From: Thalassospira sp. MCCC 1A01148
GTDB taxonomy: Bacteria > Pseudomonadota > Alphaproteobacteria > Rhodospirillales > Thalassospiraceae
Direction of reading: 5' to 3'
Length of the DNA stretch: 64,000 nucleotides
NCBI RefSeq assembly: GCF_001613795.1
Contig: NZ_LPVZ01000020.1
Coordinates: forward strand, 992,001 to 1,056,000
The position numbers were made by a program, and so were the translations under genes. A model generated the notes under the pieces. The model worked only from the letters and a program-made list of their open reading frames with translations, searched no databases and was not told the DNA's origin. Positions 1 to 64,000 of the stretch are shown piece by piece. Position 1 is the stretch's first letter. The number at the start of each line of letters is the position of its first letter.

Positions 1-70
1 TGTCGCGCACGGTATTACAGCCGCCCCGGCATCACACGCACTGGTGCGCTATCTGGCGCGAAAATCCTAG
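1..70 (+). CDS. C-terminal tail of a probable cation/proton antiporter (partial)
   Basis: Only the last 23 codons lie in the window, in the frame starting at base 2 and ending at TAG 68-70. The peptide begins VAHGITAAPASHALVRYL. The HGITA-x-P signature is typical of the end of the membrane domain of NhaP/CPA1-type Na+/H+ or K+/H+ exchangers. The assignment rests on that short motif alone. The gene converges on the LysE-type gene that follows. Confidence 0.5.
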   Translation, partial: VAHGITAAPASHALVRYLARKS

Positions 71-127
71 TCGGGCAAGCCCCTTTGGGAGCGGCGGGCA
101 GACATAAAAAGTCCCTGCCCGGTCAGC

Positions 128-787
128 TTATTGCTGGGTGATGGCAAGGCGGATGCCAAGCGCGATGAACATGGTGCCAAGGGCACGATGCAACCACGCG
201 CCAAGCCTGCGGCTGCCCTTGATCCGCCCGGCAGCGGATGCCACAGCCATGACCAGCATGCCTTCAACGACAAGTGCGATCAACAGCACCACCAGCCCCA
301 GAACAAGAAACTGGGTCGCCCCATTGCCCATGGCCGGATCGACAAATTGCGGCAGAAAGGCCATGAAGAAAATCGCGACCTTTGGATTGAGCACATCAAT
401 CATTACCCCCTGACGCCAGGCGGCAAATGCTGTCATCGGTTTTGTTGAAACGGGTGCTGCCGGTTCATCGGAGCCGGCATCGTTGGCGGATTTGGCAAAA
501 CTGCTGCGCAGCGCCCCGAGACCAAGCCAGACCAGATAAGCCACCCCGATCCATTTGACGATGGCAAAGGCAAGGGCGGAAGTCGCAAGGATTGCGGACA
601 AACCAAGGGTCGCCGCCAGCACATGCACAAACGCCCCGGACACCACACCAAAGGATGAAAACAAGCCGATCTTGCGCCCGTAAACGGCCGTCTGCCCGAC
701 AATATAGGCCATATCCGGCCCGGGCGAGATATTGAGCAACAGTGCGGCGATCAGAAACGGCGTATAGGCAACGAACAGCTCGATCAT
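128..787 (-). CDS. LysE/RhtB family exporter
   Basis: This 219-residue hydrophobic protein has about six predicted membrane segments. It carries the N-terminal LysE signature (LLLNISPGPDMAYIVGQ) and a mid-protein NPK motif (LNPKVAIFFMAFLPQFVDP). The family exports amino acids or related small molecules across the inner membrane by proton exchange; the substrate cannot be read from sequence. The ATG overlaps the stop of the upstream DinB gene by four bases (ATGA), so the two are translationally coupled. A second LysE-family gene lies at 14635-15342. Confidence 0.9.
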   Translation of the reverse strand: MIELFVAYTPFLIAALLLNISPGPDMAYIVGQTAVYGRKIGLFSSFGVVSGAFVHVLAATLGLSAILATSALAFAIVKWIGVAYLVWLGLGALRSSFAKSANDAGSDEPAAPVSTKPMTAFAAWRQGVMIDVLNPKVAIFFMAFLPQFVDPAMGNGATQFLVLGLVVLLIALVVEGMLVMAVASAAGRIKGSRRLGAWLHRALGTMFIALGIRLAITQQ

Positions 788-1284
788 GCCAGCAGTTCCC
801 GACCGAAATAGATCAGGTCAATCTCAAGCGGACCTGAGCCGGCCTCAATCAGCATATTGGACAGTTGCCCGCGATGATGGGTCTGATGGTTGAACATATG
901 CCCCAAAATCAGATCGCGCGGCATGGTATAGGCCCCGGCGGTAACGGACTGATAGCTTAGATCGGATGTGACTTCGGCGTCGGTCAGGTTTCTGGTGAAT
1001 TCAAGGATCGCCTGATCTTCGGCTTCGCGCGCGGTACGCAGTTCATCGAAGTCTTCGTAAAGCACAGTATCAAGCGCCATGGTCACCGGACTACCCAGCA
1101 AGCGCCCCATCCAAAGCCGGTCGGCAACGACAAGATGGTTGAGTGTGCGCATGATTGACGGGAAGAAGGCGCGGCGGGGCGCGTCCAGTTCGGCCTTTGA
1201 CAATTTTGCGCAGGCATCATAGGCATGGGTATTGGCCCAGATATTATATTGCGCCATGCGTTCGAAATAGGCCGCACCGTTCAT
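784..1284 (-). CDS. DinB family protein
   Basis: The 166-residue protein has the DinB/YfiT four-helix-bundle pattern: an N-terminal N-x-W-A-N segment, a first His in LNHLVVADRLW (near residue 50), and a late H-x3-H pair in HMFNHQTHHRGQ (near residues 130-137). In this family these His residues usually bind a divalent metal. Members are often thiol-dependent transferases or damage-inducible proteins, but the substrate here is unknown. It is the middle gene of a probable minus-strand unit: EamA (1330-2283), this gene, then LysE (128-787). Confidence 0.88.
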   Translation of the reverse strand: MNGAAYFERMAQYNIWANTHAYDACAKLSKAELDAPRRAFFPSIMRTLNHLVVADRLWMGRLLGSPVTMALDTVLYEDFDELRTAREAEDQAILEFTRNLTDAEVTSDLSYQSVTAGAYTMPRDLILGHMFNHQTHHRGQLSNMLIEAGSGPLEIDLIYFGRELLA

Positions 1285-1329
1285 CTTCTTACTCCGTCTT
1301 TAGATCTGCCTTTGGGGTCGCGGTCGCGA

Positions 1330-2283
1330 TCAGGACTTCGCCGCCGGATTTGGCGTGCAGGTGGTCGAAACTGGCACCGCCGCCGGTGCGACCTGTTCAA
1401 GCACCTGACTTGCCGGTTTGGGCACACGTTTGGTCAGAATAACCACGTTGCCCACCAAAGTCAGTGCAACACCCCAGATAATATTGCCTGTCCAGTGGAA
1501 ATCCTCAAACCAGGTCGACAGCAACAGCGCGACAATCGGAAACATCACCGAACTATATGCCGCACGATCCGGCCCGATCTTGCCCAGAAGCGTCAGATAG
1601 AAGCCAAAGCCCAGAACCGACCCGAACAATGCGAGATAGACCAGTGCTGCCATGAAGCTGGCACTCGGATCAAAGGAAACCGGAATCCCGGCAAGGGCGA
1701 TATAGCCAAACAGCAAGACCGTGCCATAAAGCATGCCAAAGGCATTGGCCTGCATGACCGGCACGCCGCGCGCATGGTTGCGGGCTGATGCCATATTGCC
1801 AAGCGATGCGATGTAACTGCCCGCAAGGGATACCAGAAGCCCGATGCTGCCACCTGTGGTGAGATCAAATGCGGCCAGATCGTTGGCAAACACCATGGCA
1901 ATGCCGGTAAGGCCAATCCCGGCCCCGATCAAAGTGCGGGTTTCGGGGCGGCGGCGGAAAAAGATCACGCCATTAATCATGTTCATGATGACGATGGTCG
2001 AAAATACCACCGCCAGAAGCCCAGATGTCAGATGCACACTGGCGAGATAGATCAGCACATAGTTCAGCGAAAACAGACAAACACCCAGAGCCGCCATGAA
2101 GAAATGATCGCGAAGCGTAAAGCGCATCGGCAAACGGCGGAAGCCACACCAGGCCATCATGATCAGCGTTGCCAGCGCAAACCGATAGGCAACCGCAACT
2201 TCGGGCGCGACCGAAAGCTGATACTGAATGGCGATCCAGGTCGATCCCCAGATCAAGACAACCGCTGCATAAAGACCCAACAT
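1330..2283 (-). CDS. EamA/DMT superfamily transporter
   Basis: A 317-residue protein with ten predicted membrane helices arranged as two EamA repeats. The first begins LYAAVVLIWGSTWIAIQY and the second follows near residue 150. EamA proteins export amino acids or metabolites; the substrate is unknown. The reading frame is open to 2373, but the extra 30 residues look non-native, and the ATG at 2283 places the protein directly at the first EamA helix. The Pro/Ala-rich C-terminal tail is cytoplasmic-looking. It precedes DinB by 45 bases on the same strand. Confidence 0.88.
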   Translation of the reverse strand: MLGLYAAVVLIWGSTWIAIQYQLSVAPEVAVAYRFALATLIMMAWCGFRRLPMRFTLRDHFFMAALGVCLFSLNYVLIYLASVHLTSGLLAVVFSTIVIMNMINGVIFFRRRPETRTLIGAGIGLTGIAMVFANDLAAFDLTTGGSIGLLVSLAGSYIASLGNMASARNHARGVPVMQANAFGMLYGTVLLFGYIALAGIPVSFDPSASFMAALVYLALFGSVLGFGFYLTLLGKIGPDRAAYSSVMFPIVALLLSTWFEDFHWTGNIIWGVALTLVGNVVILTKRVPKPASQVLEQVAPAAVPVSTTCTPNPAAKS

Positions 2284-2428
2284 GGCCCAAGGACTCCAAA
2301 ATATTTGAAGCCACAATTTAAGGCAGTTCAGAATCGACACCAAACCAGCTTTTTTGATCCGGGCATTAGCCAAACTAATCCAAAACCCTGAAATCTAATG
2401 CATTACCGATCAGGTTTTTTGGGTGGAT

Positions 2429-4441
2429 CTATTTCGACGGGCTTTTGCCATTGCCTTTCGGTTTGGTGGGTTCAGCACCTTCTTTCGGTGTTTCACCAAC
2501 CGTGTCGTTGGCCACATCGTCGATCATATCGTCAGATGCGTCAGACATGTCGGGTGCCTCAGGCAGATCAGTCTCGTCTGTGGCAGCTTCGGCAGTCTTG
2601 GCCGTCGATGATGTCTGATCGCGAAGTGCAGCGTTCTTTTCGGCCCGCCTGCGTTTCTGCCAGTCTTTCCAGATTGCCAGCAACTCGCTGCGTGACTGGA
2701 AGATCGGGATGCGACGTTTGGGTTTGGTTTTTTGTTGTTCGACTGCAAGGCCGACTTCGATCACGCCATGTTCGTCATCTGTGCGACGCACGATCAGCTC
2801 CACCGTGCCATAAGACAGGCGATCGCCGAGTTCGAGGTCGCCGGCAAGTTCACGTTCCATGATCTCGGCCACGGTTAGCTCGGCGTCATTGTCGGCAAGG
2901 GCGAAGCCGTAAAGGCGCGCGATATCGGCAATGCGGGTATCGGCCGGGAAGCTGAAATCACCAAACAGTTCGACGTCATTGGCCCCCTCTGCCGGACCGG
3001 CGAAGAGCTGATCAAGCAGTTCGACATGGCGCGGCGGGGTGATGATATAGACCTGATCACCGGCCTGAATGGGCCCGGCAGAATGCGGACGCAGCGACGC
3101 GCCATCGCGCAGGATCAGGCTGGGCCGTGCCCAACGCGGAATGCGCTGGCCGGTGGCAACCGCACTGGCGTCGTGCACGCGATAGACAACAATTTCCTGA
3201 TTGGCATTACCGGGCAATTCCAGATCAATACGATCCACCGGACCATGGCGCGGCGGCACGATAATGCCCAACCAGTTGGCGACCTTGCGGATCGTCCAGC
3301 CCTGCAACAGAAGCGAGGTGATGACGACGATAAAGGCGGTGTTAAACAGTAACTGTCCTTCGGGCACACCTTCGACCATCGGCACAATGGCAAGCAGGAT
3401 CGACACCGCCCCGCGCAAGCCAACCCATGAAATAAAGGCCGTGTCATTGCGCGAGAAGTTAAAGAACATCAGGCAAAGCCAGACCGCAACCGGGCGGGCG
3501 ATAAACACCAGAACAAGTGCCAGGATCACGCCCGGAACAATCACTTCACCAAATTCAGATGGCGTTGCCAGAAGACCCAGCGTGACAAACATCGCGATCT
3601 GGGCCAGCCACGTCGTGACATGCTGAAAACGCCGGACACCGACGCTCATTTGCATTTTGCTGTTCCCGGCATAAAGGCCCGCAACATAGACCGCCAAAAA
3701 GCCACTGCCGCCCAGAATACTGGTCGCGCCAAACAAACTGAGGGCAAGCGCCATGGTGATGATCGGCACCAGACCGGGTTCAAGTTTGACCCGGTTGATC
3801 ATCCAGACCAGAGCATATCCACCGGCCAGACCAAAGATGCCGCCAAGACCAATCTGCAGAATGAAGCGCTGCAGGAGCTCAAGGGCGATGTTTTCGCCGC
3901 CGCCCAGAATGATCAGCTCGACCAGCGATATGGTCAGAAACACCGCCATCGGGTCGTTCGAACCCGATTCAACTTCCAGCGTGCTGCGCGTACGATCACG
4001 CAGATTGATGCCGCCAACGCGTAACAGGAAAAACACCGCCGCCGCATCGGTCGAGCTGACAATCGCACCAAACAAAAGCGCGACCAGCCATGGCACATCG
4101 AGCACCAGCCATGTGACCCCGCCAATGACACCCGTGGTAATCATCACGCCGATGGTCGCCAGAACCAGCGAGGGCCCGGCGGCAATTTTCAACGTTCGAA
4201 GCTGGGTTTCAAAGCCACTGTCAAACAGGATGAGGGCGAGTGCGATAGAGCCGATGAAATAGGCCAGCGGCGCATTGTCGAACATGATGCCGCCAATGCC
4301 ATCTTCGCCCGCGCCCAGCCCGACAAACAGAAACACCAGCAGCAAGGGTGCGCCGACCCGGAAGCTGACCAGACTGGTGAAAACGGCAACCACCACCAGA
4401 ATCGATGCAATCAGGATCACCAGATTCATCGATTCAATCAT
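2429..4441 (-). CDS. cvrA: K+/H+ antiporter, CvrA (NhaP2) type
   Basis: A 670-residue protein. Residues 1-400 form a CPA1 sodium/proton exchanger domain of about 12 helices. Two acidic stretches expected in the ion pathway are visible (LFDSGFETQL; GSNDPMAVFL). Next comes an RCK_C/TrkA-C-like segment (about 410-490; GDQVYIITPPRHVELL), then a CorC/HlyC-type domain (about 490-575), then an acidic, Thr/Glu-rich tail. This domain order matches E. coli CvrA, which trades cytoplasmic K+ for protons in volume and pH control; ligand control through RCK_C is inferred. A possible ribosome site (AGGAG) lies about 12 bases before the ATG. The tail beyond residue 600 is longer and more charged than usual. 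Confidence 0.9.
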   Translation of the reverse strand: MIESMNLVILIASILVVVAVFTSLVSFRVGAPLLLVFLFVGLGAGEDGIGGIMFDNAPLAYFIGSIALALILFDSGFETQLRTLKIAAGPSLVLATIGVMITTGVIGGVTWLVLDVPWLVALLFGAIVSSTDAAAVFFLLRVGGINLRDRTRSTLEVESGSNDPMAVFLTISLVELIILGGGENIALELLQRFILQIGLGGIFGLAGGYALVWMINRVKLEPGLVPIITMALALSLFGATSILGGSGFLAVYVAGLYAGNSKMQMSVGVRRFQHVTTWLAQIAMFVTLGLLATPSEFGEVIVPGVILALVLVFIARPVAVWLCLMFFNFSRNDTAFISWVGLRGAVSILLAIVPMVEGVPEGQLLFNTAFIVVITSLLLQGWTIRKVANWLGIIVPPRHGPVDRIDLELPGNANQEIVVYRVHDASAVATGQRIPRWARPSLILRDGASLRPHSAGPIQAGDQVYIITPPRHVELLDQLFAGPAEGANDVELFGDFSFPADTRIADIARLYGFALADNDAELTVAEIMERELAGDLELGDRLSYGTVELIVRRTDDEHGVIEVGLAVEQQKTKPKRRIPIFQSRSELLAIWKDWQKRRRAEKNAALRDQTSSTAKTAEAATDETDLPEAPDMSDASDDMIDDVANDTVGETPKEGAEPTKPKGNGKSPSK

Positions 4442-4586
4442 TTCGGGGGCTCCTGTGTCGGGACATCACAATGGGTGTGGCGGATTACTCGCGCATTACT
4501 ATCACATCAGATACTTAGGAAATGATGACCGATAATGCCATCGCACCAGAGATATCGATAAAAATTATCCGGAAACTGCAAATCAA

Positions 4587-5048
4587 TCAGTCGTTCTCGG
4601 ATTCAGCCGGAACAAACAGTGTTTCTTTCGATGTCGACAAGGCAATTTCCGGAAGAACTTCGACCACGCCGGGCATTTCCTTGATCGTGTCGGAAATAAA
4701 TGATTCCAGATGCGCGGTATCACGCAGACGCAGTTTGATCAGAAAGTCAAAGCGCCCTGTCATGTGATGACATTCAAGCACCTCGTCGGCCTTGATCAGG
4801 GATTTTACCAGCTTCTTGTTGCCCTTGGCCGGATCAGTGCGCAGCCAGACCAGTGCGGTCAGGGCCCGGCCAATGGCCTGCGGATCAACTGAAATACGAT
4901 AGGCTTGAATGACCCCCTGTTCGCGCATCTTGCGTACGCGATCATTCACTGCAGAAACCGATAGCCCGACCTTGGTCCCCAAAACCGAATAGGACAGCGA
5001 CGCGTCTTCCTGCAGGATGTCGATCAATTTGCGATCAATTGCATCCAT
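4587..5048 (-). CDS. Lrp/AsnC family transcriptional regulator
   Basis: The 153-residue protein has an N-terminal helix-turn-helix (residues 1-60; LSYSVLGTKVGLSVSAVNDR) followed by a RAM ligand-binding domain (residues 65-145; VLECHHMTGRFDFLIKLRL). Lrp/AsnC proteins sense amino acids and control nearby transport or catabolic genes. A strong ribosome site (GGGGGAAG) precedes the ATG. It diverges from three consecutive EamA exporters starting at 5211, so their control is the simplest inference. The shared intergenic region holds a 13-base palindrome at 5106. Confidence 0.92.
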   Translation of the reverse strand: MDAIDRKLIDILQEDASLSYSVLGTKVGLSVSAVNDRVRKMREQGVIQAYRISVDPQAIGRALTALVWLRTDPAKGNKKLVKSLIKADEVLECHHMTGRFDFLIKLRLRDTAHLESFISDTIKEMPGVVEVLPEIALSTSKETLFVPAESEND

Positions 5049-5105
5049 TAATCTTCCCCCTGAATGGATTTGATGGCGTTGATCTTACACGAAAAATCGG
5101 CAGGC

Positions 5106-5118
5106 GCGAACTGTTCGC
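5106..5118. promoter_or_regulatory. GC-rich palindrome between the Lrp gene and the EamA cluster
   Basis: GCGAACTGTTCGC is a perfect inverted repeat (6-base arms around a single T). It sits in the 162-base divergent intergenic region. It does not resemble the AT-rich Lrp consensus, so binding by the neighbouring Lrp protein is only a possibility. Confidence 0.3.
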
Positions 5119-5210
5119 CACAACTTAAGGGTTATTCCTGCGGGCGGCTGGACCATTTTTATGCGGTTGGACTGGATTTTTTCCAGATAGCTGCGTAATG
5201 CTAGAAGATA

Positions 5211-6197
5211 ATGAACGCGCCCCAACCCAATTCTGACAATGCAGCCCTGATGGGCGCCCTTCTGATGATCAGTGCTGCAATGTGTTTTGCGGTAATGGCC
5301 GTCTTTATCCGCTATGTCACAGCCGACCTTCACCCGTTCGAGGCATCGTTTTTCCGCAACCTGTTTGGATTGCTGCCGATGGTGCCATGGATGGTGCGCC
5401 ATGGGCGGAGCGGATTGAAGACCGAGCGGTTCAAGCTGCATTTTCTGCGCGGTGTGCTTGGCTTTGGGGCGATGTCGTGCATTTTTACTGCCCTGTCCTT
5501 GTCCCCGGCTGCCCAAGTCATCGCGATCAATTTTACCCTGCCGATCCTGACCACGGTTCTTGCCGCCATTGTGGTCCGCGAAACCGTTCGCGCGCGCCGC
5601 TGGAGCGCGATTGCCATTGGCTTTGTCGGGGCAATGATTGTGATCCGTCCGTTTGGCCAAAGCTTTGAGACCGGCGCGATCCTGGCCCTTGGTGCGACCG
5701 TGTTCATGGCCTGTGCGATGACCACGGTCAAAATGCTGTCGCGCACCGAAAGTGCCAATGCCATCGTGACGTGGATGGGGCTGATCATGACACCACTGTC
5801 GCTGATCCCGGCCCTGATTTACTGGCAGGGGCCAAGCGTTTGGCAGTTATTTATCCTGCTGGTGATTGCGGTAACCGGTACCGCCGGTCAGCAATTGCTG
5901 GTGCGGGCATACCGCACTGCGGACCAGTCCTATGTCATGATCTTTGATTTCCTGCGCCTGCCCTTTGTTGCGATCCTTGCCTATATCATGTTTGGCGAAG
6001 TGGTTGATTTCTGGACGTGGGCCGGGGCGGCCCTGATTATCGGATCAGCGCTTTATATCGCGCGGCGCGAGGCGGTTCTGGCGAAAAAGGCCAGAACACA
6101 GACTCGCCTGCCGACCACCGCCCCCGCCGACCCACAAGCCATCCCCGCAACCAAGATCGACCGTGCCGACCGACCGAAAGACGATCCTGATGCGTAG
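5211..6197 (+). CDS. EamA/DMT superfamily transporter, first of three tandem copies
   Basis: A 328-residue protein with ten predicted helices in two EamA repeats. It has the family start (AAMCFAVMAVFIRYVT, then LHPFEASFFRNLFGLL) and a mid-protein RTESANAIVTWM stretch. The C-terminus (after residue 285) is a Pro/Thr/Asp-rich cytoplasmic tail. The sequence clearly resembles the next two genes, pointing to tandem duplication. Its stop (TAG 6195-6197) overlaps the start of the next gene (ATG 6190), so the cluster is translationally coupled. The ribosome site is weak (AGAAG). Confidence 0.9.
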   Translation: MNAPQPNSDNAALMGALLMISAAMCFAVMAVFIRYVTADLHPFEASFFRNLFGLLPMVPWMVRHGRSGLKTERFKLHFLRGVLGFGAMSCIFTALSLSPAAQVIAINFTLPILTTVLAAIVVRETVRARRWSAIAIGFVGAMIVIRPFGQSFETGAILALGATVFMACAMTTVKMLSRTESANAIVTWMGLIMTPLSLIPALIYWQGPSVWQLFILLVIAVTGTAGQQLLVRAYRTADQSYVMIFDFLRLPFVAILAYIMFGEVVDFWTWAGAALIIGSALYIARREAVLAKKARTQTRLPTTAPADPQAIPATKIDRADRPKDDPDA

Positions 6198-7140
6198 CTG
6201 GTTCAACGCGTTGCCACCGTATCTGCAAGCCACGGCATTTGGCCTGATGGCATCAATCAGTGCTGCGGTATTTTCGGTATTTGTCCGGCTTGCGACCGAG
6301 CATATCCACCCGCTTCAGGCCGTGTTTTTTCGCAATTTCTTCGGGCTGTTGTTCATCGCGCCGCTTGCACTTCGCGCGGGTCTGACGCCGCTTAAAACCA
6401 AGCGATTCCCAATGTTTTGTTTACGCGCGGTTCTGTCGATGGGGGCGATGAGTTTCTGGTTTTCGGCCATTGCCTATATGCCACTGGCCGAGGCAACCGC
6501 GCTTAACTTTACCGTGCCACTGTTTGGCACCATTCTGGCCGCGATCTTTTTGGGTGAGACAATCCGAAAATACCGGATTGCCGCGCTTCTGGTCGGGTTC
6601 GGCGGGGTCTTGGTCATTATCCGGCCGGGTGATGAGGCTGTGCAATTGGCAAGCCTGTTGCCGATTGCGGCTGCGGTTTGCATGGCGAGTGCGGGTCTGA
6701 CGATCAAGTCGCTGTCACGGACTGAAAACCCGACCACCATCATTCTGTACATGATGGTGCTGACCACGCCGATGACCCTGATCCCGGCGCTTTTTGTCTG
6801 GCAGACGCCAAGCCTTGAGGCGATCTTGCTGATGGTGGCGGGCGCGTTCATGGCCAACCTGACGCAGATCGGCAATACCAATGCGTTTCGGGTCTATGAT
6901 TACGGCTTTGTCGTCGGGTTCAATTACCTGCGCCTGCCCTTTGTGTCGATCATCGCGCTGGTGATCTTTGGCGAAGTACCGGAAATCTGGCTTCTGCCCG
7001 GTGCGATTTTGATTGTCGGGTCCGCACTTTATATCGCCCGGCGCGAGGCGAAACTGAACCGTGAAGCCAACCGCCTCAAACGCGGCCTGTCGGCCACGGC
7101 AAGCGATCTTGATCTGCCGCCTTCCAACAGGAAGTCGTGA
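6190..7140 (+). CDS. EamA/DMT superfamily transporter, second tandem copy
   Basis: A 316-residue, ten-helix protein with two EamA repeats. Shared landmarks with its neighbours are EHIHPLQAVFFRNFFGLL, YMPLAEATALNFTVPLFGT and FNYLRLPFVSIIALVIFGE. The ATG at 6190 is chosen because it gives MRSWFNALPPYLQ, which parallels the MRTWFNTQ start of the third copy; the frame is open nine codons further upstream. It overlaps the end of the first copy by eight bases. The C-terminal basic tail (REAKLNREANRLKRG) is also shared with the third copy. Substrate unknown. Confidence 0.9.
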   Translation: MRSWFNALPPYLQATAFGLMASISAAVFSVFVRLATEHIHPLQAVFFRNFFGLLFIAPLALRAGLTPLKTKRFPMFCLRAVLSMGAMSFWFSAIAYMPLAEATALNFTVPLFGTILAAIFLGETIRKYRIAALLVGFGGVLVIIRPGDEAVQLASLLPIAAAVCMASAGLTIKSLSRTENPTTIILYMMVLTTPMTLIPALFVWQTPSLEAILLMVAGAFMANLTQIGNTNAFRVYDYGFVVGFNYLRLPFVSIIALVIFGEVPEIWLLPGAILIVGSALYIARREAKLNREANRLKRGLSATASDLDLPPSNRKS

Positions 7141-7144
7141 CAGC

Positions 7145-8041
7145 ATGCGGACATGGTTCAACACCCAATCCGATGTGATGCGGGCAAGCTTTTTCGCGCT
7201 GTTTGCAGCCATTCTGGCGGCGTGTTTTACCCTGACGATCCGCTATGCCACCGAGGAGTTGCATCCCTATCAGGCGGTGTTTTTACGCTTTGCCTTTGGC
7301 TTGATCCTGATTTTGCCGATGGTTATGAAGCGCGGGATTGGCAGCCTTGCCACCAAGCGCCTGCCGCTGTTTGGAGTGCGTGGCATCCTGTCGGCGGCAA
7401 AGATGTGTTTATGGTTCATGGCAGTTTTGTATTTGCCGCTGGCAGAGGCCACGACGCTGAATTTTACAGTGCCCTTGTTTGGCACCGTTCTGGCCGCACT
7501 GATCCTGCGCGAACAGGTGCGCATTCACCGCTGGCTTGCGATTGTCATCGGATTTATTGGTGTGGCGCTGATCATTCAGCCCGGGACAGATACCATGCGA
7601 GCGGCCAGCATTTTGCCGATTGCAGCGGCAATCTGCATGGCCAGTGCCGGGTTGATCACAAAGCGGTTGGTGGCAACCGAGTCCACCGCATCGCTCTTGT
7701 TTTATCTGATGATCATCACCACACCGGTTTCCCTGATCCCGGCATTGTTCGTCTGGCAGACGCCAAGCTGGTCTGCACTTGGCCTGATGGCGGTTGCCGC
7801 CCTGATGATGAATGTGATGCAGATTTGCAATGTCAGAGCCCTGCAACTGGCCGATTACAGTTTCTTTGTCGGGTTTTCCTATTTGCGTTTGCCGATCATT
7901 GCGGTGCTGGCGCTGATCCTGTTTGGCGAAGTGCCCGATATCTGGATATTGCCCGGCGGGGCGATGATTATCGGGGCTGCGATCTATGTCGCACTTCGGG
8001 AAGGAAAATTGAACAGCGAAGCCAGACGGATCGAACGGTAG
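7145..8041 (+). CDS. EamA/DMT superfamily transporter, third tandem copy
   Basis: A 298-residue, ten-helix protein with two EamA repeats. It is closest in sequence to the second copy: YLPLAEATTLNFTVPLFGT, FSYLRLPIIAVLALILFGE and a REGKLNSEARRIER end. The ATG lies four bases after the stop of copy two; the upstream extension (open to 7061) overlaps copy two and lacks family resemblance. The three genes form one operon that diverges from the Lrp-type regulator. Sequence composition changes sharply after its stop. Confidence 0.9.
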   Translation: MRTWFNTQSDVMRASFFALFAAILAACFTLTIRYATEELHPYQAVFLRFAFGLILILPMVMKRGIGSLATKRLPLFGVRGILSAAKMCLWFMAVLYLPLAEATTLNFTVPLFGTVLAALILREQVRIHRWLAIVIGFIGVALIIQPGTDTMRAASILPIAAAICMASAGLITKRLVATESTASLLFYLMIITTPVSLIPALFVWQTPSWSALGLMAVAALMMNVMQICNVRALQLADYSFFVGFSYLRLPIIAVLALILFGEVPDIWILPGGAMIIGAAIYVALREGKLNSEARRIER

Positions 8042-8106
8042 CACGCTTCATGGACAAGCAATTGCGAACCACGTACGCCAACTTCTAAAGAGACCAGCAA
8101 TTGGGA

Positions 8107-8121
8107 GTTTCAACCTGAAAC
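8107..8121. repeat. Short inverted repeat before the AT-rich gene
   Basis: GTTTCA-ACC-TGAAAC is a perfect six-base-arm dyad in the 190-base gap between the EamA operon and the AT-rich nuclease-like gene. It could be an operator or hairpin. It has no terminator-type T-run. Confidence 0.3.
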
Positions 8122-8231
8122 CCGTAAGAACGAACCTTCTACCAATCCAACACCTTGCCAAACCATGTGAACCTGCAACAAAAAAAGCTACTATTGCACC
8201 AATTATCCAACAACAGTTGCGGACCTAACTA

Positions 8232-9620
8232 ATGATAAAAGATACAGCGTTCATCGGGATAGGATCTGAGGAAACGTCGATTGATCCAATTCAGTACATT
8301 AGCAATTACAACATCTCTGAGCTCGATTATCTATTTTGGAACTCGGCAACTTTCAGCGATGAATTCAGCAGATATGTAAAGAATGTTTACGGCAGCTCTA
8401 GCGAGAATACTAGACAGCAGTCCTGCATTACTTACTCAGAAAAGACAGAAAAACTTATAGATTTTTCAGAAAATGGTGGAAACATTGTAATATTTACTGG
8501 AGGAGAAACAAAAGTAAACATTGGGTTTGGAAGACGGGATGACCCATCATTACTTGAAAAGTTTCGCCTATCAAGAACACATGGTAAAAGATATAAATTT
8601 ATTGAAAATGAAAAAATTAACAGAACGCTAAATGAAATATATTCAGAAATAAATTACTCATTTATAATAAAAAACAATAAAACAAAAACTTTGATAACAG
8701 TTCCCAGAACTGAAGAAGTAATATCTTCCTTTTATCTAACTGATGGAGGCGGAATTGTTATAGCGATGCCGCTACCTACTTCATCACCCCTCCCAGTAAG
8801 TAAAATTAAGACTCTGATATCAGATATTAAGGCCGAATTTTCAGCGGAAAATTCGAAGAGCGATCTTCCAAGACTTGCATCAAACTATCATCTACCGCTG
8901 GAACACCAAAAAACAGCTGAAAACAAAAAAATATCTGAAGAGATACAAGCTATGCAGGCTCAAATAGATGAAAATAGGCTGATAATCTCGAAGGAGGCTG
9001 AATGGAAGCACCTATTTTCGTCACATGATGAAGCGCTTGAGAAAGCAGCAGCCAAAGCCTTTGAGGAACTTGGGTTTTTAGTGGGCTTTGGACCCAAAAC
9101 TCACTGCGACATTGTCTGCGTAAAAGAAAAAACAATACTTGCAGTTGAAGTAAAAGGCCTGAAGAGAAGTGCAAAACCTGCAAACGTCAATCAATGTAAA
9201 AGATGGATTTCAGACATTGTAGGTGCTCTTGATTATGCACCAGACGACAAAGATAGCGTTCTAGAAGAATACGTTGATTGCCTTAAGAAACTTGGCGTCA
9301 AAAACCCGTCTTCTTCAGAAGAATGGGACGTCAAAGGTGTCGTTGTGATCAACACGTTTAGGAACAATTCACTCGAAGATCGAAATGATCCGAGCGAGCC
9401 TTCATTTAACAAGCAAGTTCGTGAACGGATGAAACGTGAGAACATCTGTGGAATGACCGGGATACAACTACTTAATCTTGTTATACGCATCACAGAGAAC
9501 CCGTCAGAGAAAGAAAGTGTTTGCGAAACCATCATCAAAACTGCCGGACAAATTGACCTTAAAGAAGATTGGAAAACCTACATCAGCAAAGTTGAGATAT
9601 GCGAAACAGACCCAAAATGA
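8232..9620 (+). CDS. Unknown protein with PD-(D/E)XK-like nuclease domain, probably acquired
   Basis: A 462-residue protein that I do not recognise as a named family. Residues 1-200 look alpha/beta. DYLFWNSA and LIDFSENGGNIVIFTGGE (about 74-92) recall ThuA/class I glutamine-amidotransferase-like folds. Residues 225-260 are predicted coiled coil. Residues 265-330 match the PD-(D/E)XK nuclease pattern: helix ALEKAAAKAFEELGF, Asp293, then Glu306-Val-Lys308 in AVEVKG, and Gln321 in VNQCKRW. A later KGVVVINTFRN strand and L-rich helix fit the end of such domains. Base composition and codon use (many AAA, ATA, AAT) are far more AT-rich than all neighbours, which suggests horizontal gain. No clear ribosome site is seen before the ATG. 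Nuclease activity and a defence role are inference. Confidence 0.75.
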   Translation: MIKDTAFIGIGSEETSIDPIQYISNYNISELDYLFWNSATFSDEFSRYVKNVYGSSSENTRQQSCITYSEKTEKLIDFSENGGNIVIFTGGETKVNIGFGRRDDPSLLEKFRLSRTHGKRYKFIENEKINRTLNEIYSEINYSFIIKNNKTKTLITVPRTEEVISSFYLTDGGGIVIAMPLPTSSPLPVSKIKTLISDIKAEFSAENSKSDLPRLASNYHLPLEHQKTAENKKISEEIQAMQAQIDENRLIISKEAEWKHLFSSHDEALEKAAAKAFEELGFLVGFGPKTHCDIVCVKEKTILAVEVKGLKRSAKPANVNQCKRWISDIVGALDYAPDDKDSVLEEYVDCLKKLGVKNPSSSEEWDVKGVVVINTFRNNSLEDRNDPSEPSFNKQVRERMKRENICGMTGIQLLNLVIRITENPSEKESVCETIIKTAGQIDLKEDWKTYISKVEICETDPK

Positions 9621-9675
9621 AGGCTCCAACCCCTGAACACTTAAAATCAAACAGATAGCCGTTGCCGACAAAAGA

Positions 9676-9702
9676 TATAATTTGGTATACAAATACCAAA
9701 TT
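9676..9702 (+). promoter_or_regulatory. -10 box overlapped by a GntR-type palindrome
   Basis: A consensus TATAAT lies at 9676-9681. A perfect inverted repeat with ten-base arms, AATTTGGTAT-ACAA-ATACCAAATT, occupies 9679-9702 and overlaps it. The TGGTAT...ATACCA core resembles GntR/FCD-family operators. Overlap with the -10 box suggests repression of the SDR gene starting at 9737. No good -35 is visible and no GntR gene lies in the window. Confidence 0.55.
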
Positions 9703-9736
9703 AAGCATAAACACGCGCGTCTGGAGGCTTCACGTC

Positions 9737-10498
9737 ATGCAAATCAAGGGTTCGATTGCCATTGTTACCGGGGCTGCGTCTGGTCTTGGGGCGGCAACGG
9801 CAGAGACACTGGCGAATGCCGGGGCACGGATTGCCGCCTTTGATCTGAATACAGACGGGGCCAAGGCAACGGCCGAGAAACTGGGGGGCGTTGGCTATGG
9901 CGTGGATGTTTCGAATGCCGAAAGTGTCGAGCACGCAGTTTCCAAGGTGGTCAAGGATATCGGTATTCCGTCGATCCTTGTGAATTGTGCAGGCATCGTG
10001 CATGGCGAGCGGATCGTCGGGCGCGAAGGTCCGGCTGATCTTGAAGCCTTTTCCAAGGTGATCACGGTCAACCTGATCGGCACATTCAACATGATGCGGG
10101 TTGCCGCCACCGCGATGAGCCAGAACACCCCATCAGACTCCGGCGAGCGCGGGGTGATTATCAACACCGCCTCCATCGCGGCCTTTGAAGGGCAGATCGG
10201 GCAAGCAGCCTATGCCGCGTCCAAGGGCGGGGTTGCGTCGCTTACCCTGCCGGCCGCGCGTGAATTGGCGCGACACGGGGTTCGGGTGGCGTCAATCGCA
10301 CCGGGTCTGTTTGGCACACCGATGTTGATGGGCCTGCCGGACGAGGTTCAGGAAAGCCTGGCTGCCAATACGCCGTTCCCCAAACGCCTTGGTGATCCGT
10401 ATGAATATGGTCGTCTGGCGATGCATATCTGTGAAAATGAAATGATCAATGGCGAGACCATTCGCATTGATGGCGCGGTCCGGCTGGAACCGAAATAG
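9737..10498 (+). CDS. Short-chain dehydrogenase/reductase, HSD10-like
   Basis: A 253-residue classical SDR. It has the TGAASGLG glycine motif (11-18), Asp36 after the second strand (usual for NAD(H) preference), NCAG (92 region), and catalytic Ser146, Tyr159 and Lys163. The insertion before the catalytic Ser and the ending GETIRIDGAVRLEPK resemble 3-hydroxyacyl-CoA dehydrogenase type 2 (HSD10) proteins, which act in fatty-acid or branched-chain acyl-CoA oxidation; that substrate is inferred. The ATG at 9737 has a GGAGG site nine bases upstream; the frame is open further to 9662, but that stretch is the operator region. A terminator follows at 10536. Confidence 0.88.
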   Translation: MQIKGSIAIVTGAASGLGAATAETLANAGARIAAFDLNTDGAKATAEKLGGVGYGVDVSNAESVEHAVSKVVKDIGIPSILVNCAGIVHGERIVGREGPADLEAFSKVITVNLIGTFNMMRVAATAMSQNTPSDSGERGVIINTASIAAFEGQIGQAAYAASKGGVASLTLPAARELARHGVRVASIAPGLFGTPMLMGLPDEVQESLAANTPFPKRLGDPYEYGRLAMHICENEMINGETIRIDGAVRLEPK

Positions 10499-10535
10499 TC
10501 CCACACCATTTCGCTTCTTTATCACCGCAGCCAAA

Positions 10536-10572
10536 GCGCCCTGTCGTCCCCCCAGCGGCAGGGCGCAATTTT
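10536..10572 (+). terminator. Rho-independent terminator after the SDR gene
   Basis: GCGCCCTG (10536-10543) pairs with CAGGGCGC (10559-10566). The stem extends three more pairs (one G-T) around a nine-base loop and is followed by AATTTT. Confidence 0.65.
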
Positions 10573-10583
10573 CAGGGCAAGCT

Positions 10584-10874
10584 TTATTCGCCTGCCGCCG
10601 TTTGGCAGAAGGTTGCCAGATCAATGTCCTTTTGCGTCACGCCACCGGCATCGTGGGTGGTGAGCGTCATTTCGACCTTGTTATAGACATTGAACCATTC
10701 GGGATGGTGATCCATCTTGTCGGCCTTGAGTGCCACCCGCGCCATGAAGCCGAAGGCGGCATTGAAATCGCCAAACTTGTAGACGCGCTTGATTGAAAGC
10801 CCGTCATCGGCAAGCGTCCAGCCCGGAAGATCGGCAAGTGCGGTTTCGATGGTGGATTTTTCAAGTTTGCTCAT
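10584..10874 (-). CDS. phhB: 4a-hydroxytetrahydrobiopterin dehydratase
   Basis: A 96-residue single-domain PCD/DCoH protein. It carries the active-site stretch [15 protein letters not shown] with the paired His residues and later Thr/His-Asp (TTHDAGG). It dehydrates carbinolamine pterin, recycling the cofactor of phenylalanine hydroxylase; in bacteria it may also serve other pterin reactions. The ATG at 10874 is preceded by GGAGG eight bases upstream; the longer open frame to 10997 runs into the uracil-DNA glycosylase gene and lacks family similarity. No phhA is in the window. It is third in a probable GST / UDG / PCD transcript. Confidence 0.92.
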
Positions 10875-10941
10875 ATGGCGTGCCTCCATTGGTTGAAGTC
10901 TGCGCGCATTGGAACATAAATCCTGCCATAGCCCAAATCGT

Positions 10942-11577
10942 CTAGCCCAACAGGCTGTGCACCCGGCTTTGCAGGATTGGCAGAAGGTCGCGTTCAAACC
11001 ACGGGTTCTTTTTCATCCAGGCGGTGTTGCGCCAGCTTGGATGGGGCATGGGCAGGATGTCTTCGCCAAGGAAGTCGTCAAACTGATGGACGGTTTCGGT
11101 CATGGTCTTGGCGCGGCGTTTACCAAGATAGCGTTCTTGCGCATATTGCCCGATCAGAAGCGTCAGACCGATATCGGGCAGATGTTGGCGGAGCGCATCA
11201 TGCCAGGTCGGGGCGCATTCCGGGCGGGGTGGCAGATCCCCACCGCGCTCAAAGCGGCCGGGATAGCAAAAGCCCATCGGCATGATGGCGAGCTTTGCCG
11301 GATCGTAAAAATCATCAACAGATAGCCCCAGCCAGTCGCGCAACCGATCGCCCGATGCATCATTCCACGGCAAGCCGGTTTCATGTACGCGGGTACCGGG
11401 CGCCTGCCCGATCACCAGAATGCGTGCCGATTTCGCCATGCGCACCACCGGGCGCGGACCAAGTGGCAAATCCCCCGCGCAGATACGGCATGCACGGACG
11501 TCTGCCAGCACCCGATCAAGGGCATCATCCCCGCCCATCGGATCAATTTCAGGCAATTGTCCAGTCAGCCCCGGCAT
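10942..11577 (-). CDS. Uracil-DNA glycosylase family protein
   Basis: A 211-residue protein of the UDG superfamily (COG1573-like). [18 protein letters not shown] (about 51-68) is the motif-1 region with the G-Q-A-P-G pocket, and [18 protein letters not shown] (about 177-194) is the motif-2 HPS loop. Two Cys in [11 protein letters not shown] (about 30-33) do not make the four-Cys cluster of family 4/5 enzymes. It probably excises uracil or a related base, but this subfamily's substrate is not settled. The gene starts three bases after the stop of the GST gene, so they are co-transcribed. Confidence 0.85.
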
Positions 11578-11580
11578 GGG

Positions 11581-12240
11581 TTATTTGACCTCTTCTTCCG
11601 CGATCACCCATTCCTCGGCCGCAGCGGCCGCGTACCATTCCTGCATGTCCGGCAGGGCAAGGATGGTTTCCATATAGGCATTGCCAATCGGATCGAGGGT
11701 CACGCCATAGGTTTTGAAGCGCGAAACGACCGGGGCATACATGGCATCGGCTATCGAGAATTGGCCAAACAGGAAATCCCCGCCCTGACCATATTGGGTG
11801 CGGCACATCTTGAAGATTTCAGTGATGCGGTTGATGTCCTTGTCCACACCGGCGTTGCGGCCAAGCCCGGCCAAGCTTTTGCGGCAATTCATCGGCATGG
11901 AACTGCGCAGCGCGCCAAAGCCGCCATGCATTTCAAGCGACACGGAACGGGCAATCGCACGCACATCGATGTCCAACGGCCAGAGCATGGTGTCAGGCTG
12001 GTGGTCTGCGATGTATTCGAGAATGCCAAGCGCCTCCCAGATGGTTTTCTTGCCATCGAAGAAGGCCGGGACCTTGGCACTGGGGGAGAAGACCGGGGCC
12101 TTGGCGTGCCATTCTTCGGTGCGCAGCGGAATGAGCTTTTCCTCGAACGCTACGCCAGCGACGCGCAGGCCAAGCCATGCACGCAGCGACCAGGACGAAT
12201 AGTTTTTATTGCCAATATAAAGCACGGGAAGGTTTTGCAT
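11581..12240 (-). CDS. Glutathione S-transferase
   Basis: A 219-residue two-domain GST. The thioredoxin-fold N-terminus (1-85) begins LPVLYIGNKNYSSWSLRAWL, with NKNYSSWS supplying the likely catalytic Ser/Tyr. The helical C-terminal domain follows (about 95-210; DFLFGQFSIADAMYAPVVSRF carries the N-capping box-like S-x-A-D). It resembles the GST subgroup often annotated YfcF-like or zeta-like. Substrate unknown. It heads the minus-strand unit with the UDG and pterin dehydratase genes. Confidence 0.88.
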   Translation of the reverse strand: MQNLPVLYIGNKNYSSWSLRAWLGLRVAGVAFEEKLIPLRTEEWHAKAPVFSPSAKVPAFFDGKKTIWEALGILEYIADHQPDTMLWPLDIDVRAIARSVSLEMHGGFGALRSSMPMNCRKSLAGLGRNAGVDKDINRITEIFKMCRTQYGQGGDFLFGQFSIADAMYAPVVSRFKTYGVTLDPIGNAYMETILALPDMQEWYAAAAAEEWVIAEEEVK

Positions 12241-12510
12241 GGTGGGACCTTTGGCGGTTGGCGCGATTGGTATGTCTGATGATAGCGGCGATTACTATCT
12301 GGTCTTTGGGCGTCGGGTTCAAGCCAGACATTCAAGCGCGGTTTCAAGTGCAAAGTTGCGTGCTGATTGTGTGAATGAGTTTTGACCCCGGGGGATGGCA
12401 GCCGTAAGATCAGACAACATATCTTGTGAACACATCTTGCGTGGGCCGTTGCTGCTGCGCGGCTGCCCATTGCGTTCACCATCACCCGTCACCATCAGGG
12501 AAGTCTTAAA

Positions 12511-13911
12511 TTGTTCGACCACATCATCGCACGCGACCCTTCTGCCAACCCGACCCCTATTACCCCCATCCTTGAAAGCGGCTTTGAAAGCTGGCTTGCC
12601 ACGCAATCCGACGCGACCAAGTCATGGATTGCCGCCAACGGGTTTGAGGGCAAGCGCGGCACGCAACTTTCGCTTCCCGGTGCGGATGGATCGGTCGGGA
12701 CGGTCCTGATCGGGTACGCTGATGATGCCAAGGCGATCTGGGATTTTGCCGGTCTGCCGAAATCCCTGGCCGCCGGGACCTATGCCCTTTCCGATGATCT
12801 GACCGATAAGGACGATCTTTATGAGAAGGCTGCCCTTGGGCTTTATCTGGGTGGGTATCAGTTTGATCGTTATCGCAAGGATGATGGCAAGAAGGACAAG
12901 CGCGCCAGGATCGCCCTGCACGATATTGATGCGGCCAAGCGTGCCGAAAACATCGCGCGCGGGATCGGCCTTGCACGCGATCTGATCAATGTGCCTGCCA
13001 ATGACATGGGCCCGGCAGAGCTTGAAGAAGCCGCCAGTGCGCTGGGCAAGGAATTTGGTGCCAAGGTCAGTGCGATTGTGGGCGAAGAGCTGATCAAGCA
13101 AAATTACCCTGCCATTCACACCGTGGGACACGGCAGCGATCGCGCGCCACGCCTGATTGATCTTAAATGGGGTGACGAAAATGCACCAAAGATCACACTG
13201 GTTGGCAAGGGCGTTTGCTTTGACACGGGGGGCTATGACCTTAAACCGTCAAGCAACATGATCCTGATGAAAAAGGACATGGGTGGTTCGGCACAGGTTC
13301 TTGGCCTTGCGCGCATGATCATGGCGGCCAACCTTCCGGTGCGGTTGCGCGTTCTGATCCCGGCGGTCGAAAACATGGTGTCAGGCCGGGCCTATCGCCC
13401 GAGTGATATTTTGCAAACCCGCAAGGGCATTACGGTTGAGGTTGGCAATACCGATGCCGAAGGCCGCATTGTGCTTTCCGATGCCCTGACCGAGGCAGCA
13501 TCCGAAGACCCCGACATGCTGCTTGATTTCGCGACCCTGACCGGGGCTGCACGTGTGGCACTTGGTCTTGGTCTGCCGGCGCTGTTTTCCAATGACGATG
13601 ATCTGGCCAACGGGTTAATGGAAACGGGTCTGGCGGAAAATGATCCGCTGTGGCGTTTGCCGCTGTGGGATGATTATCGCAGCCAGCTTGATAGCAAGGC
13701 GGCTGACATGAACAATATTTCCGGCAGTCCGTTTGGCGGCGCGATTATTGCCGCCCTGTTCCTTGATCGGTTTGCAGAGGGGGCAAAAAGCTGGGCGCAT
13801 ATCGATCTGATGGCGTGGAACCCGTCTGACCGCCCGGGTCGTCCGACCGGCGGCGAGGCACAGGGCATTCGGGCCGCCTTCAAGCTGATCAAGGATCGTT
13901 ACGGTAAGTAA
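12511..13911 (+). CDS. Leucyl aminopeptidase family protein (M17), TTG start
   Basis: A 466-residue M17 zinc aminopeptidase. The C-terminal catalytic domain shows the metal and active-site residues: VGKGVCFDTGGYDLK (Lys, Asp), MKKDMGGSA (Asp) and NTDAEGRIVLSDAL (Asp, Glu, Arg). The N-terminal domain is divergent, as in PepB-like short members. It releases N-terminal residues from peptides in the cytoplasm, probably as a hexamer. The start is TTG, supported by AGGGAAG ending seven bases upstream and by no better ATG in frame. Peptide turnover would fit with the nearby Yej peptide importer, but they are not linked. Confidence 0.92.
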   Translation: MFDHIIARDPSANPTPITPILESGFESWLATQSDATKSWIAANGFEGKRGTQLSLPGADGSVGTVLIGYADDAKAIWDFAGLPKSLAAGTYALSDDLTDKDDLYEKAALGLYLGGYQFDRYRKDDGKKDKRARIALHDIDAAKRAENIARGIGLARDLINVPANDMGPAELEEAASALGKEFGAKVSAIVGEELIKQNYPAIHTVGHGSDRAPRLIDLKWGDENAPKITLVGKGVCFDTGGYDLKPSSNMILMKKDMGGSAQVLGLARMIMAANLPVRLRVLIPAVENMVSGRAYRPSDILQTRKGITVEVGNTDAEGRIVLSDALTEAASEDPDMLLDFATLTGAARVALGLGLPALFSNDDDLANGLMETGLAENDPLWRLPLWDDYRSQLDSKAADMNNISGSPFGGAIIAALFLDRFAEGAKSWAHIDLMAWNPSDRPGRPTGGEAQGIRAAFKLIKDRYGK

Positions 13912-14013
13912 ACCAAAACGGAAAATACATTTTCCCCAATTACACCTTTGACATCATTGCCGGGGTCAGGTAGAGATTACGTATTCGTAACAAATAAATT
14001 GTTGGGCACAAAC

Positions 14014-14361
14014 ATGTCGATCGAGATCAAACCGTCTCAGGCGCTTGACCTTTGGCGTATCGCGATTGTTGAGAGTGTGCGTCGGGATTCCCCCGACCTG
14101 TCAGCCCGACAGATGGCCTTGTTGCTTAGCGTTTACCTGACCCCGGCACCGCATACCGTGCGCGGTCTTTCCGAGGCGCTTAACATTTCCAAACCGGCAA
14201 TTACCCGTGCGCTTGATCGTCTGAGCTCCCTTGGCATGGTCAAACGCAAGGTCGATGAAGAAGATCGCCGTTCGGTGCTGGTTCAAAGGACCGTCAAAGG
14301 GTCCGTCTTCCTGCGTGAATTCGGCGATATCATCGTCGGCGCCGGTCTTGAGACCGAATAA
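14014..14361 (+). CDS. Small MarR-type winged-helix regulator
   Basis: A 115-residue protein, shorter than typical MarR proteins (about 140-170). The winged helix is clear: LSEALNISKPAITRALDRL as recognition segment, then GMVKRKVDEEDRRSVLVQ as the wing with the D-x-R motif. The dimerisation helices at both ends are short. ATG 14014 is preferred because the upstream extension to 13948 is not family-like, although the ribosome site is poor. No obvious target is adjacent on the same strand; an orphan palindrome lies at 14519. Confidence 0.82.
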   Translation: MSIEIKPSQALDLWRIAIVESVRRDSPDLSARQMALLLSVYLTPAPHTVRGLSEALNISKPAITRALDRLSSLGMVKRKVDEEDRRSVLVQRTVKGSVFLREFGDIIVGAGLETE

Positions 14362-14518
14362 TCCGGTTGTAAAACAAATTTCGGACGTCTGAAACCAGAC
14401 CGGAAATGATGCCCGAGGGGGCGATTTTGGCGCAAAGTGGCGCAAAACCGACCTTTTAGGACAGCAAAGCTTCCCCATCTTGAATGCATGAAAACTGATA
14501 TGGCGAAAATTCGCTATA

Positions 14519-14538
14519 TACAGACTGGTTGGTCTGTA
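14519..14538. promoter_or_regulatory. Orphan operator-like palindrome with no gene downstream
   Basis: TACAGAC-TGGTTG-GTCTGTA is a perfect seven-base-arm inverted repeat directly after a TATATA box. It looks like a TetR-class operator over a promoter. Downstream on the plus strand there is no supported gene; the next gene (14635-15342) runs the other way. The 14362-14634 gap holds nothing else coding, only a further dyad CGTGTT/AACACG (14591-14614). Confidence 0.45.
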
Positions 14539-14634
14539 GCGTGGCTGACCAAATCTCTGTGACAGAAGGAATTTCTTCCCTCTATATCAACGTGTTACAG
14601 GCCCCGTGAACACGTGATGCATGGCATATCGGTG

Positions 14635-15342
14635 CTAGCGGTCCGATTGCTGGATTATAGGTTGTTCAGGAGATATATGCGGCTTGGCCATGGTTTCGGG
14701 CATCTCGATCAGGGCCAAAAGGCCCGCTGCAACGATCAAAACGCCACCGGACAGCCGTGCAATCACGTTATTGCCCCCACGCTTGACCAGCCAGGGCATG
14801 ACCCGCGCGGCCCCGACCGCATAAATCATTACGAAACTGTAATCAAGAAACACGAAGGTCGCGCCAAGGATCAGCAATTGGGGTGCCAATGGCTCGGCGG
14901 GGTCTACAAACTGCGGGAACAGTGCCCCGAAAAACGCAATCGCCTTGGGGTTGCCAGCAGCAACCAGAAAGCCTTCGCGAAACAGACGCAGGGCATTGGC
15001 CGGTTCAAAGCAGGTCCGGTTATTCGTTTCGGTACCGGTTTTGATCTTGATTTCCGTGGGCTTGCGAAAGAATGACAGCAAACCGATCACCAGCAAAAAC
15101 CCAACACCACACCATTTGACGATGGCAAAGGCGGTTACCGATGTTGCCAGGACTGCCCCCAGACCAACCGCAGCAATTACCATCTGGATCATGTTGGCTG
15201 TGACATCACCAAGGGCTGTCATCAGGGTGGGGCGTGCGCCATAGCGCAGCGCATGTGACATGCCAATCAGGATGCTTGGCCCCGGTGTCAGGACCAGCAA
15301 AAAGACAAGCAGGGTAAAACTGAGCCAGATTTCAAAGGACAT
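14635..15342 (-). CDS. LysE/RhtB family exporter
   Basis: A 235-residue protein with six predicted membrane helices. It has the LysE signature LLVLTPGPSILIGMSHALRYG near the N-terminus and AAGNPKAIAFFGALFPQFVDP in the middle. It probably exports an amino acid or derivative; substrate unknown. ATG 15342 puts the protein directly at the first helix, while the open frame to 15372 adds ten polar residues. The C-terminal end (HISPEQPIIQQSDR) is polar and longer than usual. It is only distantly similar to the gene at 128-787. Confidence 0.9.
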   Translation of the reverse strand: MSFEIWLSFTLLVFLLVLTPGPSILIGMSHALRYGARPTLMTALGDVTANMIQMVIAAVGLGAVLATSVTAFAIVKWCGVGFLLVIGLLSFFRKPTEIKIKTGTETNNRTCFEPANALRLFREGFLVAAGNPKAIAFFGALFPQFVDPAEPLAPQLLILGATFVFLDYSFVMIYAVGAARVMPWLVKRGGNNVIARLSGGVLIVAAGLLALIEMPETMAKPHISPEQPIIQQSDR

Positions 15343-15489
15343 GTTGGGGCTACTCCGGTGACGAATGCCCACCGGATATCACACCCCAGATCACAGACAA
15401 GTGCCGGTTCGGCAATGGCCCATGCACGAGGCGCGCGCCATGACATCCATCAGGCGCGCCCGGACCGGATCACGGTGCGCAATCAAGAC

Positions 15490-16182
15490 TTAGCGTTTTT
15501 TGACGTCGCCCGGCCAGAAATCATAGAACATGCGGATCTGGACAGAACGCAATGTATCGGGCGGAAGAACGCCTTGGGCTGTGCGCAGCAACTTGTTCTG
15601 AAGGGCTGCGAAATACCGATTTCCCGCGGGCTGGAACGGGCTGAAAGGCGGTTCCTTGGTGATTTCCTCGCCATTTTCCTTGGCCTGTTCGGCGGCCTCA
15701 GCTTCGGCGGCGAGTTCTTCCTCTGTCTTGGGGGGAGGTGGTGGCAGCAAGGCAGGGGCGGTATATTTGAAGCCACGCTTGCCCGGTTCGCGGGTTTCAA
15801 AGCGATGTTCGGTATCGCGATACATCAGGCGCTGAAGATCGACCAGAAAAGCGTTGATGACCTTGGGCAGGCGTTGTTCGATGACGCCCACAGCCTGCTT
15901 GTTGGTGGCTTCCAGCCAGATGTTAAACACCATCTGACGGATGGCGCCGCTTTTGCGCAGGACCACCGTCAACGAAACCGGATCAGGCACGACAACGGTA
16001 TCGGGAATTTCCGGGACGGCGGGTTCTTTGTCTTGCTGGGTTTCTGCGCCATCCCCGGACGCAGTACTGGCACGGGCGGGCAGACTGACTGAAAACAATA
16101 TTACGGCCAGCGCAACGATCAAAGCGCGGCCCCAAAGACGATGTCCGGTTCGATTTTTGATCGCACGTGACAACATATCCAC
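15490..16182 (-). CDS. FliL-like single-span envelope protein of unknown role
   Basis: A 230-residue protein with one N-terminal signal-anchor (about 18-38; LIVALAVILFSVSLPARA). It then has VVVPDPVSLTVVLRKSG, a helical stretch AVGVIEQRLPKVINAFLVDLQRLMYR, a poly-Pro segment (LLPPPPPK), an Ala/Glu-rich stretch, and a C-terminal helix region. The strand-plus-helix part resembles the periplasmic domain of FliL, the stator-associated flagellar protein. No flagellar gene is nearby, so this is a weak structural analogy. It precedes no obvious partner and lies between LysE and yejF. Confidence 0.55.
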   Translation of the reverse strand: MDMLSRAIKNRTGHRLWGRALIVALAVILFSVSLPARASTASGDGAETQQDKEPAVPEIPDTVVVPDPVSLTVVLRKSGAIRQMVFNIWLEATNKQAVGVIEQRLPKVINAFLVDLQRLMYRDTEHRFETREPGKRGFKYTAPALLPPPPPKTEEELAAEAEAAEQAKENGEEITKEPPFSPFQPAGNRYFAALQNKLLRTAQGVLPPDTLRSVQIRMFYDFWPGDVKKR

Positions 16183-16261
16183 TCTTAATCCTGCCTTTAC
16201 GGTTCTGTTATTCTTGCCGTGTCATACGGGTTGTAGCCGATCACGGATGACTCTTCTGATC

Positions 16262-17896
16262 CTACTTACTGACAAATTCTGTCCCCGCAGCCTTAAGATC
16301 AAGGGCCGCAGCCAGAAGGGCCTTGGTGTAGGGCTCTGCCGGGTTGTCAAACACATCGGCCGCCGCACCGCTTTCAACCAGTTTCCCGTTCTTCATCACC
16401 ATGACCCGATGCGACAGTGCACGCACGACGCGTAAATCATGGCTGATGAACAAGTATGCCATTTTATGGCGCGCCTGCAAATCGCGCAGCAAGTCAACGA
16501 TTTGGGCCTGTACCGACATATCAAGCGCCGATGTCGGTTCATCCAATACGATAAAGCGCGGCTTTAGCACCAGTGCGCGTGCAATCGAGATGCGCTGACG
16601 CTGCCCGCCGGAAAATTCGTGCGGATAGCGATCCATGGCATTTTGCGGCAGGTCGACTTCGTCAAGCGCCTCGGCAATGCGGGCTTCACGTTCGGCCTGG
16701 GTCAGGTCGGGCGCATGGATTTCCAACCCCTCACCAACGATCTGGGCGATGGACATGCGCGGGCTGAGCGATCCGAACGGGTCCTGAAAGACCACCTGCA
16801 TGTCGCGGCGCAGTTTGCGCAGATCAGCACCAGAGAACCCGCGGATATCCTGCCCGGCAAAGCGGATATCCCCGCTTGATTTCAAAAGCCTGAGGATCGC
16901 CATGGCCAGGGTTGTTTTGCCCGATCCGCTTTCGCCAACGATGCCAAGGGTTTCGCCCTGTTTAAGGGACAGCGAAATCTGATCAACCGCATTCAGATAA
17001 TGATCGGGCCGCCCAAGGATTCCCTTGCGCCCGATCGGGAACTGAACATGGATGTTGCTGGTTTCAAGCAACTCTGTTGCGTTTTCCGGCAAGGGCGGGG
17101 CTTCGCCACTTGGCACGGCCGACAGCAGCTTTTTGGTATAGGCATGCTTGGGCGCATCAAACAGGGTGCGGGCTTCGCCGGCTTCTACAATCTCGCCGTT
17201 TTTCATCACGCAGACGGTTTGCGCCATCTTCTGAACAATCTGCAGATCATGGGTGATCAGCAAAAGCGCCATGCCCAGTTTATCCTGCAGGTCCTTGAGC
17301 AGTTCGAGGATTTGCGCCTGAATGGTGACATCAAGGGCCGTGGTCGGTTCATCAGCAATCAGGAGTTCCGGCTCGTTGGCAAGGGCCATGGCGATCATCA
17401 CACGCTGGCGCTGGCCACCGGAAAGTTCGTGCGGCAGGGCCTTAAGGCGCGACGCCGGATCGGGAATACCGACAAGTTCAAGCAATTCAAGAATACGCGC
17501 GCGCGCCTTGGCACCGCGCAGGCCCTTGTGGAGCAACAACACCTCGCCGACCTGCTTTTCGATATTGTGCAGCGGATTAAGGGACGTCATCGGCTCCTGA
17601 AAGATCATGGAAATCCGGTTGCCACGGATTTTGCGAAGCTTGCGTTCCTTGGCCCCGACCATTTCCTGCCCATCAAAGATGATCGAACCGGACGGATGGC
17701 TGGCGCGCGGATAGGGCAGCAATTGCAAAATCGAAAGTGCGGTGACCGACTTGCCAGATCCACTTTCACCGACAAGCGCCATGGTTTCGCCGCGCTCAAG
17801 GGTAAAGGACACATCCTTTACCGCAGTGGCATCGGCGAATTTGACCGAAAGATCGCGAACGGCAAGGAGCGGCTGATGGGCGGATTGCGCTGTCAT
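16262..17896 (-). CDS. yejF: Peptide ABC transporter ATPase with two nucleotide-binding domains
   Basis: A 544-residue protein made of two fused ATPase domains. It has Walker A GESGSGKSVTAL and GESGSGKTTLAM, signatures LSGGQRQRVMIAM and FSGGQRQRISIAR, and Walker B LLIADEPTTALD and FIVLDEPTSALD. This double form matches E. coli YejF. It powers import of peptides (including microcin C-type peptides in enterobacteria) through YejBE. GGAG precedes the ATG, and the gene starts 11 bases after the stop of yejE. It is the last gene of yejABEF. Confidence 0.95.
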   Translation of the reverse strand: MTAQSAHQPLLAVRDLSVKFADATAVKDVSFTLERGETMALVGESGSGKSVTALSILQLLPYPRASHPSGSIIFDGQEMVGAKERKLRKIRGNRISMIFQEPMTSLNPLHNIEKQVGEVLLLHKGLRGAKARARILELLELVGIPDPASRLKALPHELSGGQRQRVMIAMALANEPELLIADEPTTALDVTIQAQILELLKDLQDKLGMALLLITHDLQIVQKMAQTVCVMKNGEIVEAGEARTLFDAPKHAYTKKLLSAVPSGEAPPLPENATELLETSNIHVQFPIGRKGILGRPDHYLNAVDQISLSLKQGETLGIVGESGSGKTTLAMAILRLLKSSGDIRFAGQDIRGFSGADLRKLRRDMQVVFQDPFGSLSPRMSIAQIVGEGLEIHAPDLTQAEREARIAEALDEVDLPQNAMDRYPHEFSGGQRQRISIARALVLKPRFIVLDEPTSALDMSVQAQIVDLLRDLQARHKMAYLFISHDLRVVRALSHRVMVMKNGKLVESGAAADVFDNPAEPYTKALLAAALDLKAAGTEFVSK

Positions 17897-17907
17897 TTTC
17901 CTACTCC

Positions 17908-18939
17908 TTAAAACGTCTTGCGCGGATCAAAGGCATCACGCACCGCTTCACCGATAAAGATCAAAAGACTGAGCATGACGGCGATGGCAAAGAAGGCCGT
18001 GATGCCAAGCCACGGGGCTTGCAGGTTGTTCTTGCCCTGGAACAGCAATTCACCAAGTGACGGAGAGCCCGGCGGCATGCCCAGTGACAGGAAATCAAGC
18101 GAAGTGAGCGCGACAATCGAGCCATTCAAGACAAACGGCAGGAAAGTGATGGTTGCCACCATCGCGTTGGGCAAAACGTGGCGATACATGATCCGGAAGT
18201 CGGTCATGCCAAGCGCACGTGCGGCACGGACATATTCAAAGTTACGCGCACGCAGGAATTCCGCACGGACAAGGCCGGTCAAACTCATCCAGCTAAACAA
18301 CACGAGGATGAACAGCAACGTCCAGAAACCCGGCGCAAACAGGCTGGCAAGAATGATCAGGATGAAGAGTTGCGGCAGGCCTGACCAGATTTCGATCACG
18401 CGCTGAAAACCAAGATCGACCCAGCCGCCGAAATATCCCTGCACTGCGCCTGCTGCAATGCCGATCACGGAACTGACGGCCGTCAGGGCCAGACCGAACA
18501 GGATGGAAATCCTGAAGCCGTAGATCAAACGTGCGAGAACATCACGCCCCAATTCATCCGTACCAAGCAAGTGCCGCCATGATGGCGGGGCCGGTTGTGG
18601 TTCGCGCATTTCAAAATCGATGGTGTCGTAGGAAAACGGTATTAAAGGCCAGATGGCAAAGCCGTTTTCGGAAATCTTGTTCTGGATATAGGGATCATAA
18701 AAATCCGTCTCGATGTCGAAATCCCCGCCATAGACCGTTTCGGGGTGGTCCGATACGATCGGCACGTACCAGTCATCGCCATACTTAACAAAGATCGGTT
18801 TGTCATTGGCGACCAGTTCGGCCACCAGACAAATGACAAACAGGATTGTAAAGATCACAAGCGACCAATAGCCACGCTTGTTGGCCTTGAAGTTTGACAG
18901 ACGACGCTGATTGAGCGGTGAGAGAACGGCATTGAACAT
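17908..18939 (-). CDS. yejE: Peptide ABC transporter permease
   Basis: A 343-residue inner-membrane permease. After an N-terminal helix (YWSLVIFTILFVICLVAEL) comes a periplasmic segment of about 100 residues, then the BPD_transp_1 domain. The coupling EAA-like loop (ARALGMTDFRIMYRHVLPNA) contacts the ATPase. The ATG at 18939 is preferred over an in-frame TTG two codons earlier because GGGGGAA stands six bases before it. It follows the stop of yejB almost directly. Partner of YejB. Confidence 0.94.
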   Translation of the reverse strand: MFNAVLSPLNQRRLSNFKANKRGYWSLVIFTILFVICLVAELVANDKPIFVKYGDDWYVPIVSDHPETVYGGDFDIETDFYDPYIQNKISENGFAIWPLIPFSYDTIDFEMREPQPAPPSWRHLLGTDELGRDVLARLIYGFRISILFGLALTAVSSVIGIAAGAVQGYFGGWVDLGFQRVIEIWSGLPQLFILIILASLFAPGFWTLLFILVLFSWMSLTGLVRAEFLRARNFEYVRAARALGMTDFRIMYRHVLPNAMVATITFLPFVLNGSIVALTSLDFLSLGMPPGSPSLGELLFQGKNNLQAPWLGITAFFAIAVMLSLLIFIGEAVRDAFDPRKTF

Positions 18940-18941
18940 GA

Positions 18942-20063
18942 TCAATTCCCCCGCGCTTCAAAGTCGATCCGTGGATCAACCAGATGGTAGCTGAGGTCGC
19001 TGATCAGGTTCATGATCAGGCCAAACAGCGTGAAGAAATAAAGGGTTGCGAACATCACCGGATAATCACGGGTCATCACTGCGTTAAACCCAAGCAGGCC
19101 CAGACCATCAAGGGAGAAGATCACCTCGATCAGGACCGAGCCGGTAAACAGCATCCCGACCAGCGCACTGGGGAACCCGGCAATGATCAGAAGCATGGCG
19201 TTGCGGAACACGTGACCATAGAGCACACGTTTTTCGGTGAGCCCCTTGGCACGTGCCGTCACGACATACTGTTTGTTGATTTCATCCAGAAACGAGTTCT
19301 TGGTCAGCATGGTCAGCGTGGCAAAACCCGAAATCGTCAAAGCGATGATCGGAAGGGTCAGATGCCAGAAGTAGTCAACGATCTTGCCCCACAAGGACAG
19401 CTGTTCCCAATTTGACGATGTCAGCCCGCGCAACGGGAACCAGTCAAGATAGCTGCCCCCGGCAAAGACCACGATCAGCATGACCGCAAACAAGAAGCCC
19501 GGAATGGCAAAGCCAACAATGATTGCAGCTGATGACCAAATGTCGAAATTCGATCCATCACGCACCGCCTTGGTAATGCCAAGCGGAATCGAGATGATGT
19601 AGATGATCAGGGTTGACCAGAGCCCCAGTGAGATCGAAACCGGCATTTTATCGACCACGAGATCAACCACGTCGCGGTCCTGAAAATAGCTTTGGCCGAA
19701 ATCAAAGGTCAGATAGTTCTTCATCATCATCCAGAACCGCTCGTGGGCGGGCTTATCAAACCCGAACTGCACTTCGAGCTGTTTGATGATTTCGGGATCA
19801 AGCCCCTGCGCCCCGCGATAGTCCGAGGTCGAGGAGAAATTGTTACCCGACGCCGATGATGCATCTGACCTGCTGCCACCGCCGCTGTCACTGCCCTGAT
19901 TGGTCACCCGCGCGGTCGAGGAAACGTCGGTTCCCTGCAGTTGGGCAATGACCTGTTCAACCGGTCCGCCCGGCGCGAACTGAATGATCGCGAAGTTCAG
20001 CAGCATAATGCCAAACAAGGTCACCGGAATCAGGAGCAAACGGCGCAGAATATAGTTCAGCAT
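18942..20063 (-). CDS. yejB: Peptide ABC transporter permease
   Basis: A 373-residue permease. It has the usual DppB-like N-terminal helix ([21 protein letters not shown]) and APGGPVEQ motif, then a Ser/Gly/Thr-rich low-complexity periplasmic insert (about 47-80), then five more helices with the ATPase-contacting loop [21 protein letters not shown] shortened here as [17 protein letters not shown] low-complexity insert at this point is also typical of other YejB proteins. It starts three bases after the stop of yejA. Confidence 0.94.
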
Positions 20064-20066
20064 GGC

Positions 20067-22019
20067 CTAGTTCATCCCCATCTGAAGTTTTGCAGCCTTG
20101 TCCGGATCAATCCACCAGCGCATGACCGACATCCCCTGGAGCGGGACTTCATCGGGCCGCCCGAAGATGTTCCACCACACCATGCGATCACCGCCGAGAT
20201 AGTATTGTGGAATGACATAATCCCCCCACAGCAACACCCGATCGAGTGCGCGGGTGGCGGCAACCAGTTCTTCCCAGCTGTTCGCAGACGTAATGTTTTC
20301 GATCATCGCATCAACCACGGGGTTCTTGATCCCGGCGAAGTTGCGCGATCCCGGCTGATCAGCGGCCTCGGAGCTCCAGAACACGCGTTGCTCGTTGCCC
20401 GGTGTCAGAGACTGTTGCCACCAGAAGGTCGTGACTTCAAAATCAAAGGCCTGAATGCGGTTCACCCATTGGCCGGTATCAATCAGGCGGATATCCATTT
20501 CGACGCCCAGCTGTTTGAGGCGCGATTTGACCACCAGCGCAATCTTTTCGAGTCCGGGTTGGCGAATGATCAGTTCGAAACGGAATGGCTGACCCGTTTC
20601 CTTGTTCACCAGAACCTTGTCGCGCACTTCCCAACCGGCTTCGTTGAGCAGTGTCATCGCTTCACGCAGGGCTTCGCGGCGACCGTTGGGCGCATCGAAA
20701 TCTGGCAGGGTATAGGGTTCGGTAAACAGTCTGGCTGGCAGTTGATCACGATACGGTTCCAGCAGGGCCAGTTCATCGCCCGTGGGAATGCCGGTTGCCG
20801 CCAGTTCGGAGTTCACAAAGAAGCTGTCGGTCCGGCTATATGCCCCATAGAACATGGCGCGGTTGAGCCACTGGAAATCAAAGCCATATTGCAACGCGCG
20901 CCGAACACGCTGATCCGAAAAGATCGGCAGGCGATTATTCATCACATAGGCCTGCATTCCGACCGGCAGATTATCGGGCATGAATTCCTTCTGGATGTCG
21001 CCGCGTTCCACCGCCGGGGTGTTATAGGCGGTGTTCCAGTCCCGGGATGAATGCTCTGAGCGGATCATATATTCCCCGGCAAGGAACGCCTGACGCTGTA
21101 CTTCGGGGTCAAGGTAGGTGTCGTACTGAATGGTATCGAAATTGTTCTGCCCGCGATTGACGGGCAAATTCGCCGCCCAGTAGTTGGGGTCACGTTCATA
21201 GGTGATGCGACGGCCTGCCTCGATGCTGGCAACTTTATAAGCCCCGCTGCCAACCGGGATTTCGAAGGTGGTTTTGGCGAAGTCCTTACCGTCCCAGAAT
21301 TTCTTGGGCATGATCGAAATGCCCGCCACGGTCAACGGCGTTTCGCGATTGTTCCCCGGTTTGAAAGTGAATTTGACGGTGAGTTCGTCAATGATTTCGG
21401 CCCCTTCGATCTGTGAGAAGACCTGTCGATAGACCGGACTGCCCTTTTCCAGCAGGATTTCATAGGAGAACTTCACATCCTCGGCGGTGATGTCGCTGCC
21501 ATCCTGAAATTTTGCACGCGGGTCAAGGTGGAAGATGGCAAAGGATCGGTCCTGCGGGAGTTCGATCTCGCGGGCGATGAGGCCATACATCGAAGAGGGT
21601 TCATCGGCACTGGAAACCATCAGGCTATCGTAAATCAGGCCTATGCCCGCCGCTGCATTGCCCTTGAGCGTGAAGGGGTTAAGCGTATCGAAGGCAACGA
21701 TGGAAGATTGCAACAGCTTGCCGCCCGTGGGCGCATCCGGATTCACATAATCAAAATGATGGAAGTCCGGGCCGTATTTCAGATCACCATAAAGCGAGAT
21801 GCCATGTGACCGCGTGGTCAGCGGCGCCAGATCAGTCTCGTCCACGGCCACTGTCGGGGCCGGATTGATGTTTGGTTTGCTGTCTTCCTGCGCATGTATG
21901 CCTGTGGATGGCAGAACGGCGGCAAGCAGGGTGAAGGCGCTGGCAAAAAGGATGGATGTCATGGCCGCGCCCAGCCGCCCCCTGCCCGGCATTTTCATGC
22001 TGGCTGCATACGAAATCAT
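20067..22019 (-). CDS. yejA: Peptide ABC transporter substrate-binding protein
   Basis: A 650-residue exported SBP_bac_5 protein. A signal peptide covers about residues 1-45 (hydrophobic AAMTSILFASAFTLLAAVLP, then GIHAQED). The binding domain starts SLYGDLKYGPDFHHFDYVNP and includes RDPNYWAANLPVNRG, typical of YejA/DppA. It captures peptides in the periplasm and passes them to YejBE. ATG 22019 is used, with AGGGGA about 13 bases upstream; another ATG lies seven codons later, and the frame is open to 22103. First gene of the operon. Confidence 0.93.
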   Translation of the reverse strand: MISYAASMKMPGRGRLGAAMTSILFASAFTLLAAVLPSTGIHAQEDSKPNINPAPTVAVDETDLAPLTTRSHGISLYGDLKYGPDFHHFDYVNPDAPTGGKLLQSSIVAFDTLNPFTLKGNAAAGIGLIYDSLMVSSADEPSSMYGLIAREIELPQDRSFAIFHLDPRAKFQDGSDITAEDVKFSYEILLEKGSPVYRQVFSQIEGAEIIDELTVKFTFKPGNNRETPLTVAGISIMPKKFWDGKDFAKTTFEIPVGSGAYKVASIEAGRRITYERDPNYWAANLPVNRGQNNFDTIQYDTYLDPEVQRQAFLAGEYMIRSEHSSRDWNTAYNTPAVERGDIQKEFMPDNLPVGMQAYVMNNRLPIFSDQRVRRALQYGFDFQWLNRAMFYGAYSRTDSFFVNSELAATGIPTGDELALLEPYRDQLPARLFTEPYTLPDFDAPNGRREALREAMTLLNEAGWEVRDKVLVNKETGQPFRFELIIRQPGLEKIALVVKSRLKQLGVEMDIRLIDTGQWVNRIQAFDFEVTTFWWQQSLTPGNEQRVFWSSEAADQPGSRNFAGIKNPVVDAMIENITSANSWEELVAATRALDRVLLWGDYVIPQYYLGGDRMVWWNIFGRPDEVPLQGMSVMRWWIDPDKAAKLQMGMN

Positions 22020-22203
22020 GTGATTATCGTCTTTCCCCTGATGCAAGCTGATGCCTGTTGTCTCTGTTTTACTATGTGAGCTTACACTGCAGGACGCAAT
22101 CAATGGTCACCAATTGTCTTGGCCAATCATGATGCGACTGTGAATATTGCCACACGAGAACTATCTGATACTCACTATTAAATCGTTCAATTTCAAGGCA
22201 CCA

Positions 22204-23139
22204 TCACGTGACCTTGCTGTTTTCCATGTCTTTTTTCGACAGTTTCTGCCGTCCGGTTTCAAGCTTGATCTCGGTCATCAACCAATCACGGAACGCCTTG
22301 ACCTTGCGCCGTTCCAGTCGCCCGCGCGGATAACTCAGCGAATAGGCATAGGGGCTATCAACCGGCAAATCGAACGGGACGGTCAATCGATTGGTCACGA
22401 CATATTCCCCGATCATCGCCGGATCGGAAATGACCACGCCAAAGCCACTTGCCGCAGCCTCCATCGCCATATCAAGGGTGGCGAAAACCGGGCCCTTTGA
22501 ACCATCGACCCCCTTGATACCCGTCCCTTCGAGCCAGATGCGCCAGTCTTCACGCTGGGCAGAGCAATGCAACAATGTGACACGGGCAAGGTCTTCGGGT
22601 GTTTCAAGTTGCTTGGCCAGGTCGGGATGGCACACCGGCAACAGACGTTCGCCGGTCAGGAATTCATGGACAAGCTGTTCGTTGCCGTGATCGGCAAAAC
22701 GGATGGCGATATCGACCTCGTTGAAATCAACAGAGGCCAGATCATCGTTATAGGTGCCCAACTGGACCTGAAAATCGGGGTATTCCATCTGAAACCGCCC
22801 CAGACGCGGCACGATCCAGCGCATGGAAAATGTCAGCGGGGCGGTGACGGAAAGCAGCGTGTCATCCGCACGGTCTTCGACCTTGGCAACCGCGTCTTCC
22901 ATGGCATCAAAGGCCGGCGTCAGTGATTCCAGAAGGTTGCGCCCGGCACGGGTCAACCGAAGGCTTCTGTGGTGGCGTTCGAAAAGCTGCCGCCCGAGCA
23001 CCTCTTCGAGATGCTGCACCTGTCGACTGACAGCCCCTTGGGTCACGTTGAGCTCATGTGACGCTTTGGTGAAACTTTCGAGCCTTCCGGCCACTTCGAA
23101 GGCCCTGAGCGCGTTTAACGGTAACGGACGGCGTTTCAT
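22204..23139 (-). CDS. LysR family regulator, GcvA-like
   Basis: A 311-residue LysR protein. The N-terminal winged helix (LPLNALRAFEVAGRLESF, then ASHELNVTQGAVSRQVQHLE) is of the GcvA type. The C-terminal periplasmic-binding-fold effector domain spans about 90-295. ATG 23139 (MKRRPLPLNALR) is the family start; the longer frame to 23211 is rejected. It lies upstream of yejA on the same strand with 184 bases between, so control of yej is possible. It also diverges from the DUF1127 gene at 23309. Confidence 0.9.
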   Translation of the reverse strand: MKRRPLPLNALRAFEVAGRLESFTKASHELNVTQGAVSRQVQHLEEVLGRQLFERHHRSLRLTRAGRNLLESLTPAFDAMEDAVAKVEDRADDTLLSVTAPLTFSMRWIVPRLGRFQMEYPDFQVQLGTYNDDLASVDFNEVDIAIRFADHGNEQLVHEFLTGERLLPVCHPDLAKQLETPEDLARVTLLHCSAQREDWRIWLEGTGIKGVDGSKGPVFATLDMAMEAAASGFGVVISDPAMIGEYVVTNRLTVPFDLPVDSPYAYSLSYPRGRLERRKVKAFRDWLMTEIKLETGRQKLSKKDMENSKVT

Positions 23140-23308
23140 GACAGCTGCTTTGCATGATAAAAACTCATACCATGATGACAAAAGGTGGTTTGAGCGCAAG
23201 CCTTTTTTCAATTAACCCTGAGTTTAACGAGAGTATAGACACACGCATCATGGATGCACGGGCCGCTGAAGTGTTGAGAGCAGGCCTCGTTTTAAAAGGA
23301 TTAGAACA

Positions 23309-23518
23309 ATGGTTGCTATCACCAAAGACGCAGGCGCATTCGCCACCACCCGTCGCCATCACAATACCACCAGCCTGCTGGATCTGCCGCGCACCTGGTT
23401 CAAACGCCACGACCTGCGCCAGAAACTTGCAGACATGGATGCCCACATGCTGCGTGATATCGGCTGGACCGTCTACGACGCAAAACGCGAAGCGGCCAAG
23501 CCGTTCTGGAAAGCTTAA
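23309..23518 (+). CDS. DUF1127 small protein
   Basis: A 69-residue protein with the alphaproteobacterial DUF1127 core WFKRHDLRQKLADMDAHMLR followed by DIGWT, an Arg-rich helix pair. The N-terminal 25 residues are low complexity. DUF1127 proteins have been tied to RNA regulation and phosphate or carbon physiology in Agrobacterium and Rhodobacter; the role here is unknown. AAAGGA precedes the ATG by about nine bases. Confidence 0.9.
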   Translation: MVAITKDAGAFATTRRHHNTTSLLDLPRTWFKRHDLRQKLADMDAHMLRDIGWTVYDAKREAAKPFWKA

Positions 23519-23551
23519 CCCGCGCAAAAGCGCATAACCGAGTGTTTTGTC

Positions 23552-23653
23552 ATGCAGAACAATGTAACCCCGCTGCACAGCGCAATTACTTTCCCGCTTC
23601 AGGTTCTGATCGAAGCCCTGATGGATGCGTGGAAAGGCATCAGCCTTAAATAA
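23552..23653 (+). CDS. Possible 33-residue protein after DUF1127
   Basis: ATG 23552 to TAA 23651-23653 encodes MQNNVTPLHSAITFPLQVLI followed by EALMDAWKGISLK. It is amphipathic and helix-prone and stands between the DUF1127 gene and the terminator at 23716. It could be co-transcribed with DUF1127. No clear ribosome site is present, so coding is uncertain. Confidence 0.35.
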   Translation: MQNNVTPLHSAITFPLQVLIEALMDAWKGISLK

Positions 23654-23715
23654 GGCTTTGCACCCAAGATCCCTGAGCGCAATTCCAGCCTCCCCCCGTT
23701 GGAAAGTGCGCATGT

Positions 23716-23755
23716 AAATGCCGGTCACATCCCCTTGTGACCGGCATTTCTTTTT
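23716..23755 (+). terminator. Strong rho-independent terminator
   Basis: A perfect 13-base stem, AAATGCCGGTCAC (23716-23728) with GTGACCGGCATTT (23737-23749), has an eight-base loop and is followed by CTTTTT. It ends the DUF1127 transcript. Its left arm also supplies A-residues that could serve the minus strand. Confidence 0.9.
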
Positions 23756-23791
23756 GCACCAACACAGGCGAGAAATCGCAGACGTGCCGGG

Positions 23792-25087
23792 TTATTTTTT
23801 CGGGGGATAGCGCAAATACATCAGGTTTGCGGCATTGAGCACCGAATACATCACCGCAAATTGCGCGTTGAATTCGAACTTTTCGGGCTTCGGATCGAAC
23901 ATCGCGTAGATTTCATCAATCGAGCGCTTGCCATCAATCCGCGACAGGATGGCGGGGGATGCCGACGGCATGGTGCGGGTGACCGCAAGTCCGGTAAATG
24001 TGATCTTGATATTGCCGGTTTTGGCAACCGAACGCGCCAGCGACGGACCATCAACACGGGTAAAAGTCGGGATCAGTTCCGGCGATGGCACCGGTGGTTT
24101 GACCTTGTTCTTGGCCTTTACGACATAGAAGGTGTGCTTGGTAATATTGCCTGCCATCAGTTCGGCAAGAGCCGCGCGTTCGCGAAACGGCACATGAACC
24201 GCCCTATCAAGCACATCATGGCGCGAACAATAGGTGGTCGGGTCATAGCGCATTGGTTCGATAAAGTTTTGCAGGCGCAGACCGGCGGCCTCGACAAAAT
24301 CAAAGACCTCATCGACGCGATAGGCGCGATCCTGTTGATGCAACAAAAGGTCATAGAAACCGGCATCGCCACCATGAATATGGTCGCCAACAAACGGGTT
24401 GCGCTTGAGCCAGTTGGTGCCGGGCAGCGAATTAAACAGCGCCTTGCCGAAATTCAGGCGCTTGGATCCGCCGGCCTCGGCATTCAGGCGTTCCATCATT
24501 TCCTGCATGTGATAGACGCCCTGACGACCCAACTCGCCATAGACCATCAGACCCATGCCACCATCGGGTTTGAGCGCATCGGCAAGCGCCTTGAGCCCGG
24601 CATCTGGATCCGGCAGGTGATGGAGCACCCCGCAGCAATCAATATAGTCAAACGGACCATATTCAGCGGCCAGATCCACAAAGGACCCGGTCACAAAGGT
24701 AACGTTCTTTTCCAGGCTGCGGCGTTTGATCCGCGCTTCGGCAATGGCGCGCGAACTTTCGGAAAGGTCGATATAGACGATCTCGGCCTTGGCCTTGCGA
24801 TCGCGGGCCTGCTGGGCCAGCATGACCAGCGCATCGCCAGTCCCGCCACCCGCGACGAGAATTTTGATCTTGCCGCTTTTGGTCTGTGCGGATGGATCGC
24901 GCCCGCCAAAGACGAAATGCACAACCTCGTCCCAGTTGCCCGGTGACCCGGTGATCAGGCGTTTGTCCTCATCCTCGGGACTACGTTCCGGATAGGGATA
25001 GCTTTCATACTGATCGCGCGTCTTTTGAGAAGACGGAACGTGATCGGGCCTGTTTTTATCGTCGGGCATTGCGGCGAAATCCGGCAT
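23792..25087 (-). CDS. Class I SAM-dependent methyltransferase with C-terminal PqqD-like region
   Basis: A 431-residue protein. After a YESYPYPERSPEDED segment comes a Rossmann methyltransferase domain (about 65-200): ILVAGGGTGDALVMLAQ as motif I, VYIDLSE as the acidic loop, and FDYIDCCGVLHHLPDP as motif IV. The central part (about 230-330) is unassigned. The last 70 residues (SPAILSRIDGKRSIDEIYAMF) look like a PqqD-type small helical module. The YPYP...G-x-W N-terminus recurs in proteins annotated as methyltransferases of unknown substrate. It is a single gene, and its target is unknown. Confidence 0.82.
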   Translation of the reverse strand: MPDFAAMPDDKNRPDHVPSSQKTRDQYESYPYPERSPEDEDKRLITGSPGNWDEVVHFVFGGRDPSAQTKSGKIKILVAGGGTGDALVMLAQQARDRKAKAEIVYIDLSESSRAIAEARIKRRSLEKNVTFVTGSFVDLAAEYGPFDYIDCCGVLHHLPDPDAGLKALADALKPDGGMGLMVYGELGRQGVYHMQEMMERLNAEAGGSKRLNFGKALFNSLPGTNWLKRNPFVGDHIHGGDAGFYDLLLHQQDRAYRVDEVFDFVEAAGLRLQNFIEPMRYDPTTYCSRHDVLDRAVHVPFRERAALAELMAGNITKHTFYVVKAKNKVKPPVPSPELIPTFTRVDGPSLARSVAKTGNIKITFTGLAVTRTMPSASPAILSRIDGKRSIDEIYAMFDPKPEKFEFNAQFAVMYSVLNAANLMYLRYPPKK

Positions 25088-25146
25088 CGAAGTGGTTGGG
25101 ACGCCAGTATCCTATACCAACGAATTAATGAAGGAAATCCACGTAT

Positions 25147-26139
25147 TTACCTGTTTGGACGACAATCAATCACCAATTTGCCGGTTGCGGTACGATCCCG
25201 GATCGACGCCAAGGCGTCCATCGCGTCTTCAAGGCGATACACCGCAGAGATCATCGGGCGGATTTCCCCGGATTTCAGGCGATCCAGAAGTTCTGTCATG
25301 CCCTGTTGTGCAATAACTGCGTTCTGTTCGAGATAGGCACCAAAATAAAAGCCAATCGCGGTGACGTTTTTGACCAGCAGGATATTGGCCGGGATTTGGG
25401 GCACCGCGCCACTGGCAAACCCGATCAGAAGCATGCGCGCGCCGGGCGCAACGCAGCGCAGGCTTTGATCAAACACATCGCCACCAACCGGATCATAAAC
25501 CACGTCTGCACCTTTGGGCTGCCCAAGTGAGGCCGTGATTTCACGCACCCGGTCACGGATATTTTCGGATTTGTAATCAATGACATGATCTGCGCCATGA
25601 TCACGCGCGATCTGGCATTTGTCCGCGCCGCCCGCCGTGGCAATAACCGTCGCGCCCAAAAGCTTGGCGCATTCAACCGCGGTCAGGCCAACCCCGCCAG
25701 CCGCCCCATGAACCAGAACAATCTCGCCCGGCTTGACGTCTGCGCGATATTTCAGAGCAAACCAGCTGGTGCCATAGGCAATCTGAAAGGCAGCAGCATC
25801 GTTGACATCAACACCATCGGGCAAGGCGATGACAAGACTGGCATCGGCAATGACCATTTCGGCGTAACCACCCCAGTCGGGCATCGCCATCACCGCATCG
25901 CCGGGCTTAACATTGGTCACACCATCCCCAATGGCGCGCACGGTGCCACTGACTTCAAAGCCCGGAGAAAAAGGGCCGCTGGGGCGCTTTTGATATTTGC
26001 CCTGCAAGATCAGGGTATCGGCGAAATTGACACCGCAGACTGCGATATCGATCAGAACCTGACCGGGTTGCACCACCGGATCGGGCACATCACGCCATTG
26101 CGGTTCTTCGCCAAATGCGTCGCAGATCCACGCCTTCAT
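25147..26139 (-). CDS. NADPH:quinone oxidoreductase family protein
   Basis: A 330-residue medium-chain dehydrogenase/reductase without zinc ligands. It has a GroES-like N-terminus (1-120; GVNFADTLILQGKYQKRPSG) and a Rossmann domain with VHGAAGGVGLTAVECAKLLG (about 143-162). The Tyr/Asn-type quinone reductase signature is typical of QOR. It likely reduces quinones or enones with NADPH. ATG 26139 (MKAWICDAFGEEP) is the family start, not the open frame to 26205. Confidence 0.9.
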   Translation of the reverse strand: MKAWICDAFGEEPQWRDVPDPVVQPGQVLIDIAVCGVNFADTLILQGKYQKRPSGPFSPGFEVSGTVRAIGDGVTNVKPGDAVMAMPDWGGYAEMVIADASLVIALPDGVDVNDAAAFQIAYGTSWFALKYRADVKPGEIVLVHGAAGGVGLTAVECAKLLGATVIATAGGADKCQIARDHGADHVIDYKSENIRDRVREITASLGQPKGADVVYDPVGGDVFDQSLRCVAPGARMLLIGFASGAVPQIPANILLVKNVTAIGFYFGAYLEQNAVIAQQGMTELLDRLKSGEIRPMISAVYRLEDAMDALASIRDRTATGKLVIDCRPNR

Positions 26140-26266
26140 GCCGATTTTCCTGCCTGTTGTTGTGTTGGTTTCGGGCAGTTTGGCGGTTGGGCCCGCTGCA
26201 GACAAGGCGACAAAGGACTAAACCCGCCACGCAAATGACGGATCGATCAATCGGGAAAGCCGGATA

Positions 26267-26572
26267 TCAGAAAATGCGCTGACGCTTGCGTTTGCGGGTC
26301 AGCAGAAGAAGGATCGCGGATGGCACAAACAGGACGACAAGTGCTGGCGCAAGGAGGACAGGCACAAAGATCGTGTCCCACACCCACACAGAGATATAGC
26401 GCTGAACGACCGATTGCAGCAGGTTGAGGCTGCCAGCATCAAGGCGATACCAGAGCTCGCCTGCGGCGACCAGTCGAAAACTGCCTGTCTGAAGCGCGGT
26501 GATGGAATCATCAACCAGCACGGCGATGCTGGCAAATAACAGGATCCATCCCAACGCCCGGAAAAACCACAT
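26267..26572 (-). CDS. Small inner-membrane protein with two helices
   Basis: A 101-residue protein. It has a first membrane helix (3-22; FFRALGWILLFASIAVLVDD), a roughly 45-residue loop containing LRVAAGELWYRLDAGSLNLL-like text, a second helix (about 70-93; FVPVLLAPALVVLFVPSAIL), and a basic tail (LTRKRKRQRIF). This topology puts the loop in the periplasm. Alphaproteobacteria commonly encode such a conserved small protein, but I know no function. GGAGAGG stands just before the ATG, which fixes this start over the open frame to 26620. Confidence 0.75.
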   Translation of the reverse strand: MWFFRALGWILLFASIAVLVDDSITALQTGSFRLVAAGELWYRLDAGSLNLLQSVVQRYISVWVWDTIFVPVLLAPALVVLFVPSAILLLLTRKRKRQRIF

Positions 26573-26857
26573 TATCCTCTCCAAACTACCTGTCAGGGTC
26601 GGTATATTAGCAAAAAACACCGGAACCCTAACGGGTCTTTGCCGCCGCCGTAAAGGGGCACATGACGTACCCCGGCCGACACAGCGATTGGAAATCCTGA
26701 CCTCAAACCTTACGGATGAGACATCAACAAGAAGTAAAGATTATGGCAACGCCTTCATTGCCAAAGGTTTCAGGCGGTTAAACCGTGGGTAAACACCCCG
26801 CGCCACAGGCCCATTTGCGGCGATTTCAGCAAAGTAAAAAAAGAGGCTTATTGGGCC

Positions 26858-26886
26858 TTGTCAAGCGCGGGCGTCTCGGCTAATGT
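26858..26886 (+). promoter_or_regulatory. Promoter of tRNA-Ser
   Basis: TTGTCA (26858-26863) and TAATGT (26881-26886) are separated by exactly 17 bases. The tRNA begins 36 bases after the -10 box. The rest of the 26573-26857 stretch shows nothing I can name. Confidence 0.6.
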
Positions 26887-26921
26887 CCGCCCGCTTTCGC
26901 GATATATCAAAGATCGCATGT

Positions 26922-27011
26922 GGAGAGGTGGCCGAGTGGTTTAAGGCGCACGCCTGGAAAGCGTGTTGGGGTGTAAGCCCCTCAGGGGTTCGAATCCCCT
27001 CCTCTCTGCCA
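26922..27011 (+). tRNA. tRNA-Ser (GGA)
   Basis: A 90-base class II tRNA. The acceptor GGAGAGG pairs with CCTCTCT, with a G-U end pair. The anticodon loop CTGGAAA gives anticodon GGA, a long variable arm (TTGGGGTGTAAGCCCCTC) marks tRNA-Ser, the T-loop is TTCGAAT, and CCA is encoded. No duplicated 3' end (attachment site) is seen nearby. Confidence 0.97.
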
Positions 27012-27166
27012 TTGACCAGAAAGCCTTTTTCCAAGCATACAAAAACGACCAGTTGCCCCCCGAATGTGGCGTCAGCAATACTCAGACATGCGATGTCTTT
27101 GGCGCGGCTCCTGACAGCAGGCTGTCAGGGGGATTTGTTCATGATGTCCTTTTGCACGGAGGCATG

Positions 27167-27349
27167 ATGATCAAATACCTTTATCCTGACGGCAGCCATT
27201 GTTACCGCGCGCTGCATACAGCGCACGCAGTCTTTCGCAATGCGGATGGCAAGCTGATCGCCCGGGCCGAAAAGGCCGATGGGTCAGGCAAGTATGAGTT
27301 TGAAATCGCGGGCTTTGAGCTTTTGAGCCCGGGTATCGTTTATGACTGA
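27167..27349 (+). CDS. Small conserved-looking protein, unknown
   Basis: A 60-residue protein starting MIKYLYPDGSHCYRALHTAH and ending FEIAGFELLSPGIVYD, beta-rich in prediction. GGAGG at 27158-27162 fits the second of two adjacent ATGs (27167; the first at 27164 is too close). The coding signal is good (third-base GC, ribosome site). It stands alone between tRNA-Ser and the convergent MarR gene. I do not recognise a function. Confidence 0.6.
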   Translation: MIKYLYPDGSHCYRALHTAHAVFRNADGKLIARAEKADGSGKYEFEIAGFELLSPGIVYD

Positions 27350-27350
27350 T

Positions 27351-27857
27351 CTAGCCGTTTTCTGAATCCCCGGCCGCATTCATCGCAGCCAGCCATTTGC
27401 GCAAGAGCCCGTCAAGCTGGTCGAGCTCTTCGGGGTTTAGTGCTTCGAGTATCTGATGCTGGTTGGCGACATGTTCTGTAACGGCAGCGTCGATCAGCTC
27501 AAACCCCTGGTCGGTTAGGGCAATGACAAAGCCGCGACCATCTTCGGGGTTGCGTTGACGGGTAATCAGCCCGGCCTTTTCCAGCCGGTCAAGGCGGTTG
27601 GTCATGGTGCCCGATGTCACCATGGTCCAGTCAATGAGTTCTGACGGGCTAAGCGCATAGGGCGGGCCGGACCGACGCAAGGTTGCCAGAACATCAAAAC
27701 TTGCCAGTGACAGATCGTATTTTTTGAAAACACGTTCATGTGCAGCACTCAAATGGCTGCGCAGATGACCTATCCGACCAATGACACCCATTTGGGTGAC
27801 ATCAAGGTCAGGCCTTTCACGGCGCCACTGCGCAAGAATGCGATCAACTTTATCCAT
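27351..27857 (-). CDS. MarR family regulator of the adjacent exporter cassette
   Basis: A 168-residue MarR protein. The winged helix spans about 75-115: LSPSELIDWTMVTSGTMTNR as helix-turn-helix and NPEDGRGFVIALTDQG as the wing with D-x-R. It diverges from an EamA exporter and an NAD-binding protein. Two near-identical palindromes lie in the intergenic region (27969 and 27995) and are its likely operators, implying self-repression and repression of the exporter, relieved by an unknown ligand. Confidence 0.93.
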   Translation of the reverse strand: MDKVDRILAQWRRERPDLDVTQMGVIGRIGHLRSHLSAAHERVFKKYDLSLASFDVLATLRRSGPPYALSPSELIDWTMVTSGTMTNRLDRLEKAGLITRQRNPEDGRGFVIALTDQGFELIDAAVTEHVANQHQILEALNPEELDQLDGLLRKWLAAMNAAGDSENG

Positions 27858-27968
27858 GGTCAGGGTCCAAACTATTCACATGATCGTTCCGGTCGCCCGG
27901 ATTTGTGCGGATAGGCGACGCAAATCCGCGGGAAGAATTAACATCTTTCTAGGTCTTGCCGAACTTTT

Positions 27969-28010
27969 ATCTTGACGTCAAGATTTCTAAATATATCTTG
28001 AAGTCAAGAT
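27969..28010. promoter_or_regulatory. Twin MarR-type operators
   Basis: ATCTTGACGTCAAGAT (27969-27984) and ATCTTGAAGTCAAGAT (27995-28010) are two 16-base palindromes whose starts are 26 bases apart. They share the form ATCTTGA-NN-TCAAGAT (the first is perfect). They lie between the divergent MarR and EamA genes and end 16 bases before the EamA ATG. This pattern is typical for MarR-family operators. Confidence 0.85.
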
Positions 28011-28026
28011 AAATGGAGACGCCACC

Positions 28027-28926
28027 ATGAACCGAACAACTGATTTATGCCTCACCGCACTTGCTCCAATCATTTGGGGCAGTAGCTATATCGTCACCAC
28101 GGAGATGTTGCCCGATGGGTTTCCACTGACCGTGGCCCTTTTGCGCGCGCTGCCTGCCGGCTTGATCCTGTTGCTTGTGGTCCGGCAATTGCCGCCCGCC
28201 GGCTGGCGCACACGGGTATTTATTCTGGGTGCGCTTAATTTCGCAGTGTTCTGGTCGATGCTGTTTGTCGCAGCCTATCGCCTGCCCGGCGGGGTGGCAG
28301 CAACACTTGGCGCGATTCAGCCATTGCTGGTGCTGTTTTTGGCCCGCTTCGCCCTTGGATCGGGCATTACGATTCTGGGTGTTATCGCGGCAATTTCGGG
28401 ATTGATCGGGGTCGCGATGCTTGTGCTTGGCCCGACAAGCAGCCTTGATCCCATTGGCATTGCTGCCGCCCTTTTCGGTGCTGCATCCATGGCTGCCGGC
28501 ACCGTGATGACACGCAAATGGCAACCCCCTGTATCACCGCTGACCTTTACGGCCTGGCAATTAACCGCAGGCGGGCTGCTTTTGATCCCGGTAGCACTGA
28601 TCATTGAACCGGGCTTTCCGATGCCGACGCCTGTCAATCTGGTCGGTCTGGTGTGGCTTGGCCTGATCGGGGCGGCACTGACCTATTTCCTGTGGTTCCG
28701 GGGTATTGCGCGCCTTGGCCCGACGACGGTGACAAGCTTTGGCTTTTTAAGCCCGACCAGTGCGGTTTTGCTGGGCTGGGTAATCCTGGGCGAGGCGTTA
28801 AGCCCGCTTCAGATGACTGGTGTGATTGTCGTGCTTGTCAGCATCTGGCTTGGTCAGCGCGCCGCCCGACCTGCGCCCGCACCGATCAAGAGCCCGATCA
28901 CCGAACCAGCCCCGCGCACCACCTAA
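28027..28926 (+). CDS. EamA/DMT superfamily transporter under MarR control
   Basis: A 299-residue, ten-helix protein with two EamA repeats (start LCLTALAPIIWGSSYIVTTE; second repeat near 150). It belongs to the group related to YdcZ/RhaT-like drug or metabolite exporters, and the substrate is unknown. A TGGAGA site precedes the ATG. Two MarR-type operators lie directly upstream, so expression is probably inducible. An NAD-binding protein gene follows 36 bases later on the same strand. Confidence 0.92.
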   Translation: MNRTTDLCLTALAPIIWGSSYIVTTEMLPDGFPLTVALLRALPAGLILLLVVRQLPPAGWRTRVFILGALNFAVFWSMLFVAAYRLPGGVAATLGAIQPLLVLFLARFALGSGITILGVIAAISGLIGVAMLVLGPTSSLDPIGIAAALFGAASMAAGTVMTRKWQPPVSPLTFTAWQLTAGGLLLIPVALIIEPGFPMPTPVNLVGLVWLGLIGAALTYFLWFRGIARLGPTTVTSFGFLSPTSAVLLGWVILGEALSPLQMTGVIVVLVSIWLGQRAARPAPAPIKSPITEPAPRTT

Positions 28927-28962
28927 AAACGAAACGCCCCACATATATAAAGGAAACGTCCG

Positions 28963-29625
28963 ATGAAGATTGTACTGTTTGGCGCCACTGGTGATGTCGG
29001 CACCGCCACCCTGCGTGAAGCCCTGACGCGTGGACATAGTGTTACCGCGATTGCGCGCAATATCCACAAACTGGCTGATGTGCCAGACAGCGTGACACGC
29101 GAAAGCGTTGATGTGCTGGCCAAGCCGGACCGCGTTGCAGAGCTGATGGCAAGCCATGACGTTGCAATCAGCGCACTTCGCCCGATCAGCGGATCAGAAA
29201 GTTTGCTGGTTGATATGAGCCGGGTTTTGCTGGACGCGGCACGTAAAACCAAAGCCCCGATTTACCTGACCGGCGGGGCCGCAACCCTGAAACTGGCCGA
29301 TGATAGCGGCTATACTGTCCTGAGTGCGCCTGATTTCCTGCCTGATACCGTTCGACCGATTGCCGAGGCCTGCGCAAAGCAGGATGCGCTGTTTAATCAG
29401 TATGAAGACGTGCAATGGACCTGCCTGCGCCCGCCCGCGATGCTGATTGATGGACCGCTGACCGGGCAATATGTGCGCGGCACTGATACGCTGGTCCCCG
29501 ACCATGACGGGATGGCGCGCATCAGCTTTGCTGATTTCGGCTATGCCATGGTTGATCTGATAGAAGACGGAAATGGTGGGCAGCAACGCCTGACGGTTGG
29601 GTATCAGAACAGGGCGGCGGCCTGA
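28963..29625 (+). CDS. NAD(P)-binding atypical SDR protein (NmrA/YwnB-like)
   Basis: A 220-residue protein with an N-terminal dinucleotide fold: IVLFGATGDVGTATLREAL (3-21, the G-A-T-G-x-x-G motif of atypical SDRs), then SVTAIARN. The ending YAMVDLIEDGNG resembles YwnB/Rv-type NAD(P)H-binding proteins. There is no classical Y-x3-K active site. It may act as a reductase or redox sensor; the substrate is unknown. It is transcribed with the EamA exporter (36-base gap), so the pair plus MarR forms a regulated response cassette. A terminator follows at 29656. Confidence 0.87.
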   Translation: MKIVLFGATGDVGTATLREALTRGHSVTAIARNIHKLADVPDSVTRESVDVLAKPDRVAELMASHDVAISALRPISGSESLLVDMSRVLLDAARKTKAPIYLTGGAATLKLADDSGYTVLSAPDFLPDTVRPIAEACAKQDALFNQYEDVQWTCLRPPAMLIDGPLTGQYVRGTDTLVPDHDGMARISFADFGYAMVDLIEDGNGGQQRLTVGYQNRAAA

Positions 29626-29655
29626 AACTGCTGAGCCGGATTATAGAAAGAACGG

Positions 29656-29687
29656 AAAACGGGCGGCCATCAAAGCCGCCCGTTTTT
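29656..29687. terminator. Bidirectional terminator between convergent genes
   Basis: The stem AAACGGGCGGC (29657-29667) with GCCGCCCGTTT (29675-29685) has a seven-base loop, with T-run on the plus strand and A-run on the other arm. It can stop both the MarR-cassette transcript and proC. Confidence 0.88.
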
Positions 29688-29698
29688 GTTGCCTGAAC

Positions 29699-30475
29699 TT
29701 ACTTGGCAGATGCCTTGATCCGCGCGAACACTTCATCAAGCGCAGCATGAAGCGCATCGGTGCCCTTTTCACGGATGAAAGTTTGCGCAACCTGCTCATT
29801 GAGACCACCAGCGGTGATGTGGCCTTCATAAAGATCGGCAAAACTTTGATCTGGGGATTTGTCCGTGTTCCCGGCAAGCCCGGAAAACAGCGCGGCAAGG
29901 TAGCGCCTGGCATCAGCATAGTCGGAGCCCTGTTTGACCATCCACTGCGCGGCACTTTCAAGCACGGTGAAATAGGTCGCCATCAGGGCACTGCCCGCTG
30001 CGTAGCCATCAAAGGCATCAATGGTTTCAGCCGCCACCGCACCACCGAGTTTTTCAAACAGGGCCATGACATCGGGCGAACCGGGATAGACCGCCGTGAC
30101 ACAGGCATGATGTTCGACCGGTGGCAGGGGGATGGCACGATCACATTGTGCGTTGGTGCCCAGCCAAAGCTTAAGGTCGGCAATCGGGATGGTGGCAATC
30201 AGGCTGACAATCTGTTTGTCATCGGGCACGCGCAGCGTTGAGAGAACATCACCGGCAATCTGTGGCAGAACCGCAAGAAAGACCATATCGGACTGATCAA
30301 TGATCGCCTGATTGTCGTCTTCGACCCGCACCTGGTTAAAGTCGGCGGCGAGCTTTGCGGAGATATGCGCGCTTCGGCGTGAAACGATGATTTCGCTTGC
30401 CGGATAGTCAGATGTCAAAAGACCGCGAATGACCGCATCGCTGATTGCGCCGGTTCCGATAAAGCCTAGTTTCAT
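29699..30475 (-). CDS. proC: Pyrroline-5-carboxylate reductase
   Basis: A 258-residue ProC-like protein. The N-terminal Rossmann domain starts MKLGFIGTGAISDAVIRGLL, with G-x-G-x-I for NAD(P)H. The C-terminal helical dimer domain (about 160-255) ends DQSFADLYEGHITAGGLNEQ, whose T-A-G-G-L-N-E is the proline-site signature. It catalyses the last step of proline synthesis. Its start overlaps the stop of thpR by four bases. The protein is slightly divergent (pyrroline motif VYPGSPDVMALFEKLG), so a secondary paralogue is possible. Confidence 0.82.
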   Translation of the reverse strand: MKLGFIGTGAISDAVIRGLLTSDYPASEIIVSRRSAHISAKLAADFNQVRVEDDNQAIIDQSDMVFLAVLPQIAGDVLSTLRVPDDKQIVSLIATIPIADLKLWLGTNAQCDRAIPLPPVEHHACVTAVYPGSPDVMALFEKLGGAVAAETIDAFDGYAAGSALMATYFTVLESAAQWMVKQGSDYADARRYLAALFSGLAGNTDKSPDQSFADLYEGHITAGGLNEQVAQTFIREKGTDALHAALDEVFARIKASAK

Positions 30476-31068
30476 TGAAAATCCTCTGTTGCGAAGGCCT
30501 CTGAGAGGTCTGGTTCAGGAAGCGGGCCATCCTTGCCATCATAGGCGGCAATCACGCGAAATTCCGGACCATCCGTTGTTGAATGGCTTTCATACAAGCA
30601 GAAACGATCAACGGTGAACACCCGCGAGGTCACATCCCCATGATCGACAATCGCCTGTTCGATGGAAGCCCGCGCGGCATCGCGATTGCGGCCCAGCGTG
30701 ATATGCGGGGTGAATTTGCGCATATCCATATCCGGGCATTCTTCAAGTGCGAGAAGCGCATTTTCCACCCGATTGGCAAGCGTGTGCAACGCCGGTTGAT
30801 CCTTTACCCCAGCCCAGAAGATGCGGACCTTGCGGTTGGATGCAAACATATCAAGTCCGGATACCTGCAAATCAAAGGGGTCGAATTTGACCTGCGAGAG
30901 GGCCTTGTCAATCTCGCCTGCCAGCCCCGGATCGACATTACCGATGAATTTCAGGGTGATGTGCATGTTTTCCGGGGTCTGGGGATCAAGCCCCTTTATC
31001 GCGCGCCCCAGCGGATAAAGTTCGACCGCAATATCGTGGGGAATTTCCACACCAACAAACAAACGCAT
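30472..31068 (-). CDS. thpR: RNA 2',3'-cyclic phosphodiesterase
   Basis: A 198-residue 2H phosphoesterase. Its two H-x-T-x motifs are visible: MHITLKFIG (about 40-48) and FTPHITLGRNRD (about 118-129). The start MRLFVGVEIPHDI is typical of ThpR/LigT. It hydrolyses 2',3'-cyclic phosphate ends of RNA. The gene overlaps proC by four bases on the same strand, so they are co-transcribed without an evident functional link. Confidence 0.93.
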   Translation of the reverse strand: MRLFVGVEIPHDIAVELYPLGRAIKGLDPQTPENMHITLKFIGNVDPGLAGEIDKALSQVKFDPFDLQVSGLDMFASNRKVRIFWAGVKDQPALHTLANRVENALLALEECPDMDMRKFTPHITLGRNRDAARASIEQAIVDHGDVTSRVFTVDRFCLYESHSTTDGPEFRVIAAYDGKDGPLPEPDLSEAFATEDFQ

Positions 31069-31134
31069 GTCTTCAATCCAATTAAAGTTCGGGGGTGGGT
31101 CAGAAGCGGCTCAAGAAGGAATAGTGTATGGATA

Positions 31135-32001
31135 TTATCCGGTCGAGCGCGCAGGCAGCGGCAAAGCGTCGTCTTCACCATCGATTTGCGGGAAATTGCC
31201 CGCCGCCCAGTCGGACTTGGCCGCTTCAATGCGGTCCTTGCTGCTGGAAACAAAGTTCCACCAGATGTGACGTTTGCCAAGCGGCAACCCGCCGAGCAAC
31301 ATCACACGACAATCGGTTTTGGCGACGATATCGGGGATTTCTTCGGGCGCGACATACAGAAGGCTTTGTGGTTCGTGACTTTCACCGTCGACCATTAGCG
31401 TGCCGGATACAACGTAAATCGCCCCTTCCTGATTTTCGCCAGGCAACACAAGCTGCGCGCCTTCGTCAATGGCGACATCCAGGTAATAGAGCTTGGACTT
31501 GACCGGCACCGGGGCCGTTTTGCCAAAGGCTTCGCCCGCGATCAGGCGCATATGAAGCCCGGCATCCTCGATGATTGGAAGATCATCCTTCGGCACATGA
31601 TAAAAGGCGGGATCGGATTCCTCGTCCTCTTCGGGAAGGGCCACCCAAAGCTGCAAGCCATGAAGGGCATGAACCGAATTGCGCACGATCTCGGTTTCAC
31701 GTTCGGAATGGGTAATACCGCGGCCCGCATGCATCCAGTTGAGATCACCCGGGGTGATTTCGATATTGCTGCCCAGACTGTCGTGATGGAGGATCGCCCC
31801 ATTGAACAGATAGGTGACGGTGGCCAAGCCGATATGCGGATGCGGGGGTACATCAACACCGTGGCCGGGCTCGAACTTTACCGGGCCCATGTGATCAAAA
31901 AACACAAACGGACCGACAGAACGCACCTCGCGGTGAGGTAAAATGCGGCGGACCGTCATATCCCCGAGATCAGCTTCCTTGCCGTTGATACGCTTAACCA
32001 T
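31135..32001 (-). CDS. Pirin family protein
   Basis: A 288-residue bicupin. The N-terminal cupin holds the metal-binding His set in PPHPHIGLATVTYLFNG and GRGITHSE, with FFDHMGPVKFEPGHG before it; the C-terminal pirin domain covers about 170-270 (HEPQSLLYVAPEEI). Bacterial pirins bind iron, and some are quercetinases. The role here is not evident. It stands alone; a gap of 125 bases separates it from the aldo/keto reductase. Confidence 0.93.
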   Translation of the reverse strand: MVKRINGKEADLGDMTVRRILPHREVRSVGPFVFFDHMGPVKFEPGHGVDVPPHPHIGLATVTYLFNGAILHHDSLGSNIEITPGDLNWMHAGRGITHSERETEIVRNSVHALHGLQLWVALPEEDEESDPAFYHVPKDDLPIIEDAGLHMRLIAGEAFGKTAPVPVKSKLYYLDVAIDEGAQLVLPGENQEGAIYVVSGTLMVDGESHEPQSLLYVAPEEIPDIVAKTDCRVMLLGGLPLGKRHIWWNFVSSSKDRIEAAKSDWAAGNFPQIDGEDDALPLPARSTG

Positions 32002-32126
32002 TGGTCGCCTCCGTCTCGGTGGTGAGGGATACGGCGAGGCATGGAATACCGCGCCGCATCTCCCAAGTTTGGGGTCAAAATCTGACCATCCTGTGACGTT
32101 ACCGCCAAGGATATCCCTTCAGTTCC

Positions 32127-33167
32127 TTACGGGCAGGGATAGGTATAGATTTTGTGAATGTTTTCGATTTCTTCGAGAACAGTGTCCGACAGGGTGATTT
32201 TGGCGGATCCAATGTTGGATTTGAGCTGTTCCATGCTGGTTGCGCCAATGATGTTCGAGGTCAGGAACGGGCGCGAATTGACATAGGCCAGCGCCATCTG
32301 TGCCGGATCAAGGCCGTTATCCTTGGCAAGCTTCACATAGGCTTCGGTTGCCTTGACCCCGTTTTCGGTCAGATAGCGCCCGAAATATTGGGGCCAGACA
32401 GAGGAACGCGCACCTTCGGGACGCGCACCGCCCAAATATTTGCCCGACAGCGCCCCACCGCCCAGCGGCGAATAGGCCAAAAGACCGGCATCTTCGCGGA
32501 TCGAACATTCGGCCAGACCGACTTCATATTGACGGGTCAGAAGGCTGTAGGGGTTCTGAACAGAGACCACGCGCGGCCAGCCATTCTTTTCGGCCAGCTC
32601 AAGGAACTTCATCAGGCCCCACGGGCTTTCATTCGACAGACCGATATGGCGGACCTTGCCAGCCTTGACCAGTTCATCAAGGGCGCCAAGGGTTTCCTCG
32701 ATCGGGGTGAATTGTTCTTCCGCGTCATGGGTATAGCCCAGCTTGGAGAAGAAGTTGGAATTCCGATCCGGCCAGTGAAGCTGATAAAGATCGACATAAT
32801 CGGTTTTCAGGCGCGCAAGCGAGGCGTCAATTGCCTCAAAGATTTGCCCACGGGTCAGACGCGGCCCACCACGCACATACGGGAAACGATCCGCCGGACC
32901 GACGACCTTGGTGGCAATCACCAGATCATCACGACGGCCGCGCTTTTCAAGCCAGTTACCAATGATGGTTTCGGTTTTGGTAAAGGTCTCTTCCATCGCC
33001 GGGACCGGATACATTTCGGCTGTGTCGATGAAATTGATTTCGTTGGCAGTGGCGTAATCAAGCTGTTCGAAAGCTTCGTCTTGCGTGTTCTGCTGGCCCC
33101 AGGTCATGGTGCCCAGACAAATCACACTGACATCTATATCAGTACGCCCCAGTCGACGATATTCCAT
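32127..33167 (-). CDS. Aldo/keto reductase, Tas-like
   Basis: A 346-residue AKR. It has the start MEYRRLGRTDIDVSVICLG, the catalytic set Asp/Tyr in FIDTAEMYPV, Lys in LVIATKVVGP, and His in LYQLHWPDR, plus the C-terminal cofactor loop (SNIIGATSMEQLKSNI). It is close to the E. coli Tas/NADP-dependent subgroup that reduces aldehydes. ATG 33167 has AGGGGAA upstream; the open frame to 33278 is rejected. Confidence 0.92.
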   Translation of the reverse strand: MEYRRLGRTDIDVSVICLGTMTWGQQNTQDEAFEQLDYATANEINFIDTAEMYPVPAMEETFTKTETIIGNWLEKRGRRDDLVIATKVVGPADRFPYVRGGPRLTRGQIFEAIDASLARLKTDYVDLYQLHWPDRNSNFFSKLGYTHDAEEQFTPIEETLGALDELVKAGKVRHIGLSNESPWGLMKFLELAEKNGWPRVVSVQNPYSLLTRQYEVGLAECSIREDAGLLAYSPLGGGALSGKYLGGARPEGARSSVWPQYFGRYLTENGVKATEAYVKLAKDNGLDPAQMALAYVNSRPFLTSNIIGATSMEQLKSNIGSAKITLSDTVLEEIENIHKIYTYPCP

Positions 33168-33319
33168 ATGAAATTCCCCTGTTTTGTGCCGCCAGAACCG
33201 CTGAATCGGGGCGGCACATGATTTTGCAATGGTATGAATATATCCGCTTGGCCGCGTGATGAAACCGTTGGCGGGCAAATTTATTGTGACGGGGTATGAG
33301 GTGGCCCTGGCGTCAGGAC

Positions 33320-34438
33320 CTAGATAAACAGGGTCAGAACCCCGGTATATCCATAGAAGCGGTCATTGCAGATTTCGCCATTGCCATAAAAGCCGGTTAG
33401 CGGCAGATCGCCCAGTTCATCGCGGATGATCATCATTTCGCGGCTTTCGGTGCCAAACAGATGCGGGCCACGGGCAACGCAGCTGCAATACAGCGCTCCG
33501 CGCGGCTTGCCCGGCAGACGTTTTTGCAAATCAGCCAGCATGCGCCGCAGATCCTGCTCGGCCGCTGCCCCGTCGCGGCGGACAAAGCGGATGGCATCGC
33601 CCGCCTGCACATCACCGCTGATCGCGATCATGTTGTTATGGGGATCCACCCCCATCAGGTTGCGCACGACAAAGTCGCCGGTGTCCGATCCCGGTACCAT
33701 CAGGGCCGCATGATACCGCCCCGATGCCATGGATTGTTCCCCACCGTCGGCGTCGAGTTCTTCCTTAAGCACCTCAAGGGCTGGACGATCATCAAGGGTC
33801 GAGACAATGCCATCGCGCCCCTCGGTCACGCGATGGACCGGACCAACCGGGGTGCAGGCCTGACTGATACCGACCTGAACACTGGTTTTACCGTCAAACA
33901 GAACACCCGAAAGGCCGCCATCGACAATGCGATCAGCAATCTGTGGCGCACCGCGTTCGCCCGAGGCAATCCCGCCAACCAGATAAGTCGAGCCCAACCT
34001 TGCGAGCTCGGCCAATTGACCGAGGCTGTCAGGTGCGCCCGGGTCGCCATGCACCAGACCAAAAATCGGTTGCAGACGATCAATCGCCTTTTGCAGTTCG
34101 GGGGCGTCCAGATCGGCTTCGGTTTTCAGGGGTTCAAAGATGTGGAAGTCATCACGGGCAAACGGGGCGATCATGACAGAGGCCGCCGGAACCCCGAAAT
34201 AGGCGCGCCCTGATCCGCAAACCCCAACACCGGACGTTCCGATCCAGTGTTCAATCGACAGGCGCGAACGCAGGAAGGTCAGGATACTGCCAAGATCCCC
34301 GGCAAGCGGTTCGGAGACATACAAAAAAGCCAGTGCCTGTTCTGGTAATGGTTCTTTTTCCAGAAGTTCGGCAAGCTCGGATGCGACCGAGGCCCAGTTT
34401 TCACCGCTGGCATGTGCCGCCCGAAATTCCGCCGTCAT
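33320..34438 (-). CDS. FIST domain sensory protein
   Basis: A 372-residue protein with FIST_N (about 30-215; IGTSGVGVCGSGRAYFGVPA, VGGIASGERGAPQ, GVLFDGKTSVQVGISQACTP) and FIST_C (about 220-370; GALYCSCVARGPHLFG, PLTGFYGNGEICNDRFYGYT). FIST proteins bind small ligands, possibly amino acids, in F-box and signalling contexts. No kinase, GGDEF or chemotaxis output is fused or adjacent. ATG 34438 is chosen because GGGAGA precedes it; an in-frame ATG four codons upstream overlaps that site. Confidence 0.9.
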   Translation of the reverse strand: MTAEFRAAHASGENWASVASELAELLEKEPLPEQALAFLYVSEPLAGDLGSILTFLRSRLSIEHWIGTSGVGVCGSGRAYFGVPAASVMIAPFARDDFHIFEPLKTEADLDAPELQKAIDRLQPIFGLVHGDPGAPDSLGQLAELARLGSTYLVGGIASGERGAPQIADRIVDGGLSGVLFDGKTSVQVGISQACTPVGPVHRVTEGRDGIVSTLDDRPALEVLKEELDADGGEQSMASGRYHAALMVPGSDTGDFVVRNLMGVDPHNNMIAISGDVQAGDAIRFVRRDGAAAEQDLRRMLADLQKRLPGKPRGALYCSCVARGPHLFGTESREMMIIRDELGDLPLTGFYGNGEICNDRFYGYTGVLTLFI

Positions 34439-34584
34439 GCTGTCTCCCATTGCTGGCTGGTCGGGGTGGCCGGTTCTTGTGCCCGGTCGCCAAACCAGAA
34501 ATCGACTTTCTTACATCTAAGCATTGCGCGAACCCTTCCACAAGGGGCCGTGGATCGGTTTGTCATGGCGCACAATATGCGCAA

Positions 34585-35289
34585 TCAGGAAACGTGTTTG
34601 CGCAGGATCTCCATCGCGGCATTGAGCTGCGTCATGCGCTGGTGGGAGCCATAATTGCTGTCGGGATGATGGATGGCTGCCAGAACGCGATATTTCGACC
34701 GGATCGCTCGCATATCGGGCCGGGCGCTTGGCGGAAAGCCCATGACGTGAAGCGCCTCGTTAAAGGTGGTGACGCCACGATCAAGCGGATCAAAGGCAAG
34801 GTTATCAACAATCTGACGGAGACGTTCGAGCTCTTCACGCGATTGCAGAAGTTCGACAGGTGGCTCTGCCTGACGTTTCTTAAGGGCACGGGCTTCTTCG
34901 AGGGCAGCGCGTTCAGCAGCCAATACATCTGACTTCTCGACGCGCATATTCACATCCCCCGCGTCGAAATCAATCGCCATTTGCAACGCCTTGCGCACGG
35001 TCACCACCGAAAAGCCCGGAGGCAGGCGCAATTGCAGGCGGGGTTTGCGCCGCCAGGGCCGCCCCTCGGCCGGGCCGGACTTCAGCACGATGGTTTCACG
35101 GTCCCCCTTGGGCGGATCGCCGGGGTCCTGATAGTCCTCAATCGCCTTTTCCGGAACGATCAGCATGACCGAGCGCGCCAGATCGGCGGCATTCACACCG
35201 CGCCGTTCTGCCAATTGCAGCACCGCGTCGCGGAAGATCGAGGAACAGGGAATGGTGTAGGACTGCTTGACGGTGGAAGAAGACGACAC
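34585..35289 (-). CDS. DnaJ-like protein with C-terminal J domain, GTG start
   Basis: A 234-residue protein. The N-terminal part (1-110) carries SSIFRDAVLQLAERRGVNAADLA and KPRLQLRLPPGFSVVTVRKAL, then a charged helical linker. The last 60 residues are a J domain (EALHVMGFPPSARPDMRAIR, then AIHHPDSN with the HPD that triggers DnaK ATPase). Classical DnaJ proteins have the domain at the N-terminus; a C-terminal position points to a specialised co-chaperone. The start codon is GTG with AAAGGGA eight bases upstream. Confidence 0.82.
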   Translation of the reverse strand: MSSSSTVKQSYTIPCSSIFRDAVLQLAERRGVNAADLARSVMLIVPEKAIEDYQDPGDPPKGDRETIVLKSGPAEGRPWRRKPRLQLRLPPGFSVVTVRKALQMAIDFDAGDVNMRVEKSDVLAAERAALEEARALKKRQAEPPVELLQSREELERLRQIVDNLAFDPLDRGVTTFNEALHVMGFPPSARPDMRAIRSKYRVLAAIHHPDSNYGSHQRMTQLNAAMEILRKHVS

Positions 35290-36318
35290 AGAACAATCCC
35301 TTTAAGGCATTGAATTATTTAATTAATTTAGCATAACCGAACATGAGAAACGCAAAAGAGCGCCCGATATTCAACAGCATAAGAAGGAAGTGTATCGACG
35401 GAGTCCGGCCCCTGCAACTGCATTTGCAGTCAAAATTGAATCGCTTCCGATTCATTCACAGGCCAATTTGCGACTCCCAGGAAACAAACGGGGTTCACTG
35501 AAAAATACCAAGCGTTTGATATAAAACATTTTTTGATGAATTACGTGTATTTCCTTGACGTCATACACCCGTTTTGACTGTTGCGGAGTTATCCACAGGT
35601 CGCAGATTACAGACACTCTTTGCGAATTCTGTTAAGTGATTGCAATAAAACATTATTTTCAAGTCGTTGTTGGGAAGAGGGTCCAATTCGTCGGCGGAGG
35701 CAAAACCGTCAAAAACTGAAATTGTCGTCGATCCCCTGTCAGAGCGTTCCCGTAAAACAACATATGCAGTTAACGTAAAGCCAGTTCGAAACATAACCGA
35801 AAGTAAATGAGGTGTTAATTTTACACCAAACCCCATGTTTTGGTCCCCAAATGGGGATTTTCAGGCAAGATTCACGGCGCACGCACCACCCGGAAGACAA
35901 CGCTAAATATATGATTTAATTGTATTATTCCTGTTTCAGGTGAGTGACACTGGTATCCTTACGGTCTGACCGGTAAATCGTTTCGAGTTGTTGACATTTT
36001 CTATCTACATATGCAGTTTTTTATTGGCCGCAAGCGGCATAATTGCGCTGATTTACGCACTTGCGAAATTTTATAACTTGCTGGAAACCGCATAACCCCT
36101 TGGAAACAGCCCATTTTACGCACAGCATTCAAATCGAGCGCAAGAAACGCTCGGCACGATGTGTGCCCGACCGTCTTGTGAGCAAACCTGTGGGTTATTA
36201 ACTGGAGACGTTTTGATTACAGGGGTGACGTGCCGGTTTTATGCCAACGTAACCGGATGGTGGCTTTCAGGAACCGATAACTGCCTGAATTGTCCGGCAG
36301 CCGCAGATCTTGGCCTTG
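35290..36318. other. AT-rich non-coding kilobase with a DnaA box
   Basis: No convincing gene lies here. The stretch holds an exact DnaA box TTATCCACA (35589-35597), two copies of ACATATGCAGTT (35760-35771 and 36007-36018), a palindrome ACTGCATTTGCAGT (35417-35430), a hairpin at 35831-35856, a CGAGCG/CGCTCG dyad (36135-36153) and AT-rich runs such as TGAATTATTTAATTAATTTA (35310 region). It could be a replication or partition site or an RNA locus; neither is shown. Confidence 0.45.
35589..35597 (+). promoter_or_regulatory. Exact DnaA box
   Basis: TTATCCACA matches the strong DnaA-binding consensus base for base, inside the AT-rich non-coding kilobase. A degenerate second site may be TGTGGGTTA at 36190. 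Confidence 0.5.
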
Positions 36319-37044
36319 TTAGCTGGCGTCTGATGTCTGCAGCAGATTGATCACATCTGGCAGGATACTTTTTACGATAACGTCCACGCCCTCGGCATTG
36401 GGGTGCATGCCGTCATCCTGATTAAGGCTGGGTTCTGCGGCAACGCCTTCAAGGAAAAACGGGTAAAGATCAACCTGATAGCGGCTGGCGAGATCAGGAT
36501 AGATGCTGTTGAATTCATTACCATACGCCGTTCCCATATTGGGCGGCGCCATCATGCCAGCCAGCAAGACATCGACATCCATGCCGCGCAGCTTCTCAAG
36601 GATTTCTGCCAGATTTTCCCGGGTCTGGGACGGCTCCATACCGCGCAGTGCATCATTGGCACCAAGTTCGAGCAAGACCGCGTCGGGCTTGTCAACCAGT
36701 GCCCAGTCAAGGCGCGCAAGACCCGCCGCCGTGGTATCGCCAGAGACGGAACTATTCACGACTTCCACATCATGACCTGCATCCTTCAGGGCCGCCTCAA
36801 GCTTGGGCGCGAAGCCATTTTCATGGGCCAGGCCGTAACCGGCCATCAGGCTGTCGCCAAACAATACAAGGGTTTTGGTCGCTTGATCGGTTTCCTGCGC
36901 CCGCGCTTCATCAGAAAATCCAGCCAGGGCAAAGACAGCAATGGCAAGGGCTGCGCATGCCTGCGTGGCAGATTTACGCAACTGTTTTGCCAACTTGTAC
37001 GTGAACTTGTTTACAGTGTGACCTTGCCCAAACACCGAATTCAT
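36319..37044 (-). CDS. tesA: Arylesterase/lysophospholipase, GDSL family
   Basis: A 241-residue exported SGNH hydrolase. A signal peptide covers about 1-45 (CAALAIAVFALAGFSDEARA). Block I is LVLFGDSLMAGYGL (catalytic Ser), block II NSSVSGDTTAAG (Gly), block III LGANDALRG (Asn), and block V DGMHPNAEG (Asp, His). It hydrolyses esters or thioesters in the periplasm. ATG 37044 follows AAGGTGAG; the longer GTG start (37056) overlaps that site. It diverges from ybbA-ybbP, the same arrangement as E. coli tesA-ybbAP. Confidence 0.93.
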   Translation of the reverse strand: MNSVFGQGHTVNKFTYKLAKQLRKSATQACAALAIAVFALAGFSDEARAQETDQATKTLVLFGDSLMAGYGLAHENGFAPKLEAALKDAGHDVEVVNSSVSGDTTAAGLARLDWALVDKPDAVLLELGANDALRGMEPSQTRENLAEILEKLRGMDVDVLLAGMMAPPNMGTAYGNEFNSIYPDLASRYQVDLYPFFLEGVAAEPSLNQDDGMHPNAEGVDVIVKSILPDVINLLQTSDAS

Positions 37045-37223
37045 TACAAATCTCACCTTAATATGCTGCGAACTTGCCCGAGCGGTTTCCGAACGTTTAC
37101 CCTTGATGAACGCAGACAGAAGTCGTTCAGATCAAAAGAAGTCTGAACCAGAAACGTCCTGATCCGTAAACCTATTTAGCCTGCTTTGCCGATCTTGCAA
37201 CGGACAACCCGATAGGACCCGAA

Positions 37224-37970
37224 ATGAGTGTGACCGAAACCACCACGATACCGGAACAAAATGTCGCCGCGTCTGGTGAAGCGCCAAAACAGACAATTGA
37301 TGTGCAAAACCTGAAGCTGCGGCTGCAAGGTCCGGCCGGGATTGTCGAGATCCTTAAAGGGGTTGATCTTTCGATTGGTGCAGGCGAGCGGGTATCGCTT
37401 GTCGGGCCGTCGGGGTCGGGCAAGACATCGCTTTTGATGGTTATTGCCGGACTGGAACAAGCCCAGGAAGGCGTTGTGAAGGTGTGTGGCAAGGACCTGC
37501 GCGCCCTTGATGAAGACGGGTTGGCCCTTTATCGCCGCCATCATGTCGGCATCGTGTTTCAGGACTTCCACCTGATCCCGACCATGAGCGCGCTGGAGAA
37601 CGTTGCGCTTCCGATGGAATTCGCCGGGCGCAAGGATGCCTTTGAAAAAGCGCGCGAAGAGTTGGAGCATGTCGGGCTGGGCCATCGCACCGATCACTAT
37701 CCGGGCCAGCTATCGGGCGGGGAGCAACAGCGCGTTGCGCTTGCACGTGCACTTGCCACCGACCCTGAGCTTTTGCTGGCCGACGAGCCAACCGGCAACC
37801 TTGATGGCACGACCGGTGAAACGATTATCGAACTGTTGTTTGATCTGACCAAGCGGCGCGGCTCGACCCTGCTTTTGATTACCCATGACCCTGCCCTTGC
37901 CAAGCGGTGCGACCGCACGGTGATGCTGCGCGACGGCGAAATCGTTTCGCATCTGGAATCGCAGTCATGA
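37224..37970 (+). CDS. ybbA: ABC transporter ATPase, YbbA/LolD type
   Basis: A 248-residue ATPase. It has Walker [17 protein letters not shown] (about 54-69), Q-loop [16 protein letters not shown], signature [16 protein letters not shown], and Walker [13 protein letters not shown], typical of MacB/LolD/YbbA. It pairs with the large permease that starts at 37967 (ATGA overlap). In E. coli YbbAP acts with TesA in lipid-related or fatty-acid metabolism of uncertain detail. The 167-base divergent region with tesA presumably holds both promoters. Confidence 0.93.
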
Positions 37971-40525
37971 ATACATCTGTTTCCCCCACTGACGGTGCGG
38001 ACCGCCTATGGTCCATTGCCTGGCGGGTCTGTCGGCGCGAATTGCGCGGCGGGTTATCAGGTTTTCGTATTTTTCTGGCTTGTCTGGCGCTTGGCGTCGG
38101 GTCGATTGCGGCTGTCGGAAACGTTTCGGAATCCGTTCTATCGGCACTGGAGCGTGACGGGCGGAAGCTTTTGGGCGGCGATGTTGAACTGCGCCTGACC
38201 CATCAGGAAGCGACCGGTGATCAGATCGAGTGGCTGCGCGCAAACACCGAACGTGTTGCCGAACTGGCCACCATGCGCACCACGGCCTATGGCCCGGACC
38301 AGCGCCGGTTGGTGGAGCTTAAGGCGGTTGATGATGCCTATCCGCTGTTTGGCGCGATGGAGCTTGCCGACGGGGTTGCCTTTGACGGGATCCTTGAACA
38401 AAAGGATGGCGTTTGGGGGGCTGTGACCGAGGCAGGCTTGCTTGAACGGCTTCGGATCGATGTCGGTGACACGGTCGCGCTTGGCGATATTGATGTTCAA
38501 ATTCGTGGTGTGATCAAGACCGAGCCTGACAAGGCCGTTGGCTTTTTCAATTTTGGTCCGCGCCTGATGGTCTCGATGGACGGGTTGATGGAGACCGGGC
38601 TGGTGCAGCCGGGCAGTCTGATCCGCTATTATTACGCTTTGGATATCAATGATAATGAAACCCCGACCGCCTTTCGCGAACGGCTTGAAGAGCGGTTCGA
38701 AGAGGCAGGCTGGCGCATTCGCGATACGGCCAATGCCAACCCCGGCCTGAAACGCTTTATCGAGCGCCTGACCCTGTTCCTGACCCTTGTTGGTCTTTCG
38801 GCCCTTTTGGTCGGGGGTATTGGTGTGGCCAATGCCGTGCGCAGCCATATCGAAAGCAAAACATCCGTTATTGCCACACTTAAATCCATCGGCGCATCGC
38901 ATGCGCTGGTGCTTCGGATTTACTTCCTGCAGATCCTTGTTCTGGCCCTGATCGGGATTGCCATCGGGCTTCTGATCGGCGCGGTGACACCGGCATTGAT
39001 TGCGCCGGCCCTTGCCGGGCGGCTGCCAATTGATGTGACGCTGGGCCCGGCATTGCCATCGCTGATCATTGCCACCAGCTTTGGTGTGCTGACCACTTTG
39101 GTCTTTGCCCTGCCGTCCTTGTTGCGCGCACGCGAAATCCCGGCGGCACGATTGTTCCGTGCCAGTGCCGGACTGTTTAGCGGCAGTCCTGTACGCAAGC
39201 GTGACCTGCCCTATATCGGTGTGCCGTTGGTGCTGTTGCTGATCCTGACGGTGCTGACTGCGACCGACAAGGCGATTGCGCTTGGCTTTATTGGCGGTTC
39301 GGCGGCGGCGGTGGTGATTTTCACCTTCGCCGGGCGCGGTATCGTATCCCTTTCGAAACGTTTAATTACGGGACGCAGTGCCTTTTCCAGACTGGCGCTT
39401 GCCAACCTTCACCGTCCGGGGGCAAGCACCGTACCCGTCGCGCTATCGCTTGGGTTGGGTCTGACACTGCTGGTGACGATTTCGGGGATCGAGGGCAACC
39501 TTGATAACGAGATCAACGAGAACCTGCCGGACTCTGCCCCGGCCTTCTTCTTCCTGGATATTCGCCCCGATCAGATCGACCAGTTCCGCGATCAGCTTCT
39601 GGCACAGGATAATGTTTCGGATATCGAACAAACTCCGATGCTGCGCGGTCGTGTGACGGCGGTTGATGGCGTTAATTCCAACGATGTCGGACCAGGTGAT
39701 GATCGCTGGTTCCTGCGCGGTGATCGCGGGTTGACCTTTGCCGCAACCGCACCGCCTGAAACCAAACTGGTGCGCGGTGAATGGTGGTCAGCTGATTACA
39801 ATGATGCGTCAAAGCCGCTGGTGTCGATCAGTGCGGATATCGGTCGCGCGTTTGACCTTGAGCCGGGCGACACCCTGACCATCAATGTGCTGGGTCGCGA
39901 CATCACCGCCGAGATCGCCAATTGGCGCGAGATCGAATGGCAAAGCCTTCGTATGAATTTCGCGATGGTGTTCTCACCGGGTCTAATCGACAAGGCGCCC
40001 TATAGCCTGATCGCCACCGCCCATATGCCGCGCGAAATGGAAGAACCGGTCGATCGCATGATCGGTATGGACTTCCCGAATGTCTCAGCCATTCGCGTGC
40101 GTGAGGCGCTTGAGGCCGCCAATGCCATTCTGGCCGGGATCGGCACCGCCCTTAATGCGACCAGCATGATTGCGATTGTCGCTGGCGTGCTTGTCCTTGG
40201 CGGGGCAGTTGCGGCAGGTCGCCGCAAGCGGATCTATGACGCGGTAGTGCTCAAGACACTGGGCGCGACACGTTCAAACATTCTTTATGCCTATGCGCTG
40301 GAATACGGGATCCTTGGTCTTGCCACCGGTGTGATTGCGGCCTTTGTCGGGTCGGTTGCGGCCTGGTCGGTGCTGGTGCTGATCATGGAGGCTAACTGGG
40401 TGCTGTTGCCGATGACCATTATCGGACCGATTGCGATTGGCCTGTTTGCCACGCTGGCAGCCGGTTTTGTCGGCACATGGCAGGCTCTGCGCAGTCCGGC
40501 AGCGCCGTTGTTACGCAACGAATAG
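37967..40525 (+). CDS. ybbP: Large FtsX-type ABC permease
   Basis: An 852-residue permease of the YbbP type. It has an N-terminal helix ([18 protein letters not shown]), then an extracytoplasmic domain to about 250, then FtsX repeats near 265-480 and 720-840. [20 protein letters not shown] and [20 protein letters not shown] are FtsX signatures. About 10 membrane segments are predicted. It works with YbbA and likely exports or moves lipid-like or hydrophobic cargo. The ATG overlaps the ybbA stop; an earlier in-frame start (37907) lies inside ybbA and is rejected. Confidence 0.93.
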
Positions 40526-40553
40526 CCAACAGGCGCAGATGACCTTAAACACG

Positions 40554-40588
40554 CAAGGCCGGATCCAGAAAGACCCGGCCTTGTTTTA
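40554..40588. terminator. Terminator between ybbP and the acyl-CoA synthetase
   Basis: CAAGGCCGG (40554-40562) pairs with CCGGCCTTG (40575-40583) around a 12-base loop, followed by TTTT. It can serve ybbP; the convergent gene stops at 40631. Confidence 0.75.
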
Positions 40589-40630
40589 TACAAAACCGTT
40601 TTGGGAACGATTTGAAATCCGGGCACGATA

Positions 40631-42247
40631 TCAGGTGATGTCGCGCAAGGCCCGCCGCACGACCTTGCCGGTGGTTGTCATTGGCAATTGGTCAAGGAAG
40701 GCGATCTCGCGCGGGTATTCGTGTGCGGCCAATCGGGTTTTGACGAAGTTCTTGATTTCGCTTTCAAGCTCCGGACTTTCGGCGAAACCATCGGCCAATA
40801 CGACAAAGGCCTTTACGATCTGGCCCCGCTGATCATCGGGCTTGCCGATCACACCGGCCATGCGCACGGCAGGATGGGCAATCAGACAGTCTTCAATTTC
40901 CCCCGGCCCGATACGATACCCGGCCGAACTGATGACATCATCATCGCGCCCGACAAAGCGGATGTACCCATCTGCATCGACACTGCCCATGTCCCCGGTC
41001 AGAAGCCATTCACCAACAAACTTGTCGCGGGTGGCTTCGGGATTGCGCCAGTATTCGAGGAACATCACCGGATCAGGCGCACGCACGGCAATGCGGCCCA
41101 TTTCACCGGGTTCAAGCACCGTTCCCCCCAGATCAATCACCGCAACATCATGACCGGGCACCGGACGGCCCATAACACCGGGTTTTGAGTCCATGATCGA
41201 CTGACAGGAACTAACCACCATGTTGCATTCGGTCTGGCCATAAAACTCGTTGATGGTGACATCAAACACCCGACGCCCCCAATCAAGTAATTCCGCACCC
41301 AATGTTTCACCACCGCTTGCAATAGAGCGGAGTTTGAAATTGAACCTTTGCGCCAGCTCGTCGCCCGCGGCCCGCATCATCTTGAGCGCGGTCGGTGGCA
41401 GGAAAGTATTACGCACACCATATTCCGCCATCAGGCGAAAGGCATCCTCGGGCGTGAATTTTTCAAACCGGTGGGCAACAACAGGCACGCCGTGATGCCA
41501 GGCGGGCAACAGGACATCCAAAAGCCCGCCAATCCACGCCCAATCAGCCGGGGTCCACATGACATCCCCGTCTTCGGGGAAGAAATCATGTGACATTTCA
41601 ACACCGGGCAAATGTCCCAGCAACACACGGTGCGCATGCAAAGCACCCTTTGGCTGACCGGTGGTGCCCGATGTGTAGATGATCAGCGCCGGTTCATCGG
41701 CACGGGTGTTGACCGGTTCGAAATCGTCACTGGCTTCTGATGACAGGGCCTTGAAATCAAAACAGTTGTCTGGCGCCCCATCGATCACATAGACATATTC
41801 AAGTGCGGGCAAAAGATCGCGAATTTCAGCGATCTTGGCGGCCCCTTCCTTGTCGGTCACCAGTACCTTGGCGGCACAGTTCCCCAGACGATATTCGAGC
41901 GCATCCACCCCAAACAGGGTAAAGAGCGGCACGGCAATACCGCCCATTTTATAAGTCGCAACATGGGCGATCGCCGTTTCCGGACTTTGTGGCAACAGGA
42001 TCCCGACCCGGTCGCCACGCCGTATGCCATGACGGCGCATGACATTGGCAAAGCGGTTTGACAGGCGTTTGATCTGTGAAAATGTATAGTCACGGCGCGT
42101 GCCATCACGCCTGCGATGCATCAATGCCAAACGATCCGGGTCGTCCGCCCATTTGTCGCAGACATCAACGCCGATATTGAAGTGGGTCGGCACGTCCCAG
42201 GCAAAACTTGAACGCACCGAAGCATAGTCAGAACGACTGCCCAGCAT
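40631..42247 (-). CDS. Acyl-CoA synthetase, AMP-forming (medium-chain/MACS type)
   Basis: A 538-residue member of the ANL family. The adenylation P-loop IIYTSGTTGQPKGALHAHR lies at about 178-196. The A5-type motif NEFYGQTECN, the TGD in LLTGDMGSVD, and YRIGPGEIE in the hinge follow. A catalytic Lys sits in MTTTGKVVRRALRD near the C-terminus. It activates a carboxylic acid, probably medium-chain or branched, to the CoA thioester. ATG 42247 is set by a GGGAGGA site; the frame is open to 42472 but that part overlaps the next gene and is not family-like. Confidence 0.92.
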   Translation of the reverse strand: MLGSRSDYASVRSSFAWDVPTHFNIGVDVCDKWADDPDRLALMHRRRDGTRRDYTFSQIKRLSNRFANVMRRHGIRRGDRVGILLPQSPETAIAHVATYKMGGIAVPLFTLFGVDALEYRLGNCAAKVLVTDKEGAAKIAEIRDLLPALEYVYVIDGAPDNCFDFKALSSEASDDFEPVNTRADEPALIIYTSGTTGQPKGALHAHRVLLGHLPGVEMSHDFFPEDGDVMWTPADWAWIGGLLDVLLPAWHHGVPVVAHRFEKFTPEDAFRLMAEYGVRNTFLPPTALKMMRAAGDELAQRFNFKLRSIASGGETLGAELLDWGRRVFDVTINEFYGQTECNMVVSSCQSIMDSKPGVMGRPVPGHDVAVIDLGGTVLEPGEMGRIAVRAPDPVMFLEYWRNPEATRDKFVGEWLLTGDMGSVDADGYIRFVGRDDDVISSAGYRIGPGEIEDCLIAHPAVRMAGVIGKPDDQRGQIVKAFVVLADGFAESPELESEIKNFVKTRLAAHEYPREIAFLDQLPMTTTGKVVRRALRDIT

Positions 42248-42356
42248 ATTTCCTCCCTGAATTCGCCGCTGTTCTTTGTTTTTGGGTGCGGCAAATGTTG
42301 CGATGCATGCTAGTGGCAATCGTGGAAAATTGGAAGGTCTCTCTGTTCGTGATCGG

Positions 42357-43952
42357 TTAGCTGCCCGGATCAAGCAGAAAGGTAAAGTTGGCAACCTGTC
42401 CGGCGTCACTTGTTGCGCGGGCATGGCATCCCAAACAGGTGGCATCCGGTTGATCCTGCATGAAGCTTTCAAGCGTGCTGTTGGTCAGAAAACGCGGCAC
42501 TTCACCAATACCAAACGGTGCACCGCCGGGATTTCCGATCCATTGCGTACCCAGCAGCATGTAATTTGCCCAGACGGTGCCCGAAAGTTTGCCCTGCCAA
42601 ACAAAGTTGCTTTCCGCCGTGCCGGAAAACAGCCGCCAGCAGCGCACGATTTCCGGGGGCAAGGGCCTATCCCCCGATGACAGGCGGGCATATGGCGCAT
42701 GGTCGGCCCATTTCAGGGTTTCAGAGATTGGCTGGTTGGCGGGGCTGCCGACCGCCCCCATCCCGCCGTAAAAGGCGTATTGCTGATCCACTGGCCCCGG
42801 TGACAGGCATCCGTTTTCAAACGGTTCCTTGGTGATGATGCTGTTGGGACGGAGCGCATTTGTGGCCAGGGGAACATTATCGACATGCTCGAAACTCGAC
42901 CAGATCCAGCGATCCCCATTGCCGCTGGCAACCCGTTGCACAAGATGCAGGCCAACCAGCCCGACCGTGACATCAAGGCATGTCGCCTGCCCGTCCAGCA
43001 TCTGGTCACTGCCAAGCGATATCCGCGCCGGGCGGGTGAAGTAGCGCGCATTTTCTGCCGCATTGTCGGGGGACAGAATGCGCCATGCGAACTTTAACAG
43101 TTGCGCGCCCATCACACCGGGCGCCGATGGCGGAATTGCCGAATCAGGCTTTTGCACCCCATCGCCATTGGCGATGGTGGCCTTAACCTTGCTTTCGGCA
43201 CCCGCCGTCAAATGCCCGGTCGGGAAATCAATGAACTGTCCGGTATTGGCAAATCGCGCACGCCCGGCCTTTGATTGCAGGTTGTTGGCAATGATGTAGT
43301 CAGCGGCCACCGGATTGATGCGTGTTTCAAACAGAACAAAGTTACCTGCCTGATCAATCAGCGTATCTCCGGTCGATTGCAGGTAGCTTGCCAGCAACAG
43401 ATGCCCGTCTGGCAGATCATCCCTGCATGCTGGATTGGGATAGGCCAGCTCGGCAAACAGATCACGCCGTGTCGGGAATGTTTCCCAGTAGGTTTTCTGG
43501 CCCGGGTACTCAAGTGGGCTCATCAGCGCTGTGAAGGCCTGCCACGAGAATCGATCAAACGGGCGTTGAGCATGATAAGCCAGAAATCGATAAACGAAGC
43601 TGGCATCAAATTCCGGCACATCAACCGGGGCAACAGCGCACGGGGCATCACCATTGCCATCGGCACAAAATTCCGATCCGTCATAAACATCGGTAAAGAC
43701 CGGAATGTCACCATCACCCGGCGCACGTTGAAGGTTGGCATTTTGCGCCTTCACATCCAAGGCAACAGCACCAAAAAGCCCCGCGATCAGCCCGCCGGTT
43801 ACCAGTGCACGCCAAAACACCCGGACCGGGTTTGACAGCGACATATGGTTTGCGGCGCGAAATGACATGGGGTCGGGCCTGTATGCGTTGAGTGGATTTT
43901 TTGCGAGTCCCGCAAGCGTCATCATAGACCCGTTTACAAAACCTGTCGTCAT
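42357..43952 (-). CDS. Exported protein with one C-terminal CXXCH haem site
   Basis: A protein of up to 531 residues (start uncertain; in-frame ATGs also at 43868 and 43844, none with a good ribosome site). A signal peptide is clear around ALVTGGLIAGLFGAVALDVKA. A single c-type haem motif, CLGCHARA, lies near the C-terminus (about 508-515) in ATCLGCHARATSDAG. The N-terminal 450 residues show no fold I recognise; Trp/Tyr-rich stretches such as FDRFSWQAFTALMSP recur in similar proteins annotated as cytochrome c family. Probably periplasmic. The partner and reaction are unknown. Confidence 0.72.
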   Translation of the reverse strand: MTTGFVNGSMMTLAGLAKNPLNAYRPDPMSFRAANHMSLSNPVRVFWRALVTGGLIAGLFGAVALDVKAQNANLQRAPGDGDIPVFTDVYDGSEFCADGNGDAPCAVAPVDVPEFDASFVYRFLAYHAQRPFDRFSWQAFTALMSPLEYPGQKTYWETFPTRRDLFAELAYPNPACRDDLPDGHLLLASYLQSTGDTLIDQAGNFVLFETRINPVAADYIIANNLQSKAGRARFANTGQFIDFPTGHLTAGAESKVKATIANGDGVQKPDSAIPPSAPGVMGAQLLKFAWRILSPDNAAENARYFTRPARISLGSDQMLDGQATCLDVTVGLVGLHLVQRVASGNGDRWIWSSFEHVDNVPLATNALRPNSIITKEPFENGCLSPGPVDQQYAFYGGMGAVGSPANQPISETLKWADHAPYARLSSGDRPLPPEIVRCWRLFSGTAESNFVWQGKLSGTVWANYMLLGTQWIGNPGGAPFGIGEVPRFLTNSTLESFMQDQPDATCLGCHARATSDAGQVANFTFLLDPGS

Positions 43953-44125
43953 CGGGTGATTTCACGATAGCGTCATATCGAAGGTGAACAAGTTCACATC
44001 TGATGGCGACCTATTGGCACCCGATCAGGCAAACCGTTGCTTTTCACGGAAATCCTGCCATATTTTGATCATCGCAGAATTGTATACCTATGTTCTGCTC
44101 ACAATTGGATCAAAGAGGGATTTCA

Positions 44126-44845
44126 ATGGCTTTTGAAACGCGTCAACGCGGCTATGACGTCTCGGTTGGCCGGTCGGCGGCCGAGATCGATGAAGGTCTC
44201 CGCGCCTATATGCTGCGTGTCTACAACTACATGGCATCTGCACTTGCCTTGACCGGTATCGTGGCAATGGCTGTGTCGACCAGCCCGACCCTGATGCAGG
44301 CTATTTTCGGCACTGGGCTGCACTGGATTGTCATGCTGGCCCCGATCGGGCTTGTCGTCTTCCTGAGCGCACGCATCCACAAGATGAGCTTTGGTGCTGC
44401 ACAGGCGACATTCTGGATCTATGCCGCAATGATGGGTCTGTCCCTTGCGTCGATCTTCCTGGTTTATACCGGTGAGTCGATTGCACGTACCTTCTTCATC
44501 ACCGCGGGTACCTTTGGTGCGATGAGCCTGTTTGGCTACACCACCAAGAAAGACCTTTCGGGCTGGGGCAGCTTCCTGTTCATGGGCCTGATCGGTATCA
44601 TCATCGCGATGGTGGTGAATATCTTCCTTGCAAGCACGATGCTGCAGTTCGTCATTTCGGCGGCTGGTGTTCTGATCTTCACGGGCCTTACCGCCTATGA
44701 CACCCAGCGCATCAAGGAAGAGTATCACGAACATGACGATGCAACGACCGCAGGCAAAAAAGCCCTGTTTGGTGCGCTGCGTCTGTATCTCGACTTCGTG
44801 AACCTGTTCATCATGCTGCTGCACTTCTTCGGTAACCGCGAATAG
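44126..44845 (+). CDS. Bax inhibitor-1/YccA family membrane protein
   Basis: A 239-residue protein with seven predicted helices. It starts with a roughly 35-residue cytoplasmic tail, then YMASALALTGIVAMAVST. The C-terminal helices include FTGLTAYDTQRIKEEYHEHD, whose Y-D-x-Q is a family landmark. Bacterial homologues (YccA, YbhL) modulate FtsH or act as pH-sensitive calcium leak channels; which applies here is unknown. ATG 44126 follows AGAGGGA; the frame is open to 44090. It ends in a strong terminator (44881). Confidence 0.95.
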   Translation: MAFETRQRGYDVSVGRSAAEIDEGLRAYMLRVYNYMASALALTGIVAMAVSTSPTLMQAIFGTGLHWIVMLAPIGLVVFLSARIHKMSFGAAQATFWIYAAMMGLSLASIFLVYTGESIARTFFITAGTFGAMSLFGYTTKKDLSGWGSFLFMGLIGIIIAMVVNIFLASTMLQFVISAAGVLIFTGLTAYDTQRIKEEYHEHDDATTAGKKALFGALRLYLDFVNLFIMLLHFFGNRE

Positions 44846-44880
44846 AAGTCATCCGGCTAGAACATCACGCTTCGCAGTCA

Positions 44881-44915
44881 AAACCCCGCAGCCTTGCGCT
44901 GCGGGGTTTCTTTTT
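44881..44915 (+). terminator. Strong rho-independent terminator
   Basis: A perfect 12-base stem AAACCCCGCAGC / GCTGCGGGGTTT has a five-base loop followed by CTTTTT, 36 bases after the Bax-inhibitor stop. Confidence 0.92.
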
Positions 44916-44965
44916 GTCGAACTGCCGGATGAATGAAGCAGGTCCTTGCCCGAAGTAAAAACACA

Positions 44966-46576
44966 TCAGGAGGCGTTTGCAGCACCTTTGTCCGAACTTT
45001 CACCAACACCGCCGGTGGCATCCATGACCGTCTTGCGGTGACCAAGCTGTGACAGGAAGTTTTCCGATCGGGTGTAGCCGCCAGATGCGGCACGTGCCGC
45101 GCCCTTCGCCCCTGCTTCGTTAAAGGCTTCGTAGGCTTGGGAATAGCTCATCCGGGCATGGGTGAGCATTTCGATATCCTTGTGAAGGTTGCCGTTGGTC
45201 AAATAGACAGTTGCAAGGGCAAACATGATCCGCCCCCAGATATAGGGATGATCGCGCCGCGTGCAGACCTTGAGTGCGGCCTGAAAGACCGGGACCACCT
45301 GTGTATCGGGGATCGTGACATCACGGATGGTTGCCGAAGACACAATTGCCTCGGCCAGACCATAGGCGATTGTCGCATAAAGCGGGCCATGAACACGGGC
45401 ATTGATCATGCCAATTGCCCGGCGGTAATGCGCAGCCCCCTTGTCGACAAGCTTGGCGTCTTCCTTGTCCTTGCCGGTGAGCACCATGGCTTCGCCAAGC
45501 TTGCAAATCGAAAGCGCACGATCCACCGGAGACCCCATGGAGAGCTCAATCCGGCGTTCCAGCATCCGCCAGATCGCAATGGACAATGCACCAGAACGCG
45601 CCTTGAGGTTGGCAATCAGCGACCAGTTCACAAGTGCCCCATACAGGGCAAGCGCCGCGACGGTGCGCGGGTTTATTTTGGAAAAATCACTGATCCCGTC
45701 AAGAAGCGTGGAAAGCGGAACCTCCTGGGCGCCCGCATTATCAGCATCAAGTGACTCGCCCTTGAGCCCGGTCGGGGCAGCGGTTTTTCCTGTGGCGGAC
45801 ACTGGTTTTTCGGAAGCTTCGCTGACCATTTTCCGGATATAGGGTTCCATGACGCGCAAGGCACTTGCGCAATAGGATCGATCCCCGGTTTCCGAAAGAA
45901 CGAACGCCCCGAATCCATAGGCAAGCCCCACACCGGCACCGCCCTGCGAAAAGATATCACCGCCGTGAATTCGGTCCTGAAGGTCTTCAAGGACAGCGGC
46001 CAGTCGGGCAATCTGCAGGGCGCGCTGTTCGCCGCCGGTTGATTTCAGCACAAGCTGGGCCGTCAGGAGAATGCGCAATGCCTCGGAAACATCAGGATGG
46101 GTCAGCTGACGGAAACTGTATGTCTGGGGCAGCATCAAGTCATAAAGTGACGATGCCAGCGCATCACTGACCATGTGAAGATCAAGATAGCCGTTGCGCG
46201 GATCCTGACGCCCCCAGAAGACAGTATCGACATCCTTGCGATGTGCGACGTTCAGAACGCCAAGTTGCGCCTCGCGCATGGCTTGAAACGGGTCGGCTGC
46301 ATCGGGATTGGGTGAGAAGAACTGATCAATCCGAACCCCGGCACTTTCCGGGACAGAAGACACCGCAGCCTTCACAACATCGGCAACTTCGTCGTCAACA
46401 CTTGCGCCGATATGGGCATTCGGTTCTGGCGGTGTGAAGCGCGCGATACCATACCGGCACAGAACATCGTCGGCTGCCAGAACGTCGTCGGCAGCACCCC
46501 CCATATCATCGACAGTGTCCGCACCCGTGATCAGGGATTTGAACACGAGGCCAACCATTGACCAGAAACCAGCCAT
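44966..46576 (-). CDS. Unknown helical repeat protein
   Basis: A 536-residue protein with no family I can name. It starts MAGFWSMVGLVFKSLI and soon has an Asp-rich stretch (about 18-40). Repeated helix pairs from about 180 to 500 resemble TPR-type units (for example AVVSVALYGALVNWS-like and RIMFALATVYLTNGNLHKDI), with ALSICKLGEAMVLTGK and YRRAIGMINARV. The middle (about 240-295) is low-complexity Ala/Thr/Gly. It lacks a signal peptide and membrane helices. Isolated on the minus strand, between Bax inhibitor and HtpX. Function unknown. Confidence 0.7.
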   Translation of the reverse strand: MAGFWSMVGLVFKSLITGADTVDDMGGAADDVLAADDVLCRYGIARFTPPEPNAHIGASVDDEVADVVKAAVSSVPESAGVRIDQFFSPNPDAADPFQAMREAQLGVLNVAHRKDVDTVFWGRQDPRNGYLDLHMVSDALASSLYDLMLPQTYSFRQLTHPDVSEALRILLTAQLVLKSTGGEQRALQIARLAAVLEDLQDRIHGGDIFSQGGAGVGLAYGFGAFVLSETGDRSYCASALRVMEPYIRKMVSEASEKPVSATGKTAAPTGLKGESLDADNAGAQEVPLSTLLDGISDFSKINPRTVAALALYGALVNWSLIANLKARSGALSIAIWRMLERRIELSMGSPVDRALSICKLGEAMVLTGKDKEDAKLVDKGAAHYRRAIGMINARVHGPLYATIAYGLAEAIVSSATIRDVTIPDTQVVPVFQAALKVCTRRDHPYIWGRIMFALATVYLTNGNLHKDIEMLTHARMSYSQAYEAFNEAGAKGAARAASGGYTRSENFLSQLGHRKTVMDATGGVGESSDKGAANAS

Positions 46577-46766
46577 TATTGTCCTTATCTGTCCCTTGCT
46601 TTGAAGAGCCTGACAGCAAGGGTCCTTAGACTTTTATCGGATCATTTTCGTCCTGTATTCAAGGTTGGTCAATGCTGTGCGTTGTCATTTTTATCATACC
46701 GAAGGATAAGGCAAACGACCCCAAGTTGGGTTAACTGACCACCAGACACATAAAGGCACCGGATCT

Positions 46767-47780
46767 TCAGGATTCCCAGGGCCGTTTGCGCTGACGCGAC
46801 GTGCCACGTTTGGGAGCAGCAGGTTTCGCGGACTTGCGCCCCCACGGCCCACGGCTGGACGCGGGTCTGGCGGTGCGGGGTGTTTGTTCGGCCTGATGGC
46901 CGTGCACGGGGCTTTGTGCGGAACTTTGCGAAGAGCCAGCCAAGGCCTGCAGGCGCGCAATGCGGTTGGCCATGTTGGGGTGGGTAGAGAACAGGCTATC
47001 GACGCCTTTTCCGGATAACGGGTTGGCAATATACATGTGTGCGGTTGCCGGATTGCGTTCGGCATCCATATTCGGGACGGCGTGAACACCCTTATCTAGT
47101 TTGTTCAAGGCACTGGCCAGCCACATCGGATGGCCGCAGATTTCAGCCCCGATCTTGTCGGCCTCATATTCGCGGGTCCGCGAGATTGCCATCTGCACGA
47201 TCATCGCCCCCAAGGGCGCGAGAATCGCAATCAGGATCATGCCGATCCCGCCCAGCGGATTGTTGTTATCGCGATTGCCGCCAAACATGCCGGCAAACAT
47301 TGCAAAGTTGGCCAACGCAGAAATCGCCCCGGCGATGGTCGCGGTAATGGTCATGGTCAGAGTATCGCGGTTTTTCACATGCGCCAGCTCGTGGGCCATA
47401 ACGCCGGCGATTTCGTTGCGATCAAGGAGCTTAAGCAACCCTGTGGTCGCAGCCACCGCTGCATTTTCCGGGTTTCGCCCGGTGGCAAAGGCATTGGGTT
47501 GCGGGTTTTCGATGACGTAAACCTTGGGCATTGGCAGGTCGGCATTGCGCGCAAGGTCACGGACCATCGCCACCAGTTCTGGTGCTGTTTTATCATCCAC
47601 CTGCCGTGCGCTGCGCATGCGCAGCAACATGGCATCCGAATTCCAGTAGGCGAACACATTCATGGCAGCTGCAAACAGCAGCGCGATAATCATGCCCTGT
47701 TGCCCGCCAATCATCATGCCAACAGCGCCAAACAGCGCGGTCAGGCCAGCAAGCAACAAACCGGTACGCACATAGTTCAT
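46767..47780 (-). CDS. htpX: Membrane zinc metalloprotease HtpX
   Basis: A 337-residue M48 protease. It has two N-terminal helices ([36 protein letters not shown]), the zinc motif [12 protein letters not shown] (about 130-141), a third Glu ligand in [12 protein letters not shown], and two more helices between. It cleaves damaged inner-membrane proteins alongside FtsH. About 40 extra C-terminal residues, rich in Ala, Pro, Arg and Lys ([18 protein letters not shown]), exceed the usual 285-295 length. It is monocistronic here. Confidence 0.95.
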
Positions 47781-47876
47781 GGTCGAAAACCCTTATCGAC
47801 AAACATCCCGACCGAAAGATAAGGCGATGTGCAGCCAAGGCAAGGGCCATCAGATCAGACTGAGAGATGGCTCACA

Positions 47877-47910
47877 CGAAAAAACGGGGCTGACCTTTGT
47901 CAGCCCCGTT
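47877..47910 (-). terminator. Terminator of the RND efflux operon
   Basis: A perfect 12-base stem (AACGGGGCTGAC at 47883-47894, GTCAGCCCCGTT at 47899-47910) has a CTTT loop. Read on the minus strand it ends in a T-run. It lies 75 bases after the RND pump stop. Confidence 0.9.
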
Positions 47911-47984
47911 CGGGAGTTTCAAAACAGCCGAACCGGCGGGGTCGGGGGAAAAGACAGTCCAGCTGTTTTGTGCAACGATATCGG

Positions 47985-50900
47985 TCACTCCGCAGGCTGA
48001 TGTGCATCAACCTCGTCAAGTGAACGAACGTCGTTGCGCCGGCCAATCATGCGTACAAGGACATAAAAGACCGGGGTCAGGATCAGGCCAAATATCGTCA
48101 CACCCAGCATGCCCGAGAACACGGCAATACCAATTGCGTGGCGCATCTCGGCACCGGCACCACTGGACAGGACCAGCGGAACGACGCCCATGATAAAGGC
48201 CAAGGAAGTCATCAGGATCGGGCGCAGACGCAAACGGCTGGCCTCGATCGCGGCTTGAACGGTGCTGCGGCCCTGATGTTCAAGTTCGCGGGCGAACTCG
48301 ACAATCAGGATGGCGTTCTTTGATGCCAGTCCGGCCAGCACAAAAAGGCTGATCTGGGTGAAGATGTTATTGTCACCCCCAAACAGATAGACACCAAAAA
48401 CAGCGGACAGGATGCTCATCGGGACGATCAGGATCACCGCCAATGGCATGGTCAGGCTTTCATATTGAGCCGCCAGCATCAGGAACACGAGCAGGATACA
48501 AATCGGGAAAACAAAGATCGCCGTGTTGCCTGCCAGAATCTGCTGATAGGTCAGCTCTGTCCATTCATAGGACATACCCGGTGGCAAGGTTTCATCAAGG
48601 ATCTTGGTGATTGCGGCCTGTGCTTCGCCACTTGAATATCCCGGTGCCGCATTGCCATTAAGATCAGCCGAACGGAATGCGTTATAGCGCATCGCCGTGT
48701 CCGGCCCGAATGTTTCGGAAACCGAAAGCACGGAACCAAGCGGCACCATATCGCCATCTGCGTTGCGCGTTTGCAGACGCAGAATGTCATCGGGGCTTGA
48801 ACGATACGGCTTGTCTGCCTGTGCGATCACCTGATAGGTGCGGCCAAAGGCGTTGAAGTCATTGACATACATTGACCCCAAATAGACCTGCATGGTCCGG
48901 AAGACTTCATCAACAGGGATGCCAAGCTGCTGGACCTTGGTACGGTCAAGCGTCGCCTGAAGCTGCGGCACATTGATGTTGTAGCTTGAAAACACGCCGG
49001 TCAGTTCCGGGGCTGCCCATGCCTTGGCAAGGACCTGTTTCATCGCATCATCAAGCGCACCATAGCCCTGATCGGTTCGGTCCTGTACCTGCAGCTTGAA
49101 ACCACCAACAGTGCCAAGCCCCTGCACCGGCGGCGCGGGGAAGATGGCAACAAAGGCCTCGTCGATGCCTGCGAACTTCTGTTGCAGTTTGCCTGCGATG
49201 GCAAGCCCTGACAGATCATCGCTTTTGCGTTCATCAAAGTCCTTGAGGGTGACAAACACGATGCCGGCACTTGAGCTGTTCACAAAGCCGTTGATCGAAA
49301 GCCCCGGGAACGCCACAGCACTTTCCACTCCGGGTTCCTTGAGCGCGATGTCAGACATTTCGCGAATAACATCCTCGGTCCGGTCCAGTGTTGCGCCCTG
49401 CGGAAGCTGGGCGAAACTGACAAGATATTGCTTGTCCTGCAACGGTACGAAACCTGTCGGCAGGATCTGGAACCCCTGATAGGTCAACGCCAGAAGACCG
49501 ACATAAAGCGCCATCATGATGGTCTTCATGCCCAGCAGACGCTTCACACCACCGGCATAAAGATCAGTACTGCGGTTAAAGAAGCGGTTGAACCCGCGGA
49601 AGAACCAGCCAAAGACAAAGTCCATGCCGCGTGTCAGCCAGTCTTTTGGCGCGTCGTGGCTGCGCAGGAGCACAGCCGACAAAGCCGGGCTCAGCGTCAG
49701 TGAGTTGACGGTGGAAATGATCGTGGCAATGGCAATGGTCAGGGCAAATTGCTGATAGAACTGACCGGTCAGGCCGGAAATAAAGGCAATCGGCACAAAT
49801 ACACCGGTGATGACAAGCGAGGTCGCGATAATCGGCCCCGTAACTTCGCGCATGGCCGCCACTGTTGCATCACGCGGGGAAAGACCACGTTCAATGTTAC
49901 GTTCGACGTTTTCGACCACGACAATCGCGTCATCAACCACAATCCCGATGGCCAAAATCAAACCAAACAACGACAGCACGTTGATCGAAAAGCCCATCAA
50001 CAGCATCAGCGCGAAGGTACCAATGATTGATACCGGCACGGCCAGCAACGGAATGATCGACGCACGCCACGTCTGCAAGAAGACGGTGACCACGACAACA
50101 ACAAGCGCAACTGCTTCGAGCAGGGTCATGATCACCGACTTGATCGAGCCGCGCACAAACACGGTCGGGTCGTAAACGATGGAATAATCCAGATCTTCGG
50201 GGAAGCCCTGTTTGAGTTCTTCCATCGTCGCGCGGACGTTGCTTGAAATATCGAGCGCGTTCGAGCCCGGTGATGCAAAGATCGGGATCGCGACCGCAGG
50301 CTTGTTATCAAGCAGGGAACGCAGCGCATATTGCTGGGCTTCCATTTCAACGCGGGCAACATCGCCCAGACGTGTGACGGTGCCATCCACTTCCCGCTTG
50401 ACGATGATGTTTTCGAATTCTTCAGGGCTTTCCAAACGACCACTGATATTGATCGGCAGCTGGAACTGTACGCCGCTGTCATAGGGCGCGCCACCGATGA
50501 TCCCGGCGGCGACCTGTACGTTCTGGCTTTGGATGGCCGAAACCACTTCGCCCGCCGTCAGGTTGCGTTCGGCAACCTTGTCGGGGTTGAGCCAGACGCG
50601 CATGGCGTAATCGCCCGACCCAAACAGCCCGACCTGCCCGACACCGGTGATACGTGCCAGACGGTCACGCACATTCAGTGTCGCGTAGTTGCGCAGATAC
50701 AGCATGTCATAGCGTTCATTGGGGGAACGCAAATGCACGACCATGGTCAGATCCGGTGAACGCTTGGACACCGTTACGCCAAGCTGGCGCACGATATCAG
50801 GCAAGCGCGGTTCGGCCTGCGACACACGGTTCTGGATTTTTTGCTGGGCCAGATCGGGGTCGGTTCCGATTTCAAAGGTCACGGTAAGTGATAGATTGCC

Positions 50901-51164
50901 ATCGGTGGTGGCCAGCGAGTTGATATAAAGCATCCCCTCGACCCCGTTGATTTGTTCTTCAAGCGGGGATGCGACTGTGTCGGATATCTCGGCGGGGTTG
51001 GCGCCGGGGAATTTGGCTTCGACAACGATCGACGGCGGGACGACTTCCGGATACTCGGAGATCGGCAAACGCCACATGGCAATCAGGCCCGCCAACAATA
51101 TCAGGACGGACAGAACACCGGCAAAGATCGGGCGATCCACGAAAAGTCTGGACAAATTTTGCAT
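47985..51164 (-). CDS. RND multidrug efflux pump, AcrB/MexB/MexF type
   Basis: A 1059-residue inner-membrane HAE1-type RND transporter. It starts MQNLSRLFVDRPIFAGVLSV. Its 12 membrane helices surround two large periplasmic loops, and the proton relay is in GIVVDDAIVVVENVERNI. It exports drugs, solvents or bile-type compounds using proton motive force, as a trimer with the adaptor encoded just upstream (36-base gap). No outer-membrane factor gene is in the cluster, so it must share a TolC-like channel encoded elsewhere. Controlled by the TetR protein at 52512-53150 (inferred). Confidence 0.96.
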   Translation of the reverse strand: MQNLSRLFVDRPIFAGVLSVLILLAGLIAMWRLPISEYPEVVPPSIVVEAKFPGANPAEISDTVASPLEEQINGVEGMLYINSLATTDGNLSLTVTFEIGTDPDLAQQKIQNRVSQAEPRLPDIVRQLGVTVSKRSPDLTMVVHLRSPNERYDMLYLRNYATLNVRDRLARITGVGQVGLFGSGDYAMRVWLNPDKVAERNLTAGEVVSAIQSQNVQVAAGIIGGAPYDSGVQFQLPINISGRLESPEEFENIIVKREVDGTVTRLGDVARVEMEAQQYALRSLLDNKPAVAIPIFASPGSNALDISSNVRATMEELKQGFPEDLDYSIVYDPTVFVRGSIKSVIMTLLEAVALVVVVVTVFLQTWRASIIPLLAVPVSIIGTFALMLLMGFSINVLSLFGLILAIGIVVDDAIVVVENVERNIERGLSPRDATVAAMREVTGPIIATSLVITGVFVPIAFISGLTGQFYQQFALTIAIATIISTVNSLTLSPALSAVLLRSHDAPKDWLTRGMDFVFGWFFRGFNRFFNRSTDLYAGGVKRLLGMKTIMMALYVGLLALTYQGFQILPTGFVPLQDKQYLVSFAQLPQGATLDRTEDVIREMSDIALKEPGVESAVAFPGLSINGFVNSSSAGIVFVTLKDFDERKSDDLSGLAIAGKLQQKFAGIDEAFVAIFPAPPVQGLGTVGGFKLQVQDRTDQGYGALDDAMKQVLAKAWAAPELTGVFSSYNINVPQLQATLDRTKVQQLGIPVDEVFRTMQVYLGSMYVNDFNAFGRTYQVIAQADKPYRSSPDDILRLQTRNADGDMVPLGSVLSVSETFGPDTAMRYNAFRSADLNGNAAPGYSSGEAQAAITKILDETLPPGMSYEWTELTYQQILAGNTAIFVFPICILLVFLMLAAQYESLTMPLAVILIVPMSILSAVFGVYLFGGDNNIFTQISLFVLAGLASKNAILIVEFARELEHQGRSTVQAAIEASRLRLRPILMTSLAFIMGVVPLVLSSGAGAEMRHAIGIAVFSGMLGVTIFGLILTPVFYVLVRMIGRRNDVRSLDEVDAHQPAE

Positions 51165-51200
51165 GACAGTCAGCCTTGCTTACGTGCGGCTCCGCATCCC

Positions 51201-52376
51201 TCAGGATGCAGAGGCCTGCAGGATTTCAGGGGCGACCGCCATGCCTGGGCGGACTTTCATGATGCCGTTGACAATCACCAGCTCGCCGACCTCAAGACCA
51301 GATGAAATGATCCGCTTGCCGTCAAGCTCGGCACCCAGCGTAACCTGGCGATAGGCAACCGTATTGTCGGGGGCTACGACATAAACGAATTTACGATCCT
51401 GATCGGTGCTGATCGCTTCGGGCGAGATCATGATCACGTCGTTCTTGCCAAGGGTGCCGACTTCAAGGCTGGCAAAGGTGCCCGGTATCAGGCTGCCATC
51501 AAGATTGTCGAAAAGCGCACGCGTTCGGATGGTGCCGGTGCGGGCATCGATCCGGTTGTCGAAGCTGTGCACATGACCCGAAATCTGACGCCCGTTCGAC
51601 AGGGTCATGTTGACCGGAATGTGTTGCGCGGCATCGTCAATCTTGCCGCTATCGCCAAGGCTGGCAAAGAAGGTCTGCTCATCCAGATCAAAGTCGGCAT
51701 AGATCTTGTCGGTCGAGACGATGGTGGTCAGAACCGGCGCATTGGCACCGGCATTAACCTGATTGCCGACAGTAAGCTCCACACGGCTGACGCGGCCATC
51801 AATCGGTGCCTTGACATAGGCGTGGTCAAGTTCGATCTCTGCCAGTTCAAGCTTTGCCTTTGTGCGGCTGACGTCGCTTTGCGCGACCTGATAAGCACTT
51901 AAACGCTCGTCATAGACGCGTTTTGATACTGTGCCGTTCGAGACGAGCTTTTCCGCGCGTTCCTTTTCCTTTGCCGCCAATGACAGGTTCTGACGGGCAG
52001 CGGCAAGCTCGGCGCGGGCTTCATCGACGGCAGCCTGATAGCTGCGCGGATCAATGACCGCAAGAATGTCCCCCTTTTTGACCTGCTGACCATCTTCAAA
52101 GCGGATTTCGACAATTGCGCCGCTGACTTGCGGGCGCAACTGAACTTCCTCCACCGCGCTCAGGCAGCCGGAAAAGTTGCTCCAGAGGCGGACAGACTGG
52201 CTTTTGACACCCGATACGGTGACGGGGGTTGCCGGGGGTACGGATTGTTCCGTTTGAGCCGCGACCTCATCAGCGGCGGAACCGGTGATATGCAGGCCAT
52301 ATCCACCGGCGGCAACGGCCAGCGCCATGACAGCTGCCGGCAGCAAAATTTTGCGTTTTGATCGAGACTGCATCAT
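51201..52376 (-). CDS. RND efflux periplasmic adaptor (AcrA/MexA type)
   Basis: A 391-residue membrane-fusion protein. It has a signal or anchor (about 8-26; ILLPAAVMALAVAAGGYG), a barrel-sandwich hybrid (GAIVEIRFEDGQQVKKGDIL), a coiled-coil hairpin (about 105-165), a second half-motif VKAPIDGRVSRVELTVGNQV, and a C-terminal membrane-proximal domain. It links the RND pump to an outer-membrane channel. Two adjacent ATGs (52376, 52373) share GGAAG; the open frame to 52454 would overlap the operator at 52433 and is rejected. It has no lipobox Cys. Confidence 0.93.
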   Translation of the reverse strand: MMQSRSKRKILLPAAVMALAVAAGGYGLHITGSAADEVAAQTEQSVPPATPVTVSGVKSQSVRLWSNFSGCLSAVEEVQLRPQVSGAIVEIRFEDGQQVKKGDILAVIDPRSYQAAVDEARAELAAARQNLSLAAKEKERAEKLVSNGTVSKRVYDERLSAYQVAQSDVSRTKAKLELAEIELDHAYVKAPIDGRVSRVELTVGNQVNAGANAPVLTTIVSTDKIYADFDLDEQTFFASLGDSGKIDDAAQHIPVNMTLSNGRQISGHVHSFDNRIDARTGTIRTRALFDNLDGSLIPGTFASLEVGTLGKNDVIMISPEAISTDQDRKFVYVVAPDNTVAYRQVTLGAELDGKRIISSGLEVGELVIVNGIMKVRPGMAVAPEILQASAS

Positions 52377-52432
52377 TCCATCTTCCAAATAGGTTATGCC
52401 GCGCACAGGCGACCCGTTTGGAAGAAAAATGG

Positions 52433-52446
52433 ATACCGATCGGTAT
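52433..52446. promoter_or_regulatory. TetR-type operator before the RND adaptor
   Basis: ATACCGATCGGTAT is a perfect 14-base palindrome 57 bases before the adaptor ATG. It has the same ATACC-N4-GGTAT form as the site upstream of the tetR gene (53188-53201). Confidence 0.8.
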
Positions 52447-52511
52447 GTTTGCAAGTGAAATTAGAGAATAATCTGAATTATTTTCCCTACACACTGAAAT
52501 TTTTAAGGGTT

Positions 52512-53150
52512 TTACGCGGCTGAACCAGACTCTATGTCCCTGTATTTGCACTGCAAATTGAGGATCCGGCAGATACCGTTACGAATATCAGACCGAACGG
52601 TATCAAGATCGTTGAAAACCTGACCATACGTCAGCAGACCGTGAACATACTGGAAAATCAGTCGCGCCAAAGTCGTGACATCACCACCCTCACCCAGCAT
52701 GCCTTCGCCTTTCAGGCCGCGCACCATAGACGCCAGATACTTGATCTGTTCTTCGGCAAGTTCGCGCGAACAGGCCTGGATCGGCGCATCTTCCGGCCCG
52801 ACCTGCCCACCAGCGGTGAAAATAGGGCAAACACAGACTTCGTTTTCCCCCGGGACGGCATAGCGTTCCTGCTTGTTGCAAATGAGTTCGATATAACCGT
52901 TAAGCTGATCAAGCGGAGGAACATCGGGGGAAAAGATGGCGCGAAGCTCGTCCTTGCCCTTTTCCCAGTGATGGCGGGCCGCCGCCGCAAACAACTCCGC
53001 CTTGCTGTCAAAGTGATGATAGAACGCGCCCTTTGTCACCCCGGCATGCTTGCAGACGTCACTCACACCAACATCGTGATAGCTCCGTGTCGCCAATAGC
53101 TCCATCGCTGTTTCAAGCAGCTTGTTCCGGGTTTCTGCGGCGTTCCTCAT
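52512..53150 (-). CDS. TetR/AcrR family repressor of the RND operon
   Basis: A 212-residue TetR protein. The N-terminal helix-turn-helix (about 10-55) reads VCKHAGVTKGAFYHHFDSKA; the C-terminal ligand domain resembles TetR_C of AcrR-like repressors. It lies directly upstream of the adaptor on the same strand, and a matching palindrome precedes each gene, so it probably represses itself and the pump until a pump substrate binds. Confidence 0.94.
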   Translation of the reverse strand: MRNAAETRNKLLETAMELLATRSYHDVGVSDVCKHAGVTKGAFYHHFDSKAELFAAAARHHWEKGKDELRAIFSPDVPPLDQLNGYIELICNKQERYAVPGENEVCVCPIFTAGGQVGPEDAPIQACSRELAEEQIKYLASMVRGLKGEGMLGEGGDVTTLARLIFQYVHGLLTYGQVFNDLDTVRSDIRNGICRILNLQCKYRDIESGSAA

Positions 53151-53187
53151 GACCTTGACCTGTTTTGTTTATATAGCTCAGATATAC

Positions 53188-53201
53188 ATACCGGTTGGTA
53201 T
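53188..53201. promoter_or_regulatory. TetR-type operator before the tetR gene
   Basis: ATACCGGTTGGTAT lies 38 bases upstream of the TetR ATG. The arms ATACC/GGTAT match the site at 52433. The rest of the 53202-53384 gap shows no gene. Confidence 0.8.
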
Positions 53202-53384
53202 TTTTCAAGGAATACACCGGTAATATTGTAAATAAGTCATATGAAAATGGCAGCAGGATGACAGGATCTCCCATTCCTTCCCGTGATCTAGTGCAAATCT
53301 TGCTGCATCGTTCATTTTGCCAATAAGGCGGTATGTATTCTGAACGACCCGCTGTGGGCGCAGGCCATTGATTGAAGACATGTA

Positions 53385-53422
53385 AAACAAAAAAAGAAGG
53401 GCGCCCGTTACAGGCGCCCTTC
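53385..53422 (-). terminator. Terminator of the NAD-glutamate dehydrogenase gene
   Basis: GAAGGGCGCC (53396-53405) pairs with GGCGCCCTTC (53413-53422) around a seven-base loop. On the minus strand the stem is followed by TTTTTTTG. It lies 37 bases after the stop at 53459. Confidence 0.92.
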
Positions 53423-53458
53423 CGTGCTTAAGAACAGGGTCTTCCGACCTGCCAGACG

Positions 53459-56400
53459 TCAGGCGCCGGTCAGAGCCCGGATCTGGCGGTTGGCCACTGT
53501 GATCATGGCAAGATCAATCTGACCGGCCGAGCGCAGCTCATTGATCAGATCATCGCAACGCGCACAGCCGCGCTGGCGATCCTGAACCCAGATATCAAGC
53601 AGATCGGATCCCGATGTGCCTTTCTTACCTGCTGCGAGAACCGAACGGGTCAGTTCGCGCTGATGGCCAAACAGGTCATCAATCACGGCTGCGCGAGCCA
53701 GTTTCTGCCAATAGGTATCGGCTTCGATGGACTCGGCAGCGGAACGCATCAGACCCAGCTGGAAGCGTGCACCGACCGCGAAGTAGGTCGCAGACACTTC
53801 GATCACGTCGCGTCCGGTTGCCTCTGCGATGCGGACCACATCACAGATTGCAACCATTTGCGCGGCTGATGCCACCCGCCACGCGATGTCTTCGGGGACA
53901 CCCTGTGCGACGAGTGACTTAGACTTGTCTGCCAGCGCCTTGCGGGCAGCTGCGTCCTCGGGCACGATTTCCTCGAAGCATTCGATGACCTTGGAAACCG
54001 CCGGGCGGAACATTTCGATCTTGGCACCGACATTAAGTTCCTCGCAATTGCGCAGGAACCAAAGGGTCACATCGTTCACCATGCGATTGATTTCGCGGAA
54101 CATGCTGGTCTGCAGCTTGGCCAGCACGACGTTATCAAGCGCCTCGATGCCGTCCCACAAGTCGCGAAGCCCGAAGACCGCACGCGTGATCAGATAACCA
54201 CGCGACACATCAACTGCCGACATGCCGGTGGCTTCCATCATGTCATGGACAAAGGTGCCACCAACCCGGTTGACCAGGCTGTTGGTCGCCACGGTTGCGA
54301 TAATTTCACGTCTCAAACGATGGTTCGAAATCGCATCGGCGTATTTTTTGCGCAATGCCGTCGGGAAATAGCGCACCAGTTCCTCGACCAGAACCGGATC
54401 ATCGGGCAAATCGGACTCAAGAATTTCGTCATAGAGCCACAATTTCGCATAGGGCATGAGAACCGAGACTTCCGGACGCGTCAGGCCCTCATGCGCATTG
54501 GCACGACGGGTAAGTTCCTCGTCATCAGGAAGATATTCGATTTCGCGGTTCAGTCGCCCTTCGCGTTCTAGCATGCGGATCAAGCGGACCTGTGCATCAA
54601 GGATATCGGCACTTTCCGCATCGGCATTCGAGATCGCCTGGCTTTGCAGATAGTTATCACGCAGCACCAGATCGCCGACCTCATCAGTCATATCGACCAG
54701 CAACTTGTTACGCTGCTTTTCGGTCATATCGCCCGCCGCGACCACTTCGCCCACAAGGATCTTGATATTGACCTCGTGGTCCGAGCAGTTCACGCCCGCC
54801 GCGTTATCAATTGCATCGGTATTGAGGCGACCACCAACATGCGCATATTCAATACGACCGCGCTGGGTCGCGCCAAGGTTGGCCCCCTCGCCGACGACCT
54901 TTGCGCGAACTTCGCGACCATTGATGCGGATGGCATCGTTGGCACGGTCACCGGCATCGGCGTTGGTTTCGACACTGGACTTGATATAGGTCCCGATACC
55001 GCCAAACCACAGAAGTTCGACGTCGGACTTCAGGATGGCCTTCATCATCTCAGCCGGGGTGATCTTGCCACTGCCAAGCCCCAGCACCTTGCGGACTTCG
55101 GGTGACGGATCAAGGGTCTTGGCCTTGCGATCAAAGATATCCCCGCCCTTTGACAGGGTTTTCTTGTCATAGTCGGCCCAGCTGGAACGCGGCATGTCAA
55201 ACAGACGTTTGCGCTCGGCAAAGCTTTTGACCGGGTCCGGGTCCGGATCGACAAAGATGTGCATGTGGTTAAAGGCAGCCACAAGCTTGATCTGTTCGGA
55301 CAGCAACATGCCGTTGCCAAACACATCGCCCGACATATCGCCAACACCCGCAACAGTAAACGGCGTGGTCTGGATGTTCTTGCCCATTTCGCGGAAGTGG
55401 CGCTTGACCGACTCCCACGCACCACGGGCGGTAATGCCCATTTTCTTGTGGTCATAGCCCTGCGAGCCACCCGAAGCAAAGGCATCATCAAGCCAGAAGC
55501 CATAATCACGCGCGACACCATTGGCGATGTCAGAAAATGTCGCCGTGCCCTTGTCGGCCGCGACAACCAGATAGGGATCATCATCATCCAGACGGCGGAC
55601 ACGTTTGGGTGCCACGATTTCACCGGCAACGATATTATCGGTGATATCAAGCATGCCGCTCATCAGGGTTTTGTAGCAGGCGATGCCTTCTTCAAGGAAC
55701 GCTTCACGCGTGCCATCGACTGGCGGGCGTTTGACAACAAAGCCGCCCTTGGAGCCGACCGGCACGATCACCGCATTCTTGACCATCTGGGCTTTGACCA
55801 GACCGAGGATTTCGGTGCGGAAATCTTCCTGACGGTCTGACCAGCGAATGCCGCCACGCGCGACCGGTCCACCGCGCAGGTGAACGGCTTCGACCCGCGG
55901 GGAATAGACAAAGATTTCACGCCACGGCCGGGGCAGCGGCAAATCTTCGATCATGCCGGAGTTAAATTTGACCGACAGATAGGATTTCGGATTTCCATCC
56001 GCGTCATACTGGAAGAAGTTGGTGCGGAGCGTTGCTTGCACGAGGTTAAGGAAGGCCCGCAAGATACGGTCTTCGTCCGGATTCATCACGTCTTCAAGAC
56101 GGCTGATGATATCGGCTTCAATTGCCTCAACCTCGGAGGTCTGATCTGCATCACGATCCGGATCAAAGCGCGCCACAAACAGCGATACAAGGGCCGATGC
56201 CAGTGCCGGGTTGTTGGCAAGGGTCTTGGCCATATAGGCCTGCGAGAAGGCAGACCCCGTCTGGCGAGTGTAACGCGCATAGGCACGCAGGATCACCACT
56301 TCGCGCCAATGCAGGTTGCCCAGAAGGACAAGACGGTTGAAGGCATCATTTTCAACCTCCCCATGCCAGATGCGGACAAACAGTTCCTGGAACTTGTTGC

Positions 56401-58294
56401 GCACGTCATGGAGGCTGAATTCGCCGTCGACCTCTACCCCGAAATCATGAATGCGGACATCGGTATCAACATCACGCGGGCTGACCGTGAACGGATTCTC
56501 TGTGATGACCTTAAGGCCCATGTTTTCAAGCATGGGCAGGACATCCGAGAGCGGCACAGGTGCGCCGGGATTATAGATCTTGAAGCGCAGCTCGTTCTCG
56601 GCTGCTTCGATCGGGCGATACAGGTTCACCCGCAGGTCACTGGCACTAATGACTTCTTCGATGCGTTCGATATCAAGTTCGGCACTTTCGACCGTGAAAC
56701 GTTCGCGATAATCGGTCGAGAAGCTTTCGCCATAGCGACGATGTAGCGCCAAACCGCGTTCCTCGCCCAGTTCACGGACAAGAACCTGACGCAGGGTATC
56801 GGACCAGTCACGGGCCGCTTCGACCAGTTGGCGTTCAATATCGGGCACGCTGTATTCGGGCAGCTCCCCCGGATTGGTTTTGACCAGCAGATGCAAACGC
56901 GCAAGCGGGCTGTCCCCGATCAGGGTGTAGTGGGCGGTGACCTTGCCATCAAAGGCGTTTTCAATCACCGCCTGGAACTTCAGACGCAGCTTGGTGGTAA
57001 AGCGATCACGCGGGCAGAACAGCTGACAGGAGACAAACCGTTCAAAGGCATCGCGGCGCACGAACAGTGCGATACGCTGGCGCTCCTGAAGGTGCAGGAT
57101 ACCCATGCAGGTATGATACAGATCATCCAGATCAACCTGGAAAAGCTCATCACGCGGATAGGTTTCAAGGATATTGACCAGCGCCTTGCCATCGTGACTT
57201 GCCGGCGGGAAGCCAGCACGTTTGACCGTTTCGGCCAGTTTCATCCGCAGAAGCGGGATAAGGCGCGGGCTGAGGTTATAGGCGACCGAGGTAAACAGAC
57301 CGACAAACAGGTGCTGCCCAACCACCTTGCCCTTGGCGTCGAACTGTTTGACGACAATCGTATCAAGATGCACTGAACGGTGGACGGTCGATTGCTTGTT
57401 GGCCTTGGTCACCATCAGCAGGCTTGGCTTGGTGACGAAGTCCTGAACTTCTGGTGACAGGTTGCCGATCTGGCGCAGCTCGTCAAAGACGTGGGTTCCC
57501 TCACGCGACAGAATGCCGAGCTGATTTTTCACCTCAACATCGACCTGGGACTTTTTGCCACCGCTTTTGAAGCGGTATTCCCGATACCCAAGGAAGGTGA
57601 AGTGATCATTATGCAGCCAGCCAAGGAAATCCTGCACTTCGCGGCGGTCATCATCGGACGCATCTGCCTTGACCTCGCCGATTTCATCAAGAACATCGGT
57701 GACCTTTTTCAGCATCGGCTGCCAGTCACGCACGGCAAGCGCGACGTCTGTCAGGCAGTTTTCAAGCCGATCATGAACCTTGGCGAGCACGTTCTTGTCG
57801 GTCTGTTCGTCGATTTCGACATGCATGACCGATTCACGCGGATCATTGGTTTCCTCAACACCGGCAACGCGCTGCAAGTCACCGTTGTCATCACGCGCAA
57901 TGCGCATGATCGGGTGAATGACAAGATGCACCGTCAGATCAAGTTCATGCAGGGCGGCTGTCACCGAGTCCACCAGAAACGGCATGTCGGTATTGTTGAT
58001 TTCGATCACGGTGTGATCAGACGTCCAGCCATGTTCTTCAAGATCGGGGTTATAGACCCTTATCTTGGCGGTATCTGCCGCAGGGCGCTTTTGCGCAAAT
58101 TTGTATAGTGTGAGTGCCGCGCCATAAAGCGAGTCGACAGATCGACCCGCCATGTCGTCAGGCGGAACATCCTTATAAAAAAGGCGAACGAATGCTTCTG
58201 CATCCTTCGCCATTTCGCCAGACATTCGCTGATGGATTTTCTCGACAACCTTGTCGATGACTTCCCGTTTTGGGTCGCCGTTTCGGGCTTTCAT
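53459..58294 (-). CDS. gdhB: NAD-specific glutamate dehydrogenase, large (180-kDa) type
   Basis: A 1611-residue enzyme. A long N-terminal regulatory region (about 1-700) holds ACT-like folds (VIEINNTDMPFLVDSVTAAL). The GDH catalytic core (about 780-1200) shows GPVARGGIRWSDRQEDFRTE and VIVPVGSKGGFVVKRPP, with the Lys and Gly-rich residues for glutamate and NAD, then VAGVGDMSGDVFGNGMLLSE. A C-terminal helical part (about 1250-1600) completes it. It oxidises glutamate to 2-oxoglutarate and ammonium for carbon use. ATG 58294 (MKARNGDPKREVID) follows AGGGAAA; the open frame to 58369 adds non-family residues. It diverges from fabI. Confidence 0.96.
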   Translation of the reverse strand: MKARNGDPKREVIDKVVEKIHQRMSGEMAKDAEAFVRLFYKDVPPDDMAGRSVDSLYGAALTLYKFAQKRPAADTAKIRVYNPDLEEHGWTSDHTVIEINNTDMPFLVDSVTAALHELDLTVHLVIHPIMRIARDDNGDLQRVAGVEETNDPRESVMHVEIDEQTDKNVLAKVHDRLENCLTDVALAVRDWQPMLKKVTDVLDEIGEVKADASDDDRREVQDFLGWLHNDHFTFLGYREYRFKSGGKKSQVDVEVKNQLGILSREGTHVFDELRQIGNLSPEVQDFVTKPSLLMVTKANKQSTVHRSVHLDTIVVKQFDAKGKVVGQHLFVGLFTSVAYNLSPRLIPLLRMKLAETVKRAGFPPASHDGKALVNILETYPRDELFQVDLDDLYHTCMGILHLQERQRIALFVRRDAFERFVSCQLFCPRDRFTTKLRLKFQAVIENAFDGKVTAHYTLIGDSPLARLHLLVKTNPGELPEYSVPDIERQLVEAARDWSDTLRQVLVRELGEERGLALHRRYGESFSTDYRERFTVESAELDIERIEEVISASDLRVNLYRPIEAAENELRFKIYNPGAPVPLSDVLPMLENMGLKVITENPFTVSPRDVDTDVRIHDFGVEVDGEFSLHDVRNKFQELFVRIWHGEVENDAFNRLVLLGNLHWREVVILRAYARYTRQTGSAFSQAYMAKTLANNPALASALVSLFVARFDPDRDADQTSEVEAIEADIISRLEDVMNPDEDRILRAFLNLVQATLRTNFFQYDADGNPKSYLSVKFNSGMIEDLPLPRPWREIFVYSPRVEAVHLRGGPVARGGIRWSDRQEDFRTEILGLVKAQMVKNAVIVPVGSKGGFVVKRPPVDGTREAFLEEGIACYKTLMSGMLDITDNIVAGEIVAPKRVRRLDDDDPYLVVAADKGTATFSDIANGVARDYGFWLDDAFASGGSQGYDHKKMGITARGAWESVKRHFREMGKNIQTTPFTVAGVGDMSGDVFGNGMLLSEQIKLVAAFNHMHIFVDPDPDPVKSFAERKRLFDMPRSSWADYDKKTLSKGGDIFDRKAKTLDPSPEVRKVLGLGSGKITPAEMMKAILKSDVELLWFGGIGTYIKSSVETNADAGDRANDAIRINGREVRAKVVGEGANLGATQRGRIEYAHVGGRLNTDAIDNAAGVNCSDHEVNIKILVGEVVAAGDMTEKQRNKLLVDMTDEVGDLVLRDNYLQSQAISNADAESADILDAQVRLIRMLEREGRLNREIEYLPDDEELTRRANAHEGLTRPEVSVLMPYAKLWLYDEILESDLPDDPVLVEELVRYFPTALRKKYADAISNHRLRREIIATVATNSLVNRVGGTFVHDMMEATGMSAVDVSRGYLITRAVFGLRDLWDGIEALDNVVLAKLQTSMFREINRMVNDVTLWFLRNCEELNVGAKIEMFRPAVSKVIECFEEIVPEDAAARKALADKSKSLVAQGVPEDIAWRVASAAQMVAICDVVRIAEATGRDVIEVSATYFAVGARFQLGLMRSAAESIEADTYWQKLARAAVIDDLFGHQRELTRSVLAAGKKGTSGSDLLDIWVQDRQRGCARCDDLINELRSAGQIDLAMITVANRQIRALTGA

Positions 58295-58660
58295 GACCAA
58301 TTTCCCTTTTTCCCGGCTCTGTTTGCCAGAACCGAAACACCGATCTTTGCGACCGGTGCAACACACCACTGATTTTGCTTTATTTGGGACGTAGAGCGGG
58401 ATTTTCCATCATGAAGGCACCTGAAAACCCCGCGCGCCCGTAAGCCTACACATAACGGATCATCTGCCTAAAAACTATGCTTCTGCACAAAAAAAATTCA
58501 TTTAACCAACAGACTAGCATGTAGCCGCAAAATCATCGGCAAGGCGTGATTGTCACAGAATTTTGCACTTTTTTGCAGCGCAAAACCCGGTACACTTTGA
58601 AAGACGACCCATTTTACCGGTTACTTCGCAGTCGCACATAATCCGAAAAGGAACAGCAAC
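58295..58660. other. Divergent intergenic region gdhB / fabI
   Basis: This 366-base spacer presumably holds promoters for both neighbours. It contains AT-rich stretches (58485-58515) but no clean -35/-10 pair, palindrome or small gene that I can support. Confidence 0.5.
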
Positions 58661-59419
58661 ATGCTTGAAGGCAAAAAAGGGCTGATCGTCGGAATTGCCA
58701 ATGAAATGTCCATCGCCTGGGGATGTGCCCGCGTTTTCAAACGCGAAGGCGCAGAGCTTGCCGTGACCTACCTTAACGACAAGGCCAGACAATTTGTCGA
58801 ACCATTGGCCCGGGAAATCGAAGCACAAATCTTTGCCCCGCTTGACGTCCGCGAACAGGCACAGGAAGACGCGCTGTTTGCCGAAATAGAACAGAAATGG
58901 GGAAAGCTTGATTTTATTCTGCATTCCATCGCCTTTGCCCCGGCAGATGACCTTCATGGACGTGTCGTCGATTGTTCGCGCGACGGGTTTATGGCGGCGA
59001 TGGATATTTCATGCCATTCCTTTGCACGACTTGCCAAACGGTCAGAACCGCTCATCCGTGATGGCGGCGCGCTTCTGACCGTGACGTATATGGGGTCAGA
59101 ACGGGTCATTGATCATTACGGCGTCATGGGCCCGGTCAAGGCAGCACTGGAAAGCATGACCCGCTATATGGCTGCCGAACTGGGCCCCAAGGGAATTCGT
59201 TGCCATGCAATTTCACCCGGCCCGCTTTTGACCCGCGCAGCATCCGGAATTGCCGAATTTCAGCACCTGATGGACAAAGCCACAGACCGTGCGCCATCGC
59301 ATCGTCTGGTAACCATTGATGAAATCGGTGAACTGGCAGCGTTTCTTGCCAGTGATCGGGCCAAATCATTGACCGGCGATGTTGTCCATATTGATGGTGG
59401 CTATAACATTATGGGCTAG
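58661..59419 (+). CDS. fabI: Enoyl-[acyl-carrier-protein] reductase, FabI2 type
   Basis: A 252-residue SDR of the FabI family. It has the cofactor loop GLIVGIANEMSIAWGCA and catalytic Tyr143, Tyr153 and Lys160 in TYMGSERVIDHYGVMGPVK. These sit three residues earlier than Tyr146/156 and Lys163 of E. coli FabI. ELAVTYLNDKARQFVEPLA and HGRVVDCSRDGFMAAMDISC place it with the rhizobial FabI2 form rather than FabI1. It reduces trans-2-enoyl-ACP in fatty-acid elongation with NADH. A GGAA site precedes the ATG. It stands alone, apart from other fab genes. Confidence 0.92.
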   Translation: MLEGKKGLIVGIANEMSIAWGCARVFKREGAELAVTYLNDKARQFVEPLAREIEAQIFAPLDVREQAQEDALFAEIEQKWGKLDFILHSIAFAPADDLHGRVVDCSRDGFMAAMDISCHSFARLAKRSEPLIRDGGALLTVTYMGSERVIDHYGVMGPVKAALESMTRYMAAELGPKGIRCHAISPGPLLTRAASGIAEFQHLMDKATDRAPSHRLVTIDEIGELAAFLASDRAKSLTGDVVHIDGGYNIMG

Positions 59420-59427
59420 GCGGCACG

Positions 59428-60069
59428 TTAGCGCCGCTTTATCGCGTCATCAGCCTTGGGAGCAACGCGCTTGATCTGACGGGCAAGTGCCAGCTTGATC
59501 TCGGCATCCGGGTCTGGTTCCGCAGCGGCAAACAGATCGGGTACATCCCCGCCATTGATCGCAATCATCCGTGCATCGGTTTCAGACTGGGCTTCAACCC
59601 GCCCATCGACCAGATGGTGCAAATCAAAGCCGGCGTCCTTTAAAGCCGGAGCAATCAACAGGGTGCGATGACAGTCCAGCGGATCCTTCTCGGCACACAT
59701 CAGGCAGATTCGGTATTTCCCTGCCCCGGCCACCAGCCGTTCAATGCCCGATTTGAAATCAGACCGTTCTGCCATCAGGTCATAATCAAGCTGCCCGTCA
59801 GGATAAAGTTCGGGCATTTGCGGCTTTCCGCCCATGACATCGCCCATAAAGACATAAGCAATGCCATTTTCGCGCAGGAACGGTCCGAAGCTCTCGGAGT
59901 CAAAGGCCGTCCAATAGCTTGATCCCTTGAAGGTCCGGATATCGGCCACGGCGGTAATACCGTGGGCTCTAAACAGGGCAAGCAAACTTTCCCTGTCGTG
60001 GCCAGCATAGCCAACAGTGTAGATGATGCGCCCGGACAATGCGGATTTATCGGCGGTCAGATCAGACAT
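59428..60069 (-). CDS. DUF488 family protein
   Basis: A 213-residue protein of the DUF488 family. It has the start IIYTVGYAGHDRESLLALF, VADIRTFKGSSYWTAFD with the conserved R, and the Cys/His loop LMCAEKDPLDCHRTLL (about 120-135). The function is not established; the Cys-x-His-Arg signature suggests a catalytic or metal site. ATG 60069 is used (MSDLTADKSALSGRI); the open frame to 60108 begins with Cys-rich residues unlike the family. It converges on fabI (eight bases between stops). Confidence 0.85.
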   Translation of the reverse strand: MSDLTADKSALSGRIIYTVGYAGHDRESLLALFRAHGITAVADIRTFKGSSYWTAFDSESFGPFLRENGIAYVFMGDVMGGKPQMPELYPDGQLDYDLMAERSDFKSGIERLVAGAGKYRICLMCAEKDPLDCHRTLLIAPALKDAGFDLHHLVDGRVEAQSETDARMIAINGGDVPDLFAAAEPDPDAEIKLALARQIKRVAPKADDAIKRR

Positions 60070-60136
60070 ACCCAGAACACACGACAAAACGCATTTTCTT
60101 GCAAGCAAGAACGGTCAGGAGTCTTGATCCAAAAAC

Positions 60137-60165
60137 AAAAAGACCGCCCCGAAGGACGGCCTTTT
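60137..60165 (-). terminator. Terminator of the tRNA-Gly transcript
   Basis: On the minus strand a stem of about 12 pairs (with G-U pairs) carries a UUCG tetraloop and ends in a T-run. It lies just downstream of the tRNA-Gly pair. On the plus strand the same stem has mismatches, which supports the minus assignment. Confidence 0.85.
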
Positions 60166-60177
60166 AAACTTTCATCA

Positions 60178-60252
60178 TGGAGCGGGCGAAGAGATTCGAA
60201 CTCTCGACCCTAACCTTGGCAAGGTTATGCTCTACCCCTGAGCTACGCCCGC
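60178..60252 (-). tRNA. tRNA-Gly (GCC), first copy
   Basis: A 75-base tRNA on the minus strand. The acceptor GCGGGCG pairs with CGCCCGC, the anticodon loop TTGCCAA gives GCC, the T-loop is TTCGAAT, and CCA is encoded. Its sequence is identical to the copy 112 bases away. Confidence 0.96.
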
Positions 60253-60289
60253 ATCATCATGAAAGCGATGCATTTTGAAACCTGTCTGA

Positions 60290-60364
60290 TGGAGCGGGCG
60301 AAGAGATTCGAACTCTCGACCCTAACCTTGGCAAGGTTATGCTCTACCCCTGAGCTACGCCCGC
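60290..60364 (-). tRNA. tRNA-Gly (GCC), second copy
   Basis: Identical in sequence to the copy at 60178-60252, same strand. The two are separated by a 37-base spacer and very likely come from one transcript that ends at 60137. Confidence 0.96.
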
Positions 60365-60582
60365 GTTCATCAGATTGTTTCTGCCCCTGTGGAGCGGCGC
60401 GGATAATAGCCCAACAAAGAGCGATTGCAACCCTTTTTTCCATGAAAACGTAACAATGGGAATTTTGGCGGTTTTCCTTGACTTTAAGCGCCTGAATTGT
60501 CGAAATCCGACCCGGTTTATGCAAATTTGCGTCCGGTTTTGAACTTGGTTATCTTCTGGCGCACAGCCACAAGGGAAAGAGC

Positions 60583-61101
60583 ATGAGCGATCCATCAACC
60601 CAGCTTTTCGATCACCTTGCCAAATTGGGCATCAAAACGACCACACATGAACATGATCCGCTGTTTACGGTCGAGGATTCGCAAAAGCTGCGCGGCGACC
60701 TGCCGGGACTCCATTCCAAGAACCTGTTTGTCAAAGACAAGAAGGGTGCGCTGTGGCTGGTTGTCGCAGAGGAAGAGACAGAGATCCGCATGAACCACCT
60801 GCACAAGCGGCTGGGATGCGCACGCTTGTCGTTTGGGAAGCCGGAACTTCTGATCGAAACGCTGGGCGTCAAGCCGGGCTCGGTAACGCCCTTTGCGCTG
60901 CTCAATGATCAGGAGCGCAAGGTGAACCTTGCCCTTGATGCAAAGCTTGCCAAAGGGGATGTGCTGAACTTCCACCCCTTGCGAAATGACCGTACCACGA
61001 CAATTACCTCAGCAGACCTGTTAACCTTCATCGACTCACTTGGTTATGAGGCGATGATCATTGATTTCGACGCCGAACCCGCCGCAATTGACGATAAATG
61101 A
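60583..61101 (+). CDS. Prolyl-tRNA editing protein (YbaK/ProX domain)
   Basis: A 172-residue single-domain trans-editing protein. It has KTTTHEHDPLFTVEDSQKLR at the start, LHSKNLFVKDKKGALWLVVA (the K-N-L-F-L-K-D motif with the conserved Lys), and SVTPFALLNDQERKVNLALD. It removes misloaded alanine from tRNA-Pro. AAGGGAAAGAGC precedes the ATG. It is a single gene, placed between tRNA-Gly genes and the CnoX operon. Confidence 0.93.
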   Translation: MSDPSTQLFDHLAKLGIKTTTHEHDPLFTVEDSQKLRGDLPGLHSKNLFVKDKKGALWLVVAEEETEIRMNHLHKRLGCARLSFGKPELLIETLGVKPGSVTPFALLNDQERKVNLALDAKLAKGDVLNFHPLRNDRTTTITSADLLTFIDSLGYEAMIIDFDAEPAAIDDK

Positions 61102-61235
61102 ACTACGGACAGCTGAGGCAAGTCCTTCAATCTGCTTATATTTAAGTATAAGTGACGCGCAATATCACATGACTGCCTCTTGTCGTCCGGGCATGGCGGT
61201 ATCATCTAGAATTCAGAATTAGCGAGTGAATTATA

Positions 61236-62162
61236 ATGTCGATCATTCTTGACGCGAATGCGCCAGATGGCGCCACCAGCCAAAATCAGGATTCCGACCT
61301 GATCAAGGACAGCAGTGTAGAAACATTTGTTCAGGACGTCATTGAACCGTCCATGGAAGTGCCGGTTGTTGTCGATTTCTGGGCACCATGGTGCGGGCCT
61401 TGCAAAAACCTGACCCCGATTATTGAAAAGGTCACCCGGGAGGCCGGCGGACGCGTAAAACTGGTTAAGGTCAATATCGACGAAAACCAGGAACTGGCGA
61501 TGCAGCTTCGCATCCAGTCGGTCCCGACCGTTTACGCCTTCAAGGGCGGACGCCCGGTTGATGGTTTCCAGGGCGGCCAGCCCGAAAGCGAAGTGCGCGC
61601 CTTCTATGAAAAACTTGCCGGTGGCCCGATTGAAAGTCCGATCGAGGGACTTCTGGAACAGGCAAGTGCCGAACTTGCAGAGGAAAACTTTGAAGCGGCA
61701 CATGGCATTTACGTTAGCATCCTTGAACGCGAGCAGGAAAATGAAGACGCCATTGGCGGCATGATCCGCTGCATGGTCGGCATGGATGAGGTTGAAGAAG
61801 CCCGCCACTTTGTTGACAACATGTCTGATACTGATCGCCTGAAGGCACCGATTGCGGCCGCCATCAGCGCCCTTGAACTTGCAGAGACAGGTGTGTCGGG
61901 CGAGGATCTTGATGCCGCGCGCGCCAAGGCCGAAGCTAACCCGAACGACCCGCAGGCACAGTTTGATTACGGCATGGCCTGCTTTGCCAAGAACAAGCGT
62001 GAAGAAGCGGTCAACGCCATGATCACCATCATTCGCAACAATCGCGAATGGAACGAGGATGCAGGACGCACCCAGCTCCTGAAGTTTTTTGAAGCCTGGG
62101 GCCCGATGGACCCTGCCAGCGTCGCCGGACGCCGTGCCTTATCGACGGTATTGTTTTCATGA
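61236..62162 (+). CDS. CnoX-like thioredoxin with TPR domain, active CGPC
   Basis: A 308-residue protein. The thioredoxin domain (about 25-130) has the active site FWAPWCGPCKNLTP with Cys53 and Cys56. It is followed by a TPR-like helical region (about 140-300; ENDPQAQFDYGMACFAKN-like units). E. coli CnoX (YbbN) has SxxC instead, so this form should be redox-active. Such proteins hold chlorine-stressed clients for the chaperonin. The ATG overlap (ATGA) with the LON-N gene shows translational coupling. Confidence 0.92.
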   Translation: MSIILDANAPDGATSQNQDSDLIKDSSVETFVQDVIEPSMEVPVVVDFWAPWCGPCKNLTPIIEKVTREAGGRVKLVKVNIDENQELAMQLRIQSVPTVYAFKGGRPVDGFQGGQPESEVRAFYEKLAGGPIESPIEGLLEQASAELAEENFEAAHGIYVSILEREQENEDAIGGMIRCMVGMDEVEEARHFVDNMSDTDRLKAPIAAAISALELAETGVSGEDLDAARAKAEANPNDPQAQFDYGMACFAKNKREEAVNAMITIIRNNREWNEDAGRTQLLKFFEAWGPMDPASVAGRRALSTVLFS

Positions 62163-62851
62163 GCATATGCGGCCCCTTTGATCCTGAACTTTCGGATCTT
62201 CCGGAAACCATGCCAGTATTCCCGCTGAGCGGTGCGCTTTTGCTGCCGCGCGGGCATCTGCCGCTCAATATTTTTGAGCCGCGATACATGAATATGGTGA
62301 CTGATGCCCTTGGACAGGACCGGATCATCGGCATGATCCAGCCCCGTCCGGATCAGAACAACGCCTATTTCATGGACCCGGAAAACCCTAAAATCTTTTC
62401 GACAGGATGTGCGGGCCGCATTACCGCCTTTAGTGAAACCGACGATGGCCGCTTCCTGATCACGCTGACCGGCGTATGCCGTTTTAACGTCATCGAGGAA
62501 TTACCCGAAAATAGCGGCGGCTATCGCCGGGTACGCGGCGATTTCGACCCCTGGCGGGATGATCTGGAAATTCCCGAGGCGAATGACATGCCGATCAATC
62601 GTGATCGGTTGCGCATGGCGCTAGAGGCCTATTTTGCTCAGCATTCGTTACGGTCGTGCTGGGATACCCTGGCAGACAGCGATGATGAAATGCTGATCAC
62701 CACCATTTCCATGGGCTGTCGGCTCAGTCCGCTTGAAAAACAGGCTTTGCTCGAATGCACAACCCTGTATGATCGCGGCGATATGCTCACGACGTTGCTT
62801 GAGATGGCTGTCCACGCCGATCCAAAGCAGACGTACAGCAACTCCAACTGA
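62159..62851 (+). CDS. LON N-terminal (substrate-binding) domain protein
   Basis: A 230-residue stand-alone LON-N protein. Residues about 18-110 read [39 protein letters not shown] and [19 protein letters not shown]. The C-terminal helical half (about 140-220) has [18 protein letters not shown]. It lacks AAA+ and protease parts. It may bind proteins for quality control next to CnoX; the partner is unknown. It overlaps the upstream stop by four bases and precedes Trm112 by 47 bases. Confidence 0.93.
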
Positions 62852-62898
62852 CCATTCATGCCGTCCTGGACGACATAGTTAACCCGAAGGCTGAATTC

Positions 62899-63087
62899 AT
62901 GACTGCGACCCCAAGCCCGGTAGACCCGAAACTTCTTGAAATCCTTGTCTGTCCGGTAACAAAACAGGCGCTGGAATATGATCGCGACAATAACGAATTG
63001 ATCAGCCCCAAAGCCGGTCTTGCCTATCCGATCCGTGATGGCATTCCGATCATGCTGCCTGATGAAGCCCGCGCCATCGAAGATTAA
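62899..63087 (+). CDS. Trm112 family protein
   Basis: A 62-residue protein with the YcaR/Trm112 fold: [20 protein letters not shown], then [20 protein letters not shown]. Bacterial members often serve as small partners or activators of methyltransferases, or of the lipid A kinase. Only one Cys is kept (CPVTK), so a zinc site is unlikely. GAAGG sits about eight bases before the ATG. It is third in the CnoX operon. Confidence 0.94.
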
Positions 63088-63102
63088 GGCAAACAGCCTG
63101 TC

Positions 63103-63489
63103 ATGACACAAGACAGCTTCACCCCGGCTTTTACCCCGGTTGAAATCAATTATCTGCGTGATGATCGCATTCTGGAAATTATCTGGGATGACGGTGTGAA
63201 AACCCGCCTTGGTGCCGAGTTGCTTCGGGTTGAAAGCCCGTCAGCCGAGGTTCAGGGGCATCATCCCTCGGAAAAGAAAATCATCGCCGGACGCCGCCAT
63301 GTCGGCATCATTGATATTGTGCCGGTCGGGAACTATGCCGTGCGCATCAGTTTTGATGACTTGCATGATAGCGGCCTGTTCAGCTGGCAATATCTGCGCG
63401 AGATGCACGACAATCAGGACAATCTTTGGGCGGACTATCTCGCTGCACTCGAAGCACGCGGACTTTCGCGCGATCCCGCTAAACGATAG
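63103..63489 (+). CDS. DUF971 family protein
   Basis: A 128-residue protein with the DUF971 pattern: FTPVEINYLRDDRILEIIWD, LGAELLRVESPSAEVQGH, and VGNYAVRISFDDLHDSGLFS with YLREM. The family resembles the N-terminal part of Apd1/Mrp-linked and gamma-butyrobetaine hydroxylase proteins, which carry a related iron-handling domain. The function is unknown. It starts 15 bases after Trm112 and ends the operon before the terminator at 63532. Confidence 0.92.
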   Translation: MTQDSFTPAFTPVEINYLRDDRILEIIWDDGVKTRLGAELLRVESPSAEVQGHHPSEKKIIAGRRHVGIIDIVPVGNYAVRISFDDLHDSGLFSWQYLREMHDNQDNLWADYLAALEARGLSRDPAKR

Positions 63490-63531
63490 CAACCGCGCCG
63501 CATCCCGCCAGTCCATGAAGACCCCCAAAAC

Positions 63532-63566
63532 AAAAGCGGCCCTGCCAATGACAGGACCGCTTTTTT
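63532..63566 (+). terminator. Terminator of the CnoX/LON-N/Trm112/DUF971 operon
   Basis: AAAAGCGG-c-CCTG pairs with CAGG-a-CCGCTTTT (one internal mismatch) around a seven-base loop and is followed by T-run. It may also serve the convergent OmpW gene. Confidence 0.88.
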
Positions 63567-63606
63567 AAATGTTTTGACGAGACGTCCATCCCGTCACTCA
63601 GGTTTC

Positions 63607-64000
63607 CTAGAAGCGATAGCCAACACCGAGGCCAAAGACCCACGGATCAAGATGCGCTTTGGAGGTGTTCGCACCATTGTTGATGCTGACATCGGTATCG
63701 AGATAGATCTTTTTGACGTCGAAGTTGACCGACCACGGGCCGGAAATTGCGTAGTCAAAACCAGCCTGGAAGGCATAGCCAAAGCCGTCATCATACTCTA
63801 CCGAGTTAAACTGACCTGGCTTGGAGTCATAGAAGAAGGTGTAGTTGATACCGGCACCAACATACGGGCTCCAGCGGCTTTCAGGCATGAAGTGGTACTG
63901 CACCGTCAGGGTCGGCGGCAACAGACGAACAGAACCCGCATCAAGGGTCGGGTTCGCCCAATCCAGATCATGCTGGGTGGTTGCAGCGATCAACTCAAAT
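63607..64000 (-). CDS. OmpW family outer-membrane protein, C-terminal part
   Basis: The last 131 codons of an OmpW-type eight-stranded barrel; the N-terminus lies beyond the window. Visible landmarks are FELIAATTQHDLDW, LTVQYHFMPESRWSPYVGAG, FDYAISGPWSVNFDVKKIYL and the ending WVFGLGVGYRF with the C-terminal Phe that signals outer-membrane insertion. The reading frame continues through base 64000 (ATTTGAGTTG), so the TTG at 63991-63993 is not the start. OmpW porins pass small hydrophobic molecules and respond to stress. Confidence 0.88.
   Translation of the reverse strand, partial: FELIAATTQHDLDWANPTLDAGSVRLLPPTLTVQYHFMPESRWSPYVGAGINYTFFYDSKPGQFNSVEYDDGFGYAFQAGFDYAISGPWSVNFDVKKIYLDTDVSINNGANTSKAHLDPWVFGLGVGYRF

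Follow-up and report, generated by a model that had tools for sequence, protein, structure and literature searches.

The 64-kb stretch of Thalassospira sp. MCCC 1A01148 DNA analysed here (the window) carries an intact open reading frame of 462 amino acids whose composition sets it apart from its surroundings, raising the question of what this gene encodes and how it came to stand there. Its GC content is 0.382, against 0.555 in the remaining window, and among the window's 48 ORFs that do not overlap and reach 150 amino acids, its GC3 of 0.337 (z = −5.2; mean 0.63) is the lowest, with the runner-up at z = −1.7. Of the eight ORFs listed, it also diverges most in codon usage (0.79). These values make the gene a compositional outlier well beyond chance, in agreement with an earlier sequence-only reading, which had described base and codon composition unlike both flanks. 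That reading had also seen neither a transposase nor a phage gene next to it, and we recognised none, nor an integrase, when reading the neighbouring ORFs; likewise, no adjoining methyltransferase (neighbours read by eye) or defence gene was recognised. The upstream neighbours are presumably three EamA-type transporters, and downstream lie what we take, by reading, to be an SDR gene followed by pterin-dehydratase-like, uracil-DNA-glycosylase-like and aminopeptidase ORFs. Neither a promoter-like site on the gene's strand nor a terminator-like site was found near it. The features of the locus are collected in Table 1.

Table 1 Features of the locus, in window coordinates.
Feature	Position	Strand	Basis
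462-aa gene: GATase-like domain, coiled coil and PD-(D/E)XK domain	8232..9620	+	Open frame, composition outlier, alignments with relatives
Probably non-catalytic N-terminal alpha/beta domain of class-I GATase-like (GIFT/ThuA-like) type, residues ~1-212	8232..8867	+	Mapped from L081 residues 1-246
Coiled-coil helix, about residues 222-262	8895..9017	+	L081 model helix 263-303, mapped by alignment
PD-(D/E)XK nuclease-like domain at the C-terminus, residues ~254-441	8991..9554	+	L081 model residues 295-457 compared with FokI; mapped by alignments
Codon of D293, putative metal-binding Asp	9108..9110	+	Among 15 rows, Asp in 12, Glu in 2, Ser in 1
Codons of E306-V-K308 (E-x-K)	9147..9155	+	E306 in all 15 rows; at 308, Lys in 9 rows and Glu in 6
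Codon of Q321, in the helix that follows the motif	9192..9194	+	Q in 14 of 15 rows
Inserted segment missing from empty sites of other Thalassospira	8002..9654		Five aligned empty sites
Segment of near-identity with T. profundimaris WP0211 between clearly more diverged flanks	7701..9700		100-base identity bins

Two side observations concern other parts of the window. The EamA-type transporters (5211–8041) are three tandem paralogues, of which differing copies in the window and in T. profundimaris match at ~68% DNA identity. Further away, positions 35290–36318 are AT-rich (GC ~0.46–0.48 in 1-kb bins) and hold, wholly inside, ORFs of at most 91 amino acids; it may be the decayed remnant of an insert, or have a regulatory role.

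The sequence-only reading had proposed a PD-(D/E)XK-like nuclease domain with Asp293, Glu306-x-Lys308 and Gln321 in the characteristic spacing, and the residues stand exactly there: the window protein carries the D…(D/E)-x-K signature of this class (D293, E306 and K308) in the form D-x12-E-x-K. Conservation was followed in an alignment (A6) of 15 rows that includes the window protein (P0001; P and L numbers denote the proteins and loci of relatives) and excludes the 99%-identical protein P0004, P0009, which is cut by a contig end, and the prophage rows L078 and L082. Two residues, E306 and G309, never vary, and the remaining motif positions differ as given in Table 1; all four motif residues are kept in the distant relatives P0002, P0003 and L053. 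The six rows with Glu in place of K308 are those of a prophage and Enterobacter plasmid clade reading E-x-E-G-K, to which the relative modelled below belongs; an E-x-E arrangement occurs in BamHI. Below-threshold profile matches of the window protein were NERD (0.055) and Hjc (0.15), and other family members gave AHJR-like (0.008) and Cas4 and RTasPDDEXK (both ~0.009). Each is weak alone; together, these matches of different members all name PD-(D/E)XK-type families.

We then examined the fold on an AlphaFold model of the full-length prophage relative L081, built from an alignment (A7) in which the window protein is joined by the relatives from the seven viral contigs (pLDDT 79.1, pTM 0.51; pLDDT below 50 at residues 329–334 and 354–356, near the active site). 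A single-sequence model of the window protein itself was unusable (pLDDT 35). L081 is 17–21% identical to the window protein, and profile–profile comparison joins the window subfamily (A3) to the prophage subfamily (A5) at a probability of 98.9% (E = 3.7e-17, 419 columns); as the match spans 419 columns, the link is full length and extends beyond the nuclease part. With VIA-align, residues 295–457 of the model superposed on the cleavage half of FokI (Z 12.3; 146 residues aligned at rmsd 3.0), followed by Nt.BspD6I (Z 11.1), AF1548 (10.6), HindIII (9.0) and Can2 (8.6), and the alpha-beta-beta-beta-alpha-beta core of PD-(D/E)XK enzymes is present (helices 307–321 and 360–373; strands 324–326, 337–340, 345–351 and 384–389). 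The structure search on which the earlier reading had staked its nuclease domain returned nuclease folds for this model. Residues 1–246 matched the class-I GATase 7d54_A (MsGATase; Z 10.8, 175 aligned, rmsd 4.2), then 1o1y (TM1158; 9.9), the IFT52 NTD (9.8), DnfC (9.7), a beta-galactosidase domain (9.6) and STM3548 (9.1). Models without a clear match usually reach a best Z of 7 to 8, and both halves of L081 therefore exceed this level. The ThuA/GATase resemblance suggested for the N-terminus, and with it the three-part architecture of GATase-like domain, coiled coil and nuclease-like domain, is borne out on the model of this relative. As for the AlphaFold and Foldseek check suggested with that reading, the fold matches on the L081 model were obtained through VIA-align; by itself, Foldseek returned no PDB match at E ≤ 0.001. 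Against viral models, four Foldseek matches passed, one of them named a restriction endonuclease.

The N-terminal half of the L081 model thus shares the fold of class-I GATase/GIFT/ThuA-like proteins (MsGATase, TM1158, IFT52 NTD, STM3548). The family differs from class-I GATases, however, in being fused to a nuclease and in the nucleophile position: at the site that topology makes equivalent (after strand 86–91 of the L081 model; the check covers the Cys of Cys-His-Glu only), Cys occurs in 4 of the 15 rows, and the window protein has Gly. Since the nucleophile Cys is not conserved, the domain is unlikely to carry out glutaminase chemistry and is probably a sensor.

Profile libraries held no fitting model for the protein. 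The Pfam scan (E up to 10) gave a best match of 0.0062, below the cut-off, to DUF6819 (residues 188–287), which we set aside as a coiled-coil-type match; the NCBIfam scan, run on the window protein only, had no match, and the best PADLOC value was 0.017. Extending the scans to 9 and then 15 family members for Pfam, and to 9 for PADLOC, again yielded no fitting model, and no Pfam GATase or ThuA match appeared among the 15 at E up to 1. Defence finders built on these libraries would therefore miss the family. PDB sequence searches with the single protein and with profiles A5, A4 and A3 returned no trustworthy match; the best for A4 (0.0051, an inorganic diphosphatase) was not trusted, and those for A3 included a Holliday resolvase at 1.1. 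A PHROGs terminase profile matched window residues 24–167 weakly (best 0.005) and was dropped because the structural match differs; the L081 relative had no PHROGs match.

Relatives were found by successive searches. An order-level search of 317 genomes returned two (P0002 and P0003; 7.7e-24 and 1.4e-18), with ORFs of 468 and 487 amino acids that align with the window protein over the full length. A profile search of 385 class genomes added three (four matches with the own genome), and an enlarged profile run on 314 order genomes gave six matches, namely the own genome, T. profundimaris, the two known relatives and two new ones, one of which ends at its contig end. Chained searches reached a Fusobacterium record of 2.1 Mb, a Halobaculum plasmid, seven plasmid records of Enterobacter, of which six are predicted to be conjugative, and seven viral contigs; profile A5 recovered the same seven contigs and none further. 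Other queries of these collections were empty: the window protein alone against plasmids, phages and viral contigs; the first profile (A1) and P0010, P0007 and P0005 against viral contigs, where P0008 matched a single 22-residue piece (L072); P0002, P0003, P0005 and P0006 against plasmids; a distant-mode DNA search of E. coli genomes with the Enterobacter gene; and a phage search with the protein it encodes. In an even phylum sample of 398 genomes, the own genome was the sole match, both with the first sequence and with the 15-row profile. The family is real but sparse. Literature searches, with most subscription papers and bioRxiv outside their coverage, returned no description of this GATase-like/nuclease fusion; as far as the libraries and searches reach, the family and its GATase-like partner are undescribed.

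How did the gene arrive at its present site? It is carried by 2 of the 29 Thalassospira genomes searched, whereas the neighbouring SDR gene was found in all 29. In five aligned empty sites, homology with the window ends near 8001 (8023 in one) and restarts at 9655 (9671 in one), and we therefore delimit an insert of ~1.65 kb holding a single gene; in L031 and L050 the upstream neighbour had no clear position, and blast alone was used to compare the remaining sites. The insert holds no recombinase, and no repeats were seen at its ends by eye in the five aligned sites. The second carrier is T. profundimaris WP0211. The window and this genome align over ~17.5 kb at 86.4% identity overall, but across 7701–9700 each 100-base bin is 0.94–1.00 identical, compared with 0.69–0.98 in flanking bins, and the gene copies are 99% identical. 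The gene being this much closer than the surrounding alignment, it moved recently between species, and the block implies an exchange that probably ran through flanking homology and took flanking DNA along. The two copies differ in ten codons (4 synonymous, 6 not), too few for any inference on selection.

The gap between the EamA and SDR genes is a small exchange site. In four other Thalassospira (L028, L029, L030 and L037) it holds a different gene pair, presumably a Crp/Fnr-like regulator and a periplasmic protein gene (named by reading), with native composition in the two that were measured (L029 and L037). A palindromic sequence at window 9679–9702, upstream of the SDR gene, has few changes at most in the five aligned empty sites, and the insert ends ~25 bases before it; from its sequence, it looks like a repressor operator.

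The surroundings of the relatives bear on function. In 15 of 17 loci, the gene has a higher AT content than the remainder of the sequence fetched (exceptions L068 and L082; the count includes one of the seven Enterobacter records and leaves out T. profundimaris). Together with the 2-of-29 distribution in the genus, this is not the pattern of uniformly spread housekeeping genes with native composition, which the sequence-only reading had named as the opposing case. Three loci have a clear defence context by PADLOC. In L064 (Fusobacterium), the relative adjoins a KAP NTPase of the candidate-defence class PDC-S20 (8.8e-53); in L082, its neighbours include Septu PtuA (4.4e-77) and PtuB (5.2e-47) and a PifA-like KAP pair; in L081, the neighbour is HEC-08/DUF3644 (2.4e-134). 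The L081 relative has a portal gene (phrog_68) on one side and a 'nicking at origin of replication' gene (phrog_91) on the other, which we take, by reading, to be gpQ-like and gpA-like. The gpQ–gpA interval of P2-like phages is described as a hotspot for anti-phage systems (PMC9122126), and on that description we read the L081 locus as this hotspot. Weaker context came from L077, which adjoins a DitB-like protein (1e-11), and L083, which has a type II/orphan methyltransferase nearby. Integrases lie near L074 and L078, and the L066 relative lies ~150 bp after a tRNA-His. The tested neighbours of L078, L079, L080, L074, L066 and L070 had no PADLOC match, and those of L075 a marginal one only; in all, 10 of the 22 hand-picked neighbour proteins were without a match and 2 had marginal matches only. 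Neighbours of L065, L067, L068, L069 and L071 were read by eye. The survey of defence islands suggested by the earlier reading therefore divides: L064, L081 and L082 speak for it, with hand-picked neighbours, and the seven Alphaproteobacterial loci outside the genus speak against it, their surroundings reading by eye as ordinary genes (L071 is a 3-kb contig). Overall, the context is suggestive.

Within these loci, some further details were seen. The L082 stretch 1–5247, on a viral contig with a phage tail gene nearby, carries a methyltransferase, PtuA/PtuB and the PifA-like KAP pair in a row beside the relative, a compact defence island. In L064, positions 4832–7280 hold two genes next to the relative, the KAP NTPase and one resembling zinc proteases (Lit-like, 0.0019, marginal); the three may form a defence cluster. 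The L081 prophage also carries, at 10439–11452, an SspD/DndC-like gene (SspD 4.1e-21) directly upstream of the replication-nicking gene.

Some distant relatives reside on prophages and plasmids or beside virus-defence genes, and the protein is therefore probably a one-gene immune factor. We consider it likely, on balance, that the gene encodes a mobile, single-gene, sensor-gated nuclease acting as a paired chain against phages or other elements. In this proposal, the C-terminal PD-(D/E)XK domain would cut nucleic acid, most likely DNA, with D293, E306 and K308 holding the metal for cleavage; the coiled coil would pair two chains so that two cleavage domains act together; and the GATase-like domain, its catalytic cysteine lost, would bind a trigger, either a protein of the phage or a small molecule that arises during infection, whereupon the nuclease would be released. 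Cleavage, dimerisation, sensor role, trigger and immune function are thus what we infer for this protein. More tentatively, as a possibility rather than an expectation, the relatives could form a new one-gene immune-receptor family of bacteria and a haloarchaeal plasmid, in which a pseudo-glutamine-amidotransferase senses infection and switches on a FokI-like nuclease through the coiled coil.

Three other accounts were weighed against the sensor-gated nuclease. The protein might restrict directly, its N-terminal domain or coiled coil recognising invading DNA by modification, ends or structure and the nuclease cutting without a separate trigger, in the manner of a modification-dependent restriction enzyme. 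The cleavage domains of FokI, Nt.BspD6I and HindIII do have the same C-terminal fold as the L081 model, alongside the D-x12-E-x-K motif in the window protein, and such restriction and nicking endonucleases are, besides AF1548 of unknown function, the best C-terminal matches. The lack of a recognised methyltransferase beside the window gene (by reading) would fit a type IV-like enzyme, and it is a point of difference from type IIS/II enzymes; methyltransferase genes do lie near the relatives L083 and L082. The N-terminal half, however, matches GATases and no known DNA-reading domain, and so differs from the DNA-reading part of FokI; we judge direct restriction unlikely. A mobile or repair nuclease (resolvase-like, for example), selfish or serving housekeeping DNA metabolism, that aids its own spread rather than defending the host would agree with the weak Hjc (Holliday resolvase) resemblance, the movement of the gene as a unit with flanking homology, and the integrases near the L078 and L074 relatives. 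We find this quite improbable: the insert carries no recombinase and no end repeats visible by eye, and Septu, KAP or DUF3644 genes adjoin relatives in three loci.

The third account is a second-messenger effector, in which a Rossmann-like N-terminus binds a nucleotide signal, with the nuclease killing the cell or slowing the phage down. Can2 and Card1, CARF-containing effectors of type III CRISPR systems, combine a Rossmann-like N-terminus and a PD-(D/E)XK C-terminus in one chain, a two-part build that the family resembles; Foldseek lists VC1899, Card1 and Cdn1, and Can2 is among the VIA-align matches of the L081 nuclease half (Z 8.6). These matches, however, span approximately the nuclease half or superpose poorly (rmsd 37 for VC1899 and 38 for Card1), and GATases lead the list for L081 residues 1–246. 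Furthermore, the Cas10 models TIGR02578 and TIGR02577 matched none of the nine carrier genomes (seven at least 90% complete, two at 73% and 78%), with controls positive in 7 and 4 of 14, which weakens a Can2-like reading; we regard it as very unlikely. A match to PF22335 (Cas10 palm domain) in two of the nine, including the own genome, was read as GGDEF proteins and set aside because an E. coli control also matches and the specific models do not.

Shedu (SduA, DUF4263) is a single-gene system with a nuclease-fold C-terminus and a variable N-terminus. The window gene is likewise a single gene with a nuclease-fold C-terminus. Pfam gave no DUF4263/SduA match, with the window protein scanned to E 10 and 15 members to E 1, and PADLOC gave no Shedu match among 9 members. 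As proposed, the gene would resemble known kinds, having a restriction-type nuclease domain, a Shedu-like single-gene defence organisation and Can2-like ligand gating, and the tests made assign it to no named defence family.

The gene is compact (~460 amino acids), and its relatives travel on prophages and conjugative plasmids. If the proposed function is true, the locus would add an uncatalogued family to the single-gene nuclease defences, and would present a case in which the fold of a metabolic enzyme serves as immune sensor alongside a nuclease of restriction type.
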